From: Phyllobacterium endophyticum
Lineage (GTDB): Bacteria > Pseudomonadota > Alphaproteobacteria > Rhizobiales > Rhizobiaceae
DNA: 64,000 nucleotides
Direction of reading: 5' to 3'
Assembly (NCBI RefSeq): GCF_003010935.1
Contig: NZ_PGGN01000001.1
Location: 806,001 to 870,000 of the forward strand
The notes beneath the pieces were generated by a model. It did not search any database and was not told the DNA's origin. It saw only the letters and a program-made list of their open reading frames with translations. This document shows positions 1 to 64,000 of the stretch, piece after piece; the first letter of the stretch is position 1, and the number at the start of each line of letters is the position of its first letter. Made by a program: the position numbers and the translations under genes.

Positions 1-606
1 GCCAAACCGCTTAGCGGCGCGCTCGAAGATGGCGAGGCAGGCCAAGGCAGTCAACGGCGTCTTTTCCGAGGGCTTCCAGACAACTGAATTGCCACACACG
101 AGAGCAAGTGCTGCATTCCACGACCAGACGGCAACGGGAAAATTGAAGGCGGAGATGACACCCACGACGCCGAGAGGATGCCACGTTTCCATCATGCGGT
201 GTCCCGGGCGCTCGGTCGCAATTGTCAGGCCGTAGAGCTGGCGCGACAAGCCTACGGCGAAATCGCAGATATCTATCATTTCCTGCACTTCGCCGAGGCC
301 CTCGGAAGGGATCTTGCCGGCTTCGATCGAAACAAGGCGGCCGAGTTCGCTCTTTAGCGCGCGCAACTCTTCACCGAAGAGGCGTACGAGCTCACCGCGC
401 TTCGGAGCGGGAACCAGCCGCCACTCGCGGAAAGCGGCTTGGGACAGCTCGATCGCCTTGCCCGTTTCATCAGCAGAATGGACGACGATGTCGGCAACCT
501 TCTCGCCGCTGACAGGGCTGAAAGACGGCATGGTGCCGCCCGTATACGCTGACTCGGCAACACCGAGCCTGGCGAGGAGTATTCGAACTTCTTGAGCAAT
601 GGTCAT
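1..606 (-). CDS. amaB: aldehyde dehydrogenase, AmaB/ALDH7-type (2-aminoadipate semialdehyde dehydrogenase), 3' end outside window
   Basis: Reading the minus strand from the ATG at 606 gives 202 uninterrupted codons to the window edge. The protein is the N-terminal half of an aldehyde dehydrogenase: the NFPVAVWSWN substrate/NAD region and KPSEKTPL (cofactor-binding lysine) are visible, while the catalytic cysteine lies beyond the edge. An AAGGAA ribosome binding site precedes the ATG. The N-terminal style fits the ALDH7 (antiquitin/AmaB) group, which oxidises 2-aminoadipate 6-semialdehyde to 2-aminoadipate in lysine and pipecolate breakdown. The adjacent HglS, LysR and AmaA-like genes are the partners seen in the Pseudomonas putida pathway, which supports this over a generic aldehyde dehydrogenase. 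Substrate is inferred from context. Confidence 0.85.
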   Translation of the reverse strand, partial: MTIAQEVRILLARLGVAESAYTGGTMPSFSPVSGEKVADIVVHSADETGKAIELSQAAFREWRLVPAPKRGELVRLFGEELRALKSELGRLVSIEAGKIPSEGLGEVQEMIDICDFAVGLSRQLYGLTIATERPGHRMMETWHPLGVVGVISAFNFPVAVWSWNAALALVCGNSVVWKPSEKTPLTALACLAIFERAAKRFG

Positions 607-686
607 CTTGCCGTTCCTTGTTGTCTATGCGCCAATTGGCTTGCAGCGCTTTTATCAAACGCCCCGAAATTTTGATATATCCAGGC

Positions 687-2093
687 TTAGCTTGCGAGAG
701 CCACAGGTTTGAAATGTCTCAGGCATGCATCGATAGATGCCCGTTCGAGGCTCTCATAATGTGCGAATTCGTCGAGAACAGCCGCGCCAAGCTGGCTTTC
801 GAATTCCTGCTGGCTAGGGCTTGCAGTGAAGTTCTGCTTCGTATCATCGCCAAGATTGGACTGGAAAATCCCGGCGGCGCTTACAGGTAAAAAATCCTCA
901 TAGACGATAGGATCGAACCGAACGGCTCCCATTGCCACCAGCGCCGCGATATTGGAGGCCTCGCGGGAAGATAAGCTGTTTTGCGGAAAGCACTCGGCTA
1001 CCGAATAACGGAAATATCCAAGTCCTTGTTCGCGTATGCTGTTCCAATCGTCCGGAAAGGCTTCGAACACGCGAGCGAGTTCAGAAAGGTAGTCATCAGC
1101 GTTCGACCCATCGGCCGCGGGGCGTACCACCTCGCGCGATTTGGCGAGAAGCTGGTCGTAGAGTGCCCTTCCTTTGGGTGTCAACGCAATGCCACGATGC
1201 TCGATCTCGCCGAAGCGGGCGGTGTGTGAGCCGGATTCCCATTGACCTTCAGCGTTGTGGAACGACACGTCTTCTTCCAGCGCCTTGAAAGAGGTCTGCC
1301 GCAGGAGGATTGGACAGGCGCGCGCCGGAGGACCTTCGATGACTGCCTTAGGTGAGATTCCGTGTGCTGGCATCAACTCCTGAACGGCATCAATATCGAG
1401 CGTGCGGGGCGTCAGATGATTGATGTGCGGCCCTTTGAATGACACGACGTCCGCGACAAGGCGGTGAGCGTCGTGAAGGCGGTTATAAAGTTCTCCGCTG
1501 ACGCTGGCCCGGTCATGCCAACGGAACGTCTCGAGGACCTCGCGCACGAACTGCGTCGCCTCGTCCGCATCCAGGCCACCGTCGGCCTCGGCTTTCTCGA
1601 TGAGAGAGATCGCATTTCCGGAAAATATCTGCCGCCTCTCCAACGTCCTGCGGGCTTCTTCGCGCAGAGTGGCGTCCGAGATGAGATCCAGCCGCAATAA
1701 CGACGTGAACACGCGAAATGGATTGACCTTCAACGCCGCATCGCTGACCGGGCGAAACGCCGTGGAATGCACCGGCACGCCAGCCTCGCTTAGATCGTAG
1801 TATCCAACCGGATACATGCCCATGATTGCGAAGGCCCGGCGCAACATCGAGAGTTCGGCAGCTGTTCCCACGCGAATGGCGCCATGGCGCTCTTCCGAGA
1901 TCCGATCGAGCGTATCGGTTTGTTCCAGCCTATGCCTCAGCTCGGGAGATGCGGCGAGTGTCTGGGCATTGACTTTGGCAACCAGTGACAAAAGCGTGCC
2001 ATAGGCGGGAACTTCGGTCCGGTACATCGAAGACATGGCTGATGAGAAAGATGCCCGAATGGCATCTGCTGAGACAAAATTAGTCAATTTCAC
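687..2093 (-). CDS. hglS: 2-oxoadipate dioxygenase/decarboxylase (HglS/YdcJ, DUF1338 family)
   Basis: A 468-residue protein of the DUF1338 family, close to the usual length. HglS converts 2-oxoadipate to 2-hydroxyglutarate with loss of CO2, the step after AmaB in the D-lysine/pipecolate route. The metal-site segments are present: ERHGAIRVG with His70, GPHINHLTPRTLDID with His226, and HTARFGEIE with Glu296, matching the 2-His/1-Glu iron ligands as I recall them for the P. putida enzyme. Translation starts at a GTG with GGAA eight bases upstream. The gene lies 80 bp ahead of the aldehyde dehydrogenase on the same strand, probably one operon, and is divergent from the LysR gene across a 123 bp gap that should hold the shared control region. 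Confidence 0.9.
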   Translation of the reverse strand: MKLTNFVSADAIRASFSSAMSSMYRTEVPAYGTLLSLVAKVNAQTLAASPELRHRLEQTDTLDRISEERHGAIRVGTAAELSMLRRAFAIMGMYPVGYYDLSEAGVPVHSTAFRPVSDAALKVNPFRVFTSLLRLDLISDATLREEARRTLERRQIFSGNAISLIEKAEADGGLDADEATQFVREVLETFRWHDRASVSGELYNRLHDAHRLVADVVSFKGPHINHLTPRTLDIDAVQELMPAHGISPKAVIEGPPARACPILLRQTSFKALEEDVSFHNAEGQWESGSHTARFGEIEHRGIALTPKGRALYDQLLAKSREVVRPAADGSNADDYLSELARVFEAFPDDWNSIREQGLGYFRYSVAECFPQNSLSSREASNIAALVAMGAVRFDPIVYEDFLPVSAAGIFQSNLGDDTKQNFTASPSQQEFESQLGAAVLDEFAHYESLERASIDACLRHFKPVALAS

Positions 2094-2216
2094 AATGATC
2101 GTTCCGCTATGTTGGTGAGACCGCGAATTTCATCGCCGTCATGCTCAATCTGGATTATACATACGATGTGGACCCGCGTATTGCGATGAATCAAACTGGG
2201 TTGATGCGAGACAAGA

Positions 2217-3143
2217 ATGAAGTTGAGCCGTCGACTGATCCCGGACATTGATATTCTTCAAACATTCGAGTGCGCGGCACGGCACGGGAGTTTCACGCAG
2301 GCGGCAAAGGAACTAAACCTGACCCAAAGTGCCGTGAGCCGGCAGATGAGCGAGCTCGAAGGTCAGATCGGCGTACTGTTATTCGAGCGCATCCGCCAGC
2401 GGGTTGTCCTTTCAGACGCCGGGCAAAAGTTCCTTCCGGAAGTGCGGCGCCTGCTGGGCCTTACCGAGGAGACGATGTTGCGCGCCATGGCAGCTTCGCA
2501 ATCGGCATCTTCCCTGAGCATCGCCACCCTTCCGACCTTTGGCAGCCGCTGGCTAATGCCAAGATTGCCGGACTTTCTGCGCCGTCATCCCGAAATGGCG
2601 GTGAGTGTTGCGTCCCGATCCGAACCGTTTGATTTTGAGGAAGAACCCTTCGATCTTGCCATTCATTATGGACAGCCTGTCTGGGCGCATGCCACCTGTA
2701 CCTATCTGTGCAGCGAGTTGATCGTGCCGGTTGGCGGTCCGGAACTTCGCGCGGCCAATCCAATCAAGACACCGTCCGATTTGGCACGCTCTGGACCGCT
2801 GCTCCACTTATCCGCCCGGCCGAAAGCCTGGGCCTCCTGGTTCGAAACGGTGCAGGCAGAGATCGCCAGTCCATATAAAGGGCACCGGTTCGAACATTTC
2901 TCAATGGTGATAGAGGCTGCCCTTGCCGGCCTTGGCTTCGCGTTGCTGCCTCGTTACCTGATCGAGCAGGAGCTTGCATCGGAACGTTTGCTCGTGCTCT
3001 TCGACCAGCCGCTCCGGACGGAAAACAGCTATTATCTTGTGGTTCCGGACCACAAGAAGGAAAATGCACTGGCTCAAAACTTCTTCGCCTGGATTGCGGA
3101 GCAGGTCAAAGACCGGCAAATGGCGCCGCCGATCATTCGTTGA
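2217..3143 (+). CDS. LysR-family transcriptional regulator
   Basis: A 308-residue LysR-type regulator. The winged helix-turn-helix occupies about residues 10-70 (FTQAAKELNLTQSAVSRQ is the recognition helix region), followed by a periplasmic-binding-fold effector domain of GcvA type. It is divergent from hglS-amaB and directly upstream of the AmaA-like oxidase, so it probably controls lysine/pipecolate catabolism from the 2094-2216 intergenic region. A LysR gene occupies the equivalent place in the P. putida ama/hglS cluster. Effector and polarity of control cannot be read from the sequence. Confidence 0.9.
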   Translation: MKLSRRLIPDIDILQTFECAARHGSFTQAAKELNLTQSAVSRQMSELEGQIGVLLFERIRQRVVLSDAGQKFLPEVRRLLGLTEETMLRAMAASQSASSLSIATLPTFGSRWLMPRLPDFLRRHPEMAVSVASRSEPFDFEEEPFDLAIHYGQPVWAHATCTYLCSELIVPVGGPELRAANPIKTPSDLARSGPLLHLSARPKAWASWFETVQAEIASPYKGHRFEHFSMVIEAALAGLGFALLPRYLIEQELASERLLVLFDQPLRTENSYYLVVPDHKKENALAQNFFAWIAEQVKDRQMAPPIIR

Positions 3144-3244
3144 GTGCATCATGTATTCAACAAATTTCATTTCCGTTGTCGGCATCGCATCCTATAACAG
3201 CATGATGATGCGCCGGTTTTCCGGACTGTCTCACGGGGATTCCG

Positions 3245-4528
3245 ATGCTGAATGACGAACGTTCCCACGGTTTGTGGGCAAAGACCGCGCCGGCTGCGCC
3301 GGCGACGGAAAGGCTGCGGGGGGATATCTCGGTGGATGTGGCGGTCATCGGAGCTGGTTTCACCGGCCTGTCTGCCGCTCTCCATCTGGCCGAAGCGGGG
3401 ACAAAGGTTGCCGTTATCGATGCGGTAGAAATCGGGTACGGCGGTTCAGGCAGGAATGTCGGACTTGTCAACGCGGGCATGTGGGTAATGCCCAACGATC
3501 TGCCCGGCGTATTGGGTCAAACGCATGGCGAACGCCTTCTGGAGCTCTTGGGCAACGCCCCACAATCGGTTTTCGACCTCGTAGACAAATACGAGATCGA
3601 TTGCGAACTAGAGAGAAAAGGTACACTGCACTGCGCAGTTGGCCAGGACGGATTGGAGCAGCTTGAACAGCGGGCCGAACAATGGCTCGCTCGCGGTGCT
3701 GCAGTCCGCTTGCTGGATGCCAGTGAAACTGCTGCCAAGGTCGGCTCCAATGCCTATGTTGCGGCGCTATTGGATAACCGGGCAGGAACAATCCAGCCCT
3801 TGGGCTATGTGCGAGGGCTGGCGAAGGCCGCCCTAGGTGCTGGCGCCGCGATCTATACGCAATCGCCGGTCGCGGCCACGGAACGCTCAGGCGATCGCTG
3901 GAGGCTACGTACGCAGTCCGGCACCGTCTCAGCCGACTGGGTCGTGGTCGCAACCAACGCCTATACGACATCTCCTTGGCCTGAGTTGCGGACGGAGCTC
4001 CTGCACCTGCCCTATTTCAATTTCGCGACCGCCCCATTGCCGGAAAACGTCCGGAAAACAATTCTTCCTGAAAGGCAGGGCGGTTGGGACACGAAGGAGA
4101 TCCTCAGCTCGTTTCGCATGGACCGGGCAGGGCGATTGATCTTCGGAAGCGTCGGCGCATTGCGCGGCACGGGCATGGCCATACACAAGGCTTGGGCCGC
4201 AAGGTCCATTCGCAAGCTTTTCCCGCAGATAAAGAATGTGACGTTCGAAGCCGGTTGGTACGGCTCGATCGGGATGACAAGTGACAGTCTGCCGCGATTC
4301 CACACGCTGGCGCCAAACATCATCAGTTTCAGCGGATATAATGGCCGGGGTATCGCGCCGGGCACGGTGTTTGGCCGCATTCTCGCGGAGCATATTGCCG
4401 GCAAGGTCAGAGAAGCGGATTTGCCCCTACCGGTGACCCGGCCCAAGGAGCAAGGCTTGCGGACCATTCGGGAAGGCTATTACGAAGTCGGTGCCCAACT
4501 CGCACATCTCGTCGGCAGCAGATTTTAG
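3245..4528 (+). CDS. amaA: FAD-dependent amine oxidase, AmaA-like (probable L-pipecolate oxidase)
   Basis: A 427-residue DAO-family flavoprotein. The FAD-binding Rossmann motif GAGFTG is at residues 36-41 (VAVIGAGFTGLSAAL), and SGRNVGLVNAG follows, typical of glycine/sarcosine-type oxidases. The C-terminal part has the usual FSGYNGRGIAPG dinucleotide loop. Start ATG is preceded by GGGGA. The length and the neighbouring LysR, hglS and aldehyde dehydrogenase genes match AmaA, which oxidises L-pipecolate to piperideine-6-carboxylate and so supplies the AmaB substrate. Without these neighbours it could only be called a FAD-dependent oxidoreductase; the substrate is inferred from context. Confidence 0.8.
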   Translation: MLNDERSHGLWAKTAPAAPATERLRGDISVDVAVIGAGFTGLSAALHLAEAGTKVAVIDAVEIGYGGSGRNVGLVNAGMWVMPNDLPGVLGQTHGERLLELLGNAPQSVFDLVDKYEIDCELERKGTLHCAVGQDGLEQLEQRAEQWLARGAAVRLLDASETAAKVGSNAYVAALLDNRAGTIQPLGYVRGLAKAALGAGAAIYTQSPVAATERSGDRWRLRTQSGTVSADWVVVATNAYTTSPWPELRTELLHLPYFNFATAPLPENVRKTILPERQGGWDTKEILSSFRMDRAGRLIFGSVGALRGTGMAIHKAWAARSIRKLFPQIKNVTFEAGWYGSIGMTSDSLPRFHTLAPNIISFSGYNGRGIAPGTVFGRILAEHIAGKVREADLPLPVTRPKEQGLRTIREGYYEVGAQLAHLVGSRF

Positions 4529-4538
4529 GCAGATAACG

Positions 4539-4811
4539 TTATCGCCTGTTGTGACGTTCGTTCAAGAGCACGATGACCCATCCTCCGGCAGCGAGTGCAA
4601 GAGGGAGAATAACAAATGCAAAGAGCTGGATGGCCGCAAAAAGCCAAATGACTGTTCCGATCAGAAAAATTGAGGATGAAACCACTGTACCCGAAATGGT
4701 GTAGATGGCTGCTGCACCCGGAGCGAAAACGCCGACCGTAACGCAAGAGGTCGACGCCCGGTCAATCGAGTTAGCGATCAATTTTGTACGCTCGTTGTAA
4801 ATAACCGTCAT
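4539..4811 (-). CDS. small membrane protein, unknown function
   Basis: A 90-residue protein. A polar start (MTVIYNERTKLIANSIDRAST) leads into hydrophobic stretches at about 22-42, 46-66 and 67-83, ending in a short basic tail, so it is probably an inner-membrane protein with two or three spans. AGG-rich sequence lies upstream of the ATG. Small proteins with this YNERTKL opening seem familiar to me from Rhizobiales, which favours a real gene. It converges on the AmaA-like gene with only 10 bp between stops. No catalytic motif is visible and no function is proposed. Confidence 0.65.
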   Translation of the reverse strand: MTVIYNERTKLIANSIDRASTSCVTVGVFAPGAAAIYTISGTVVSSSIFLIGTVIWLFAAIQLFAFVILPLALAAGGWVIVLLNERHNRR

Positions 4812-4971
4812 GCTCGCCGCTTACCTGCCTGGGACAATTTTGTTCTAACGATCTTTGGCATCATCGATGAGGATGGAGCACCCCGACGATAGACTAAGGC
4901 GGCGCGCAATATGGTTCACGCCACCTCTCGTGCGCTTGCCATTCTGCCCGTCCCATCATATCTCTTAGCCC

Positions 4972-5835
4972 ATGGACAGCAAGAAGCCGATGCGGCACAC
5001 AAGGCCCAGCGTCTCCGCCAGTATTCTCGCCGCGGTCAGGAACCGCAAGAAGCGCCCGGTCGGCGCAGCGAACCCGATGCGCAGCGATCTGCTGATTTCG
5101 TCCTATAACGTTCATAAATGCGTTGGAATTGACAAGAAGTTCGATCCGGACCGCGTTGCTCATGTCATCGGAGAAATAGGCGCCGATATCATCGCAATCC
5201 AGGAGGCCGACAAGCGATTCGGAGAGAGGACAGGCCTACTCGACCTTGTCCGGTTGCATCGCGAGAACAGCCTTGTTCCGGTTCCGGTGACCTCTCTCTA
5301 TCCCAAGGGTCATGGCTGGCACGGCAATCTGCTACTGTTCCGCGAAGGCGTCGTCCGCCGGGTTCAACAGCTTGGGCTACCCGGCCTAGAGCCACGCGGA
5401 GCTCTGGTGGTGGATATAGACCTCGAAGCTGGGCCCCTGCGCATCATCGCTGCGCATCTTGGTTTGCTCAGGCATTCCCGCCAGCAGCAGTCCGAAGCGA
5501 TTCTGAACGCGGTCAACGCCGATCTCGGACGGCCAACCTTGCTGCTAGGCGACTTGAACGAGTGGCGCGTTGGCAAGGGATCATCGCTGCATTTCTTGCG
5601 GCCGGTCTTCGATCCTGCAAAAAATGCCGTGCCGAGCTTCCCTTCCCGGTTTCCCGTGCTGGCGCTCGATCGCGTATTGGGTCATCCACACAGCCTCGTT
5701 GCGGCTATCGAGGTGCACGACACGCCCCTCGCTCGCGTCGCGTCCGATCACCTTCCGATCAAGGCACATATCGATCTCAAATCAGCTATTGCCGAGACAG
5801 AAGTGATCAAAGATAGGGCGAGCCTAGCCAGATAA
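4972..5835 (+). CDS. endonuclease/exonuclease/phosphatase (EEP) family hydrolase
   Basis: A 287-residue DNase I-like metallohydrolase. Catalytic motifs appear in order: SYNVHK (Asn46, His48), IQEAD (Glu78, metal ligand), GDLNEW (Asp194, Asn196) and SDHLPI (Asp259, His260). About 40 basic N-terminal residues precede the domain; there is no clear ribosome binding site at the ATG, so a start at 4990 or 5077 is possible. The family includes nucleases, phospholipases and phosphodiesterases and the sequence does not say which. Its 3' end overlaps the cardiolipin synthase gene by 29 bp in convergent orientation, which hints at a membrane-lipid context without proving it. Confidence 0.85.
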   Translation: MDSKKPMRHTRPSVSASILAAVRNRKKRPVGAANPMRSDLLISSYNVHKCVGIDKKFDPDRVAHVIGEIGADIIAIQEADKRFGERTGLLDLVRLHRENSLVPVPVTSLYPKGHGWHGNLLLFREGVVRRVQQLGLPGLEPRGALVVDIDLEAGPLRIIAAHLGLLRHSRQQQSEAILNAVNADLGRPTLLLGDLNEWRVGKGSSLHFLRPVFDPAKNAVPSFPSRFPVLALDRVLGHPHSLVAAIEVHDTPLARVASDHLPIKAHIDLKSAIAETEVIKDRASLAR

Positions 5836-7267
5836 TCCGGTCGAGCAGGCGCACCCAGAACGAGCGCGCCCGAAGGCTTTGCAGGAGGACGGGCTTCGCC
5901 GAGGCCAACGCCTTTTGGATGAGGCCGTCGACCTCGGATGCGAACGCCGCGTCCATAACTTCAAGATCAACCTCGAAGTTCAAGCGCAATGATCGTGGAT
6001 CAAGGTTGGACGATCCGACATAGGCCCACTGCCCATCAACCACGAGCAACTTGGAATGATTGAAGTTTCCGCTGGCGCGCCAGATGCGGCAATGACCTTT
6101 CAGGATCTGGTCGAACTGCGCCGTCATGGCGCGATCTACAAGTTTGAGATTGTTGATTGCGGGAACGACAATATCGACCTCCACCCCCCGGCGTGCAGCA
6201 GTGACGAGTGCACTGATAAGCTCGCGGTCCGGGAGGAAATAGGGTGACATGATCCTTATGCGCGTCTGAGCGATCGAAAATGCCCCCATGAGCATTCGGT
6301 GATTGGCTTCAACACTGCGATCCGGGCCGGATGGCACTGCGCGGATAAACACGGGTTCGCCCGCATGTTTCGCGGGCGGAGCGATGTGCCATGGCTCCCC
6401 CGTCAGTTTCTCACCCGTGGTAAAACGCCAATCTTCAGACGCGATGTGGAGAAGGTCGGTGACAATTGGTCCCGTCAGACGAAAATGCGTATCGCGAGCG
6501 TTGTCTTCGCCAGCTATCTCGGCCGAGAAGCCCGCGCGGATGTTCATGCCGCCGGTAAATGCCACCCGGCCGTCAATGATCATGATCTTGCGGTGCGTGC
6601 GCAAATTCGCATAGGGCAGACGCAGGCCCATGATGATATTGCCATTGAAAACGTCGACCTTTACCCCGTGTTTATCGAGATAGCCGACGATACTTGGAAT
6701 GGAGTATCGGGCGCCGACAGCGTCGATCAGCACCCTGACTTCGACGCCGCGTTTCACCGCCTTGATCAATGCGTCGGCGAGGCGAAGCCCGATCTTGTCG
6801 CGGTCGAAAATATATGTTTCGACGAGGATACTTCGCTCGGATCGCTCGATTTCAGCCAGCATCGCGCGATAGGCCTCATCGCCGCTCTGCAGGATGTCAA
6901 TGTCGTTAGCGGTGGTCAGACGACAACGGCTGACACGATCGCCAAGCGTCTTCATTGCAACGAAACGCTTCTCGAACAAGGCATGCACGTTTTGCTGGGT
7001 CGCATCGAAGCGCATGAAGTGATCCTGGCCAATCTCATGCAAGAATTCGCGTTGCGATGAGATCGCGGATCGCCTGATACGATTGATCCCGGCAACCGCG
7101 TAAATGACCGCTCCGATCACAGGCGAGAGGATAATCACGCCCACCCAGCCAATAGCTGCGCGTACTTCCTCTTTGGTCATGGTGGCGTGGACTGCCGCCG
7201 GCACGCCGAGGACAACCGACAGGACAAAAAAGATCTGCGGCCAATAGGTAAAGAGGTAATCAGCCAT
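5807..7267 (-). CDS. cls: cardiolipin synthase (phospholipase D superfamily)
   Basis: A 486-residue Cls with two N-terminal membrane spans (about 8-28 and 38-60) and two HKD motifs: HRKIMIID (His225, Lys227, Asp232) and HSKLLVVD (His404, Lys406, Asp411). It joins two phosphatidylglycerol molecules (or PG with another phospholipid) to make cardiolipin at the inner membrane. Length and architecture are those of bacterial ClsA-type enzymes. The sensor kinase gene sits just upstream on the same strand with 14 bp between, so the two may be co-transcribed. Confidence 0.92.
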   Translation of the reverse strand: MADYLFTYWPQIFFVLSVVLGVPAAVHATMTKEEVRAAIGWVGVIILSPVIGAVIYAVAGINRIRRSAISSQREFLHEIGQDHFMRFDATQQNVHALFEKRFVAMKTLGDRVSRCRLTTANDIDILQSGDEAYRAMLAEIERSERSILVETYIFDRDKIGLRLADALIKAVKRGVEVRVLIDAVGARYSIPSIVGYLDKHGVKVDVFNGNIIMGLRLPYANLRTHRKIMIIDGRVAFTGGMNIRAGFSAEIAGEDNARDTHFRLTGPIVTDLLHIASEDWRFTTGEKLTGEPWHIAPPAKHAGEPVFIRAVPSGPDRSVEANHRMLMGAFSIAQTRIRIMSPYFLPDRELISALVTAARRGVEVDIVVPAINNLKLVDRAMTAQFDQILKGHCRIWRASGNFNHSKLLVVDGQWAYVGSSNLDPRSLRLNFEVDLEVMDAAFASEVDGLIQKALASAKPVLLQSLRARSFWVRLLDRIIWLGSPYL

Positions 7268-7281
7268 TGCGGCGTTTCATG

Positions 7282-8781
7282 TCAGGACGCTGAATCCCGG
7301 CGAGAACGCCATTCTGCCAGCGAAACCGGCTGGTCGGGGATACGGATCTCAAAACTTGTTCCTGCTCCATCGCCGCTGCGCAATTCAATAGTTCCTCCGT
7401 GTGCCCGTACAAGTTCGTGGACGATAGCGAGGCCAAGGCCGGTGCCGCCCGAACGCGCAGATCCCTTGAAGGCAGTAAACAGGTTCTCGCGTGCCTTGAG
7501 CGGCAATCCGGGGCCGGTATCGTCAATGCCTATGATAGAGGTCGTACCGATCTGGCCGGCAGTGATGGTCAATCGCTTGACCACGGCTGGGCCGCTACGT
7601 GTATCGGCTGTCATAGCCTGAACGGAATTCCGGCAAAGATTGGAAATAATCCGGAAAAACTGGTCTGGATCGACATCGATCTCGAAATCCGCCGGTACAA
7701 GATTCCTGAATTCTATCCCTGATTTCGTATCGAGACTGAGCATCTCCTCCACATCGCTTATGATGGTGCGTAATTTCACACGCCGTCTCTGCGGCGGCGC
7801 TTCCTGCGTCCCCCCGTAGGCTAGAACGGTCTGCGAATAATTTATGGCGCGATCGATGGTGCGTACCAGCTTCGGCACGAATCGCTGGATTGCCGGGTCG
7901 CTGGTGTTGGCCAAATGATCCGATATCAACTGTGCCGATGCAAGGATGTTACGCATGTCGTGGTTGATCTTCGAAACCGCGAGACCGAGATCGGCAAGGT
8001 GTTTCTGCTCCGATAAAGTCCTCTGCAACTGGTGTTGCATGCCGGCGAGCTCCCGCTGGGCAATGCCAAGTTCGTCTTCGCGATTTTCCGGCTTGATGAT
8101 GCGCTGCGGGTCGTCAGGCCCCTTCGCGAAAGCAAGCATGTTGTCGCTCATACGCTGTATTGGCCGGATCAGCAGACGACTGATCGTCAGGAATACGAGG
8201 CCTGCGGTAATAACCGATATGAACAGCGAGATAAGCGCGACATTGCGGGCGTAACGCAGCATCGCATTGCGCAAGGGCGCGTCGGAGGTCAGGAGCTCGA
8301 TGACTTTTCCGGTGTCGCCGACGGGTCCGTAAACGCGGATAACTCGAGCCCCGCCATTGATCAACGTGTCGAACGCATCCCGGATAGCCGTAACAGGATC
8401 GGTGACGGTGATATCGATGTGTTTGTCCACCTTGGACGGCATCTCAGATACCGCGAGGAGCCGCGAGGCGCCTTTCTCGCGCAAGACGATCGCCTTCGTT
8501 CCAGTCGCAAGAAGCACGTCATTCTGCACAGATTGTGGAATGTCCTCGCCATCGCTGGCAGCAAGAACCACACTCGCGGCAGCGACAGTGTTGAGCCGGT
8601 CGGACAACCACCGAATGCGCATATCGGCTATGATGGGAACGAAGATCATGACTTCGGCCAAGAGGCCGAACAGCAGCGTGAGCCGCAACAGCTTTCCAGA
8701 AAGGCGTTTTAGCACGGGCAGACGCCGTCCTGCGTGCAACCGCACACTACCATTCTCCTGCCTGTGCTGGGTTGCCGTCAT
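7282..8781 (-). CDS. membrane sensor histidine kinase (orphan)
   Basis: A 499-residue sensor kinase. Transmembrane segments at about 31-52 and 180-203 enclose a periplasmic sensor region of roughly 125 residues; a HAMP linker follows, then a HisKA-like region with KINHDMRNIL (probable phospho-acceptor His274) and an HATPase_c domain with N box NLCRNSVQAM (Asn381/385), DDTGPGLP and GGTGLGLAIV. GGAG precedes the ATG. No response regulator gene is adjacent, so its partner is elsewhere. It is followed at 14 bp by cls, so a link to membrane-lipid state is possible but unproven. Confidence 0.9.
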   Translation of the reverse strand: MTATQHRQENGSVRLHAGRRLPVLKRLSGKLLRLTLLFGLLAEVMIFVPIIADMRIRWLSDRLNTVAAASVVLAASDGEDIPQSVQNDVLLATGTKAIVLREKGASRLLAVSEMPSKVDKHIDITVTDPVTAIRDAFDTLINGGARVIRVYGPVGDTGKVIELLTSDAPLRNAMLRYARNVALISLFISVITAGLVFLTISRLLIRPIQRMSDNMLAFAKGPDDPQRIIKPENREDELGIAQRELAGMQHQLQRTLSEQKHLADLGLAVSKINHDMRNILASAQLISDHLANTSDPAIQRFVPKLVRTIDRAINYSQTVLAYGGTQEAPPQRRRVKLRTIISDVEEMLSLDTKSGIEFRNLVPADFEIDVDPDQFFRIISNLCRNSVQAMTADTRSGPAVVKRLTITAGQIGTTSIIGIDDTGPGLPLKARENLFTAFKGSARSGGTGLGLAIVHELVRAHGGTIELRSGDGAGTSFEIRIPDQPVSLAEWRSRRDSAS

Positions 8782-8875
8782 GTATGCTCCATAGGCTTCC
8801 GATGTAGGTCAGATGCTTGTCCGGCACAATAAATCAGTTGCGCGGGTTTGCCTATTTTTCAATTGCGTCAATCAA

Positions 8876-8904
8876 TTGACTTATCGGCATCCTGCCTCTA
8901 TAAG
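8876..8904 (+). promoter_or_regulatory. probable sigma-70 promoter of rpmH-rnpA
   Basis: TTGACT at 8876-8881 and TATAAG at 8899-8904 are separated by exactly 17 bp, close to the housekeeping consensus. It lies about 130 bp upstream of rpmH in the only sizeable gap of this block and points toward it. Identified by eye; no start site is known. Confidence 0.65.
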
Positions 8905-9032
8905 CCGCGCACGTCCGGGCTGACCGCCCCCGCGACGGATTCATTGGTGCATTTATGTGCCAACGGCGGTCCTGATATGCTCCTGTCAAAGAACAGACCA
9001 CAAGAAGGGCCGCACACCGCGGTATTTAACGA

Positions 9033-9167
9033 ATGAAGCGTACTTATCAGCCATCCAAGCTTGTCCGCGCACGTCGCCACGGGTTTCGCGCCCGCATGGC
9101 AACGGCAGGTGGTCGCAAGGTTATCGCGGCGCGTCGCGCCCGCGGTCGCAAGCGGTTGTCGGCATAA
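9033..9167 (+). CDS. rpmH: 50S ribosomal protein L34
   Basis: A 44-residue, very basic protein beginning [20 protein letters not shown] and ending GRKRLSA, an unmistakable bL34 of normal length. It is a structural component of the large ribosomal subunit. It is too short for most length cut-offs and easily missed. It stands directly upstream of rnpA and yidC, the conserved arrangement in proteobacteria, and is served by the promoter at 8876-8904. Confidence 0.97.
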
Positions 9168-9173
9168 GGCAGT

Positions 9174-9191
9174 CCGCGCAGATTTGCGCGG
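9174..9191 (+). promoter_or_regulatory. stem-loop between rpmH and rnpA
   Basis: CCGCGCA, a four-base GATT loop, then TGCGCGG: a perfect 7-bp hairpin starting six bases after the rpmH stop. It lacks a downstream T run, so it is more likely an RNA processing or stability element, or a partial attenuator setting the L34:RnpA ratio, than a full terminator. Confidence 0.5.
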
Positions 9192-9214
9192 TTGGCCAGA
9201 GTTGGCACTATAGA

Positions 9215-9577
9215 ATGAATGAGCAAAAACCACTCCGCCTTCGCAAGAGAGCGGAGTTTTTGGCTGTTCGGAACGGAGAAAAGCGCCGCGGCGTCTATTT
9301 TCTGATCGAAGTCAAAGAGCGGGACGACCAGGCTGGGCCCCCGCGCGTAGGTTTCACGGTTACCAAAAAGAACGGGAACGCTGTTGTCCGCAATCGCATC
9401 AAGCGACGCCTCAGAGAGGCTGTGCGCGTCAATGTTGCTAATGACATGCAAGCTGGAACCGATTATGTGATCGTTGCTCGCCGCGATGCGCTGAACGCGC
9501 CGTTCGCTGACCTGACACGGGAACTCTCCAAACGGGTTTCCAGGAAAATATTGACCCGGCGTTCGACGAAGCCTTAG
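9215..9577 (+). CDS. rnpA: ribonuclease P protein component
   Basis: A 120-residue basic protein; the family signature appears as [28 protein letters not shown]-type sequence around residues 44-72, including the [10 protein letters not shown] helix that binds RNA. It is the protein cofactor of RNase P, which matures tRNA 5' ends. The frame is open far upstream through rpmH, so the start is a choice: ATG 9215 ([15 protein letters not shown]) gives the standard length but has only a weak ribosome binding site, consistent with coupling to rpmH. yidC follows 32 bp downstream; the yidD gene often found between them is not visible here. Confidence 0.95.
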
Positions 9578-9609
9578 CAGGTACGGCGAAACCGACCCAA
9601 GGACCGACA

Positions 9610-11463
9610 ATGGAAACCAACCGTAATTTCTTCATCACCATTGCCTTGTCCATTGTGATTCTGACGCTTTGGCAAGTGTTCTACATGAACCCCAAGATCG
9701 AAGCTCAGCGCGAACAGGCCCAGATCGAGGCCACGCGGCAAGGACAAACCCGTGTTGACGGGCAGGCGAGCGCGCCAGCAGGCACTGCCACCAATGGCAA
9801 TGCAACGAATAATTTTCCGTCGTCGACCCCAGCTAATCCTGATGCCAATGTTCCAGGCCAGTCGCAAGATGCTGCAAAGGCGGGTAGCCTGACGCGCGCA
9901 GCCGCACTTGGTCAGACGCAGCGCATCAGGATCGACACACCCAGCCTTGGCGGCTCCATCAGTTTGACCGGTGCGCGGCTCGATGATCTGCAACTGAAGC
10001 ACTATCACGAGACCGTCGACGACAATTCGCCAAACATCGAGCTGCTGAGCCCGGCGCAGATGATTGATGGCCAGTTCGTGGAAGTCGGGTTTACGGGAAA
10101 TGACCTGACGGGGACAGTTCCAGGCCCGACCACCGTCTGGACCCGCGAGGGTAACAATGATCTGACGTCGTCCACACCGGTTACGCTGTCCTACACCAAT
10201 GAAAAGGGGCTGGTCTTCAAGCGGACGATCAGTGTCGACGAGAACTACATGTTCACGGTGAAGGACGCTGTTACCAACACGACTGCAGCACCCGTTTCGC
10301 TGGCGTCCTACGGGCGTGTGACGCGCTTCTCGAAGCCTCTGCATCCAAGCACCTACGTGCTGCACGAGGGACCGATAGCCGTGGTCAACGATAAACTGAT
10401 CGAATACAAGTTTGCAGCGATTGAAGAAGAACGGGAAGTAGCGCCGGAGCGGTCGACCACTGGCGGATGGGTTGGAATTACCGATAAATATTGGGCTGCT
10501 GCGCTCGTTCCAGCACAAGCAACGCCGTTCAAGATACGCTTTTCATATTTCGAGGATGGACGTCCGCGCTATCAAAGCGACTATCTGTCTGATCCGGCGA
10601 CGATCCAGCCTGGTCAGACAGTATCTACCGACAACCTTATCTTCGCAGGCGCGAAAGAGGTCGGCAAGATCAACGCCTATATGAATGACCTGCATATTCC
10701 GCTCTTCAAGAATCTGATCGACTGGGGATGGTTCTATTTCATCACCGAGCCGATGTTTTATCTTATCGACTGGCTCTACAAGGCTATCGGAAACTTCGGC
10801 GTTGCCATTCTGGCGGTGACCGTCATCCTGAAAGCCTTCTTCTTCCCGCTTGCCAACAAATCCTATGCATCGATGGCACGTATGAAGCTGGTTCAGCCGA
10901 AAATGACCGAGATTCGCGAAAAGTACGCGGATGACAAGGTGAAACAGCAGCAAGCCATGATGGAACTGTACAAGACGGAGAAGATCAACCCGATCGCCGG
11001 CTGCTGGCCTGTCCTGATCCAGATTCCGGTTTTCTTTGCGCTGTACAAGGTACTCTACGTCACCATTGAAATGCGCCACGCGCCGTTCTTTGGCTGGATT
11101 CAGGATCTGGCTGCTCCCGATCCGACATCGATATTCAATCTGTTCGGGCTCATTCCATGGACTGTTCCGGCATTCCTGATGATCGGCGTATGGCCGTTGA
11201 TCATGGGCGTCACGATGTTCCTGCAGATGCGCATGAACCCGACGCCGCCCGATCCGACCCAGCAGATGATCTTCAACTGGATGCCGCTGATTTTTACGTT
11301 CATGCTGTCGAGCTTTCCGGCGGGTCTGGTGATCTACTGGGCGTGGAACAATACGCTCTCGATCATCCAGCAAGGCATCATCATGAAGCGCCAAGGCGTC
11401 AAGGTTGAGCTGTGGGACAATCTTGCAGGGCTGTTCCGCAAGAAACCCAAACCGGCTGAATAG
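9610..11463 (+). CDS. yidC: membrane protein insertase YidC
   Basis: A 617-residue YidC/Oxa1 protein. An N-terminal span (about residues 7-25) is followed by a Ser/Pro/Asn-rich linker, the large periplasmic beta domain (about 95-370), then the conserved 60KD_IMP core with membrane hairpins from about residue 380 on, including AILAVTVILKAFFFPL, NPIAGCWPVLIQIPVFFALY and FPAGLVIYWAWNN. It inserts proteins into the inner membrane alone or with SecYEG. Length suits alphaproteobacteria. It ends the rpmH-rnpA-yidC run and is followed by a terminator. Confidence 0.97.
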   Translation: METNRNFFITIALSIVILTLWQVFYMNPKIEAQREQAQIEATRQGQTRVDGQASAPAGTATNGNATNNFPSSTPANPDANVPGQSQDAAKAGSLTRAAALGQTQRIRIDTPSLGGSISLTGARLDDLQLKHYHETVDDNSPNIELLSPAQMIDGQFVEVGFTGNDLTGTVPGPTTVWTREGNNDLTSSTPVTLSYTNEKGLVFKRTISVDENYMFTVKDAVTNTTAAPVSLASYGRVTRFSKPLHPSTYVLHEGPIAVVNDKLIEYKFAAIEEEREVAPERSTTGGWVGITDKYWAAALVPAQATPFKIRFSYFEDGRPRYQSDYLSDPATIQPGQTVSTDNLIFAGAKEVGKINAYMNDLHIPLFKNLIDWGWFYFITEPMFYLIDWLYKAIGNFGVAILAVTVILKAFFFPLANKSYASMARMKLVQPKMTEIREKYADDKVKQQQAMMELYKTEKINPIAGCWPVLIQIPVFFALYKVLYVTIEMRHAPFFGWIQDLAAPDPTSIFNLFGLIPWTVPAFLMIGVWPLIMGVTMFLQMRMNPTPPDPTQQMIFNWMPLIFTFMLSSFPAGLVIYWAWNNTLSIIQQGIIMKRQGVKVELWDNLAGLFRKKPKPAE

Positions 11464-11484
11464 CCGGGACTTGCCGGCGAATCC

Positions 11485-11517
11485 AAAGCCCCTGGCTTGA
11501 CTGGGGGCTTTTCTTTT
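11485..11517 (+). terminator. rho-independent terminator after yidC
   Basis: AAGCCCC and GGGGCTT pair around a ten-base loop and are followed by TTCTTTT. It starts 22 bp after the yidC stop, in the sense direction, so it closes the rpmH-rnpA-yidC transcript before engB. Confidence 0.8.
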
Positions 11518-11588
11518 GAGCGGTTGACCAGCCTGTAGTAAACAATGATTGCAGGGCATCGAGTCCGCGGCATTTGGATGGAAATAAA

Positions 11589-12269
11589 TTGAGCGAAACG
11601 CAGCAGAACATCGACAGGCTTATCGAGAAGGGCAGAATGCTCTTTGCACAAGGCTGGGTTTTTATTCGCGGCGTTCCCGCCATGAAATTTCTGCCGCCGG
11701 AAGGGCCGTTGGAGATCGCTTTTGCAGGACGGTCGAACGTCGGGAAATCTTCGTTGATCAACGCGATCATCGGGCAGAAAGGGCTCGCTCGAACATCGAA
11801 CACGCCGGGGCGGACTCAGGAGCTGAACTATTTCGTTCCGGATGGTCATTCGGGCGAAGACGGCGATCTTCCGCCCCTCGCGGTCGTAGATATGCCCGGC
11901 TATGGTTTCGCAGAAGCGCCCAAGGAACAGGTGGATGCCTGGACGCGACTGGTCTTTGATTACTTGCGCGGACGCACGACCTTAAAGCGTGTCTATCTTC
12001 TGATCGATGCACGTCATGGCGTCAAAAAGAACGACGCCGAGGTACTCGATCTTCTGGATCGCGCCGCAGTATCCTACCAGATCGTGTTGACCAAAATCGA
12101 CAAGATCAAACCTGCCGGCGTGCCGCGCCTGATGCAAGACACTGCTCAAGCGATAAAGAAGCGCGCCGCTGCCTATCCTGAAATCCTTGCGACATCGTCG
12201 GAAAAAGGCGCAGGGCTCGATGCGCTCCGTGCGGCCATAGCTCAACTCCTCGAAGAACAGCGGGCGTAA
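11589..12269 (+). CDS. engB: ribosome biogenesis GTP-binding protein EngB/YihA
   Basis: A 226-residue TrmE-Era-EngA-like GTPase. G1 is [12 protein letters not shown], the [12 protein letters not shown] switch region and the DMPGYGFA G3 motif follow, and LTKIDK is G4. It assists 50S subunit assembly. Start: the TTG at 11589 has GGATGG seven bases upstream; an in-frame TTG at 11574 lacks a ribosome binding site, so the shorter form is preferred. In many Rhizobiales engB is directly followed by argB; here an ECF sigma/fasciclin unit on the opposite strand stands between them. Confidence 0.94.
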
Positions 12270-12316
12270 AAAAAGCCCCGCGAAAACCGAAGCTGAGAAG
12301 CTTGGGATCACGGGGC
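12270..12316 (-). terminator. terminator for the fasciclin operon
   Basis: On the minus strand GCCCCG (12311-12316) pairs with CGGGGC (12275-12280), with an inner AAGCT/AGCTT stem in the loop, and is followed by six T. It begins 42 bp past the fasciclin stop and abuts the engB stop, so it may also limit read-through from engB. Confidence 0.75.
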
Positions 12317-12357
12317 AATTGCTGGCTCACTGTGCGCGTTGAACCAGGTTTGCAGCC

Positions 12358-12909
12358 TTACATTTTTGGTAGAAGAACCTTGTCGATCACGTGGATCACG
12401 CCATTGGACTGCTTGACATTGGCGATGGTCACGGTGGCGACCGTGCCGTTCTCGTCGGTCAGGGTGATCTTTTTGCCCTTGTATTTTGCCGTCCATACGC
12501 AACCACCCACGGTCTTCACCGGATGTGCGCCTTCGTCATCATCGATCATTTTCATGATGGCCTTTGATGAGGCATCGGCAGCAACGACATGGCAGGTCAG
12601 GATCTTGGCCAGCTTGTCCTTGTTTTCGGGCTTGAGGAGCGTTTCCACCGTACCTTTCGGAAGTTCGGCGAATGCCTCATTCGTGGGCGCGAATACCGTG
12701 AACGGCCCTTTGCCCTGAAGTGTCTCGACGAGGCCTGCCGCTTTCACCGCAGCCACCAATGTCGTGTGGTCCTTGGAGTTCACCGCGTTCTCGATGATAT
12801 TCTTGTTCTCGTACATGGCGGCGCCGCCGACTGTCGGGTTCTTGGCATAGGCAGACCCGGCGACCAGCAAGGTCGAGAGTGCGATCAGGCCCAATGATTT
12901 CTTCAGCAT
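12358..12909 (-). CDS. secreted fasciclin (FAS1) domain protein
   Basis: A 183-residue protein with a clear signal peptide (MLKKSLGLIALSTLLVAGSAYA, cleavage after about residue 22) and one FAS1 domain: the H1-like segment GPFTVFAPTNEAFAELP and the H2-like HVIDKVLLP are both present. Two cysteines (in LTCHV and GGCVW) could form a disulfide in the periplasm. FAS1 domains mediate adhesion in other proteins; the role here is unknown. It is downstream of an anti-sigma/ECF sigma pair on the same strand, so it may be a regulon member, as seen for other bacterial fasciclin genes. Confidence 0.88.
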   Translation of the reverse strand: MLKKSLGLIALSTLLVAGSAYAKNPTVGGAAMYENKNIIENAVNSKDHTTLVAAVKAAGLVETLQGKGPFTVFAPTNEAFAELPKGTVETLLKPENKDKLAKILTCHVVAADASSKAIMKMIDDDEGAHPVKTVGGCVWTAKYKGKKITLTDENGTVATVTIANVKQSNGVIHVIDKVLLPKM

Positions 12910-13003
12910 GCTTCATCTCCATTGTTGTTCCCCTCGGTTGAGGACAGATGGAGATACGGAAGCTGGAGGATTAAGTTTCAGGAACCGTGAATTATAAGGG
13001 GAG

Positions 13004-13714
13004 TTAAATTCGGCGTACTGCGCCAGCGGCAACAATCGGGCCGGTCGGGATGCCCTTCGGTGCGCCTCCAACGGGTTCGATCGTGAGCGCCAGTGTCGTT
13101 CCCTCACGCAGCTTTGCAAGCAATGGAGGTGACAGATTGAACTCGGTCACCTCAGGCGAAACCATCAGGCCGAGCGATATAGGAGGCTCGCTTCCGGCAA
13201 TCAGCCAAAGCTCGACCGAGCGATCTTTTGGCATGTCGCCAGTGACCACGGTAACCTTCAATTTTCTGGTTCTCTCATCGAAGATTGCCAGCGTATGAAC
13301 GGGGCTACCTGCAACTTCCATCGACGCAACGAACTGCGCGTCCGGAGTACCGGACCGCTCCCTCAAGTCGCTGCCGATGCCGATCACGGCGAAAGCAAGC
13401 GCAGCGAAAGCCAGTCCGCGCCAGAAGGTGAGATTGTTCCAGAAGGATGCGGTGGCGGCGACTTCGATAGCAAAAAGCCGCTGATCTATACGGTTTTTCA
13501 CGTGATGCGGGACAGCGGAGTTGTCGAATTCATCGTTGAGGGGGTCGAACTGCTTTTGCCAGCGGGCGACAAGCTGGGCAAAGGTCTTGTCCGTCTCGAT
13601 ACGGCGCGCAACCTCCCGACGCTCCTGCTCGGGGAGCACGCCCAACACATATTCGGCGGCGACGAAATCGTCTCCCTCCGGTGTCGTGTCGTCATCAGGT
13701 ACGATCGGGCTCAT
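13004..13714 (-). CDS. anti-sigma factor, RskA/ChrR-like membrane type
   Basis: A 236-residue protein with an N-terminal cytoplasmic anti-sigma region (VAAEYVLGVLPEQERREVARR is the typical zinc-less RskA-type opening, about residues 18-38), a single membrane span at about 93-110 and a periplasmic RskA C-terminal domain containing VELWLIAG and EP-rich sequence. It should sequester the ECF sigma factor encoded directly upstream. Its ATG overlaps the sigma stop codon by 4 bp, so translation is coupled. The release signal is unknown. Confidence 0.85.
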   Translation of the reverse strand: MSPIVPDDDTTPEGDDFVAAEYVLGVLPEQERREVARRIETDKTFAQLVARWQKQFDPLNDEFDNSAVPHHVKNRIDQRLFAIEVAATASFWNNLTFWRGLAFAALAFAVIGIGSDLRERSGTPDAQFVASMEVAGSPVHTLAIFDERTRKLKVTVVTGDMPKDRSVELWLIAGSEPPISLGLMVSPEVTEFNLSPPLLAKLREGTTLALTIEPVGGAPKGIPTGPIVAAGAVRRI

Positions 13715-14250
13715 CCCTCAAGGCATTCCTTCAGTTTTATCAGGCTGCGGCGCAACCATGTTCTCATCGTATTCAGGGGCACCTTGTATCGGCTTGCCAG
13801 TGCCTCGTAGCTGTCTCCATTCAGATAGGCGCCGCGAACCGCCGCAGCTCTGTCCACATCAAGCTGGCCAAGGCAATCATAGATGCGCCGCGCTTCCCCC
13901 CCAGCAACCGCGAGCTGTTCTGGATCGGGCGAGGGCTCGGAAATTGCCGCCGCCGCATTTAATTCCACCGCCGCGGGTTTGCGCGAACGAAGCAGATCGA
14001 TGCAGTGATTGCGTGCGATCGCCACCAGCCACGAAATAGGGCTTGTGTCCGCGACAGCGAATCGGTCTGCCTTGTTCCAGATTTTAACGTAGATATCCTG
14101 TAGCGCGTCTTCTGCTTCTGTTCGGTTCCCCAAGACACGCAGACATACTCCAAAAAGTTTCGCACTCGTCGATGCATACAGAATGTCGAACGCCGCGCGG
14201 TCTCGTAACGCGACTCGCGAAATAAGCTCCGAGATGCCTTCGGGCGTCAT
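13711..14250 (-). CDS. ECF-family RNA polymerase sigma factor
   Basis: A 179-residue sigma factor with region 2 (AFDILYASTSAKLFGVCLRVL ... DIYVKIWNKADRF) and region 4 (AAAVRGAYLNGDSYEALASRY, LNTMRTWLRRSLIKLK). It directs transcription of a stress regulon when its anti-sigma partner releases it. ATG 14250 (MTPEGISELI) gives standard ECF length; an in-frame TTG at 14310 would add 20 residues but is less likely. It forms a unit with the anti-sigma gene and, downstream, the fasciclin gene, resembling SigK-RskA-fasciclin modules. The 160 bp to argB should contain its promoter; I could not identify the sites with confidence. Confidence 0.88.
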   Translation of the reverse strand: MTPEGISELISRVALRDRAAFDILYASTSAKLFGVCLRVLGNRTEAEDALQDIYVKIWNKADRFAVADTSPISWLVAIARNHCIDLLRSRKPAAVELNAAAAISEPSPDPEQLAVAGGEARRIYDCLGQLDVDRAAAVRGAYLNGDSYEALASRYKVPLNTMRTWLRRSLIKLKECLEG

Positions 14251-14410
14251 ATAATTGGCGTTTCCCACTTTTAATGCTGATTTAAATCTGCTGGCAGCAC
14301 GCGCTGTCAATGGTGAGATGGGAAAAAGCTGGCACAGAGCCTAAATCCCGTTTGCTGGAAACCGTCTTTGACGTTAAGAACCCCCGTCCTTTCCAAGCTG
14401 GAGCTTGCGC

Positions 14411-15313
14411 ATGTCCTCCCCCTTAGATGCCGACCACAACGCGGAAATACAGGCCAGTCTGCTCTCTGCCGCTCTGCCCTACATGCAGCGCTACGAGAAC
14501 AAGACGGTTGTCGTGAAATATGGCGGACACGCGATGGGGGATGCTGCCCTCGGCAAGGCGTTCGCGCGCGATATAGCGCTTCTAAAACAGTCGGGCATCA
14601 ATCCGATTGTTGTGCATGGCGGCGGGCCGCAGATCGCTTCCATGCTGGCCCGCATGGGCATCGAGTCCAAGTTTGAGGGCGGCTTGCGCGTGACCGATGC
14701 GAAGACGCTGGAAATCGTCGAAATGGTCCTCGCTGGTTCGATCAACAAGGAAATCGTTGCCTTGATCAATGCCGAAGGTGAATGGGCGATAGGCTTATGC
14801 GGCAAGGATGGCAACATGGTCTTTGCCGAAAAGGCCAAGAAAACCATCATCGACCCTGATTCGAATATCGAAAAGATCGTCGATCTGGGCTTTGTCGGCG
14901 AGCCTGTAGAAGTCGATCGCACGCTGCTGGATCTTCTTGCACGTTCCGAGATGATACCGGTTATCGCTCCGGTAGCGCCGGGACGCGATGGTCATACCTA
15001 CAATATCAACGCTGATACGTTCGCTGGCGCTATAGCCGGCGCACTAGCGGCATCCCGCCTGCTGTTTCTGACAGACGTTCCCGGTGTTCTCGACAAGAAC
15101 AAGCAACTGATCAAGGAACTTTCGGTCGCGCAAGCCCGCGCGCTCATCAAGGACGGAACGATATCAGGCGGCATGATCCCAAAGGTGGAAACATGTATCG
15201 AAGCGATCAACCGCGGTGTCGAGGGCGTCGTTATCCTTAATGGCAAAACCCCGCACTCGGTTCTGCTTGAGCTCTTTACTGAACGCGGTGCAGGAACGCT
15301 GATTGTCCCCTGA
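14411..15313 (+). CDS. argB: acetylglutamate kinase
   Basis: A 300-residue amino-acid kinase. [11 protein letters not shown] (phosphate-binding Lys), VHGGGPQI and [10 protein letters not shown] are signature segments. It phosphorylates N-acetyl-L-glutamate in arginine synthesis, and the enzyme of this length group is usually arginine-inhibited. ATG 14411 is preferred over the TTG at 14405 because homologues begin here. The gene's stop codon abuts the stop of the convergent Lrp-type gene with no spacer. Confidence 0.96.
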
Positions 15314-15796
15314 TCATTTCTTGAGATGATCCAGCGGGATTTTCCCGGGCCCCTTGATATTCTGCAGCACGAGCTGGGTGTGCACGTCTCGCACACCCTT
15401 CAATCGCATGAGCCGGTGCATGACGAAGCCGTTGAGATCATCGACTGTCGGAACCATGACATGCAGGAGAAAGTCATGTTCTCCGGTCATGGTCCAGCAA
15501 GACGAAACTTCGTCCATGCGCTGAATTTCGGCGATGAAGCGTTCGGGCGACTCGTCGCTATGCGTGTTGAGACGCACCTGGATGAAGACTTCGACCATCA
15601 GCCCTATCGATCGCCTGTCGATGTTCGCGGCAAAGCCCCGAATGATTCCGCTTTCCTGGAGCTGCTCGAACCTGCGGGCGCAGGGTGTCGGGGACAGACC
15701 GATCAACTGGGCGAGATCGGTTATCGGAACGCGCCCGTTGCTCTGGAGAATCTGCAGCATCTTGATTTCAAATGCGTCGAGCTGAGAAGAAATCAC
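15314..15796 (-). CDS. Lrp/AsnC-family transcriptional regulator
   Basis: A 160-residue Lrp-type regulator: N-terminal helix-turn-helix (VPITDLAQLIGLSPTPCARR, about residues 22-41) and C-terminal RAM/AsnC ligand domain (VSSCWTMTGEHDFLLHVMVP). Start is a GTG at 15796 with AGGAG eight bases upstream; the frame is open further but without a better signal. It is divergent from phenylalanine hydroxylase over a 118 bp gap that contains an 8-bp inverted repeat, so it probably senses an aromatic amino acid and controls phhA and itself. The ligand is inferred. Confidence 0.9.
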   Translation of the reverse strand: MISSQLDAFEIKMLQILQSNGRVPITDLAQLIGLSPTPCARRFEQLQESGIIRGFAANIDRRSIGLMVEVFIQVRLNTHSDESPERFIAEIQRMDEVSSCWTMTGEHDFLLHVMVPTVDDLNGFVMHRLMRLKGVRDVHTQLVLQNIKGPGKIPLDHLKK

Positions 15797-15846
15797 TCGA
15801 AAATCTCCTGTTGGTTCGTAAATCCACTCGCGAGAATGGTTGATGC

Positions 15847-15868
15847 AGGGGATTAGGTCAAATCCCCT
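15847..15868. promoter_or_regulatory. inverted repeat in the lrp-phhA intergenic region, candidate operator
   Basis: AGGGGATT and AATCCCCT form a perfect 8-bp inverted repeat around six bases, midway between the divergent regulator and phhA. Its place and symmetry suit a dimeric regulator such as the adjacent Lrp-type protein. No T run follows, so it is not a terminator for either gene. Confidence 0.45.
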
Positions 15869-15914
15869 CATTTCCTCGTCGTATTCTTTAGCAACGAAGA
15901 TTGAGGAGGAACCG

Positions 15915-16748
15915 ATGACCATCAGCGTTGAGGCTTATGCGAAGGAATGTGCGGCGCAGGGACTTCGCGGCAATTATTCGGTTTGCAAGCGGGATTTTAC
16001 CGTCGAACAGAGCTATGACTACTCTGAAGAAGACCAGGAGGTGTGGCGGACCCTGTGCGATCGACAGACGAAGCTGACGGAAAAGCTGGCACATCACAGC
16101 TATCTCAATGGTGTGAATGCCCTCGGCCTGCTTGAACGGATACCGGACTTCCATGAGGTAAGCGAACGTCTCCACAAGCTGACAGGCTGGGAAATCGTCG
16201 CGGTTCCGGGGCTGATTCCAAACGAGCCGTTCTTCGATCATCTTGCCAACAGGCGCTTTCCGGTAACCAACTGGCTACGCAGCAAAAAGGAGCTGGACTA
16301 TATTGTCGAGCCGGACATGTTTCACGATTTCTTCGGCCACGTTCCAATCCTTAGCCAACCCGTCTTTGCGGATTTCATGCAGCTCTATGGCGAGAAGGGC
16401 GGAGCCGCGTCCCGCATGGGCGGCGAGCAACTGGCGGCCCGGCTTTACTGGTATACCGCCGAGTTTGGTCTCATGCGGGAGGAGGGTGCGCAACTCAAGG
16501 CGTTCGGCGCGGGACTCATGTCATCCTTCAGTGAATTGCAATTTGCCGTGACAAGCCCCGATGCGCATCATGTGGAATTCGATATCGAGACGGTGATGCA
16601 TACGGCTTATGAGATCGACAAGTTCCAGCGGGTCTATTTTGTCTTGCCATCTTTCGGGACCTTGAGAGATGCTTTCGAGAAAGCTGACATGGCGAAACTG
16701 ATCGCGCGCTGGAAGGATGTCGAACCACTGGATCCGGCAACTGTTTAG
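15915..16748 (+). CDS. phhA: phenylalanine 4-monooxygenase (phenylalanine hydroxylase)
   Basis: A 277-residue bacterial aromatic amino acid hydroxylase. The iron ligands are in MFHDFFGHVP (His137, His142) and YTAEFGL (Glu183). The pterin-dependent enzyme converts phenylalanine to tyrosine. ATG 15915 has an excellent GAGGAGGA ribosome binding site; the frame is open upstream but those codons lie in the control region. Pterin recycling (phhB) is not next to it. The divergent Lrp-type gene is the likely regulator. Confidence 0.95.
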   Translation: MTISVEAYAKECAAQGLRGNYSVCKRDFTVEQSYDYSEEDQEVWRTLCDRQTKLTEKLAHHSYLNGVNALGLLERIPDFHEVSERLHKLTGWEIVAVPGLIPNEPFFDHLANRRFPVTNWLRSKKELDYIVEPDMFHDFFGHVPILSQPVFADFMQLYGEKGGAASRMGGEQLAARLYWYTAEFGLMREEGAQLKAFGAGLMSSFSELQFAVTSPDAHHVEFDIETVMHTAYEIDKFQRVYFVLPSFGTLRDAFEKADMAKLIARWKDVEPLDPATV

Positions 16749-16756
16749 CGCTCACT

Positions 16757-17539
16757 TCAAGCTGCATTCTGCATGTTGGGCTCGATGATCACACAATCAC
16801 GCCCATTTCGCTTTGCCTCGTAAAGCCTGCGATCGGCGATCTGAAAATGATCGGCGATCGTTCTGTTCGCCAGTCCGGCAACACCTCCGATGCTTACACT
16901 CAGCGGGAGGCGCAGGTTTTCGGGAGTGCGAAAATCAATGCGGCTCACCGCCGACCTGATGTTTTCGCCCATGGATTTGACGAGAGCTTGATCATCCGTT
17001 GGAAGACAAACAGCGAATTCTTCGCCTCCGATGCGTCCGATACTGTCGCGGTCCCCGACACAGTCCGTGATACATTGCGCGATCGCCATCAAGGCGCCAT
17101 CGCCATTGTAGTGACCATGGACATCATTGATTTTCTTGAAATGGTCAGCGTCAATGATCAGGAGAGAACTGGCGCGCTTTTGTCTAACGTCTTCGATATG
17201 GTTGAAGAACGCCTCGCGGTTGAGAAGGCCCGTCATGCTGTCGCGTGATGACTTCTCCAGTAATTTTGCGTTGGTGACTTCTAGTTCCCGCATCACCTGA
17301 CCGAGCTTGTCCAGCGTCAAACGCAGCTTTTCCGATTGTCGGAATACCAGGAACGAAACGGCGGGAGAGATCACAAGCGGACAAATCGTTGCGATCATGT
17401 AGCCTCGTACATCGTGCATGTCATTGGCGGTCATGATGATTCCCGTGATCAGCAGTGAACATGCCACTGAAATGACCATAACCATCGCGCACTTGAAGAG
17501 AACTCTGAACATCGGACCTCGTGGACTGCTCTTAACCAA
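16757..17539 (-). CDS. membrane-bound diguanylate cyclase (GGDEF domain)
   Basis: A 260-residue protein with two N-terminal membrane spans (about 10-30 and 40-62), a short coiled linker and a GGDEF domain whose active site reads GRIGGEEFAVCLP, the functional GGEEF variant. Upstream, SRDSMTGLLNREAFFN is the standard domain opening. It should make cyclic di-GMP at the inner membrane. There is no EAL domain and no recognisable sensor apart from the membrane hairpin. It converges on phhA with 8 bp between stops. Confidence 0.9.
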   Translation of the reverse strand: MVKSSPRGPMFRVLFKCAMVMVISVACSLLITGIIMTANDMHDVRGYMIATICPLVISPAVSFLVFRQSEKLRLTLDKLGQVMRELEVTNAKLLEKSSRDSMTGLLNREAFFNHIEDVRQKRASSLLIIDADHFKKINDVHGHYNGDGALMAIAQCITDCVGDRDSIGRIGGEEFAVCLPTDDQALVKSMGENIRSAVSRIDFRTPENLRLPLSVSIGGVAGLANRTIADHFQIADRRLYEAKRNGRDCVIIEPNMQNAA

Positions 17540-17683
17540 TACGAGGAACAGATGAAGCGGATGTTATCCAAAAATTTAAAAACGGTCGTAGTTCGGTCTC
17601 TTTTCGTCTATTGATTCGGTAGCGAAACAGAAATCTCTGAATTCGCTTTTGCCTACCAGAAAACGGCGGAACCTTAATCGCGT

Positions 17684-18409
17684 ATGACAAATCAACCTGA
17701 ACCATTGAATTTTGCACATGTGACCGATTGGATCTTCGATCTCGACAATACCCTTTATCCGCATCATTCCAACCTGTTTTCACAGATCGACGTTAAAATG
17801 ACGGACTACGTCGCCGATCTCCTGAAATTGTCACGCACGGATGCGCGGCAAATGCAGAAGCAGTTCTACAAGGACTATGGCACGACGCTCAAAGGCCTCA
17901 TGGATCGTTACGACATCGATCCGGATGATTTTCTGCAGAAGGTGCATGACATTGACTACTCGTGGCTCGTGCCGGATCCTTCGCTCGCCATAGCAATCAG
18001 GCAGTTGCCCGGCCGGAAGTTCATATTCACCAATGGTGATCGCGGTCATGCCGAGCGTGCTGCGCGGCAACTCGGCGTTCTGGATGAATTCGACGATATA
18101 TTCGACATCGTCGCCGCTCAACTGCTGCCAAAGCCTGCGCGGGAAACCTATGACCGGTTCCTCGCCCGGCACAATATCGATGCAGCAAGTAGCGTGATGT
18201 TCGAGGATCTGGCGCGCAATCTAACAGTACCAAAAGCCCTCGGAATGACGACGGTCTTGATCGTCCCGCATAACTTTGAGCCAACATTCTCGGAAATATG
18301 GGAGCGCGATCCAGGGCATACCGATCACGTCGACTATGTTACAGACAACCTTGCTTCATTCCTCAGCGCCATCCTGCCGGGACAGACAGCGTTGAGCGTT
18401 CCTGCTTGA
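17684..18409 (+). CDS. pyrimidine 5'-nucleotidase, HAD superfamily (SDT1-like)
   Basis: A 241-residue HAD hydrolase. Motif I is FDLDNTLY (nucleophile Asp), motif II FTNGDRGHA, and motif IV MFEDLARNL. The DNTLYPH opening is typical of the pyrimidine 5'-nucleotidase (SDT1/PHM8) branch, which dephosphorylates UMP and CMP. Such a gene is commonly found near argB and dapD in Rhizobiales, consistent with its place here. Confidence 0.85.
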   Translation: MTNQPEPLNFAHVTDWIFDLDNTLYPHHSNLFSQIDVKMTDYVADLLKLSRTDARQMQKQFYKDYGTTLKGLMDRYDIDPDDFLQKVHDIDYSWLVPDPSLAIAIRQLPGRKFIFTNGDRGHAERAARQLGVLDEFDDIFDIVAAQLLPKPARETYDRFLARHNIDAASSVMFEDLARNLTVPKALGMTTVLIVPHNFEPTFSEIWERDPGHTDHVDYVTDNLASFLSAILPGQTALSVPA

Positions 18410-18490
18410 CGCGGTTTACCTCTTTAGAAGAAATCATCGATGCCTCGGCGCGCATCGTGGCTTGAACGATTGCCGTGGCAATGACGATAA

Positions 18491-19333
18491 TCAGGAAAGT
18501 TCGTAGAAGGATCTGATCACCTCCCAGGCCTCTTCCGCAGTGTCGACAAAAGTGATCAGGTTGCGGTCGGAGGGCGAAATCACGCCCTGTTCGGCCAGGA
18601 AGTCGAAGTCGATGGCTTTTTCCCAGAACGGTTTGCCGAACAGCAGGAATGGAATTCGCTCCATTCGCCCGGTCTGAATGAGGGTAAGAGCTTCAAAGGT
18701 CTCGTCCATCGTACCAAATCCGCCGGGGAAAATTGCCATTGCCTTGGCGCGCATCAGGAAATGCATTTTGCGGATGGCGAAATAATGGAAGTTGAAGCTG
18801 AGCTCCGGTGTCACATAGGCGTTAGGGGCTTGTTCGTGCGGCAGCACGATGTTGAGGCCGATCGTCGGTGCCCCCACGTCCGCCGCACCGCGATTGCCCG
18901 CCTCCATCACGCCGGGGCCGCCTCCCGTCACGACGACGAATTCGCGATTATATGTCGTTCCCGAATATATCGAACAGAGCTGCGCAAATTTTCGCGCCTC
19001 GGCGTAATAGTGCGAATTGGCTTCAAGGTTCTTTTTTTGCGTTTCGTTTTTCGCAGCCCAGGCAGCCCCGCCGGGTTCCGGGATACGCGCTCCGCCGAAC
19101 AGGACGACGGTAGACCGGATGCCTCGCTCGGCGAGCGCCATTTCGGGCTTGAGCAATTCGAGCTGCAGTCGCACGGCCCGTAGTTCGCGCCGCGTCATGA
19201 AATCAGGATCGGCGAATGCCAGGCGGTAGGTGTCCGATTTGGTCTGCGGCGTTTCAGGCGCGGTTGCCACGCGGCGTACAGCTTCGGATGAATGTGAAAA
19301 CGGCGTCCAGCTGTGTTTTTCGTCGGTGTTCAA
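18491..19333 (-). CDS. LOG-family protein (TIGR00730), putative nucleotide 5'-monophosphate phosphoribohydrolase
   Basis: A 280-residue Rossmann-like protein with GGGPGVMEAGNRGA and PGGFGTMDETFEALT, the two signature segments of the lysine-decarboxylase-like LOG family. Plant and some bacterial members release cytokinin bases from their nucleotides; the role of this long bacterial branch is uncertain. Start: TTG at 19333 has AAGGAG eight bases upstream, while the in-frame GTG at 19357 overlaps that site, so TTG is preferred. It is divergent from dapD. Confidence 0.85.
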   Translation of the reverse strand: MNTDEKHSWTPFSHSSEAVRRVATAPETPQTKSDTYRLAFADPDFMTRRELRAVRLQLELLKPEMALAERGIRSTVVLFGGARIPEPGGAAWAAKNETQKKNLEANSHYYAEARKFAQLCSIYSGTTYNREFVVVTGGGPGVMEAGNRGAADVGAPTIGLNIVLPHEQAPNAYVTPELSFNFHYFAIRKMHFLMRAKAMAIFPGGFGTMDETFEALTLIQTGRMERIPFLLFGKPFWEKAIDFDFLAEQGVISPSDRNLITFVDTAEEAWEVIRSFYELS

Positions 19334-19413
19334 TTGTTTTTCTCCTTGTGCGGACACTTATGGCGCTTAGAGACATCAATATCGTTTTGCCATCCAAGAT
19401 TATGGCGCAGCGA

Positions 19414-19442
19414 TTGACCCTCTCGCAGTCTTAAATTAGTAG
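19414..19442 (+). promoter_or_regulatory. candidate promoter of dapD
   Basis: TTGACC at 19414-19419 and TAGTAG at 19437-19442 are spaced by 17 bp and lie 42 bp upstream of the dapD start. The -35 is good, the -10 poor, so this is only a candidate. Confidence 0.35.
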
Positions 19443-19483
19443 CCCTGCTAGCTTACCCGCCCGTTTAATGGAGTGATCCCAAA

Positions 19484-20338
19484 ATGTCCAAGCCAGATCT
19501 GACCAGCCTCGAGAAGACGATCGATGCGGCCTTCGAAGCACGCGACGCAATCAGCACCGAAACGCGCGGGGAGATTCGCGACGCGGTGGACGCGTCCTTG
19601 TTGCTGCTCGACAGAGGTGAAGTTCGTGTTGCGGAGAAGCAGACCGACGGCAACTGGAAGGTCAACCAGTGGCTCAAGAGAGCTGTCCTTCTGTCTTTCC
19701 GCCTCAACCCTATGGGGATCATCGAGGGCGGTCCGGGCGGCGCTGCCTGGTGGGACAAGGTACCCTCGAAGTTCGACGGCTGGGGTGCAACCGAATTCAA
19801 CAAGGCGGGCATTCGCACCGTACCCAACGCCATCGTCCGCCGCTCGGCCTATATCGCGCCGGGCGTGATCTTGATGCCGTCCTTCGTAAACCTCGGCGCT
19901 TACGTGGATGAGGGCACGATGGTGGATACATGGGCAGGTGTGGGATCGTGTGCGCAGATCGGCAAGAATGTGCATCTTTCAGGCGGCGTCGGCATTGGTG
20001 GTGTTCTTGAACCCATGCAGGCAGGACCTACGATCATCGAGGACAATTGCTTCATCGGCGCCCGGTCCGAAGTGGTCGAGGGCTGTATCGTTCGCGAAGG
20101 TTCAGTTCTTGGTATGGGCGTGTTTATCGGTAAATCGACCAAGATCGTCGATCGCGCAACCGGTGAGATTTTCTATGGGGAAGTTCCGCCCTATTCCGTC
20201 GTCGTTGCAGGCACGATGCCTGGGAAAGCATTCCCGAATGGGGAACCGGGACCCGGCCTCTACTGCGCCGTGATCGTCAAGCGAGTCGATGAGAAAACGC
20301 GCTCGAAAACCTCGATCAACGAATTGCTGCGCGATTGA
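19484..20338 (+). CDS. dapD: 2,3,4,5-tetrahydropyridine-2,6-dicarboxylate N-succinyltransferase
   Basis: A 284-residue hexapeptide-repeat acyltransferase. The left-handed beta helix runs from about residue 105 to 240 ([44 protein letters not shown]) after an alpha-helical N-terminal domain. It succinylates tetrahydrodipicolinate in the lysine/diaminopimelate pathway. Its pathway partner dapE is 2.5 kb downstream, separated by the bacteriocin-like pair and a ketopantoate reductase-like gene, whereas the two are often adjacent in related bacteria. Confidence 0.96.
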
Positions 20339-20476
20339 AATCGGTGGGTGAGGCATTTGCCGCTCCAGTAATCATGGGAGCCGCGCTCGCAAACCCTACA
20401 ATGCTTATCTGCTGCCAGACGGAACGCCGAGTCGTATATCCCCGATGAGTGGCACGACATTCCGCATGACTTTATC

Positions 20477-20504
20477 TTGACTTCTTACGTCAATTTAATA
20501 GCTA
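20477..20504 (+). promoter_or_regulatory. candidate promoter with overlapping palindrome upstream of the colicin M-like gene
   Basis: The 309 bp between dapD and the ATG at 20648 contain no gene that I can support and become very AT-rich after 20470. TTGACT (20477-20482) could be a -35 box with TAGCTA (20499-20504) as a weak -10 at 16 bp. TTGAC-N7-GTCAA (20477-20493) is a palindrome over the -35 and could be an operator. I searched this stretch for the alphaproteobacterial LexA pattern (GTTC or GAAC repeated with a 7-bp gap) and did not find it. Confidence 0.35.
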
Positions 20505-20647
20505 TTGTACGAACGAACTGAAGCAAAAATCCTTTCTTGGCGAGCAGCAGCTCCGCAACGTATTTTTTCGGCACGACCCATTAAGCAAAACTGTTGAAGA
20601 GATGAATTCGATTTCAACATATTTTTCATGACCAAGGAGATTTAGGA

Positions 20648-20752
20648 ATGGGTACCATACATCTGGATACAATTGTTATCAAAGCGTGGGAAGACAGCAG
20701 CCCCGCCAACTGGACAAGAAGAACACGCCTTTGGACATTATCAACGGGGTAA
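20648..20752 (+). CDS. short frame with TonB-box-like start; detached N-terminus of the colicin M-like bacteriocin
   Basis: ATG 20648 is preceded by AAGGAG with 8-base spacing, the best ribosome binding site in this insert. It opens 34 codons (MGTIHLDTIVIKAWEDSS...) and stops at TAA 20750-20752. Residues 7-13, DTIVIKA, resemble TonB boxes such as those of colicins and TonB-dependent receptors. The frame overlaps the catalytic-domain frame from 20686. Inserting one A in the run near 20722 turns TGG ACA AGA AGA into TGG ACA AAG AAG and joins this N-terminus to the downstream frame, giving a 207-residue protein. I therefore treat it as the 5' part of one gene broken by a one-base deletion or a sequence error. 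Confidence 0.6.
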   Translation: MGTIHLDTIVIKAWEDSSPANWTRRTRLWTLSTG

Positions 20753-21270
20753 AAAGTACGCCTGAGAGTGCAAAGACCTATGATAAGGCAGATGCCACTT
20801 TGTCCGGAGGAATTGCGTCGCCCTTCAAGGCCCTGGCGCATTACCTCAAGGGTGATGGCCAAACATTGACCGTCGCTTTGGATCAGGTCGGGTTAAATCT
20901 GACTCCGGATGAGGTCACCCTTGATGAGGTTAACCAACTGAATCAGTACACAGAAGATCAAAATTTTGTCGGCACAAAACACATTATTGTAAACAGATTT
21001 AATCATAATACCGCTGACGACAACGCGATAGCCGCGATGTATCTCGGAAATATTCTATTGAAATTGGAAGGGGATATAACGCGTCACCAAGATGGAACCT
21101 GGAATTTCCAGGGGGAAGTTCGCGCTTGGAACGATACTTATGATTTCAACTCGAGCGATCACCGCGGAATGATGCAAGAAGTGTTCACCAGAACCGTAAA
21201 CGTGTTGCCGGGAACATCCTACGATATAGCTATGCCAGGCTCCATTCCTGTCTCCTGGACGGGTCATTGA
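20686..21270 (+). CDS. colicin M-like lipid II-degrading toxin, catalytic domain (5' end frameshifted)
   Basis: The frame gives up to 194 residues from a GTG that has no real ribosome binding site. Near the C-terminus it reads WNDTYDFNSSDHRG: Asp150, Tyr152, Asp153, His159, Arg160 (bases 21133-21165). The spacing equals that of the known colicin M catalytic residues Asp226, Tyr228, Asp229, His235 and Arg236. A GTWNFQGEV strand precedes and a PGTSYDI segment follows, as expected for the fold. Colicin M cleaves the lipid II undecaprenyl-pyrophosphate bond in the periplasm of target cells. The region is about 47% G+C by hand count against about 60% in dapE, suggesting transfer. The reconstructed protein is shorter than colicin M (271), with little room for a receptor domain. 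Assigned from the motif, coupling to an immunity-like gene and the TonB-box-like start. Confidence 0.72.
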   Translation: MGRQQPRQLDKKNTPLDIINGVKSTPESAKTYDKADATLSGGIASPFKALAHYLKGDGQTLTVALDQVGLNLTPDEVTLDEVNQLNQYTEDQNFVGTKHIIVNRFNHNTADDNAIAAMYLGNILLKLEGDITRHQDGTWNFQGEVRAWNDTYDFNSSDHRGMMQEVFTRTVNVLPGTSYDIAMPGSIPVSWTGH

Positions 21271-21644
21271 TGCGAAAAACGCTGAAGTGGATCCTGGGCA
21301 TCGTTGTGGCGATCCCAGTCGCGCTATTTCTAACAATGTTGTTCGTTGCTTATATCGCCCCTCTACTCAGGGACAGAACAACGCAATGCGGAGACAAGTC
21401 GCGTATCACCGTAAAAGAGGAGATTCTCTCCTTCGCGTCCAAGCCTGGTCGCTTCAAACATATTGATAAAGGTTACGATGCGATCGAACCCAGCGGCGAC
21501 GTTGCTTACTCAAACGTCGCGCGCGTATGGGATCAAGAAGTATTCATAAAGAAAGACGGCAAACGCATAGGAAGAACGGTAGTGATGCTGACCTGCGATG
21601 GGTGGATTGAGTTGTCCACTGACCCTGATTTTAAGCCTGAATAG
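21270..21644 (+). CDS. membrane-anchored small protein, probable immunity protein to the colicin M-like toxin
   Basis: A 124-residue protein whose ATG overlaps the toxin TGA (bases TGATG), so translation is coupled. Residues 7-32 are one strong hydrophobic anchor after a short basic start (MRKTLKW), leaving a soluble C-terminal domain that would face the periplasm. It has exactly two cysteines, Cys40 and Cys109, able to form a disulfide. The colicin M immunity protein Cmi has the same plan: about 117 residues, N-terminal anchor, periplasmic domain with a disulfide. No sequence identity to Cmi could be judged by eye; the role is inferred from position and architecture. Confidence 0.62.
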   Translation: MRKTLKWILGIVVAIPVALFLTMLFVAYIAPLLRDRTTQCGDKSRITVKEEILSFASKPGRFKHIDKGYDAIEPSGDVAYSNVARVWDQEVFIKKDGKRIGRTVVMLTCDGWIELSTDPDFKPE

Positions 21645-21754
21645 CCTGATTATGGAAATAGGCGAAATGCCCCCAATTATCGTGAAAGGATAATGATGAT
21701 GCGACCAGAGAGTCGAGCTTTCAACTGATCAGACGTGCTGAATAACGGATGTTT

Positions 21755-22780
21755 CTACATATTCACCGCCCGGATTTGCTGCACCGAGTGGCTCCTGAGC
21801 GGCTGTCCCTCTGCCCGTTTGACGCAGGCCAGCACCTTGCGCGTGGTTGTAGCTTCGATGCGCTTCTGATCGGCAAGTCGGATAATCGCGCCTTGCAGAT
21901 AGTCTATCTCTGTGGGGCGCCCGCGCGACAGGTCTTCCCACATGGAGGAACGCGCGTGGGGATTGATGGCCAGCATCTTCCCCGCGACGATTCGAAACAG
22001 GAAATTCGGCAGGCGCAGAATCCACGGAAGGACCGCTGGCGGTGCACCTTGCACCTTTGCCACGGCGATTCCGTGCGCGCGCATGACTTTCAGTCCTTCG
22101 CTGATCTGGTTTGCCAGAAGAAGCCGCCAATCTCTATCTGCCAATTGTTCTACAAGCGGTAGATTGGATAGAGCATTGGGCGCGTTGTTGAGATTCATCA
22201 GCAATTTGCCCCAGAGAATTGCCTGGATGTCCGGCTTTGCCGCGACGGCAAGCCTTGGCACTGAAAGAAAATCGGCGAGATCCCTGGATTTATCGCCGAT
22301 GAAAATGGTTCCTGCCGTCGTGCGCCGTACGGTCAGGGGCGCTTGATCCGGTTCTGACTGAATGACGTTGAAAGGCACCATTCCCGAGATGATTGTCTTT
22401 TGCGCGGGAAGGTTCCGGCGCAGGACCTCGGCGTTATCGACGCCATTCTGAAGGCTGATCACGATTGCGCCAGGAGGCGCGTGTCTGGCGATCAGTTTGG
22501 CCATCGCCTCTGTCGCACCACTTTTCACGGTCACGAGAATGATATCGACACCTGCAAAGGCAATAGCAGGGTCTACGGTCAGTTTCAGGTCTGCGGGGTC
22601 CAGCAGGCTTTCGCGACCATCGATATCAATGAGCTTGAGGCCCCCTAGACGAAGGGTAGCTTCGGCTTGGGGCCGAACCAGAAAGCGCACCGTCCTTCCT
22701 GCCGCTGCGAGGCGCCCGCCTACGTAGCAGCCGATCGATCCTGCACCGGCTACGGCGATGCGGCTGTCATTTTCCATCAT
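21755..22780 (-). CDS. 2-dehydropantoate 2-reductase family protein (ApbA/PanE-like)
   Basis: About 341 residues. The N-terminal NADP-binding motif is [19 protein letters not shown], and [12 protein letters not shown] plus the C-terminal [17 protein letters not shown]...[11 protein letters not shown] with conserved Lys/Asn/Glu-type residues are typical of PanE, which reduces ketopantoate to pantoate for coenzyme A synthesis. Many genomes carry paralogues with other substrates, so no symbol is assigned. Start is ATG 22780 or the next codon, 22777. It lies between the toxin-immunity pair and dapE on the opposite strand. Confidence 0.85.
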
Positions 22781-22882
22781 GGTTCGCTGTCTCTGCACCT
22801 AAGTTTCAATCTCATTAGATCAGATGCCGGAGCCTCTATCCAGCGCGTGACAGGAACATGCTTTTCCATTATCGATTTGACC

Positions 22883-24070
22883 ATGAAATCCTCAACCGAT
22901 CCCGTTCAAAATCTCGCCAAACTCATTGCCTGTCCCTCGGTAACGCCTGCGGAGGGCGGGGCCCTGTCAGCCCTTGAGGCCATGTTGTCACCATTGGGCT
23001 TTTCCGTGGAAAGGCCGGTCTTCAGTGAGGAAGGCACCCCAGATGTCGAGAACCTGTACGCCAGGCGTTCGGGCAACGGTCTGCATCTCATGTTTGCTGG
23101 CCATACGGATGTCGTCCCCGTAGGCGACGAAACCGCCTGGAGCTATCCGCCATTTTCAGCTGCAATCCACAATGGCGAGATGTATGGGCGGGGCGCTGTC
23201 GACATGAAAGGCGGGATCGCCTGTTTTGCAGCCGCAGTAGGACGCTATATCGACAAGAACCGCGACCTGAAGGGCTCGATCTCCTTCCTGATCACCGGGG
23301 ACGAGGAAGGTCCTTCGATCAATGGCAGCCGTAAGCTCCTGGAATGGGCCAAGGCGAAAGGTGAAAGTTGGGACGCTGCGATCGTTGGGGAGCCTACAAA
23401 TCCCGGCAAGCTCGGCGACATGATCAAGATCGGGCGCCGCGGATCATTGTCCGGCACGATCGTCGTTCACGGCATACAGGGTCACGTTGCCTATCCGCAT
23501 CTGGCCGACAGTCCGTTGCCCGGTATGCTGATGCTCCTCGAGAGCTTGCTATATCCTGCTCTCGACAATGGAACAAAAGACTTCCAGGCAAGTAATCTAG
23601 AAGTCACTACGATCGACGTGGGCAACCCTGCTCTGAATGTTATTCCGGGCAAGGCGACGGCGACGTTCAACATTCGCTATAATGATACCTGGAGCGATGA
23701 GACACTGATGGCCGAGATTCACAACCGTCTCGATAAAGCAGCGGGCCGTCGCAAGCTTCGCCCCGGCAAAAGGGCGCCTGTGAACTACGAGTTGATCTGG
23801 CGCGACCGGCCGAGTCACGTCTTTCTGACGCACGACAACAAGCTGATCGAAACCCTGACGTCATCGATAGAAAGCGTAACCGGAGAACGACCGCAATTGT
23901 CCACGTCAGGTGGCACGTCGGACGCCCGCTTTATCAAGGATTATTGCCCGGTTGTTGAATTTGGACTCGTCGGCAAAACCATGCATATGGTTGACGAGCG
24001 CGTGGCGATTGCCGATCTTGAAACCCTGACGCAAATTTACGAACGGTTCATCGCGGATTTCTTTGCATGA
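22883..24070 (+). CDS. dapE: succinyl-diaminopimelate desuccinylase
   Basis: A 395-residue M20 metallopeptidase-family enzyme. [10 protein letters not shown] (zinc ligand His, catalytic Asp), [10 protein letters not shown], the general-base EE in [12 protein letters not shown] and the C-terminal GKTMHMVDE zinc histidine are all visible. It hydrolyses N-succinyl-LL-diaminopimelate, two steps after DapD. ATG 22883 ([20 protein letters not shown]) gives the family length. The membrane-protein gene that follows overlaps by 4 bp (ATGA), so the two are translated together. Confidence 0.96.
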
Positions 24071-24693
24071 CAACAAGCGAAATGCCGGACTTGGACGATA
24101 TTCAGCGCTATCTATGGGGCGCCTGGCGGATGATGAACGGTCATGCCGACGGTCTCGACCAGCTGGATTTCTCCGAAGACGGGTTCTGGCAATCATTCCA
24201 CGCCATCACAATCTCGCTGCCGCCGCTCATTCTCGGCTGGATCATCTTTGCCAATGACATGATCACGTTGCAGCCGGAAGCGGGAAATCGCTTTTCGATC
24301 ATGGGACGCGTTGCGTTCGTCGATTTATCGGCCTGGGTGATTCCCCTGGTCATCTTCGCGCTGCTTGCCCGTCGGCTCGGGCTGAACAAGCGCTTTAGTC
24401 CGTATGTCGTCGCGAGCAATTGGGGAACGGCAATCGGCGCCTGGCTCATGGTGCCGGCAACTCTGGCCCGCCTGTTGCTGCCAGGATGGCCGGCTCTGGC
24501 AACCGGTTTTGGTCTCGTACTCTACGGCGGCATCATGTATCTGACCTACCGGTTGACCCATGTGGCGCTGAAGAAGTCCCATGCCTATTCGGCCACCTTC
24601 TTCGTGGCGATGGTGCTCGGCTCACTGTTCTTGATGATACTGCTTCAGAATGTTCTGGGAATTTCTCTGCCCGATCCCGTGGTGATCGGATAA
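24067..24693 (+). CDS. conserved membrane protein of unknown function, coupled to dapE
   Basis: A 208-residue protein with a soluble start (about 45 residues) and four or five hydrophobic spans: about 48-65, 80-105, 118-138, 145-165 and 178-198. Its ATG overlaps the dapE stop and its last 49 bp overlap the 3' end of truA on the other strand. A protein of this kind between dapE and truA seems usual in Rhizobiales. No motif suggests an activity; coupling to dapE hints at a link with cell-wall or lysine metabolism, which is only inference. Confidence 0.8.
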
Positions 24694-25430
24694 TCGACAC
24701 AGACGAGGTAGAGACCGTAAGGCGGCGCGACGGGTCCGCATGCCTTTCGGTCACGCGCCTCAAGGGCTGCGGTGACATCGTCCGCATCCCACCGGCCGCA
24801 ACCGACCTCATTGAGCGTACCGACGAACGAGCGGATTTGATTGTGCAGGAAGGAACGCGCTGAAGCCCTGATCTCGATGATCTCGCCGTTGCGTGATACA
24901 CTCAGATAGTCCAGCGTTTTCACAGGGCTTTTCGACTGGCACTGCGTTGCGCGGAACGTAGTGAAATCATGGGTCCCGATGAGCCGTTGCGCAGCTTCGT
25001 GCATCGCTTCGGCATGAAGAGGTTTCTTCACCCACCAGGCGCGATATGCTTCGAGCGGAGCGGGCGGTCTCCGGTTGACGATACGGTAGAGATAATGGCG
25101 GCCGGTCGCCGAAAACCGCGCATCAAAACTATCCTGGACCAGTTCCACGTTGATAATGCCAACTGTCTCCCCGGCAACGATCAGATGCGCATTGAGCGCT
25201 TCACGCACCTTTGAACTGCTCCAGTTCTTGGTCAAGTCCACATGCGCGATCTGCGCCATCGCGTGCACGCCAGCGTCGGTGCGCCCGGCGGCTCCAAGCG
25301 CAACGTGCTCGCCGCAGAATCTGAAGATTGCCTGCTCGATGGCGGCTTGGACCGTGTGGGCATTTTCCTGGCGCTGCCAGCCGGCATAGGGCGTGCCGTC
25401 ATACTCTACTGTGAGTTTATAACGGGGCAC
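24645..25430 (-). CDS. truA: tRNA pseudouridine(38-40) synthase TruA
   Basis: A 261-residue Tru[13 protein letters not shown] near the start and GRTDAGVHA with the catalytic Asp52. It converts uridines 38-40 of the tRNA anticodon stem to pseudouridine. It is transcribed with fmt and def upstream (14 bp and 4 bp gaps), and its 3' end overlaps the dapE-linked membrane protein in convergent orientation. Confidence 0.96.
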
Positions 25431-25444
25431 TTAGAATTTGCCGA

Positions 25445-26380
25445 TCATCGCAGCTGCATCCCTTGGAGGATCTTGGCGCCGCGCTGGAATTCCAGCCCGT
25501 CCATGATCTTGCCGCCTGCCCGCTGGAGTGAGCGCAGGCGAACTGCACCTTCGCCGCAAGCGATGCGCAGATCGTCGCCAAGTACTGTACCCGGATCGCC
25601 AATGCCCGTTGCCAGGATCGAGCGCAAGAGCTTCACCCGCTCGAGCTCATTGCCGATTTCCATCTCGCACCACGCGCCGGGATATGGAGCGAGCCCGCGA
25701 ATACGATTATGCACGTCGATGGCGGGTTGGCTCCAGTCGATGCGCGTTTCCGCCTTGGTAATCTTGGAAGCGTAGGTGACGCCGTCATCTGGCTGAGGGG
25801 TAAGTGTAAGACTGTCGCGCTCCAATGCTGCCATGGCGCGCACCATCAGGTCAGCCCCAGCCAAGCTGAGCTGGTCATGCAACTCGCCCGCCGTCATTTC
25901 GGCCGTGATCTTCACCTTCTCGGCCATGGCCACGGGGCCCGTATCGAGCCCCTCATCCATTTTCATGACCATGATACCGGTCTCATCGTCTCCGGCCATG
26001 ATAGCGCGCTGAATAGGCGCGGCTCCCCGCCATCGCGGCAGCAGCGAAGCGTGTCCATTGTAGCACCCGAGCCGCGTCCCCTCTAGAATTGCGGCGGGCA
26101 GGATCAGCCCGTAAGCCACGACCACCGCGACATCGGCGTGAAGATCGCGAAACGCCTGTTGTTCTTCCTCGGATTTCAAACTGGTTGGGGTGCGGACTTC
26201 GATCCCGAATTGCTCGGCATTCCGCTGTACCGCAGAGGGCGTCAGTTCCAGCCCCCGTCGTCCAGCCGGGCGCGGTGGCTGACTGTACACCGCGACTATT
26301 TCGTGACCCTGGCCGATCAGAGCGTTGAGAATGGGTACCGAAAATTCCGGAGTTCCCATGAAGACGATCCGCAAACTCAT
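25445..26380 (-). CDS. fmt: methionyl-tRNA formyltransferase
   Basis: A 311-residue Fmt: [11 protein letters not shown] opening, the formyl-folate site [20 protein letters not shown] and the C-terminal tRNA-binding domain (about 205-311). It formylates initiator Met-tRNA. It follows def by 4 bp; the def-fmt pair is a standard operon in bacteria. Confidence 0.97.
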
Positions 26381-26384
26381 TGGC

Positions 26385-26915
26385 TCACACCGCCAATCGG
26401 CTCTGCGGACGGTCTTTCGCCAGCTTTTTGAACTTCTTGACCACCATTTCCCGCTTCAACCGGGAAATGTGGTCGATAAACAGAACACCATTCAAATGGT
26501 CGATTTCGTGCTGCAGGCAGGTGGCCAGAAGCCCGTCCGCCTGGACCTCATGCTGCTTTCCCTCAATGTCGGTATAGGACACGCGCACCTGTGCCGGCCG
26601 CTCGACCTCCGCGTAATAGTCGGGGATGGAAAGGCAGCCTTCCTCATACACATTACGCTCGGCGCTCGACGATAATATGTGCGGATTGATGAAGACCTGC
26701 GGTGCTCTTGGCTCGTCTTCCTTGGCAAGGTCGATAACAAGCATGCGCAGCGGCTCGCCTACTTGGATGGCCGCGAGGCCGATGCCGGGCGCGTCATACA
26801 TGGTATCGAGCATATCGGCCGAAAACTTGCGTATATCGGCGTCGAAACGCTCGACCGGCTTTGATATCTGGCGCAGCAGTGGATCGGGAAGAATGACAAG
26901 TGGTTTTATGGACAT
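26385..26915 (-). CDS. def: peptide deformylase
   Basis: A 176-residue iron/zinc peptidase with the three class motifs GIGLAA (44-49), EGCLSIP (92-98, metal ligand Cys94) and HEIDH (136-140). It removes the N-terminal formyl group from new proteins, undoing the Fmt mark. ATG 26915 has AGGT seven bases upstream; earlier in-frame starts at 26921 and 26924 sit on that site. Confidence 0.97.
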
Positions 26916-27028
26916 GAGCATCACCTAATATCTCGGCTTTCAACCGTCAATCCGGCGTAAAAGTCGTTTGTAAAAATGTTCTTGTTTTGATCTCACATTT
27001 GCCATCCGAATCGGCTAGTCTGACATTT

Positions 27029-28267
27029 ATGGAAACGACGATCTCTCTCGACCAAACTCTCTTTCAACTCGGATCGAGTTCTGTATCACTTGGCGTTGCA
27101 CTGCTTGCAGCAATCATCGCAGCCGCGCTTGCAGGCCTCTTTGCTGTCACTGCGGTGACTCGCGCGACCCGAATGCGCATCGTTGCCGAGATCCAGGCAG
27201 AAGACCGGGCACGGGATGCGGAAGCGCGGTTGGGCGAAATTCTCAAAAGCCAGTCAGAGATGCAGGGCAGGATGCAGACCATGGCCGAGTTGTTCGGCTC
27301 ACGGCAGGCTGAACTCAACCAATCGATCCGTGACCGGCTCGACGGGATGACGAGTCGAATTGGCCAGACCATGACGGAGCAGACACAGTCGACACACGAA
27401 AATCTGACAAAACTGCAGGAACGGCTGGCGGTTATCGATACTGCCCAGAACAACATCCAGGCTCTCGCCGGGCAGGTCGTGCAATTGCAGGCAATCCTTG
27501 CAAACAAGCAGACGCGCGGAGCCTTTGGGCAAGCGCGGATGGAAGCAATCATCGCCGATGGCCTGCCGCAGGGAGCATATGAGTTTCAGGCGACTCTCTC
27601 CAATGGCAGCAGGCCGGACTGTGTGGTGCGTATGCCGAACGGCGCGCCTAATCTTGTTATTGACGCCAAGTTTCCGCTGGAGGCCTGGAATTCCATTCGC
27701 GAGTCCGAAACGCCCGACACCAAGAAGATTGCGGCCGCCCAGTTCCGCAGGGACGTCGAGATTCATATTCGCGATGTGGCTGAAAAATATCTGATCAATG
27801 GCGAGACTCAGGATACAGCATTTCTCTTTGTGCCGTCCGAATCGATTTTCGCGGAGATTCACGAGAATTTCGAACCCGTTGTGCAAAAGGCGCATCGCTC
27901 GCGTATCGTGATTGTCTCGCCGTCGCTGCTTATGCTTTCGATCCAGGTCATACAAGCAGTGCTGAAGGACGTTCGAATGCGCGAACAGGCGCATCTCATC
28001 CAGGGCGAGGTCATCAGGCTGATGGAAGACGTCACGCGTCTGGACGACCGTGTACGCCGCCTGCAGACGCATTTCGGTCAGGCTAACAAGGATATCGAAG
28101 ATATTCTCGTCTCTTCCAGCAAGGTGACCAAGCGCGGGCAAAAGATAGAGGCCCTCGAATTTGCCGAAGCACCTGGCGGTGAAGTCGTCAAAGACCCTGA
28201 TTCAATGCGCTCGGCGGCCTCGGCGACGGGTCAATTGCGCCTGCGCGTGGTAGACGGCGAGGATTAA
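27029..28267 (+). CDS. rmuC: DNA recombination protein RmuC homologue
   Basis: About 412 residues. An N-terminal membrane span (about 17-40, VALLAAIIAAALAGLFAV) is followed by a coiled-coil region (about 50-160) and the RmuC nuclease-fold domain (DAKFPLEAWNSI, FVPSESIF). RmuC limits recombination at inverted repeats in E. coli. ATG 27029 is chosen over an in-frame TTG at 26987. The gene is divergent from def. Confidence 0.92.
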   Translation: METTISLDQTLFQLGSSSVSLGVALLAAIIAAALAGLFAVTAVTRATRMRIVAEIQAEDRARDAEARLGEILKSQSEMQGRMQTMAELFGSRQAELNQSIRDRLDGMTSRIGQTMTEQTQSTHENLTKLQERLAVIDTAQNNIQALAGQVVQLQAILANKQTRGAFGQARMEAIIADGLPQGAYEFQATLSNGSRPDCVVRMPNGAPNLVIDAKFPLEAWNSIRESETPDTKKIAAAQFRRDVEIHIRDVAEKYLINGETQDTAFLFVPSESIFAEIHENFEPVVQKAHRSRIVIVSPSLLMLSIQVIQAVLKDVRMREQAHLIQGEVIRLMEDVTRLDDRVRRLQTHFGQANKDIEDILVSSSKVTKRGQKIEALEFAEAPGGEVVKDPDSMRSAASATGQLRLRVVDGED

Positions 28268-28295
28268 AGCTTGCGGCAGTGTCTACGCAGGAAGT

Positions 28296-29258
28296 CTAGG
28301 CGGCTTCGATTTTTCTTCGCCGCACTTCCCAGGTACCCGCTGTCTGAGGCTTGACGAACAGCGTCACGATATCGGGGTTGGCCTTTTTCAGCATTGCCTC
28401 AAGACGTTCTACGCACGCTTCTATTTCGTTCGCTTGAACACGATCTTCGAACTCGACGCTCAGTCCGGCAAAGATCTGCTTTGGTCCCATATGCATGGTC
28501 AGCACACCATTCGCCCTCTGCACGTCCGGATCGCTATTGGCTATGTCGAGGATCTGCTGCTCCATTTCGGGTAATGCGGATTCACCGATCAGAAGCCCCT
28601 TGGTTTCGCGGGCGAGGAAGATCGCCGTCGTTGCGAGGACAAGGGAAATCCCGATGGACGCGACACCGTCGAGTTGCGGCATGTCGAAGATCTGGGCCGC
28701 CGAGATACCGATAAATGCGATGACAAGACCGAGCAGGGCAGCTGTATCTTCGAACAGAACGGTGAAGACGCTCGGGTCCTTGCTTTGCCGGACGGCGCGG
28801 ACGTAGCCCAGCTTACCCTTCACCGCGCGGAACTCCTTGAGCGCAACGCTCCAGGATGCACCTTCAAAAAGCATCGCGAAGCCGAGCACTACATAATTCA
28901 CAAGTGGATTGGCGACGGCCTCCGGCTCCATGATATGGATAAGCCCCTCGTAGAACGAGACCCCGGCGCCGACCGCAAATACCAGCAACGCGACGACGAA
29001 GCTCCAGAAATAGAGTTCACGTCCATGCCCGAGCGGATGAGTTATGTCCGCTGGCCTGGAGGCACGACGTAGGCCATAGAGCAACAATCCTCCATTGCCG
29101 GTATCCACCAGTGAATGCACGCCTTCCGATAGCATCGCGGAACTGCCAGTGAAGAAGGCTGCGATGAACTTCGTGGCTGCGATAAGCAGATTGCCGATGA
29201 TCGCGGCGTAGATCACTTTTTTCGATCCAGCGTGCGCCGTTGGTGCTTGTGATGCCAT
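28296..29258 (-). CDS. cation diffusion facilitator (CDF) family transporter
   Basis: A 320-residue CDF exporter. MLSEGVHSLVDTGNGGLLLYG carries the first metal-site His/Asp, HPLGHGRELYFWSF is the conserved loop, FEDTAALLGLVIAF the second metal-site helix, and a cytoplasmic ferredoxin-like C-terminal domain starts near residue 230. Five or six membrane spans are visible. The metal (Zn, Mn, Fe or Co) cannot be read from these residues. It converges on rmuC with 28 bp between stops. Confidence 0.9.
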   Translation of the reverse strand: MASQAPTAHAGSKKVIYAAIIGNLLIAATKFIAAFFTGSSAMLSEGVHSLVDTGNGGLLLYGLRRASRPADITHPLGHGRELYFWSFVVALLVFAVGAGVSFYEGLIHIMEPEAVANPLVNYVVLGFAMLFEGASWSVALKEFRAVKGKLGYVRAVRQSKDPSVFTVLFEDTAALLGLVIAFIGISAAQIFDMPQLDGVASIGISLVLATTAIFLARETKGLLIGESALPEMEQQILDIANSDPDVQRANGVLTMHMGPKQIFAGLSVEFEDRVQANEIEACVERLEAMLKKANPDIVTLFVKPQTAGTWEVRRRKIEAA

Positions 29259-29417
29259 TGTGGCTCCCCTGACTTTGCGAAAACGTCAGAGGATTCGATT
29301 GGTTCCGGGTTCCATCGCGACCGCGCATCTTGCCATGCTGCGGCAGCAAATGGTCGGAATGGTGCTAGCCCTGCAATCATTCATGCGTTAACGCTGCGTA
29401 GAATTATGCAGGGCATC

Positions 29418-31433
29418 ATGGCTGAACCCACAAAAGAACTCGCAGTTTTCCTCGGTATCGATACTGGAGGTACCTATACGGACGCGGTGCTCTGGTCAGA
29501 GCAGCGCGGAGTCATCGCCAAGGCCAAAGCATTGACGACGCGGCATGATCTAAGTGTAGGGATTGCCGGCGCCGTCGAAGGAATTCTGGCTGAGGCCTCT
29601 GTCGTTCCTTCCCACATCAGGCTTGTTTCCATGTCAAGCACGCTTGCCACAAATGCTCTTGTCGAAGGACAGGGCGGGCGCATAGCACTCGTCATGATTG
29701 GCTTTGAGAAAGCCGATCTGGAGAAGGCCGATCTTGGCTCTGCTCTTGGGTCGGATCCGGTCATATTCATTCCAGGTGGTCATGACGTCTATGGCCGGCC
29801 GCAGCCGTTCGACACGAGTGCCTTGAGCGAGATCCTCCCAGAGTTGATTGGAGAGGTGACCGGATTTGCCATCTGCGCGTATTTCGCCGTCCGCAACCCT
29901 GAACATGAAATAGCAGCCCGCGATATCGTACGCCGAGAAACTGGGCTGCCTGTCACCTGCAGCCACGAACTCTCTGCGAAACTGAACGGTCCTCGCCGCG
30001 CATTGACGACTGTACTCAACGCCCGCCTCATCGCGATGATCGACCGGCTGGTGGCGGCAACGGAAGGGTTTCTCGACCGCAGCGGCATCCGTGCGCCGCT
30101 CATGGTCGTGCGGGGTGATGGCGCTCTCGTCTCTGCGGCCTTTGCCCGTCATCGGCCGATCGAGACTATTCTTTCCGGCCCCGCGTCCAGCCTTGTCGGC
30201 GCTCGGTACATGACAGGACTTGATGAGGCTATCATCTCCGATATTGGCGGTACGACCACCGATGTCGCGGTACTCGACAAGGGGCGGCCCCGGATTGATC
30301 CAAACGGCGCCACCGTTGGCGGCTTCCGTACGATGGTCGATGCAGTTGCCATGCACACTTTCGGCCTTGGCGGAGATTCGGAAGTATCTCTCGACGATAA
30401 CGCCATGGTTCCGGGCATAAAGCTCGGCCCACGACGGCTCGTGCCCTTGTCTCTACTCGCGGCCAAACATGGCTCATTGGTCATCGACCATCTTATGCGT
30501 CAGGCGAAGTCGGCCACTGCCGGACGGCTGGACGGGCGCTTCGCGCTACTTACCGGGGTCCCGGCGCAGATGGCAACCGGTCTAAGCAAAAATGAAACTG
30601 AACTCTATGGACGAATAACGGTGGAACCTCAGCCGCTTGACCGGCTTCTGACGTCAATGTCACAGGCGACAATAGTCAACCGGCTTGTCGCCCGGGGACT
30701 GGTCCATCTCTCCGGGTTTACCCCATCGGACGCTTGTCACGTCATTGGCCTCCAGAAGAATTGGAATGCCGAAGCAGCGCGGTATGGTGCTGTTCTCTAC
30801 GCCCGGCGGAAGGATGGCGCGGGTCGCCCGCTATGCGATACGCCGGAAGAGGTTTCTCACCGCACCTATCAAGCTCTCATCCGCCGTTCTTCTGAAGTGG
30901 TGCTGGAAACGATCTTCGCCGAGGACGGGCTTGACGGGCCGGATATTGTCGCGAGCCCGCTAATCCAGCAGGCACTTTCAGGCGAAAGAGGAATTGCCGG
31001 GGCTAGGCTCGACATCGACCGGCCTTTGATCGGGTTGGGCGCATCGGCACCGGTCTACTATCCGGCTGTCGGAAACATGCTGGGTACAAAGTGCATTGTT
31101 CCTGCCGACACTGACGTGGCAAATGCCTTGGGAGCCGTCGTTGGGCAAGTGAGCGTTTCAGTTGAAGCCCACATAAGTCAGCCCATGGAGGGTCTCTTTC
31201 GCGTTATGGCGGGCGAGGTAGTCATGGACTTCCAGATTGAGGAAGAATCCATTGCTTTTGCTGAAACAACGGTAAAGCATCAAGTCGGTCAACTCGCGCT
31301 GGAAGCTGGAACGGACGAAGCGCAAATCAGCATCGAGCGCAACATCAGCGCCGCCACAGTCGAAGATCAACGCAAGTTTATCGAGGCGGTGATTGTAGCG
31401 ACAGCCTCGGGACGACCACGCATCGCGCACTGA
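29418..31433 (+). CDS. hydantoinase/oxoprolinase family protein (HyuA-like), no HyuB partner
   Basis: About 671 residues. The N-terminal Hydant_A_N phosphate loop reads FLGIDTGGTYTDAVLW, and the central ATPase-like segment ISDIGGTTTDVAVLD belongs to Hydantoinase_A. Members use ATP to open cyclic amides such as hydantoins or 5-oxoproline, usually together with a HyuB subunit. No hyuB is adjacent, so it may work alone or with a distant partner; the substrate is unknown. ATG 29418 has CAGGG upstream and is preferred to ATG 29406. glcB follows at about 100 bp. Confidence 0.85.
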   Translation: MAEPTKELAVFLGIDTGGTYTDAVLWSEQRGVIAKAKALTTRHDLSVGIAGAVEGILAEASVVPSHIRLVSMSSTLATNALVEGQGGRIALVMIGFEKADLEKADLGSALGSDPVIFIPGGHDVYGRPQPFDTSALSEILPELIGEVTGFAICAYFAVRNPEHEIAARDIVRRETGLPVTCSHELSAKLNGPRRALTTVLNARLIAMIDRLVAATEGFLDRSGIRAPLMVVRGDGALVSAAFARHRPIETILSGPASSLVGARYMTGLDEAIISDIGGTTTDVAVLDKGRPRIDPNGATVGGFRTMVDAVAMHTFGLGGDSEVSLDDNAMVPGIKLGPRRLVPLSLLAAKHGSLVIDHLMRQAKSATAGRLDGRFALLTGVPAQMATGLSKNETELYGRITVEPQPLDRLLTSMSQATIVNRLVARGLVHLSGFTPSDACHVIGLQKNWNAEAARYGAVLYARRKDGAGRPLCDTPEEVSHRTYQALIRRSSEVVLETIFAEDGLDGPDIVASPLIQQALSGERGIAGARLDIDRPLIGLGASAPVYYPAVGNMLGTKCIVPADTDVANALGAVVGQVSVSVEAHISQPMEGLFRVMAGEVVMDFQIEEESIAFAETTVKHQVGQLALEAGTDEAQISIERNISAATVEDQRKFIEAVIVATASGRPRIAH

Positions 31434-31537
31434 AGCATTCGTTCGGGGTACGGCTTGAAATCTGCTGCTATTGACGAATTGACTGACCGTGCCCTGGCGT
31501 GTTCAAGAATAGTTTTATGAAGATTGAGGAACGAACC

Positions 31538-33715
31538 ATGATTGAGCGCATCGAAGTCAATGGCCTGAAGGTGGCGAAGGAACTCAACGACTTCGTGGCC
31601 AACGAAGCCATCCCCGGCGCCGGTGTCGATTTGGCACAATTCTGGTCTGGCTTTGCGCAGATTGTCGGGGAACTCGCCCCGAAGAACCGCACTCTCCTTC
31701 AAAAGCGTGATGAATTGCAGCTTCAGCTGGACTCGTTCTACCGGGAGAAGCGTGACACGGGTTACAGCAACGAGGAATATGAAGCGTTTCTGAGGGAGAT
31801 CGGCTACCTCTTGCCCGAAGGGGAGGCTTTTTCGGTAACGACCAATAATGTTGACGCTGAGATTGCCGTCATTGCCGGTCCACAGTTGGTCGTTCCAGTC
31901 ATGAATGCCCGCTATGCGCTGAACGCTGCCAACGCGCGCTGGGGTTCACTCTATGATGCGCTGTATGGAACAGACGCGATTTCGGATGAAGGTGGTGCGG
32001 AAAGAGGCAAGACGTTCAATCCGGTTCGCGGCGCCAAGGTCATCAACTGGGCAAAGGCTTTTCTCGACGACAGTGCGCCACTGGATGGCGTGTCGTGGGC
32101 CGAAGTTTCCGGCGTAAGTGTCGAAAATCACCACCTCACGCTAAGAGCTGATAGCGGGCTCACGGCCTTGAAGGATAAAGAACAGTTCGCCGGTTACCGT
32201 GGTGAAGCTACAGCGCCAACTGCAATTCTTCTTGTAAAAAACGGGCTGCACGTCGAGCTTGTCATCAATGCTGACCATCCGATTGGCAAGACAGACCCGG
32301 CGCATATTGCCGATGTGCTGCTTGAATCAGCTCTTACCACCATTCAGGACTGCGAGGATTCGGTTGCTGCCGTCGATGCGGAAGACAAAATTATCGTCTA
32401 CCGCAATTGGCTCGGCCTGATGAATGGCGACCTGACGGATACTTTTCAGAAGAGTGGCAGAACCGTTACGCGCAAACTCAACGCAGACCGGGAGTACACC
32501 GGAAGGGACGGCAAGCCGCTGACCATACCTGGACGCTCGCTCATGCTGGTTCGCAATGTCGGTCATCTCATGACCAATCCTGCCATTCTCGACAGCGAGG
32601 GCAACGAGGTTCCTGAAGGGATCATGGATGCGGCGATCACTGCATTGGCCGCTCTCCACGACATAGGACCGAACGGGCGTCATATGAATTCCCGCGCCGG
32701 GTCGATGTATGTGGTCAAGCCAAAGATGCATGGCCCGGAAGAGGTGGCGTTCGCGTGCGAACTCTTCGGACGCGTCGAGACCCTGCTGGGCATGGAGCCG
32801 AACACCATGAAGATGGGAATCATGGATGAGGAACGCCGCACCACTGTCAATTTAAAGGAATCGATACGCGCCGCGAAGGATCGCGTGGTGTTCATCAACA
32901 CTGGTTTTCTCGACCGCACGGGTGATGAAATCCACACTTCCATGGAAGCAGGTCCGATGATCCGCAAGGGCGACATGAAACAGGCCGCCTGGATAAGTGC
33001 CTATGAGAACTGGAACGTCGATATCGGACTCGAGTGCGGGCTTGCCGGCCACGCGCAAATCGGCAAGGGCATGTGGGCAATACCGGACCTGATGGCAGCG
33101 ATGCTCGAGCAAAAGATCGCGCATCCGAAGGCCGGTGCAAACACCGCATGGGTACCATCTCCAACTGCGGCAACGTTGCATGCCACGCATTATCATAGGG
33201 TGGATGTGGCGAAGATTCAGGCGGAACTGAAGAACCGCGAACGCGCCAAACTCGGCGACATCTTATCGGTGCCGGTTGTTTCCCGGCCTAACTGGACCGC
33301 TGAAGATGTTCAGCGCGAACTCGATAACAACGCGCAGGGCATTCTTGGCTATGTCGTTCGGTGGATCGATCAGGGCGTCGGCTGCTCCAAGGTGCCGGAC
33401 ATCAACAATGTCGGGCTTATGGAGGATCGCGCGACGCTGCGCATTTCCGCTCAGCACATCGCCAATTGGCTGCACCACGGTATAGCGAGCGAGACACAGG
33501 TGCTCGAAACGCTAAAGCGAATGGCTGCCATCGTCGACGAGCAGAACGCCGGGGATCCGCTCTATCGTCCCATGGCCGCCGATTTCGATGGCTCGGTTGC
33601 GTTCCAGGCTGCCTGCGACCTGGTTTTTAAAGGCCGTGAACAGCCAAACGGCTATACTGAACCGGTTTTACATCGCCGGCGGCTCGAGCTTAAGGCTAAA
33701 CGGGCTACGGCATAG
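31538..33715 (+). CDS. glcB: malate synthase G
   Basis: A 725-residue malate synthase G, the normal length. Signature stretches include [35 protein letters not shown] and [13 protein letters not shown], with active-site acidic residues and the Cys-containing [18 protein letters not shown] loop. It condenses glyoxylate with acetyl-CoA to malate in the glyoxylate bypass. ATG 31538 ([12 protein letters not shown]) has GAGGAA upstream and matches the family start. No isocitrate lyase gene is in the window. Confidence 0.96.
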
Positions 33716-33720
33716 AAAGA

Positions 33721-34233
33721 ATGGGTCGGTTCGCCAGATATCCTGCTTTTCTCGCCATTGTGATGGTGTGGAGCGCTGGACTGGCGGCGGAACGACAGAC
33801 ACCAACCGTGGAAATCGTCGACTGGGGGCTGACCAGAGCCAAAGAGGTCGGAACGGAAGTTTCGCCCGACACGCCAACGGGACTGAACCGGCTGGTCGAA
33901 GGTCCCGTCGACGTCACTCGAAGCACGACCATTCGAGCCTGCATCGGCACGAGTTTCGGCGTTCTTTATCGAGTGCCGAACAGCGAAGACATCGTCCTCC
34001 CCATTGTCGTCGTGGTTCTCCACCCGATGATCAGAACGCCGGATGGACGATCGATGGGAAAAAGCAGTTGGCAAGACAATGCCACTTCCCTGCGGCGCTA
34101 CGCGGGTTGGGTATTCGAGAGAGATTTCGAGCTTGTTTCCGGTTCATGGACAATCTTGCTCCGCGACCCGTCGGGCAGAGAACTGGCTTCGAAACAATTC
34201 GATGTAACTGCCGGAAGCTGCCCGATATCATAG
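33721..34233 (+). CDS. secreted protein, DUF3859-like
   Basis: A 170-residue protein with a probable signal peptide (residues 1-22, RYPAFLAIVMVWSAGLAA) and a beta-rich domain containing ACIGTSFGVLYRV, LHPMIRTPDG and a final GWVFERDFELVSGSWTI segment, which I recognise as DUF3859-type. The start is 6 bp after the glcB stop, so the two are probably co-transcribed. Function is unknown; the family assignment is from memory of the consensus. Confidence 0.7.
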   Translation: MGRFARYPAFLAIVMVWSAGLAAERQTPTVEIVDWGLTRAKEVGTEVSPDTPTGLNRLVEGPVDVTRSTTIRACIGTSFGVLYRVPNSEDIVLPIVVVVLHPMIRTPDGRSMGKSSWQDNATSLRRYAGWVFERDFELVSGSWTILLRDPSGRELASKQFDVTAGSCPIS

Positions 34234-34365
34234 CCTGGTCCTGGTGTTGGCGACCGCCACGATGGTGCGATTCGGCAGTTCTACAGGTTGCCGGTCCAGC
34301 CAGAAGCGGGGCGTTAGATGCCGAACCTACTTGTTAGCGGCGAGATTCTTGTTTAGGCGAAGCGC

Positions 34366-35049
34366 ATGAAACTGCTCGCGTTAGATACTGCTGCAAATTT
34401 TTGTTCCGTCGCCGTTCTCGATGTAGAAACCGCGTCCGTGCTGTCGGAGTCGAGCCAGGACATAGGTAAAGGACATGCGGAGCGCCTGATGGCAGCGATC
34501 GAGCAGGTACTTTCTGATGCGATGCTTTCCATTACTGACATAGGCAAGATCGCCGTTAGCATCGGCCCCGGTTCTTTTACCGGAGTCCGTGTTGGCGTAT
34601 CGACTGCGCGGGGCTTTGCACTTGCACTGGGATGCGAAGCGGTTGGCATCAGTACACTTCAGGCATTGGCTTACGATGCACAAAAATCGTTTCCAGGCAG
34701 ACAGGTGCTGTCCATCATCGATGCGCGGCGCGATGAACTCTATGCGCAATTCTTCGGTAAGGATGGCTCCGCAGCATCGGATCCCATGGTGACATCACTC
34801 CAGGCGCTCCTGCCACGACTGGAGGACATAGCCGGCGAATATGTCTTGTCGGGATCGGGCGCGGCGTTGATCAACGAAAAGCTGTGCCAGCCGCTGGATA
34901 TCGCCACGACGGCCGCGACGGCCAGCATAGAGGCGTTTGCGCGGCTGGGTGCAGTGCTTGTCGGTGAGGCGCCACGGCCACTTTATCTGCGCGGGCTTGA
35001 TGTCAAGCCGCAGCAGGGATTCGTTCTAAAAAGGAAAGCCGAGGAATGA
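34366..35049 (+). CDS. tsaB: tRNA threonylcarbamoyladenosine biosynthesis protein TsaB
   Basis: A 227-residue ASKHA-fold protein: MKLLALDTAANFCSVAV, HAERLM and IGPGSFTGVRVGVSTARG. TsaB supports TsaD in making the t6A37 modification of ANN-decoding tRNAs. rimI follows with a 4 bp stop/start overlap, the usual tsaB-rimI pairing. It opens a co-directional run that reaches trmB. Confidence 0.94.
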   Translation: MKLLALDTAANFCSVAVLDVETASVLSESSQDIGKGHAERLMAAIEQVLSDAMLSITDIGKIAVSIGPGSFTGVRVGVSTARGFALALGCEAVGISTLQALAYDAQKSFPGRQVLSIIDARRDELYAQFFGKDGSAASDPMVTSLQALLPRLEDIAGEYVLSGSGAALINEKLCQPLDIATTAATASIEAFARLGAVLVGEAPRPLYLRGLDVKPQQGFVLKRKAEE

Positions 35050-35549
35050 TTGGCTTTCCTTTCGAAAATCGGCGATCGCAACCTTTTGTCATCCAGCCTC
35101 TTTCACGAGATGACGCACCGTATCTGGCGAGAATTCACGCGCAGACATTTCGCCAACCGTGGAGCGACGACGAGTTTCATGCGCTGATCGTGAATGACAA
35201 GGTTTTTGGCTTCATCGCCCGCGAAGAGGGCAATCCCAAAGCACCGCCTGGTGGTTTTGCTCTTGCACGTCTCGTCCTTGACGAGGCTGAACTGCTCACC
35301 TTGGCGGTCGCGCCCCAATCACAGTGCAGGGGGATCGGCCACGCACTTATGGATGCAACACTTCGTCATCTGCACAATGCCCGGGCGAGTATGCTGTTTC
35401 TTGAGGTTGACGAACAGAATGCCGCGGCACTTGCCCTTTATCGCAGGATGGGCTTCAAGAAGGTTGGAAAACGGCCCGATTATTACAGAACTGCTGACGG
35501 GCGTTCCGCTGCGTTGACGATGCGCCGCGATCTGGACAAGAGTCGCTGA
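35046..35549 (+). CDS. rimI: GNAT acetyltransferase, ribosomal-protein-alanine N-acetyltransferase RimI
   Basis: A 167-residue GNAT enzyme: VAPQSQCRGIGHALMDATL is the acetyl-CoA-binding motif A, and LEVDEQNAAALALYRRMGF the motif B helix. RimI acetylates the N-terminal alanine of ribosomal protein S18. It is coupled to tsaB by overlapping stop/start codons. The substrate rests on the conserved pairing. Confidence 0.88.
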   Translation: MIGFPFENRRSQPFVIQPLSRDDAPYLARIHAQTFRQPWSDDEFHALIVNDKVFGFIAREEGNPKAPPGGFALARLVLDEAELLTLAVAPQSQCRGIGHALMDATLRHLHNARASMLFLEVDEQNAAALALYRRMGFKKVGKRPDYYRTADGRSAALTMRRDLDKSR

Positions 35550-35550
35550 T

Positions 35551-36399
35551 ATGGTCGCCTGGCTGCGTTTTGCCATCACGGCGGCGATTTTCGTGCTTGT
35601 CATAGTTCTGCTTGTTCCGTTGCAGTTCTTCTTCCTGAAGACCCAGTGTCGGCTCCGCGCCACCTTGCCGATCATCTTTCACAGGATCGTGCGGCGTCTT
35701 CTCGGTTTTCGCGTCCATGTCCATGGCGAGATAACAAAGGAGAGGCCGCTTCTGCTGGCGGCCAACCATTCGTCGTGGACCGATATCGTCATCCTCGGTT
35801 CGCTGGACGAGGTAGCATTCATCGCGAAAGCCGAAGTCGCTAACTGGCCCCTGTTCGGTATCCTGGCGAAGCTTCAGAGAACTGTGTTCGTCGAGCGGGA
35901 AAAGCGCGGCAAGACCCATCATCAGGCCAGCGAAATCGCAACCCGTCTGGCTCTGGGCGACGCTATGGTTCTTTTCGCAGAAGGTACAACTTCTGACGGG
36001 AACCGCGTCCTCCCTTTCAAAACATCGCTCTTCGGGGCAGCACAGGTAGCCATTCGCGACGCCGGCGCAAGATCGGTCGTCGTGCAGCCCGTGGCAATTG
36101 CCTATACGCGTGTTCAGGGAATGCCGATGGGAAGATTTCACAGGCCCATCGTTGCCTGGCCGGGGGACGTTCCGCTTGGACCGAGCTTGATTGGTCTCCT
36201 CAAGCATGGCGCGATCGACGTGGATGTGTGGTTCGGCGAGCCTGTTGTCATCGACGCAAACAGCAATCGTAAAATGCTGGCGCGCACCATGGAGGACCGG
36301 GTTCGCGCCATGGTGCGAGCATCGCTGATGAAACGCGACTTTGGCGCTCACGACGCAAAGAGTGAGTCAGCTATTCTCAAAGACTCGAAAAACCTCTAA
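35551..36399 (+). CDS. plsC: 1-acyl-sn-glycerol-3-phosphate acyltransferase
   Basis: A 282-residue acyltransferase with an N-terminal membrane span (about 8-30), the catalytic NHSSWTDI motif (the HX4D box) and FAEGTTSDG substrate-binding motif. It makes phosphatidic acid from lysophosphatidic acid at the inner membrane. It starts 1 bp after rimI and ends 10 bp before miaB, so it sits inside the operon. Alphaproteobacteria often carry several paralogues (including ornithine-lipid enzymes such as OlsA), so this specificity is probable, not certain. Confidence 0.85.
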
Positions 36400-36409
36400 A
36401 AGCCTGCCC

Positions 36410-37849
36410 ATGGACGACATGACTATCAATAATCGACCGGACGAGGCCTCCGGTACCGCTGAGCATTCGCCGCTGATCGCGAACACGCGCAAGGTATATG
36501 TAAAAACTTATGGCTGTCAGATGAATGTTTATGACAGTCAGCGCATGACCGACAGCCTGGCTGCGGAGGGTTACAAACCCACGGATACCGCCGAAGATGC
36601 GGATCTCGTGCTTATAAATACCTGCCACATACGTGAAAAGGCCTCTGAAAAGCTCTATTCAGCTCTCGGTCGTCTGCGCAAGATGAAGGATGCACGAGCG
36701 AAGGAAGGTCGCGAACTGACTGTCGGCGTTGCCGGCTGCGTTGCGCAGGCAGAAGGTGACGAGATCACCCGCAGGGCTCCCGTTGTAGATCTGGTCGTAG
36801 GTCCACAGACGTATCACAGACTGCCTCAAGCACTCGCTCGTGTCCGGCAGGGTGAGCGGGTGGTAGAAACCGAATACGCGATTGAGGACAAGTTTGAACA
36901 TCTGCCGGCCCCTGGGAAGGAGCAGACCAGAAGCCGGGGCGTGACGGCGTTTTTGACGGTGCAGGAGGGATGCGACAAGTTTTGCACTTTCTGCGTTGTC
37001 CCCTACACACGCGGTTCGGAAGTGTCGAGGCCAGTTGCACAAATCCTGAAAGAAGCTGAAAAGCTCGCCGATGCCGGTGTGCGCGAACTAACCTTGCTCG
37101 GCCAGAACGTCAACGCATGGCACGGCGAGGGAGCGGATGGCCGCGAATGGGGTTTAGGCGAGTTGCTGTACCGGCTGGCCGAGATTCCCGGGATCGCCCG
37201 GCTTCGCTACATCACCAGCCATCCGAGGGACATGGACGATGCGCTGATAAACGCCCATCGCGATCTCGATATGCTGATGCCATACCTGCATTTGCCGGTT
37301 CAGTCCGGTTCCGACCGCATACTGAAAGCCATGAACCGCAAACATACGGGTGCCGATTATCTGCGCTTGATCGATCGTATTCGCGAAGCCCGTCCAGATA
37401 TTGCTCTTTCAGGCGATTTCATCGTCGGTTTCCCCGGCGAGACGGAAGAAGATTTCGAAGCAACACTCCAACTTGTGCGCGACGTCACATATGCAGCCGC
37501 GTATTCGTTCAAGTACTCGCCGCGTCCAGGCACACCTGGCGCAGATATGCCCGGTCATGTCGATGAAGCGGTGAAGGACGATCGGCTGCAGCGCCTGCAG
37601 GCTTTGCTGAGCGAACAGCAATATGCGTTTCAACGCAGCCTTGTCGGCAAGAGCATGGATGTACTGATAGAAAAGGCAGGAAGAACACCAGGCCAGATGG
37701 TAGGACGATCTCCCTGGTTACAACCCGTAATTATCGATGTACACAGGGCAAGAATCGGCGACATTATCAATGTACGAATCATCGACACCGGGACCAACAG
37801 TCTGATTGGCGTTCCGGAGATGAACTCGGCGAGTAATGGGACTATATAA
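36410..37849 (+). CDS. miaB: tRNA-2-methylthio-N6-dimethylallyladenosine synthase MiaB
   Basis: About 479 residues. The N-terminal UPF0004 domain carries three cluster cysteines (YGCQMN, NTCHIRE, AGCVAQ), the radical-SAM motif is CDKFCTFC, and a TRAM domain ends the protein. It adds a methylthio group to i6A37 of tRNAs. ATG 36410 or 36419 are both possible. The frame is open upstream into plsC, but the longer start is unlikely. Confidence 0.96.
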
Positions 37850-37877
37850 GGGCTGAACACTTATTCAGGAGAGCCGT

Positions 37878-38909
37878 TTGAACGCCACCGAAAAACTGAA
37901 ATCCGCTCCCTCGGGAGCGCCACACGGAGCTTCAGATCTGGCGCATATCGTACTGACATTCGACAATAACCGGCTGGCAAGTGCGCTGTTCGGTCAGTTC
38001 GATGAAAATCTCGCTCGCATCGAGCAAAAGTTGGGCGTCGACGTGCGTTCCAAAGGCAATCAGCTGGCGATCCGTGGCGAGCCTGGCGCAACGGAGCAGG
38101 CGCGTCGGGCGCTGGATCAACTCTACGAACAGTTGCAGAAGGGCCACGATATCTCCGTGTCAGACGTCGATGGCGCGTTGCGCATGGCAATCGCCGCCGA
38201 TGACCAGTTGACGCTCCCGACCATGGAGAACAAGAGCAAAATGGCAGCAGCCCAGATTTCGACCCGCAAGAAGACGATTTTTGCCCGCACGCCGACACAG
38301 GACGCTTACATGCGCGCGCTCGATCGCTCGGAAATGGTGTTCGGGGTCGGGCCAGCCGGTACCGGCAAGACCTATCTCGCGGTTGCCCACGCGGCAATGC
38401 TGCTGGAGAGGGGGCTCGTTGACCGGATCATCCTGTCACGTCCTGCCGTGGAAGCGGGCGAGCGGTTGGGTTTCCTGCCGGGCGACATGAAGGAAAAGGT
38501 CGATCCTTATCTGCGACCGCTCTACGACGCGCTTTATGATATGATGCCCGCCGACAAGGTAGAACGGGCAATCGCCGCCGGTGTCATCGAGATTGCGCCG
38601 CTGGCATTCATGCGCGGCCGTACGCTCGCTCACTCGGCTATCATTCTCGATGAGGCGCAGAATACAACTGCCATGCAGATGAAGATGTTTCTCACGCGTC
38701 TGGGCGAAAACGGCCGTATGATCATTACGGGTGATCCGAGCCAGATCGATCTGCCGCCGGGCCAAAAATCAGGTCTTGTCGAGGCACTCAAGATTCTCGA
38801 TGGCGTCAGCGGGATCGTCACGGTACGGTTTACGGACGTCGATGTTGTGCGGCACCCGCTCGTTGCCGCAATCGTCCGCGCCTATGACAAGGAAGGCGCC
38901 AAGCCCTGA
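37878..38909 (+). CDS. phoH: PhoH family ATPase
   Basis: A 343-residue PhoH-like protein with an N-terminal KH-like region, Walker A GPAGTGKT and Walker [12 protein letters not shown]. It is an ATPase linked to RNA metabolism and, beside ybeY, to rRNA maturation. The start is a TTG with AGGAG six bases upstream; no ATG fits better. ybeY follows 17 bp downstream. Confidence 0.93.
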
Positions 38910-38926
38910 CGCTTGGCGGTGATGTC

Positions 38927-39424
38927 TTGATCGATATCGATATTCTCGTTGAGACCGATGGCTGGGACGATGAGCCTGTATTGCGCGACCTGGCGGCGAA
39001 GGCGATCGGCGCCGCCTGGAAAACGCTGAGTGGCGGCGAGCAGCCGGCAAGCGAACTAAGCCTTGTCTTCACCGATGATGCGACGATCAAGGAACTCAAC
39101 AATGACTGGCGCGACAAGGACAAGCCCACCAATGTCCTGTCGTTTCCCGCTTTTAACCTGAAGCCGGGGCAGCCCCCCGGTCCCATGCTTGGCGACATCG
39201 TCATTGCGCGCGAAACGGTGGTGCGGGAAGCGGCGGAAGAAGGCAAGCCCTTCAACCACCATCTCAGCCATCTTATCGTTCATGGTTTTCTGCATCTGCT
39301 CGGTTATGATCATCTGAGCGATGGGCAAGCCGAAGAGATGGAAGCACTTGAACGCAAGGCCCTTGAATATCTTGCCATCCCCGACCCATATGCGCTATCC
39401 GTCATTGACGACCAATTCGATTGA
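38927..39424 (+). CDS. ybeY: rRNA maturation RNase YbeY
   Basis: A 165-residue metalloprotein with the zinc-binding H-x3-H-x5-H motif in [11 protein letters not shown] and the [10 protein letters not shown] segment. It is an endoribonuclease involved in 16S rRNA 3' maturation and ribosome quality control. The TTG start follows GGTGATG. The order phoH-ybeY-corC-lnt is conserved in proteobacteria. Confidence 0.95.
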
Positions 39425-39429
39425 GGACC

Positions 39430-40527
39430 ATGTCTGACACGTCGCACCAGAACGATTCTGCCGCCGCTCCCGCAAGGGGAATGTCGGGGCAGGAGAGTGA
39501 TGCCGAAGGGCAGAGTACTACCAGAGCGCAAGGATCAGAAAAGCGCTCGCTTCTTTCCGCCATATTCCCATTTCTGCGCGCCCGGCCCGGAACATCTCTC
39601 CGGGAGGACCTGGATGCAGCCCTGGCCGAAAGCCAGCATGGAGATACTGCGTTTTCGCCAGAAGAGCGCGCCATGCTGCACAACATCCTGCGCTTGCGGG
39701 AATTGCGGGTCGAAGACGTGATGATCCCGCGCTCGGATATAGAGGCGGTGGAAATTTCTACGACCCTCGGCGATCTTCTCGAGGTTTTCGAGGAGTCGGG
39801 TCATTCACGCATGCCGGTGTTTTCCGAAACACTCGACGACCCCCGGGGCATGGTTCACATTCGGGATGTTGTCAATCACATTACCAATATCTCGCGCGTC
39901 AAAGCCCCGCGCAGGAGCACAGCTCGCGCACCGAAGACGCCCGTCGCTGCGAAGTTCAACCTGTCCAATGTCGATCTCACAAAAACGATCTCCGACCTCA
40001 GTCTAATGCGACCGGTTCTCTTCGTGCCGCCATCGATGCTGGCCAACGATCTCATGGCCCGGATGCAGGCGCAGCGGATCCAGATTGCTCTCGTGATCGA
40101 TGAATATGGAGGAACCGACGGTCTGGTTTCACTGGAGGATATCGTCGAGATGGTCGTCGGCAATATCGAGGACGAGCATGATGACGACGAAGTAATGCTT
40201 GTCGAAGACCCCGAAGGCGTTTTCATCGCCGACGCCCGGGCCGATCTCGATGAGGTCTCGGAACGGATCGGAGCCGGATTCATCATCGGCGAGCATGGTG
40301 AGGATGTCGATACCGTTGGCGGGCTGATCTTCTCGATCCTCGGACGTATTCCCGTTCGCGGCGAGATGGTGCAGGCGGTGCCTGGCTATGAGTTCCACGT
40401 GCTGGAAGCAGACCCGCGCCGCATTCGCAAGGTACGCATCGTGCCTCTACGCCATGCAGAACGCCGTCAGCCTCGCACCGCCAGGCAGGAAGACATTGCG
40501 GATCGGCCGACGGACCACGCTGAATGA
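39430..40527 (+). CDS. corC: CBS-domain protein of the CorC/TlyC (hemolysin C-like) family
   Basis: A 365-residue soluble protein: a CBS pair at about 85-235 (VEDVMIPRSDIEAVE, VIDEYGGTDGLVSLEDIVE) and a C-terminal CorC_HlyC transporter-associated domain at about 255-340. Members are associated with Mg2+/Co2+ efflux in enterics. The function here is inferred from family. The N-terminal 40 residues are polar and of low complexity. It starts 5 bp after ybeY. Confidence 0.88.
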   Translation: MSDTSHQNDSAAAPARGMSGQESDAEGQSTTRAQGSEKRSLLSAIFPFLRARPGTSLREDLDAALAESQHGDTAFSPEERAMLHNILRLRELRVEDVMIPRSDIEAVEISTTLGDLLEVFEESGHSRMPVFSETLDDPRGMVHIRDVVNHITNISRVKAPRRSTARAPKTPVAAKFNLSNVDLTKTISDLSLMRPVLFVPPSMLANDLMARMQAQRIQIALVIDEYGGTDGLVSLEDIVEMVVGNIEDEHDDDEVMLVEDPEGVFIADARADLDEVSERIGAGFIIGEHGEDVDTVGGLIFSILGRIPVRGEMVQAVPGYEFHVLEADPRRIRKVRIVPLRHAERRQPRTARQEDIADRPTDHAE

Positions 40528-40591
40528 TCGTTTTTGGCCTGTTGTGCCCGTGACTGTCGAGGCGTCCCGAACTGCAAGAGAAGCCGGCGCA

Positions 40592-42178
40592 ATGCAGCGG
40601 GTGGCTGGCAGAATCATTCTCCTGTCGGGCTGGAAACGTATTGCGCTGGCGTTTCTTGGCGGTGCCCTCGCGAGCTTCGCGCTTCCACCGTATGATTTCT
40701 TTGCCGTCTGCTTCGTTTCGTTTCCAATCCTCGTTTGGCTGATCGATGGTGCAGTAGATAATGCTGGTGCGCGGCCAATCAGGCGCTTGTTGCCCGCGGC
40801 AATGATAGGTTGGTGGTTTGGGTTTGGATATTTCGCCTTTGGTCTATGGTGGATCGGCAATGCGCTCCTTGTTGACGCTGCGCATTTCGCCTGGGCGGTT
40901 CCATTCGCGATTCTCGGGCTACCCGCGGCGCTCGCAATTTTTTATGCTCTCGCGGCTGCGCTGGCCCGCTTGTTGTGGAGCGACGGCCTCGGGCGGATAT
41001 TCGCGCTGGCATTTGGCTTTGGCATCGCCGAATGGCTGAGATCGTTTGTTCTCACTGGATTTCCATGGAACGCCATAGGCTATGCGGCCATGCCTGTTCC
41101 GGTTCTGATGCAGTCGTCGGTCATTGTCGGGCTGCTGGCGATGAATGCTCTGGCCGTCATGGTATTTTCGATGCCCGCTCTTATCGTGGATCGACGCGGA
41201 TTAAAGGCGGGTGTATTTATCGTCCTCGTCCTCTTGTCTGCCCATGCTGGCTTCGGTTTCTACCGCCTGGGTTCAGCAAAAAGCGAAGTTGGGGGAACGC
41301 AAGTCCGCATCGTTCAGCCCTCGATAGCGCAAGATCTCAAATGGGACGCGGACTCGCGCCGGGGGATATTGGACAAATACCTCGCCATGACCGACTCGGA
41401 ACCGAAAGAGGGAACACCAAAACCTCAGCTGATAGTCTGGCCTGAAACCGCTGTTCCCTATATCCTGACCCAAACGCCGGAAGCCCTGAAAAGTATCGCC
41501 GATGTTCTGGCCGACGGTCAGGTACTACTGGCCGGTGCCATTCGGATGGAAGCGCCCGGCGGCAATGACGCTCCGCTTTATTATAACTCCATCTATGTGA
41601 TCGGCGCCGGTGGAGAAATCGCTGCCGCCGCAGACAAGGTGCATCTTGTTCCCTTTGGAGAGTACGTGCCGCTCGAGAGCGTCTTGCGCCGGCTTGGTGT
41701 CAGTGAAGTCGTCGAACTTCCAGGCGGATTTACCGCTGCTACAGTGAGACGCTCGCTTGACGTAATGGACAATCTTACAGCTTTGCCGCTCATTTGTTAC
41801 GAGGCAATTTTCCCTGCGGAAATGTCGTATCAAGGGCCCCGCGCCAACGTTATCGTCAATGTCACGAATGACGCGTGGTATGGAGATACGCCCGGACCTT
41901 ACCAACATTTCCGTCAGGCGCAGGTGCGCGCAGTCGAACAAGGACTGCCGCTTCTGCGGGCGGCTAATAACGGCATTTCCGCCGTGGTCGATCCTTATGG
42001 GCGAATCATCGACGCGTTGGCACTGAACGCTATTGGGGTGATAGATGTGGCTATTCCGAACAAAGTGGAACTGCCACTTGGCGAGTCTGTCCGCCGTTTT
42101 CAATTCTGGGTTGTTATTAGCATCATTCTGGTTGTAGCGCTGGCTTATTTCTTCCGCCACAGGGCAAGGGTTGGTTGA
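40592..42178 (+). CDS. lnt: apolipoprotein N-acyltransferase
   Basis: About 528 residues: six or more N-terminal membrane spans followed by a nitrilase-like domain with the catalytic triad Glu285 (VWPETAVP), Lys349 (DKVHLVPFGEYVP) and Cys402 (LICYEAIFP), ending in one more span. It adds the third acyl chain to lipoproteins. ATG 40592 is chosen because it lies after the corC stop and gives family length. In Sinorhizobium the orthologue is, as I recall, the acid-tolerance gene actA. Confidence 0.95.
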   Translation: MQRVAGRIILLSGWKRIALAFLGGALASFALPPYDFFAVCFVSFPILVWLIDGAVDNAGARPIRRLLPAAMIGWWFGFGYFAFGLWWIGNALLVDAAHFAWAVPFAILGLPAALAIFYALAAALARLLWSDGLGRIFALAFGFGIAEWLRSFVLTGFPWNAIGYAAMPVPVLMQSSVIVGLLAMNALAVMVFSMPALIVDRRGLKAGVFIVLVLLSAHAGFGFYRLGSAKSEVGGTQVRIVQPSIAQDLKWDADSRRGILDKYLAMTDSEPKEGTPKPQLIVWPETAVPYILTQTPEALKSIADVLADGQVLLAGAIRMEAPGGNDAPLYYNSIYVIGAGGEIAAAADKVHLVPFGEYVPLESVLRRLGVSEVVELPGGFTAATVRRSLDVMDNLTALPLICYEAIFPAEMSYQGPRANVIVNVTNDAWYGDTPGPYQHFRQAQVRAVEQGLPLLRAANNGISAVVDPYGRIIDALALNAIGVIDVAIPNKVELPLGESVRRFQFWVVISIILVVALAYFFRHRARVG

Positions 42179-42276
42179 CTTTTCCTGCGGCGCCCTATCG
42201 TATGAAGCCTTATTTGGCCCCTTGCTACATTGATGATAAATTCATTTCAGCTTCATTTCATATCAATGAGATTTTT

Positions 42277-42690
42277 ATGACTGATACTAATAAGAAAAGA
42301 CCAAACCCCGTAGACGTACACGTGGGTGCACGCATCAGGTTGCGACGCAACATGATTGGATTGAGTCAGGAAAAACTTGGCGAAAGTCTTGGAATAACAT
42401 TCCAGCAAATCCAGAAATACGAAAAGGGCATGAACCGCGTCGGTGCCAGCCGTCTTCAGGCGATCGGCAACATACTGAATGTACCTGTCACGTTTTTCTT
42501 TGATGACATGCCGGGGCAGTCGGACAAACCCAAGGGTTTCGAGGAGGAAAGTGAGACGACTTATGTTGTTGGCTTTCTCAACAGCTCCGAGGGTATCCAG
42601 CTTGCACGCGCATTTGCAAAAATTGGCGATGCCAAGGTCAGGCGGAAGATTCTCGACCTTGTCCGAACCCTCGGCCACGAAGACGAATAA
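42277..42690 (+). CDS. XRE-family helix-turn-helix regulator (PhrR-like)
   Basis: A 137-residue protein with an N-terminal HTH_3 domain (residues 12-70: GARIRLRRNMIGLSQEKLGE, GITFQQIQKYEKG) and a helical C-terminal part (SSEGIQLARAFAKI, VRRKILDLVRTL). The lnt-HTH-metK order is common in rhizobia, where the related PhrR is acid-induced and lies beside actA/lnt, as I recall. ATG 42277 with GAG six bases upstream is used. A terminator follows. Confidence 0.9.
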   Translation: MTDTNKKRPNPVDVHVGARIRLRRNMIGLSQEKLGESLGITFQQIQKYEKGMNRVGASRLQAIGNILNVPVTFFFDDMPGQSDKPKGFEEESETTYVVGFLNSSEGIQLARAFAKIGDAKVRRKILDLVRTLGHEDE

Positions 42691-42705
42691 GGCACACGAA
42701 CGTTA

Positions 42706-42729
42706 GAGGAGCGCAGGCGCTCCTTTTCT
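42706..42729 (+). terminator. terminator after the HTH regulator gene
   Basis: GGAGCG and CGCTCC form a 6-bp stem (extendable with G-C pairs) around four bases, followed by TTTTCT. It starts 18 bp after the stop codon and separates the lnt transcript from metK. Confidence 0.7.
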
Positions 42730-42748
42730 CGGCTGTGGAAAAATATTC

Positions 42749-42768
42749 TCAAACAGTCATTTGTTTGA
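42749..42768. promoter_or_regulatory. inverted repeat upstream of metK, candidate operator
   Basis: TCAAACA and TGTTTGA form a perfect 7-bp inverted repeat around six bases in the AT-rich gap between the terminator and metK. It could be a binding site for the adjacent HTH regulator or another dimeric regulator. I compared the gap with known SAM-binding leader classes as I remember them and saw no match. Confidence 0.4.
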
Positions 42769-42871
42769 AAATGAAAGCAATTGACTGATCCCCTGGACCT
42801 TGGCAAAGACTACGCTGCTCAATTCAGACTATGCTGGTCGAGCATTCGTTCGCTTTCAAGAGGGGTTCCCC

Positions 42872-44137
42872 GTGACACGCAGTTCTTATCTTTTTACCAG
42901 TGAATCCGTATCGGAAGGTCATCCAGACAAAGTCTGTGACCGCATTTCCGATGAAATCGTAGACATGATCTACAAAGAAGCAAGGAAAACGGGCGTAGAC
43001 CCGTGGACTGTGCGCATTGCCTGCGAAACGCTGGCGACCACCAACCGCGTCGTGATCGCCGGTGAAGTGCGTGTGCCTGACACATTGCTGAAGAAAGACA
43101 AGGACGGCGTCGTGTTGAAGGACGCCAAGGGACATCCCGTCATCAATCCCTCGCGCTTTCGGGCCGCTGCCCGACGCGCCATTCGCGACATCGGTTACGA
43201 ACAGGACGGATTCAACTGGAGGACGGCGAAGATCGATGTCCTTCTGCATCCGCAGTCGGCCGACATAGCTCAGGGCGTCGACAATGCCTCCGACCGCCAG
43301 GGCGAGGAAGGCGCTGGCGACCAGGGTATCATGTTTGGCTATGCCTGCCGTGAAACACCGGATCTCATGCCAGCTCCGATCTACTACTCACACAAGATCC
43401 TCGAACTCCTTGCTGCCGCCCGCCATAAAGGCGAGGGCGATGCCGGACGTCTCGGCCCGGATGCCAAGAGCCAGGTAACCGTCCGCTACATCGATGGCGT
43501 AGCGGCTGAAACCACGCAGATTGTGCTTTCGACGCAACATCTAGACGCGAGCTGGGACTCGAAGAAGGTCCGCAAAGTGGTCGAACCTTATATTCGCGAG
43601 GCTTTGGGAGATCTGAAGATTGCCGATGATTGCGTCTGGTACATCAATCCTACCGGCAAGTTCGTCATTGGCGGTCCTGATGGAGACGCAGGATTGACCG
43701 GCCGCAAGATCATCGTCGATACATATGGTGGCGCGGCTCCACATGGCGGCGGTGCATTCTCCGGCAAGGATACGACCAAGGTCGATCGTTCCGCCGCCTA
43801 TGCTGCCCGCTATCTCGCCAAGAACGTCGTCGCCGCCGGCTTTGCAGACCGCTGCACCATTCAGTTGGCCTATGCCATCGGCGTTGCCCAGCCATTGTCG
43901 GTCTATGTGGATCTGCATGGGACGGGAACGGTCAAGGAAGCTGCGGTTGAGGAAGCGCTGCGCAAAGTGATGGACCTGTCTCCGACCGGCATCCGCAAGC
44001 ACCTTGATCTGAACAAGCCGATCTATGCCAAGACGTCCGCCTATGGCCATTTTGGCCGCAAGCCCGGCCGCGATGGCTCATTCTCCTGGGAGAAGACCGA
44101 TCTGGCCAAGCAGTTGAAGTCAGCTTTGGCCGCTTGA
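42872..44137 (+). CDS. metK: S-adenosylmethionine synthetase
   Basis: A 421-residue MetK, slightly long as is usual in alphaproteobacteria. [20 protein letters not shown]-type [12 protein letters not shown] and [16 protein letters not shown] are the signature segments. It makes S-adenosylmethionine from methionine and ATP. The start is a GTG with GAGGGG upstream. trmB, a SAM-dependent enzyme, follows by 13 bp. Confidence 0.97.
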
Positions 44138-44150
44138 GCGCTCATTTGCG

Positions 44151-44855
44151 ATGCCGATGACCGAGGCAAGACGAGAGCGTTCGACGGAGGCATTCTTCGG
44201 CAGAAGAAGCGGTAAAGCGTTGCGGCCCTTGCAGCGCTCGATCCGCGATGAGCTCTTGCCACTCCTCAAGCTTGACATGGATTCCCCGGCACCGGGAGAC
44301 CTCCGCAGTCTGTTTTCTGCGGAGGTCGAGACAGTACGGATGGAAATTGGCTTCGGCGGCGGCGAACATCTCTTGCACGAGGCGCGGCGCTGCCCACAAT
44401 CCGGATTCATCGGCGTGGAACCATTCGTCAACAGCATGGCGAAGCTTGTCGTCGATCTACACGAAACGCCGCTGCAGAATATTCGTCTCCACGACGATGA
44501 TGCGACGCAAGTGCTGGATTGGTTGCCGGACGCTTCCCTGGACGGAATCGACCTCTTCTATCCCGACCCATGGCCGAAGAAGAAGCACTGGAAACGGCGC
44601 TTTGTCTGCCAGAAAAATCTCGACCGGTTCGCTCGGGTGCTGAAGGCCGGAAGTCCATTCCGGTTTGCGTCTGATATCGATACATACGTAAACTGGACGC
44701 TCCAGCACTGTTACGCACACGGCCAGTTTGAATGGCGCGCCGAAACCGCCGCCGATTGGCAAAAGCCATACGAAGCATGGCCGGGGACCCGGTACGAACA
44801 GAAGGCGCATCGCGAGGGCCGGATAGGCGCGTATCTCACTTTCATGAGGCGCTGA
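44151..44855 (+). CDS. trmB: tRNA (guanine-N7)-methyltransferase
   Basis: A 234-residue class I methyltransferase: [14 protein letters not shown] is the SAM loop, and [17 protein letters not shown] the TrmB signature. It makes m7G46 in the tRNA variable loop. It is probably co-transcribed with metK, which supplies its cofactor. Confidence 0.95.
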
Positions 44856-45084
44856 TAGGGAACCTTACGAGAAAGGGCCTTTCATTTCGCGTGACAGCTT
44901 CCTGACAGTTTTCTAGTATCATCATCGACGATGAGGAGACGCTGGGAGGCTGTCCAACATATTGGTATCGTAGCAAGGCTTTGGCGGCTCGCCACTTGCG
45001 TCGCGTTATCCGAACCTTCCCGCGTTCTTCATATACCTATCAAGAACAGAGATGGCCGATGGCCGTCATGGGAGGGATTTCGGA

Positions 45085-46035
45085 ATGCGTAAGATGTTGC
45101 TTGCTTTTGCGGCCGCCGGGGCAATGGTTTTGTCCGGTCAGGCTCTCGGCGCCGACTACAAGATCATGGCTCCTGCTGCGCCAGGGGGTGGTTGGGATCA
45201 AACCGCGCGCACTATTCAGACTGCCCTGCAGGACGAAAAGATTTCTGGCAGCGTTCAGGTTGTGAACGTACCGGGTGCCGGCGGGACGATCGGCCTCGCT
45301 CAGTTCGCCAATTCCGCCAAGGGCGACCCGTCGCAACTGATGGTTGGCGGCTATGTTATGGTTGGCGCAATTTTGACGAATGCATCGCCGGTGACCCTGG
45401 ATCAGGTCACGCCCATCGCTCGTCTGACCGGAGAGTTTGAGGCGGTCGTGGTTCCTGCCGCATCGCCAATCAAGACGATGGCAGATCTGGTTGAAAAGCT
45501 GAAAGCTGATCCGGGTTCGGTCTCCTGGGCCGGTGGCTCGGCGGGTGGCACGGACCAGATCACCGCTGGTTTGATCGCCAAAGCTGTTGGCGTAGATCCA
45601 ACCAAGGTAAACTATATCGCATTCTCAGGTGGCGGCGAAGCATTGGCGGCGATTCTCGGCGGACAGGTCTCTGTAGGAATATCCGGCTATGGCGAGTTTG
45701 AATCCCAGATCAAATCCGGCGCACTGCGCATCATCGGAATCTCAAGCGACACCAAGGTCGAAGGCATCGATGCGCCCACCTTCAAGGAAGGCGGCGTGGA
45801 CGTCGCAATTCAGAACTGGCGCATGGTTGCAGCACCTCCCGGTATCACCCCGGAACAGGAAGCCGCCATCAGTGCCGATATCGAAAAACTGGTGAAGTCA
45901 AAGTCGTGGCAAGAACAGCTGAAAGCCAAGGGATGGGCCGATACCTATCTTGCAGGCGACGCTTTCAAGGCTCAGCTGAAGAAGGATACTGATGCGACGG
46001 CGGCCATTCTGAAAGAAATCGGCCTTGTGAAATGA
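45085..46035 (+). CDS. tctC: tripartite tricarboxylate transporter substrate-binding protein (TctC/Bug family)
   Basis: A 316-residue periplasmic binding protein with a signal peptide (cleavage near residue 22, GQALGA) and a Bug-type fold: APGGGWDQTARTIQ near the N-terminus and GQVSVGISGYGEFE in the second lobe. It captures a carboxylate, often citrate or a related acid, for TctAB. GGGAGGG precedes the ATG. tctB follows with a 4 bp overlap. The 229 bp before the gene hold no other gene, but I could not fix a promoter. Confidence 0.9.
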   Translation: MRKMLLAFAAAGAMVLSGQALGADYKIMAPAAPGGGWDQTARTIQTALQDEKISGSVQVVNVPGAGGTIGLAQFANSAKGDPSQLMVGGYVMVGAILTNASPVTLDQVTPIARLTGEFEAVVVPAASPIKTMADLVEKLKADPGSVSWAGGSAGGTDQITAGLIAKAVGVDPTKVNYIAFSGGGEALAAILGGQVSVGISGYGEFESQIKSGALRIIGISSDTKVEGIDAPTFKEGGVDVAIQNWRMVAAPPGITPEQEAAISADIEKLVKSKSWQEQLKAKGWADTYLAGDAFKAQLKKDTDATAAILKEIGLVK

Positions 46036-46514
46036 CACACCAAACGCAAGCTCCCGAAGCGCGCCGCCCTGATCGGGCGGCGCTGGCCATTGCTGTTGCA
46101 ATCGCAATCGTTGCTGCGATCATCACCTACAGCACGGCCACTGCTACCGGAGGTAGCGCAACGCGGATTGGACCGTCGGTTTTCCCCTATACGATAGCCG
46201 GAGGTCTTTTTATCCTGGCAGTCTGGACCGCTTTTGAGGCGGTGCGTGGTGATTTTCCCGAACGCGAGGAACAGCAAGTGGGGCCCGTCATCTGGATTGT
46301 CGCGGGTCTCGTCGCACAGATGCTCCTGCTGCACATAACCGGGTTTGCTATTGCGACCGGTCTTCTATTTGCTGCCACCGCGCGTGGCTTCGGCAAGGGG
46401 CCGTTGTGGATGACCGTTCCTCTCGGCATTATTCTGTCATTCATAATTTGGGTCATCTTCGCCAAGGGACTGCAGTTGTCGCTCCCGGCTGGGCCGCTCG
46501 AACGTCTTATTTAA
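46032..46514 (+). CDS. tctB: tripartite tricarboxylate transporter small membrane subunit (TctB)
   Basis: A 160-residue protein with four hydrophobic spans (about 15-33, 48-66, 82-102 and 112-145), as in TctB. It is the small permease partner of TctA. Its start overlaps the tctC stop, and tctA begins 9 bp after its own stop, so the three genes are one operon. Confidence 0.88.
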   Translation: MTHQTQAPEARRPDRAALAIAVAIAIVAAIITYSTATATGGSATRIGPSVFPYTIAGGLFILAVWTAFEAVRGDFPEREEQQVGPVIWIVAGLVAQMLLLHITGFAIATGLLFAATARGFGKGPLWMTVPLGIILSFIIWVIFAKGLQLSLPAGPLERLI

Positions 46515-46523
46515 GGACCGGCT

Positions 46524-48041
46524 ATGGATAGTTTTACTCTTCTGGCGCATGGCTTTGCGGTGGCATTCGAGCCGTTCAATCTGCTCTACGCCCTTATTGG
46601 CGTAACGCTGGGAACGGCAGTCGGTGTTCTGCCTGGCATTGGACCAGCACTTACGGTGGCGTTGTTGCTACCGGTTACCTACAAGCTCGATCCTGCAGGC
46701 TCGCTTATCATGTTTGCCGGCATCTATTACGGCGGCATGTATGGCGGATCGACCACGTCGATTCTTTTGAATACGCCCGGAGAAAGCGCATCGATCGTCA
46801 CCGCGCTGGAGGGCAACAAGATGGCGCGCGCCGGAAGAGGCGGCCCCGCGCTGGCAACGGCTGCCATTGGCTCGTTCGTAGCAGGCGTCATCGCAACGAT
46901 GGCGCTGGCACTGATTGCCCCGGCGATCGTCAGGTTTGCGCTGTCCTTTGGTTCGGCAGAATATTTCGCGTTGATGATGCTGGCGTTCATGACCGTATCC
47001 GCGGCTTTTGGCGATTCGACCTTGCGCGGCCTGACTGCACTGTTCATCGGGCTTGCGCTCGGTCTCATCGGGGCGGATGGGTTGTCTGGACAGGTGCGCC
47101 TCGGGTTCGGCATCCCCGACCTGACCGATGGCATCGAGATTACCACTCTGGCCGTCGCACTGTTCGCGATTGGCGAAACGCTGAGCGTTGCGGCATCAAA
47201 AAGCCTGGGAGAAGACAAGATCGAGCCAGTAAAGGGTTCCGTCTGGATGAATCGGGAAGATTGGTCGCGCTCCTGGAAGCCATGGATTCGCGGAACATTC
47301 ATTGGCTTCCCGATTGGTGCCATGCCGGCAGGCGGTGCCGAGATCGGTACCTTCCTGTCCTATTCAGTGGAAAAGCAGTTATCCAAGAAACCGGAGGAAT
47401 TTGGCCATGGTGCGATTGAAGGCGTTGCAGGTCCCGAGGCCGCAAACAACGCCTCGGCGGCGGGCACGCTTGTTCCCCTGCTGACACTTGGACTTCCGAC
47501 CAGCGCAACGGCGGCGATCATGCTTGCAGGCTTCCAGCAATTCGGCCTGCAGCCAGGTCCCCTGTTGTTTGCAACCAATCCTCAGCTCGTCTGGGGCCTG
47601 ATCGCAAGCTTGCTTGTCGCCAACTTCATGCTTCTGGTTCTAAATCTGCCGCTGGTGGGACTATGGGTCCGGCTCTTGTCAATCCCGAGACATTGGCTCT
47701 ATGCGGGCATTCTGGTCTTCGCGACGCTCGGCACCATCGGCGCCAACCCGTCGACCTTCGAGCTTGGCATGCTGTTGCTGTTTGGCCTGCTCGGGTATTT
47801 CCTGCGGCGCTTCGGCTATCCAATCGCACCGGTTGTGGTCGGACTGATCCTCGGGCCAATGGCAGAGATACATTTCCGCCGTGCACTGCAGATCAGCCAA
47901 GGCGATCTGACGGTTCTGGTCAGTTCACCAATTTCTGTGATTCTATTGCTGCTGGCCGTATGTGCCGTCGTCGTACCACTCGTCATGCGAGCACGTGGCA
48001 AAGGCAAGGTTCTGGCAGCCCTCGCGGCAAACGAAGACTGA
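46524..48041 (+). CDS. tctA: tripartite tricarboxylate transporter large membrane subunit (TctA)
   Basis: A 505-residue permease with about eleven spans and the TctA signatures [37 protein letters not shown] and [20 protein letters not shown]. It transports the TctC-bound acid using the ion gradient. No TctD/TctE two-component pair lies next to the operon, so its regulation is not visible here. A 12-bp inverted repeat follows the stop. Confidence 0.93.
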
Positions 48042-48051
48042 GGAATCAGCC

Positions 48052-48086
48052 ATCCATCAACCGAAGTCTAGCTCCGGTTGATGGAT
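48052..48086. terminator. 12-bp perfect inverted repeat between tctA and the convergent small gene
   Basis: ATCCATCAACCG and CGGTTGATGGAT pair perfectly around an eleven-base loop, starting 10 bp after the tctA stop. The right arm covers the last codons of the convergent small gene. There is no long T run, so if it terminates transcription it is a weak or protein-assisted bidirectional stop; mRNA end protection is an alternative. Confidence 0.55.
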
Positions 48087-48232
48087 TTGAACTGTACCGG
48101 ATCGATGCCGAGTGCACGCAGGTCCGAAGCTACTGGCTGATGACCAAGACGTGTTGCCTCGGCAACGGCGACGGCACTTCCGAACGCACGGAAAAAGCCG
48201 CTGATCCTTGAAAGCTTCTGGGCTTTTGACAT
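48068..48232 (-). CDS. small conserved-looking protein, unknown function
   Basis: A 54-residue protein (MSKAQKLSRISGFFRAFGSA, then a helical middle and ...LRALGIDPVQFKSI). ATG 48232 has AAGGA well placed upstream, better than the ATG at 48250. The LGID-x-x-x-F ending recalls a set of small rhizobial proteins. It is basic and probably cytoplasmic, without membrane spans. Function unknown; proposed as real because of the ribosome binding site and helical composition. Confidence 0.6.
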   Translation of the reverse strand: MSKAQKLSRISGFFRAFGSAVAVAEATRLGHQPVASDLRALGIDPVQFKSINRS

Positions 48233-48379
48233 TTTACTATCCTTTGGCAAATATTGCGCTGCAACATAAATAGGACGAAGTTGTCGATTGGATTAGGTTC
48301 AATAGTGCAGGGCAGCCATGCGAATTTGCATGCCGAACCTCGTCATTCGTAAACAAGTCGCAGAAATTCACGTCCGCGC

Positions 48380-48408
48380 TTGAAACTACCAAGCCGATTC
48401 GGTATATA
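48380..48408 (+). promoter_or_regulatory. probable promoter of the rimP-nusA-infB operon
   Basis: TTGAAA at 48380-48385 and TATATA at 48403-48408 are separated by 17 bp. It lies about 90 bp upstream of rimP, just before the leader hairpin, and no other candidate of this quality was seen in the gap. Confidence 0.65.
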
Positions 48409-48435
48409 GACATCATATTCTTGGTCGATAGAACA

Positions 48436-48467
48436 GGAGTGGGTCCAGACCGGTCCCGCTCTTTTTT
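48436..48467 (+). ncRNA. rimP leader: hairpin with T run (possible attenuator)
   Basis: GAGTGGG and CCCGCTC pair (one G-T) around eleven bases and are followed by six T, so the transcript would meet a terminator-like structure about 35 bp before the rimP GTG. An RNA element called the rimP leader is known from comparative genomics; this one fits in position and shape, but I could not check the consensus. It may let NusA or RNA-binding products of the operon control read-through. Confidence 0.55.
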
Positions 48468-48500
48468 GTTTCTTGACGCCGAAAAAGGGAAAAACTCTGC

Positions 48501-49169
48501 GTGACAGACGACGCTAACACCGAACGGGAAGCCGCCCCGACAGAGGGCGCGGACCAGCGGATCATCACTGAAACGGGCATCGACGCCCGCGTTGCCGGTA
48601 TCATTGAACCGGTGCTGGAATCTATCGGCTTTCGGCTGGTGCGAACCCGACTTTCCGGTCTGAACGGCTTGACATTGCAGATCATGACGGAGCGCCACGA
48701 TGGTACGATGACGGTCGAGGATTGTGAACTCGTCAGCCGCACCCTGTCGCCTGTGCTGGACGTCGAGGATCCGATCGATCGCCACTATCATCTGGAAGTT
48801 TCTTCGCCTGGAATTGATCGCCCCCTAGTGCGCAAGTCGGATTTTACCACTTGGACCGGTCACATCGCCAAGATCGATACATCTGCCGTCCTGGAAGGGC
48901 GCAAGAAGTTTCGCGGGCGGATCGGCGAAGTTTCCGCTGATGGAGTGACGATCGAGAGCGACCAGGCAAGCTATGGCGACAAACCCGTCGTACAGGTGCC
49001 GTTCGAAATGATTGCCGAGGCGCGGCTTATTCTGACGGACGAACTCATCCGTGATGCGTTGCGCCGCGACAAGGATCTGCGTGAAGGCCGTATCCCGGAA
49101 GAAAACACCGATACGGCGGAAGAGACGGGCATGCCCGCTGCCGACCAGGAACAAACAAAACAGATTTGA
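48501..49169 (+). CDS. rimP: ribosome maturation factor RimP
   Basis: A 222-residue RimP: an N-terminal alpha/beta domain ([20 protein letters not shown]), the conserved [10 protein letters not shown] and a C-terminal SH3-like domain to about residue 190, then an acidic tail that makes it longer than the E. coli protein (150). It helps 30S subunit assembly. The start is a GTG. It leads the nusA-infB operon. Confidence 0.95.
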
Positions 49170-49235
49170 TTTTTCATACACCCGCGGGAGAAGCGGGATG
49201 GTGAGCCCCAAAGGGGAACCTTCAAGGAGAAGAAC

Positions 49236-50837
49236 ATGGCAGTCAGTGCAAACAGGCTAGAACTTCTGCAGATCGCCGATGCGGTGGCGCGCGAGAAGTC
49301 AATTGACCGCGAAATCGTGATTGCGGCGATGGCCGATGCCATTCAGAAGGCCGCTCGCTCGCGCTACGGCCAGGAAACCAACATTCGGGCCGATATCAAC
49401 GCCAAGACAGGCGAGATCAAGCTTCAGCGTCTGCTCGAGGTGGTCGACAATGTCGAGGATCCGGTCACGCAGATCAGCATGGAAGCTGCACGGGATCGCA
49501 ATCCCGACGCGCAGCCTGGTGATTTCCTTGCCGACCAGCTGCCGCCGATGGATTTCGGCCGTATCGCTGCGCAGTCCGCCAAGCAGGTGATCGTGCAGAA
49601 GGTCCGCGAGGCCGAGCGTGACCGGCAGTATGACGAGTACAAGGACCGCGTCGGCGAAATCATCAATGGCAGCGTCAAGCGCGTTGAATATGGCAACGTG
49701 ATCGTCGACCTCGGCCGCGGTGAGGCCATCGTCCGCCGTGACGAGCTGATCCCGCGTGAAACCTTCCGCTATGGTGATCGTGTTCGCGCTTATGTTTATG
49801 ACGTGCGCCGCGAACAGCGCGGTCCGCAGATTTTCTTGAGCCGCACCCATCCGCAGTTCATGGCAAAGCTCTTCACCATGGAAGTCCCGGAAATTTATGA
49901 TGGCATCATCGAAATCAAGTCGGTAGCCCGCGACCCGGGTTCACGCGCCAAGATTGCTGTCATCTCCCGCGACTCGTCTATCGATCCGGTCGGTGCCTGC
50001 GTCGGTATGCGCGGTTCGCGCGTTCAGGCGGTCGTCGGAGAGCTTCAAGGTGAAAAGATCGACATCATTCCCTGGTCGCCCGAACCTGCTTCTTTCATCG
50101 TCAATGCGCTGCAGCCAGCGGAAGTTTCAAAAGTTGTTCTCGATGAAGACGCTGAACGTATTGAAGTTGTGGTTCCGGATGACCAACTATCACTAGCGAT
50201 CGGTCGTCGCGGCCAGAACGTGCGCCTTGCGTCACAGTTGACTGGCTGGGATATCGACATCTTGACCGAGCAGGAAGAGTCCGAGCGCCGCCAGAAAGAA
50301 TTCGTCGAACGTTCGAACCTCTTCATGGAAGCGCTTGATGTCGACGAGATGGTTGGCCAGGTTCTTGCCTCGGAAGGTTTTGCCAGCGTCGAGGAAATCG
50401 CTTATGTGGATGCCGACGACATTTCCTCTATCGACGGTTTCGATGAGGATACTGCGACGGAAATTCAGCAGCGGGCCCAGGAGTATCTCGGCCGTATCGA
50501 AGAGGAGCGGGACGCCCGCCGCAAGGAACTGGGTGTTTCGGACGAACTGCGCGACTTGCCGGGCATGACCAACGCAATTCTCGTTGCCGTCGGTGAAGAT
50601 GGCGTCAAGACGGTCGAGGACTTTGCTGGCTACGCGGTCGACGAACTGACCGGGTGGCGTGAGCGCAAGGATGGTGAGACAATCAACTATCCAGGCATTC
50701 TGTCATCATTCGAGGTCAGCCGTGCGGACGCAGAACAGATGGTGCTTGCAGCACGTCTGAAGGCCGGATGGATCACGGAAGACGATCTTGCCGCGGCTGA
50801 AGTCGAACCAGAAGCCGAAGAAGAGGTGGCTGGCTGA
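49236..50837 (+). CDS. nusA: transcription termination/antitermination protein NusA
   Basis: A 533-residue NusA: N-terminal RNAP-binding domain, S1 domain (about 135-200), two KH domains ([18 protein letters not shown] and [16 protein letters not shown]) and C-terminal helix-hairpin-helix repeats ([28 protein letters not shown]). It controls pausing, termination and antitermination. GGAG precedes the ATG. Confidence 0.97.
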
Positions 50838-50862
50838 TTTGGATCCAGACGTGGAACCGGCG

Positions 50863-51504
50863 ATGAACGACAGAACGTGCATTGTCACGCGGACAAGCGG
50901 TACTGTGGATGACATGATCCGGTTTGTGGCTGGTCCCGATGGGGCGGTTGTGCCCGATTTGAAGCGCAATCTACCCGGCAGGGGCTGTTGGGTTAAAGCT
51001 CAGCGGCGATATATTGATGAGGCGGTCAAGCGAAAGCTCTTTCCGCGCGGATTGAAGAGCAGCGTCATTGCTCCCGATAATTTGGGACAAGCCGTGGACC
51101 AGATGCTCGCAAAATCGGCGTTGGGCAGTTTTGGGTTGGCGCGAAAGGCCGGGGTTGTGGTAACAGGGGCCGCAAAAGTGGATATAGCAATCCGCAACGG
51201 CACCGCCGCACTCGTGCTTCATGCCTTTGAGGCAGCGGAAGATGGCGTCCGCAAACTTGACCAGGCCCGCCGTTCGGTTGTTTATGCGGGCGGACCTGAA
51301 ATACCCGCCCTTTCATTGTTTGAAAGCAGTGAAATGGATTTGGCATTGGGTGGGGTAAATGTGATACATGCTGCCGTACTCAAGGGGAAGGCAGCTGCCG
51401 GGTTCTTAAAGAGAGCTTGGCTTCTACAGCATTTTCGCGATGGCCCCACGGATGTGGCCGACGCTAAAGCGGCAACTGTCGCGAAGGAAACGGAAACGGA
51501 ATGA
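50863..51504 (+). CDS. RNA-binding protein: YlxR (DUF448) domain fused to an L7Ae-like (YlxQ) domain
   Basis: About 213 residues. The N-terminal DUF448 domain has RTCIVTR and LPGRGCWV, and the C-terminal part (from about residue 85, [16 protein letters not shown]) is an L7Ae/YlxQ-like fold. In Gram-positives these are two neighbouring genes; the fused form is usual in alphaproteobacteria. ATG 50863 has GGAA six bases upstream; an upstream in-frame TTG at 50839 is possible. It stands between nusA and infB and overlaps infB by 4 bp. Confidence 0.9.
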
Positions 51505-54212
51505 GCGATACAAAATCGACAGACGACAAGACGCTAGGCGTCAATAAGAAGACCCTGACCCTGAAGCGGCCTGGCGTTGAACAGAGCACCGTGCGTCAGA
51601 ACTTCAGCCATGGGCGTACGAAGTCTGTTGTCGTTGAAACAAAGAAGCGCAAGTTCAGCCTTCCGGACCAGAAGCCGGAGGTTGCACCTCCTGTTGCGGC
51701 GGCTCCAACGCCAGCGCCCGTAGCTGCGCCAGTGCGTCCCGCACCCCAGCCCGCTGCTCCGCAGCCGAGTGTAGCGCCGCGTCCCACCACACCGGCGGCC
51801 ACGAGTGCTCCCCAGCCGACTGCACGTCCGGCAGCAGCTCCTGCACAGCAGCGTCCGGCTCAACAGTCCTATCGGCCTTCCGGTCAGCGCCCCAACGACC
51901 GTTCCGGCATGGTGCTCAATACTCTTTCTGCAGCCGAGCTCGAAGCCCGCCGCAAGGCGCTCGAGGGATCCAAAGCCCGTGATGCGGAGGATCGGCAGAA
52001 GGCGGCCATCGAAGCCGCGCGCCGCGCCGAAGATGAGGCCCTGCGCGCCCAGGAACGTGAAGCTTCCGCTCGCCGGCAGGCAGAGGAAGAAGAGCGCCTT
52101 CGCAAGGAAGCGGAAGCCAAGCAGCGTGCGGAGGAAGAGTCCCGCAAGCGCCAGCCAGAGCTGAAACCGGCAGACGATGCAACCTTGAAGGCAGCGATCC
52201 GCAAGCCGAATGCTGCCGAAGAGGATGACGATCGCCGTGGACCCGCCGGTGCCCGCCGTGGCAGCAGTGCTGCTCCGGCCAAGCCGGAAGTTCGCGCACC
52301 GAAGGTTGTCAAGGGCGAAGATGAACGCCGCCGCGGCAAGCTGACATTGGGCACCGCGCTCAATGACGAAAGCCGCAGCCGCTCGCTTTCCGCAATGCGC
52401 CGCCGTCAGGAGAAATTCAAGCGCGGCATGCAGCAGGAAACCCGCGAGAAAATCGCGCGTGAAGTCATCCTGCCGGAGACAATCACGATTCAGGAGCTCG
52501 CCCAGCGTATGGCCGAGCGTTCCGTCGACGTCATCAAATTCCTGATGAAGGAAGGCCAGATGATGAAGCCGGGCGACCTGATCGATGCGGATACAGCTCA
52601 GTTGATCGCCGAGGAATTCGGCCACACGGTTCGCCGTGTTGCTGAATCCGACGTCGAAGAAGGCATCTTCAACGTCCAGGACGACACGGCATCATTCGTG
52701 TCGCGTCCTCCGGTCGTCACCATTATGGGCCACGTCGACCACGGAAAGACCTCGCTGCTCGATGCGATCCGCAAGGCGAACGTCGTTTCAGGCGAGGCCG
52801 GTGGAATCACCCAGCATATCGGTGCGTATCAGGTCGAACAGAACGGCCAGAAGATCACGTTTATCGATACGCCTGGCCATGCCGCCTTTACGGCCATGCG
52901 TGCCCGTGGTGCGCAAGCCACGGATATCGCTATTCTCGTCGTCGCCGCCGATGACAGCGTCATGCCGCAGACGATCGAATCGATCAATCATGCCAAGGCT
53001 GCGGGTGTTCCGATCATCGTGGCGATCAACAAGATCGACAAGCCGTCCGCTGATCCGCAGAAGGTCCGCAATGGCCTGTTGCAGCATGAAGTCTTCGTGG
53101 AATCGATGGGTGGTGAAACGCTTGACGTGGAAGTTTCCGCCAAGACCGGTGCCGGCCTGGACAAGCTTCTCGAAACGATCCTGCTGCAGGCGGAAGTCCT
53201 CGACCTCAAGGCCGATCCTACCCGCACAGCCGAAGGCGTCGTCATCGAAGCCAAGCTTGATCGTGGCCGCGGTTCGGTTGCTACCGTTCTTGTCCAGAAG
53301 GGCACTCTCAGGCCAGGCGATATCATCGTCGCAGGCAGCGAGTGGGGTCGTGTTCGCGCGCTCGTCAATGACCGCGGTGAAAATCTCAAGGATGCCGGAC
53401 CGGCAATGCCGGTCGAGGTTCTTGGTCTAGGCGGACCACCGCAGGCTGGTGATCGCTTTGCAGTCGTTGAAAGCGAAGCCAAGGCGCGTGAGATTTCCGA
53501 ATACCGTACACGTCTTGCCCGTGAAAAGGCTGTGGCACGTCAGGCTGGTTCGCGCGGTTCGCTCGAACAGATGATGAGCCAGTTGCAAGTAACCGGGCTG
53601 AAGGAATTTCCGCTTCTCATCAAGGGTGATGTGCAAGGCTCGATCGAAGCTATTGCCGGTGCCCTGGAGAAACTCGGAACCGACGAAGTTCGTGCCCGGA
53701 TCATTCATTCGGGTGCTGGCGGAATCACCGAGAGCGATATCGCTCTCGCGGAGGCTTCCAACGCAGCGATCATCGGATTCAACGTGCGTGCCAACAAGCA
53801 GGCGCGTGATTTGGCCGAGCGTGAAGGTATCGAAATTCGCTACTACAACATCATCTACGATCTCGTCGACGATGTGAAAGCGGCGATGTCGGGTCTGCTG
53901 TCGCCAGAACGCCGCGAAACCTTCATCGGCAACGCGGAAATTCTGGAAGTCTTCAACATCACCAAGGTCGGCAAGGTTGCTGGCTGCCGTGTCACGGAAG
54001 GCAAGGTGGAACGTGGTGCGGGTGTCCGGCTTATTCGCGACAACGTCGTCATCCACGAGGGCAAGCTCAAGACACTCAAGCGCTTCAAGGACGAAGTCAG
54101 CGAAGTCCCGGCCGGCCAGGAATGTGGTATGGCGTTCGAGAACTACGACGATATGCGCGCAGGCGATACGATCGAGGCTTTCCGCGTCGAACACGTCACC
54201 CGCACGCTTTAA
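51501..54212 (+). CDS. infB: translation initiation factor IF-2
   Basis: A 903-residue IF-2. A long Ala/Pro-rich then Arg/Glu-rich charged N-terminal region (to about residue 310) precedes the IF2_N domain, the GTPase domain with GHVDHGKT (410-417), DTPGHAAF and NKIDKP, and two beta-barrels with the fMet-tRNA-binding C2 domain. It brings initiator tRNA to the 30S subunit. It is translationally coupled to the ylxR gene. Confidence 0.98.
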
Positions 54213-54237
54213 AGGCAGCGCCCAATATTTGCAGACA

Positions 54238-54275
54238 GGATCGCCGGAATGAAAACCGGCGATCCATTGTTTATT
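54238..54275 (+). terminator. 10-bp hairpin between infB and rbfA (terminator or attenuator)
   Basis: GGATCGCCGG and CCGGCGATCC pair perfectly around AATGAAAA and are followed by the T-rich ATTGTTTATT. The position, 26 bp after the infB stop and ahead of rbfA in the same operon, suggests partial termination that lowers expression of rbfA-truB, or an RNA processing site. Confidence 0.65.
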
Positions 54276-54308
54276 GGCATATGACATTCTTGGGATAAGA
54301 TAAAATTT

Positions 54309-54767
54309 ATGGCTCGTTTTGCTACAGGATCAGGCCCTTCTCAACGCCAGCTGCGCGTCAGTGAGCAGGTGCGTCACGCAGTTTCCCAGGTGCTCCAGCG
54401 CGGCGATGTTCGCGACGACAAGCTAGAAAATGCCGTGATCGCCATTTCCGAAGTCCGCATGTCACCTGATCTGAAAATTGCGACCTGCTTCGTGTCGCCT
54501 GTTGGCGCCGCCGATAGTGAAGGTGTCATCAGCGCCTTGAACAGGAACGCGCGGTTCATTCGCGGCAGGGCGGCATCCCATCTCAAGCAGATGAAATATA
54601 TGCCGGAATTCAGGTTCCGCATCGATACAAGCTTCGATAATTACGCCAAGATAGATGCCCTGTTACGCAAGCCGGAGGTCACCCGCGATCTCGTGGACGA
54701 GGAGGACGACGGTGGTGATCCCAATCCGGGCGACGTGCCAGGTCACGGTGGCGACGGTAACGAGTAA
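54309..54767 (+). CDS. rbfA: ribosome-binding factor A
   Basis: A 152-residue RbfA with the KH-like fold: [20 protein letters not shown] and [20 protein letters not shown] Gly/Asp-rich tail extends it beyond the E. coli length. It matures the 30S subunit in the cold. truB begins one base after its stop. Confidence 0.95.
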
Positions 54768-54768
54768 T

Positions 54769-55740
54769 ATGTCACGGCAGCGCAAGAAAAAAGGCCGTCC
54801 GGTTTCCGGTTGGCTGATCTTAGATAAGCCGAAGGGCATGGGGTCCACCGAGGCCGTCTCCAAGATCAAATGGTTGTTCAAGGCCGAAAAGGCCGGACAT
54901 GCTGGGACGCTCGACCCTCTGGCATCCGGCATGCTGCCGATTGCTTTGGGCGAGGCGACAAAGACCGTTCCCTACGTCATGGACGGAACGAAGATATATC
55001 GTTTTACCGTAAGCTGGGGTGCTGAGCGCTCGACGGACGATCTCGAGGGCGATGTCACTGTGACCTCGGACTTGCGTCCCGACGAAGCATCAATCAAAGC
55101 GTTGCTGCGGAAATACATCGGTGTCATCCAACAGACGCCGCCCAAGTTCTCTGCCATTAAAATCGCTGGCGAACGGGCCTACGATCTTGCCCGCGGCGGC
55201 GAGGAAGTCGAGATACCCTCGCGCGAAGTCGAGATATTTCGATTGGAGCTGATCGAGCGCCCCGACGATTCAACCGCGATCTTCGAAGTCGAATGCGGCA
55301 AAGGCACCTATGTGCGCTCTCTTGCACGCGACATGGGACGTGAACTCGGCTGTTATGGCCATATCTCAGACCTGCGCCGAACCGGGGTTGCACCCTTCGA
55401 CGAGTCGGATTTTGTCACCCTTGCGGAATTGGAAGCGGCGCACCCTCCCGTCCCGACGGACGAAGAGGGTGAGGATCGATCTTATGAGCGGCTTGCCGAC
55501 CGGTTCTCCGTCATGGATGCATTTCTGATCGACACTGGCGCGGCGCTTGAAAGCCTCCCGCAGGTAGCCGTTTCAGACGATCAGGCGCACCGTATTCGTA
55601 TGGGTAATCCCGTGATACTGCGCGGGCGTGATGCGCCGGTTCAAGCAGATGAGGCTTGCGTAACCGCCAAAGGCAAGCTGCTTGCCATCGGTTTCATCGA
55701 GCACGGGCAGTTCCAGCCGAAGCGCGTATTCACGGCCTGA
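54769..55740 (+). CDS. truB: tRNA pseudouridine(55) synthase TruB
   Basis: A 323-residue Tru[15 protein letters not shown] and [14 protein letters not shown] with catalytic Asp49 are diagnostic, and [12 protein letters not shown] and a C-terminal PUA-like part follow. It makes pseudouridine 55 in the tRNA T loop. ATG 54769 is chosen as the first after rbfA; the upstream open frame lies inside rbfA. Confidence 0.96.
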
Positions 55741-55890
55741 AATGGCCAGAATCATTTGCGGCTGGTAATTTGTCGCATTTTCGACTATATGGCCCGCAGC
55801 GACGGCTTTGCCAGTCGCTTAACCGGCCCCCGCTGGACGACATCCCGGCCGTGGGCATCCTGTTTTCCTCTTCAAATGAAAGGATGTACG

Positions 55891-56160
55891 ATGTCGATAA
55901 CCGCTGAACGCAAGCAGGCAGTGATCACTGAATACGCAACGAAGCCAGGCGATACCGGTTCTCCGGAAGTCCAGGTTGCCGTTCTGACAGAGCGCATTGT
56001 CAATTTGACCGAACACTTCAAGGACCACAAGAAGGATAACCATTCCCGCCGTGGTCTGCTCAAGCTGGTCTCGACGCGCCGCAGCCTTCTTGATTATCTC
56101 AAGAAGGTTGATCAGGGCCGCTACCAGACGCTGATCGAGAAGCTCGGCCTGCGCCGCTAA
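55891..56160 (+). CDS. rpsO: 30S ribosomal protein S15
   Basis: An 89-residue uS15 of exact family length: [17 protein letters not shown] and [20 protein letters not shown] are signatures. It binds the central domain of 16S rRNA early in assembly. AAAGGATG precedes the ATG. The 150 bp before it probably contain a promoter (TATATG near 55786 is a possible -10). A hairpin separates it from pnp. Confidence 0.97.
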
Positions 56161-56170
56161 TACGCACTAG

Positions 56171-56206
56171 ACCGGCGGATTCACATCGTGTTCCGCCGGT
56201 TCTTTC
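56171..56206 (+). terminator. hairpin between rpsO and pnp
   Basis: ACCGGCGGA and TCCGCCGGT pair over 9 bp around twelve bases and are followed by TCTTTC. It starts ten bases after the rpsO stop. A terminator between these genes is known in E. coli, where part of the transcription continues into pnp. Confidence 0.75.
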
Positions 56207-56246
56207 ATTCCGGTGAGGAATGAATTCTACCATGAGACAGGTCATG

Positions 56247-56296
56247 GGGCAGGATTGCTGGCAACTCGGCGTTACGAGTTGCAAATTGTCTTGCCC
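56247..56296 (+). promoter_or_regulatory. two-part stem-loop in the pnp leader
   Basis: An inner perfect stem GCAACTCG/CGAGTTGC (56261-56268/56275-56282) is enclosed, across a 6x6 internal loop, by an outer 8-bp stem GGGCAGGA/TCTTGCCC (56247-56254/56289-56296, one G-T pair). In E. coli an RNase III-cut leader hairpin lets PNPase repress its own mRNA; this structure, about 80 bases before the pnp start, is a good candidate for the same role. Confidence 0.55.
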
Positions 56297-56374
56297 GTGA
56301 TTGGTCTAAATCGAAACGGGAGATCGATGCTGCTATCCAAAGGGATCGCGCCTTTCTCCACTGAAGGACAAGAT

Positions 56375-58516
56375 ATGTTTAATCAACACAAAGTTGAAAT
56401 CGAATGGGGCGGCCGTCCGCTTATTCTCGAAACCGGCAAGATCGCCCGCCAGGCTGACGGCGCCGTTCTGGCCACCTACGGCGAGACCGTAGTACTTGCG
56501 ACTGTGGTTTCCGCCAAAGAGCCGAAGCCGGGTCAAGACTTCTTCCCGCTTACGGTGAACTACCAGGAAAAGACCTACGCCGCCGGCAAAATTCCCGGTG
56601 GCTACTTCAAGCGTGAAGGTCGCCCGAGTGAAAATGAAACACTAGTTTCGCGCCTGATCGACCGGCCGATCCGCCCGCTTTTCGCCGATGGCTACAAGAA
56701 CGACACCCAGGTTGTGCTGACCGTCATCCAGCACGATCTTGAAAACAACCCTGACATCGTATCGATGATCGGTGCCTCCGCTGCACTGACGCTTTCAGGC
56801 GTGCCATTCATGGGCCCGATCGGCGGCGCACGTGTCGGCTATATCGGTGGAGAATATAGGCTGAACCCGACGGTCGACGAAATGCCTGAGTCGAGCCTGG
56901 ACCTGATCGTTGCCGGTACAGGCGAGGCGGTTCTCATGGTCGAGTCGGAAGCGAAGGAACTCAACGAAGATGTCATGCTCGGCGCTGTCATGTTCGGCCA
57001 TCGCGCCTTCCAGCCGGTTATAGACGCCATCATCAAGCTCGCCGAAGTCGCTGCCAAAGAGCCGCGCGACTTCCAGACAGATGATCTGTCGGCAGCTGAA
57101 GCAGCCGTTCTGAAGGTTGTCGAAGCTGATCTGCGTGATGCATACAAGATTACCGACAAGCAGAAGCGGTATAATGCGGTTGATGCCGCCAAGGCCAAGG
57201 TCAAGGCGCATTTCTTCCCCGAAGGCGTTGAAGAACCTGAGTTTTCTGCTGAAGAGATCGCAACTGTATTCAAGTCGGTGCAGGCAAAAATCGTTCGCTG
57301 GAACATTCTCGATACGGGCAGCCGCATCGATGGGCGCGACTTGAAGACCGTTCGCCCGATCGTTTCGGAAGTTGGGCTCCTGCCGCGCACCCATGGTTCG
57401 GCGCTGTTCACCCGCGGTGAAACGCAGGCTATCGTTGTCGCCACGCTTGGTACCGGCGAAGACGAGCAGTATGTGGACTCCCTGACCGGCATGTACAAAG
57501 AGACCTTCATGCTGCACTACAATTTCCCGCCCTATTCGGTCGGTGAAACGGGTCGCATGGGTTCGCCCGGTCGTCGCGAAATTGGACACGGCAAGCTTGC
57601 ATGGCGCGCTATCCACCCGGTTCTGCCAGCCAAGGAGCAGTTTCCCTACACGCTCCGCACGGTTTCCGAGATAACCGAGTCAAACGGTTCGTCCTCGATG
57701 GCAACAGTTTGCGGCACATCGCTGGCGCTCATGGATGCTGGCGTCCCGCTACTACGTCCGGTTGCCGGTATTGCCATGGGCCTGATCCTCGAAGGTGAGA
57801 AATTCGCTGTACTTTCCGATATTCTTGGCGATGAAGATCATCTCGGCGACATGGACTTCAAGGTTGCCGGTTCGGAAAACGGTATTACTGCCTTGCAGAT
57901 GGACATCAAGATCGACGGTATCACCGAAGAAATCATGAAGGTCGCACTGGGACAGGCGAAGGATGGCCGTTTGCATATCCTCGGCGAAATGGCCAAGGCC
58001 ATTACCGAAGGCCGCTCCGAGCTTGGCGAGTTTGCTCCGCGTATCGAAGTCATGAACATACCCACTGACAAGATCCGTGACGTTATTGGTTCCGGCGGCA
58101 AGGTCATTCGCGAAATAGTCGAAAAGACAGGCGCGAAGATCAACATCGAAGACGATGGTACAGTTAAGATTGCGTCGTCATCGGCCAAGGAGATCGAAGC
58201 TGCACGCAAGTGGATTCACTCGATTGTTGCAGAACCTGAAGTAGGCGAGATCTATGAAGGCACGGTCGTAAAGACCGCCGACTTCGGCGCATTCGTAAAC
58301 TTCTTTGGTCCTCGCGACGGCCTGGTTCATATATCGCAGCTTGCTTCGGATCGTGTTGCCAAGACTTCGGACGTGGTCAAGGAAGGCCAGAAGGTCTGGG
58401 TCAAGCTCATGGGCTTCGATGAACGCGGCAAGGTTCGCCTGTCGATGAAAGTCGTCGATCAGGAAACAGGCAAGGAAATCGCCCAGGAAAAGAAGACTCA
58501 GGAAGACGCTGAGTAA
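56375..58516 (+). CDS. pnp: polyribonucleotide nucleotidyltransferase (PNPase)
   Basis: A 713-residue PNPase: two RNase PH-like domains ([18 protein letters not shown] and [17 protein letters not shown]), an alpha-helical linker, a KH domain ([15 protein letters not shown]) and an S1 domain ([18 protein letters not shown]). It degrades RNA 3' to 5' with phosphate. ATG 56375 has AAGGA six bases upstream; the open frame further upstream covers the structured leader and is not used. Confidence 0.98.
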
Positions 58517-58537
58517 TCTTCTGAACGGGTTATAGTG

Positions 58538-58566
58538 AAAGCGCGCCCTCGTGGCGCGCTTTTTTC
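58538..58566 (+). terminator. rho-independent terminator after pnp
   Basis: GCGCGCC and GGCGCGC form a 7-bp GC stem around CTCGT, flanked by AAA upstream and followed by six or seven T. It lies 22 bp after the stop and is the strongest terminator in the operon. Confidence 0.9.
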
Positions 58567-58596
58567 ATGATGCATACTCTATTGATGGACGAAACT

Positions 58597-59613
58597 ATGG
58601 CCAACGGCGCTCTGCAAACGCTCTTCTTGCCTTTTGAGGATGAAATACTGCCTTTCCCGGACAACCATGCCAAATGGTTATTTCTCGGCGCTGAGGCAGA
58701 GCGAAGTGTTGCAGATGTGTGGAAGTCGAGCCTTATGTGCCTGCAACCATTCAAGCCAGATTATTTGGCGTTGCAGAGAGCAGGTTTCGATGCGGTGCCG
58801 AGACTAGTTGGCGATGAGCAGTTTGATGGCGCGTTGATCTTACTCGGCAAGCATAGAGGCCGCAACGAAGACTGGCTGGCGCAAGCGCTCGGTCACGTCA
58901 GACCCGGCGGTCAGATCGTTGTTTCGGGCGACAAGAAGCTCGGCGTCGACAGCTTTTACAAGACGGTAACCCGCATGGCTCCAGTCGCCGCGAGGCTGTC
59001 GAAACACCATGCCGTTGCCTTCTGGTTCACGCGGCCGGAGACGGTGAATAGTGAGCAAATACAAAAGCTTGTTGCAAAGCCGACTATGCTGGGCGAACGC
59101 TTCACGACACGCCCGGGGATGTTTTCGCATTCGGCGATCGACAAGGGATCGGCATTGCTGGTCAAACATTTCGAGGGCCGGATCAGTGGCCATGTGGCTG
59201 ACTTTGGTGCGGGCTGGGGTTATATCGCGAGCGAAGTGCTGAACCATACGGAGAAGCTGAAATCACTTGCGCTTTACGAAGCCGATTTCGAAGCGCTGGA
59301 AGCCGCCAAATTGAACGTCATCGCGGGTGAAATTCCTGTGACGTTTCATTGGCACGATGTGAATAGCGAAGCGATTACAGAGATTTACGACACGATCGTC
59401 ATGAACCCGCCGTTCCACGCCGGGCGCAGCGCCGATCCGACTATGGGCCAGGGTTTCATAGCGGCAGCGGCCAAAAGGCTCAAACCGGGTGGCAAGCTGC
59501 TTCTCGTCGCAAACCGGCAGATGCCCTACGAGGCGGGATTGAAGTCGCTGTTCAAATCGGTGCTGCCGCTCGAGGACAACGCTGGCTACAAAATCATCGA
59601 AGCCAAGAAGTAG
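58597..59613 (+). CDS. class I SAM-dependent methyltransferase, RsmC-like (16S rRNA m2G)
   Basis: About 338 residues: a degenerate N-terminal domain and a C-terminal catalytic domain with VADFGAGWGYIASEVL (SAM loop) and IVMNPPFHAG (NPPF motif for exocyclic amino methylation), as in RsmC/RlmG. It probably methylates a guanine of rRNA. The ATG at 58567 abuts the pnp terminator T run, so ATG 58597 with GGA upstream is preferred. Identity of the target base is not visible, so no symbol is given. Confidence 0.85.
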   Translation: MANGALQTLFLPFEDEILPFPDNHAKWLFLGAEAERSVADVWKSSLMCLQPFKPDYLALQRAGFDAVPRLVGDEQFDGALILLGKHRGRNEDWLAQALGHVRPGGQIVVSGDKKLGVDSFYKTVTRMAPVAARLSKHHAVAFWFTRPETVNSEQIQKLVAKPTMLGERFTTRPGMFSHSAIDKGSALLVKHFEGRISGHVADFGAGWGYIASEVLNHTEKLKSLALYEADFEALEAAKLNVIAGEIPVTFHWHDVNSEAITEIYDTIVMNPPFHAGRSADPTMGQGFIAAAAKRLKPGGKLLLVANRQMPYEAGLKSLFKSVLPLEDNAGYKIIEAKK

Positions 59614-59762
59614 TTCTACCCACCACAACTAAAATGCTACTGGCGGTAGAGAATCTGGCGTTGAATTAGGCCCTTCTCACGCAACTATCGCAGAATCTTG
59701 CATGAACTCTCGAAAAAGGCGTGCCAAACCCGTTTCAAATCCGTATCGGGTCAGCGCAAAAA

Positions 59763-60578
59763 TCACTCTTTGCCGTCGTCAGATTTTTTCAGCTCTTCGA
59801 GGGTCGGCATCGACACGATGTTGTAACCCGAATCCACGTAGTGGATCTCTCCGGTTACGCCGCTTGAAAGATTCGACAGGAGATAGAGCGCCGACCGGCC
59901 GACATCTTCGATATCGACGGTTCGACGAAGAGGGGCATTGCGCTTCTGGTAGGAGAACATGGCACGGGCATCACCGATGCCGGCGCCGGCCAATGTGCGC
60001 ACAGGACCCGCAGAAATTGCATTGACGCGAATCCCCTCCGGACCGTAATCGGCGGCAAGGTAGCGGACCATTGCTTCGAGGGCGGCCTTGGCGACACCCA
60101 TGACGTTATAGTTGGGCATGACACGCGTGGAGCCGCCATAGGTAAGCGTCAGAATGGAGCCGCCACCGGTCATCAGCCTTGAAGCGCGTTGGGCGACCTC
60201 GGTGAAGGAGTAGGCGGAGATGACCATGGTGCGGCTGAAATTATCCCGCGTGGTCACATCGGCGTAGCGGCCCTTCAGCTGCGACTTGTCGGAGAAGCCG
60301 ATAGCGTGCACGACGAAATCGATTGTGCCCCATTCCTTTTCCAGCGCTTCGAAGACCGCGTCGACGGTAGCGATGTCTTCCACATCGCAAGGCAAGAGCA
60401 ATTTCGATCCGAGCTGTTCCGCCAGGGGTGCGACACGCTTGCCGAACGCTTCTCCCTGATAGGTGAAGGCAAGCTCGGAGCCATTATCCGCCAGTTCCTT
60501 GGCTATTCCCCAGGCAATGGAATGGCTGTTCGCGACCCCCATGATGAGACCGCGTTTGCCCTTCATTAAATCTGCCAT
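59763..60578 (-). CDS. fabI: enoyl-[acyl-carrier-protein] reductase [NADH]
   Basis: A 271-residue FabI: GLIMGVANSHSIAWGIAK is the divergent NAD loop, and PNYNVMGVAKAALE has the Tyr-x6-Lys pair. It reduces enoyl-ACP in fatty acid elongation and is the target of triclosan-type inhibitors. It follows fabB by 3 bp in the fabA-fabB-fabI operon. The 149 bp beyond its stop contain no gene that I can support. Confidence 0.96.
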   Translation of the reverse strand: MADLMKGKRGLIMGVANSHSIAWGIAKELADNGSELAFTYQGEAFGKRVAPLAEQLGSKLLLPCDVEDIATVDAVFEALEKEWGTIDFVVHAIGFSDKSQLKGRYADVTTRDNFSRTMVISAYSFTEVAQRASRLMTGGGSILTLTYGGSTRVMPNYNVMGVAKAALEAMVRYLAADYGPEGIRVNAISAGPVRTLAGAGIGDARAMFSYQKRNAPLRRTVDIEDVGRSALYLLSNLSSGVTGEIHYVDSGYNIVSMPTLEELKKSDDGKE

Positions 60579-60581
60579 TCT

Positions 60582-61808
60582 TTACCCCTCGTAACGCTGG
60601 AAGACCAGCGAAGCGTTCGTGCCGCCAAATCCGAAAGAATTGGTCAGAACCGTATTCAGTTTGATGTTATCTATGCGCCGGCGCGTAATGGGCATGTCTT
60701 CGAACGCGGGATCGAGTTCTTCGATATTGGCACTTTCCGCGATGAAGTCATTGTTCATCATCAGGAGCGAGTAGATCGACTCGTGCACGCCCGTCGCGCC
60801 TTGGGAATGCCCCGTCAGTGATTTTGTCGCCGAAATCGGCGGGCACTGGTTGCCGGACCCGAACACTTCCCGAATTGCCTCGATTTCCTTGAGGTCGCCG
60901 ACCGGCGTCGAGGTTGCGTGCGGGTTGATGTAGTCGATGGGTCCTTTGACGTTGGCAATGGCCATGCGCATGCAACGCGCAGCGCCTTCGCCGCTGGGAG
61001 CGACCATATCGGCACCGTCGGATGTCACGCCATAGCCGACGAGTTCGCCATAAATCCTGGCGCCACGCGCCTTGGCATGTTCGAGCTCTTCGAGAACGAG
61101 GACACCGGCGCCGCCGGAGATGACGAAACCGTCGCGATTCTTGTCATAGGCGCGCGAGGCTACCGAAGGGCGGTCGTTGAACTTGGACGACATGGCGCCC
61201 ATCCCGTCGAAGAGCACGGACAATGTCCAGTCCAGATCCTCGCAGCCACCTGCAAACATCATGTCCTGCTTGCCGTATTGGATCATTTCATAGGCATTGC
61301 CGACGCAATGGTTCGAAGTCGCGCAGGCCGAGGAGATCGAATAATTGACACCCTTGATCTTGAACCAAGTGGCGAGTGTCGCCGACGCCGTCGAAGACAT
61401 GGCCTTCGGCACGGCAAAGGGGCCCACCTTCTTGCTCGAACCGGACTCGATGGTCTTTTCCGCGGCCTCGACGATGGTGCGGGTGGATGAGCCGCCCGAC
61501 CCCATGATGATGCCGGTCCGGTCGTTGGATACGAGGTCTGCATCAAGCCCGGCATCTGCGATGGCCTGATCCATGGCGACGTGATTCCAGGCGGTGCCGC
61601 CGCCATGGAAGCGCATAGCGCGCCGGTCGACAAGCGTGGCGGGATCGAGCGTAGGAGCACCCTTCACCTGGCTGCGAAAACCGTGCGCAGCATATTCTTC
61701 GGCGAAGACAATACCGGATTTCGCCGTTCGCAGCGATTCCAGGACCTCCGCTACATTGTTGCCGATAGAGGACACGATACCCATGCCCGTCACAACCACT
61801 CGCCGCAT
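60582..61808 (-). CDS. fabB: 3-oxoacyl-[acyl-carrier-protein] synthase I
   Basis: A 408-residue ketoacyl-ACP synthase with the Cys-His-His triad in SSACATSNHCVG, NPHATSTPVGD and GHSQGATG. FabB elongates cis-3-decenoyl-ACP in unsaturated fatty acid synthesis. ATG 61808 has AAGGAG seven bases upstream. It lies between fabA (34 bp) and fabI (3 bp) in one operon. Confidence 0.96.
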   Translation of the reverse strand: MRRVVVTGMGIVSSIGNNVAEVLESLRTAKSGIVFAEEYAAHGFRSQVKGAPTLDPATLVDRRAMRFHGGGTAWNHVAMDQAIADAGLDADLVSNDRTGIIMGSGGSSTRTIVEAAEKTIESGSSKKVGPFAVPKAMSSTASATLATWFKIKGVNYSISSACATSNHCVGNAYEMIQYGKQDMMFAGGCEDLDWTLSVLFDGMGAMSSKFNDRPSVASRAYDKNRDGFVISGGAGVLVLEELEHAKARGARIYGELVGYGVTSDGADMVAPSGEGAARCMRMAIANVKGPIDYINPHATSTPVGDLKEIEAIREVFGSGNQCPPISATKSLTGHSQGATGVHESIYSLLMMNNDFIAESANIEELDPAFEDMPITRRRIDNIKLNTVLTNSFGFGGTNASLVFQRYEG

Positions 61809-61842
61809 CGCGATCTCCTTAAAGGCTTGCGCTGGCCAAAGC

Positions 61843-62358
61843 TCAGGCAGCGCTTTCCTTGAACAGGCCAACCCGCAGGTCAGTTGCTTTATAGATAGTC
61901 TCGCCATCGACCTTTAACCAGCCGTCGGCAATACCAAGCACCAGACGGCCGCGCATGACGCGCTTGAAATCGATGCCATATTCTACGAGCTTGTTTTTCG
62001 GTGTGACCATGCCGGTGAACTTGACTTCGCCTGTGGAAAGGGCACGGCCCTTGCCCGGTTCGCCCAGCCAGCCGAGATAGAAGCCGGTCAGCTGCCACAT
62101 GGCGTCAAGGCCCAGGCAGCCGGGCATGACAGGATCGCCAATGAAATGACATGCGAAGAACCACAGGTCAGGCTTGATATCGAATTCGGCACGGATATAG
62201 CCCTTGCCATTTTCGCCGCCTGTTTCAGAAATCTCGGTGATCCGGTCGAACATCAGCATAGGTGGTGCTGGCAATTGGGCATTGCCCTGACCGAACATCT
62301 CTCCGCGGGCACAAGTTAGAAGCTCGTCATACCCGTAGCTTGACTTCTGTTCTGGCAT
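61843..62358 (-). CDS. fabA: 3-hydroxydecanoyl-[acyl-carrier-protein] dehydratase/isomerase
   Basis: A 171-residue FabA, matching the 172-residue E. coli enzyme. [20 protein letters not shown] carries the catalytic His and Asp. It introduces the double bond that starts unsaturated fatty acid synthesis. ATG 62358 follows GGAG. It opens the fab operon and is divergent from irr. Confidence 0.97.
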
Positions 62359-62676
62359 TCTTTCTCCCATCGGTAACTTCAAGGCTTGCGCCTGCGTATG
62401 TTCCGGCGCGGACGGACCCTAGCATAGAGTATTTCCGCCTGAAAACGCTGCATAGAGCAAACCAGCATCAAATGGAACCCTACTTTCGGGCGCGTTGATA
62501 TTCATGCCATAGCGGCTTGAAATGACATTTTGGCCCTCCGGTACTCCGCGTCTTCCAGGTTCACTCGCCTTCACCGTACAAATCTTGCCGTTTCATCGCG
62601 TCCTGACCCTGAACTCGGCCCCATCTTACCCGGGAAACCAGATCAGCCATGCAACCAATGGCGTAAAACCAGCCTA

Positions 62677-62705
62677 TTGATCGGTTTTGCAAGACAGCAT
62701 ATATC
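62677..62705 (+). promoter_or_regulatory. candidate irr promoter in the 420 bp fabA-irr gap
   Basis: The gap 62359-62778 holds no gene that I can support and must contain the divergent promoters. TTGATC (62677-62682) and TATATC (62700-62705) are 17 bp apart and point to irr. Just downstream, GACAC-T-GTGTC (62723-62733) is a perfect short palindrome near the likely transcription start and may be an operator. The classic iron-control element consensus was not seen by eye. Confidence 0.4.
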
Positions 62706-62778
62706 AATCATGTAACACGACGGACACTGTGTCTGTGGTGTGACTTCTGATATCAGTTAACGGAGTGGCAGGCGGGCC

Positions 62779-63210
62779 ATGCATATTTCTTATGAAATCG
62801 ATGCCGACGTATCCTTGCAGGAGCGCTTGCGCTTTGCAGGATTGAGGCCGACCCGTCAACGTATCGCGCTTGCCAGCCTGATCTTTTCGAAGGGCGACCG
62901 ACACCTTTCGGCCGAAGAGTTGCACGAGGAAGCGCTCGGCGCAAACGTGCCGGTTTCGCTGGCGACTGTCTACAATACGCTGCATCAGTTCACGCAGGCC
63001 GGGATGCTGCGCATCCTCGCGGTTGAAGGCGCAAAAACCTATTTCGACACGAATGTTTCCGACCATCATCACTTTTTCGTTGAAGGCGACAATGAAGTGA
63101 TCGACATCCCGAGCGGTTCGACCATGGTGGGCAATTTGCCGCCGGTTCCCGAAGGCATGGAAATCGTCAATGTGGACATAATCATCCGCCTGCGCAAAAA
63201 GCGCGGCTGA
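62779..63210 (+). CDS. irr: iron response regulator Irr (Fur family)
   Basis: A 143-residue Fur-family regulator. A winged helix spans residues 15-85 (GLRPTRQRIALASLIF, VSLATVYNTLHQF), and SDHHHFFVEGDNEVIDI carries the HHH haem/metal site typical of Irr. In rhizobia and Brucella it represses haem synthesis and activates iron uptake under iron limitation. Placement divergent from fabA is conserved in the order. An N-terminal haem regulatory motif (GCPW) is absent, as in many non-Bradyrhizobium Irr proteins. Confidence 0.94.
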   Translation: MHISYEIDADVSLQERLRFAGLRPTRQRIALASLIFSKGDRHLSAEELHEEALGANVPVSLATVYNTLHQFTQAGMLRILAVEGAKTYFDTNVSDHHHFFVEGDNEVIDIPSGSTMVGNLPPVPEGMEIVNVDIIIRLRKKRG

Positions 63211-63589
63211 TCCAGACGGGATAATCGCCAAGGCGGGCTGTTCATGGCGCTTTCCTGCGCTCGTAGCTCACGTATCCAACCTAGGCTGCCTTGAGTACTC
63301 GAAAAGCACCATTTTCGCCACGCCCTGACGGATTTGCCCTTGTAGGCACGAGCGGCGACGCATCGGCCGTTGCGCCATGAGGCTCGTTGTCCAATCCCGC
63401 GAGCCACAAGCCGACATTTGCGCTTGTCGCGAATCATGATGCCCGTTACCTCTAAGGCATAGGCTCGACCCGCGCCTCCTCCCTCCTCTCGGGAAGTATC
63501 CGACATACGGGGTGACAATCATCATCGAACCATCTGTTCGAGCACCGCATAAGGAGGGATTGCGTTTTCCGCTCGCAATGGAGGTCCTG
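63211..63589. other. 379 bp without a supported gene
   Basis: No RNA gene, repeat or convincing coding sequence was recognised. On the minus strand a 51-codon open stretch ends at about 63285 (last residues GENGAFRVLKAA) but has no start codon or ribosome binding site, and two other minus frames are also open, so composition rather than coding is likely. A Shine-Dalgarno-like AAGGAGG at 63551-63557 is too far from the next start to matter. Confidence 0.4.
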
Positions 63590-64000
63590 ATGAAGCTTTC
63601 TGCCCCTGTCTTCCAGTTGAAACGCCGTGCCAAGCTACTGGTCCGCAAGAATAATGTTCCTCTGCACGAGGCACTCGATCAAATTGCGCGTGAGGAGGGA
63701 TTTGCAAGATGGAGCCTGCTTTCATCCCGGATCACCGCAGACACCTTGTCGAATACCATGCTGTCCCGACTGAATGACGGCGACCTGCTGCTGGTGGCCG
63801 GCCGCCCTGGACAGGGCAAAACGACGATGGGACTTCAGCTTTTGCTCGACGCTGCCCGCGACAACCGAATGGCGGTGTTCTTTACGCTGGAATCTACCGA
63901 GGAGCAGGCAAGGAAGCACATTGGCTCGTTGGATGAGAGCCATCACCTTACCAGCAGTCTTGAAATCGTGACTTCAAATGAAATCAGCGCCGATTACATT
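63590..64000 (+). CDS. DnaB/RadA-like P-loop ATPase (DNA helicase-like), 3' end outside window
   Basis: 137 codons from the ATG to the window edge. A short helical N-terminal region (about 1-62, LKRRAKLLVRKNNVPLHEAL) leads directly into a RecA/DnaB-type ATPase core: LLLVAGRPGQGKTTMGLQLL is Walker A, and FFTLESTEEQARKHI follows as in DnaB. The full DnaB N-terminal domain is absent, so this is not the replicative helicase. GGAGGT precedes the ATG (an in-frame ATG at 63578 is possible). Function unknown; Rhizobiales annotations often call such genes DNA helicase. Confidence 0.8.
   Translation, partial: MKLSAPVFQLKRRAKLLVRKNNVPLHEALDQIAREEGFARWSLLSSRITADTLSNTMLSRLNDGDLLLVAGRPGQGKTTMGLQLLLDAARDNRMAVFFTLESTEEQARKHIGSLDESHHLTSSLEIVTSNEISADYI

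Follow-up and report, generated by a model that had tools for sequence, protein, structure and literature searches.

The question raised by this locus is whether a Phyllobacterium strain encodes a functional colicin M (ColM)-type bacteriocin, or retains an intact immunity gene next to a toxin gene that has been broken. A preliminary description of the window (i.e. the whole 64,000-nucleotide stretch of DNA that was analysed) had proposed a TonB-imported, lipid II-degrading toxin with its immunity protein, located between dapD and dapE in a Rhizobiales-type genome. The assignment of the host agrees with its genus, Phyllobacterium, and the dapD flank was confirmed; the other flank is formed by a panE-like gene, which intervenes between the pair and dapE. 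The features to which the text refers are as follows.

20339..21754, no strand assigned: whole insert between dapD and panE, G+C content 47.4%, the pair being absent here in 18 of 18 other genus genomes
20634..20643, plus strand: ribosome-binding region AAGGAGATTT, ahead of ATG 20648
20648..20752, plus strand: start piece of the broken toxin gene, 34 codons opening with ATG 20648 and closed by TAA 20750
20686..21270, plus strand: catalytic part of the ColM toxin gene, a 194-codon open frame in another frame than the start piece, PF14859 E-value 8.3e-38
21133..21165, plus strand: catalytic signature D-x-Y-D-x5-H-R, from motif search and alignment
21270..21644, plus strand: candidate immunity gene, 124 aa, with an N-terminal hydrophobic anchor and cysteines C40 and C109
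21755-22798, opposite strand to the pair: panE-like gene, with dapE as the next gene beyond

The profile search that the preliminary description had proposed placed the 194-aa ORF (translated as 20686-21267) in the Pfam family Colicin_M (PF14859), with a score of 130.5 bits against a cut-off of 27 and a match to profile positions 109-275 of 281. A phmmer search of the PDB with the same ORF retrieved syringacin M (2e-30) and colicin M (6e-30), as well as pectocins and PaeM. The D-x-Y-D-x5-H-R signature, which was found only once across the six frames of the window, is located near the C-terminus, and its offsets are identical to those of the colicin M catalytic residues D226, Y228, D229, H235 and R236 (accessible text of PMC8469651), as had been claimed for this ORF. 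In alignments to the solved structures, the five residues were positioned opposite those of syringacin M and colicin M. The predicted model of the toxin fragment was poor (mean pLDDT 35.7), and the top 14 rows of a Foldseek search with it were all ColM-type chains at a TM of about 0.3. Placement in the ColM-alpha clade is suggested by approximately 40% sequence identity to colicin M, rather than by a tree. Furthermore, 465 plasmid records matched the ORF at 1e-5, all at less than 60% identity; five of these rows exhibited 35-41% identity and were annotated as colicin M-type genes.

To place the window gene among its relatives, 20 genus genomes were searched with the fragment, of which four matched: the window's own genome, G397, G398 (Phyllobacterium myrsinacearum AN3; locus L006) and G063 (Phyllobacterium sp. 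YR531; locus L007). In both G397 and G398, i.e. in two of the 20 genomes, an intact toxin was observed, with 75% identity over fragment residues 9-194 and a single, long open frame of 280 residues from its ATG (282 from an upstream TTG), compared with 271-279 aa for colicin M chains. The intact AN3 gene is located at L006:5001-5840. With PF14859 scores of 132.7 and 135.5 bits, the intact relatives are members of the Colicin_M family, of which the window gene is a broken member, while YR531 harbours a C-terminal toxin remnant that scored 22.1 bits, under the cut-off. The intact relatives resemble colicin M, syringacin M, pectocins M1 and M2 and PaeM in their C-terminal catalytic domain with the D-x-Y-D-x5-H-R signature. 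They differ from this group in their alphaproteobacterial host and in a receptor part that is unlike the solved ones, and the window copy differs in being broken. Matches of the intact relatives to Pfam and the PDB begin only at residues 105-124.

Comparison with these relatives revealed what has become of the window gene. In the alignment, its catalytic ORF covered residues 95-280 of the intact relative, whereas the start-region frame (20648-20749, translated), which opens with MGTIHLDTIVIKAWED, corresponds to the relative's N-terminus: residues 3-21 of the start piece matched residues 4-22 of the AN3 protein without gaps (13 of 19 identical). Against the whole relative protein, the start piece reached a local score of 68 (with a gapped tail to residue 43), compared with 44 for the best of 2000 shuffles. 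An identical ten bases, AAGGAGATTT, precede the ATG in the window and in both intact relatives. The preliminary description had pointed to a TonB-box-like DTIVIKA at the start of the overlapping upstream frame, and the frame from ATG 20648 to TAA 20750 does open in this manner; the stretch falls in the conserved N-terminal region of the toxin, where the relatives read RPIIIKS or RPIILKA, with ETIVL standing just before, and either stretch would be no more than a candidate TonB box. Nothing in the window copy corresponds to residues 23-94 (72 codons) of the relative, so that about 72 codons are missing; the two surviving pieces occupy different frames, and that of the first is closed by TAA 20750. 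An N-terminal uptake part and a catalytic domain within a single frame were observed in L004 and L005/L006, and not in the window copy. Since the minimal catalytic part of colicin M comprises residues 122-271 (accessible text of PMC8469651), the missing stretch should, by comparison, presumably contain most of the receptor part.

The preliminary description had instead considered the 194-aa product to be a complete, working short toxin with an unusual entry route, as might be suggested by a catalytic frame that is open for 194 codons with all five residues intact. However, no ribosome-binding site is visible ahead of GTG 20686, which is probably not a genuine start, the conserved site serves ATG 20648 in the other frame, and both non-remnant relatives are full length; we therefore consider a short toxin of this kind to be highly improbable. 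It is also very unlikely that the two frames are joined by ribosomal slippage in their 64-base overlap (20686-20749), or that re-initiation occurs, to generate a mini-protein or a bare catalytic domain. Although the overlap exists and the catalytic frame has not gathered any stop, the absence of stops is equally expected after a recent break, the relatives are single-frame genes, and hence no such signal is conserved, and the product would still be devoid of a receptor part. As the break is represented by one assembly, it could in principle be an assembly or sequencing artefact in a strain that has the whole gene; yet base-calling errors do not usually remove some 200 bases from within a contig of 1.69 Mb, here one of 12 in an assembly with a stated completeness of 99.98%, and no second PF14859 match was found in this genome, rendering an artefact most improbable.

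With respect to the age of the break, the intact pair exhibited a dN/dS of 0.105, and comparison of the window fragment with the AN3 gene yielded a pN of 0.154 and a pS of 0.791 (saturated), the figures for the window copy being averages over periods before and after the break. In a neutral simulation, the probability of 194 codons remaining free of stops was 0.38, 0.17 and 0.04 at 0.05, 0.1 and 0.2 substitutions per site, respectively. Consequently, either the loss of the toxin is recent compared with the divergence of the species, or some other reason accounts for the retained frame; a catalytic frame that is still open also fits continued use.

The candidate immunity gene starts at ATG 21270 (or TTG 21267), overlaps the toxin stop by one base and extends with its last codon to 21641. 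The single anchor, two cysteines and coupled position that had been described for it were all recovered: one hydrophobic segment is present at about residues 8-26 (topology from hydropathy only), and the C40/C109 pair is conserved in the window protein and in three of three homologues, that of L007 having one more cysteine at position 4. As the one-base overlap may mean translational coupling, translation of the immunity gene may once have been coupled to that of the toxin, and its expression after the break is thus uncertain. The immunity profile matched four of 19 genus genomes, which are the same four that carry the toxin or its remnant, and two of 317 family genomes (the window's own and G063). 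On the basis of homology, it is plausible that the downstream protein is the membrane-anchored immunity partner.

The immunity protein was without a sequence match to known immunity families in the libraries searched, and the YebF signature (PF13995) gave no match at E <= 1 in the window, L006 and L007 immunity proteins. Its membrane anchor (by hydropathy) and cysteine pair are as in Cmi and other YebF-type immunity proteins; it differs from Cmi, the colicin M immunity protein of E. coli, in the absence of the YebF match, and the structural match to the Cmi fold is weak, with 10% identity and a tie with unrelated designed folds. A plain Foldseek search with the immunity model returned nothing at E <= 0.001, a result that says little about the fold. 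Two Pseudomonas plasmid matches to the immunity protein (E-values of 0.04 and 0.8) lie over annotated secretion-system genes and were dismissed as chance. A further difference concerns gene order, as the window immunity gene is on the same strand as the toxin gene with an overlapping start, whereas most cmi genes run opposite to the toxin, according to the accessible text of PMC5821083. When compared by description, BmiB, PmiB and PeiB have in common with the window protein a single anchor or signal and no YebF signature, and the two cysteines are shared with BmiB and PmiB, which accompany ColM-beta toxins (same text). A broader alternative combines a separate Phyllobacterium ColM branch, with its own receptor part and a sequence-novel immunity protein of Cmi fold and aimed at other rhizobia, with continued use of the shortened window toxin, which would act either as a bare lipid II hydrolase or after joining of its two frames and would not serve as a diffusible bacteriocin; as a whole, this combination is very unlikely.

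The G+C content of the insert was lower than that of all 626 equal-sized stretches taken at 100-base steps across the window, the mean of which is 56.5%. Comparison of the locus across relatives, as had been suggested in the preliminary description, was performed by searching 19 genus genomes for dapD, and the pair was absent from the dapD-panE site in each of the 18 others. In 13 of these 18, dapD and the panE-like gene are immediate neighbours, while in the remaining five (L025-L028 and L031) a gene of 431-432 codons lies between the two; one of the five such genes was tested against Pfam and represents an MFS transporter. No relic of the MFS gene was found at the window's dapD-panE site. 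The dapD-panE interval is a variable site in the genus. In G397 and G398, the pair is located between genes for an Lrp-type regulator and a sigma-54 activator, which adjoin without the pair in G149 and G378. The pair or its remnant was thus observed at three different sites in four genomes, with sister genomes being empty at two of those sites.

In YR531, the toxin remnant and the immunity gene lie between direct repeats of 254 bases (94% alike; L007:4540-4793 and L007:5545-5798), each a copy of the end of an AraC-type gene, an arrangement that would fit integration of a circle through recombination. The remnant begins with a foreign segment (L002:1399-1500) that resembles the first part of a type I secretion ABC transporter and gave no Pfam match at E <= 1. 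The window insert is not flanked by direct repeats of >= 18 bases. Promoter-like and terminator-like counts (two of each, with 2.0 and 1.3 expected, respectively) were no more than chance, and PADLOC gave no match. Two alphaproteobacterial LexA-type patterns had no match in the four loci; an E. coli-type LexA pattern matched once in the window toxin ORF and once in the L006 genes, which was taken as chance.

Beyond the genus, PF14859 matches at E <= 0.001 were obtained in two of 394 family genomes (the window's own, and G063 under the cut-off), two of 397 order genomes (its own, and G1119 at 20.4 bits, under the cut-off), one of 385 class genomes and one of 398 phylum genomes (its own in both). 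The G1119 match falls within a 377-aa ORF that we take to be an efflux-pump fusion protein, at a locus without the catalytic motif, and was rejected as chance. These samples overlap and are thinned, and G397 and G398 surfaced only in the genus search; because neither genome was returned from any of the four samples, they show rarity of the toxin and not its absence. PF14859 had no match in 14 control genomes, the sole positive control being the window's own genome. Scans of genome contigs confirmed none of 24 candidates with the fragment alone and two of 52 (AN3 and YR531) with alignment A1, while a scan of viral contigs confirmed none of 14. The sole match to the intact relative among phage records was a ColM gene from Pseudomonas (cma of phage DVM-2008, 35%). 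Among 40 rows spread over 602 plasmid matches, at least ten from E. coli (e.g. NZ_MF679147.1 and NZ_CP027589.1) match no more than a C-terminal portion of the protein (16-30%); these may be toxin remnants, and no gene is listed there in an incomplete gene table.

The reading that we favour, with a probability of about 0.84, is that of a horizontally acquired ColM bacteriocin and immunity cargo, in which the toxin is broken and the immunity gene intact in the window strain. A colicin M-type bacteriocin gene and its immunity gene would have been transferred horizontally into Phyllobacterium as a small cargo of two genes, which occupies different chromosomal sites in different species. By homology, the intact relative protein would be released, bind an outer-membrane receptor and be imported by TonB, and once in the periplasm it probably cleaves the lipid II carrier, like colicin M; the downstream membrane-anchored protein would protect the producer. 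In the window strain, the toxin gene lacks about 72 codons and its two pieces are out of frame, such that it most likely no longer yields a working toxin; the immunity gene is intact, and the strain is accordingly most likely an immune non-producer. Of the toxin and immunity pair proposed initially, the family, the catalytic domain and a plausible immunity partner therefore stand, while a working short toxin in the window is not supported.

A comparable situation is known from Pseudomonas, in which, according to the accessible text of PMC5277000, some strains carry a conserved immunity gene beside a ColM-type gene that is frameshifted or partly deleted and are possible cheaters, and orphan immunity loci have a low G+C content and many insertion sites. 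The orphan pmiA loci resemble the window in their broken ColM gene, retained immunity, low G+C content and varied sites; they differ in the four-helix PmiA immunity family and in host class. PMC5821083, in its accessible text, covers ColM toxins of gamma- and betaproteobacteria with the immunity types Cmi, PmiA, PeiB, BmiA, BmiB/PmiB and PmiC, and its main text is without rhizobi-, Ochrobactrum, Brucella, Agrobacterium or Mesorhizobium; PMC8469651, in the text accessible, names Pseudomonas, Pectobacterium, Klebsiella and Burkholderia. Among the titles and abstracts found, a scope outside which most subscription journals fall, there was no report of a colicin M-type toxin in Alphaproteobacteria, rhizobia or Phyllobacterium. 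Colicin M superfamily toxin domains do occur in other toxin systems across bacteria (accessible text of PMC12419801, in which this class is not named), which counts against novelty. The novelty lies in the host class and in the sequence of the immunity protein; systems of this kind were already known.

These findings add plant-associated alphaproteobacteria to the gamma- and betaproteobacteria from which lipid II-cutting bacteriocins have been described, and provide a natural example of toxin loss with retention of immunity. The immunity protein may be another type with a single anchor, a possibility relevant to the unsettled mechanism of ColM immunity, and intact, testable toxins are available in Phyllobacterium myrsinacearum AN3 and G397.
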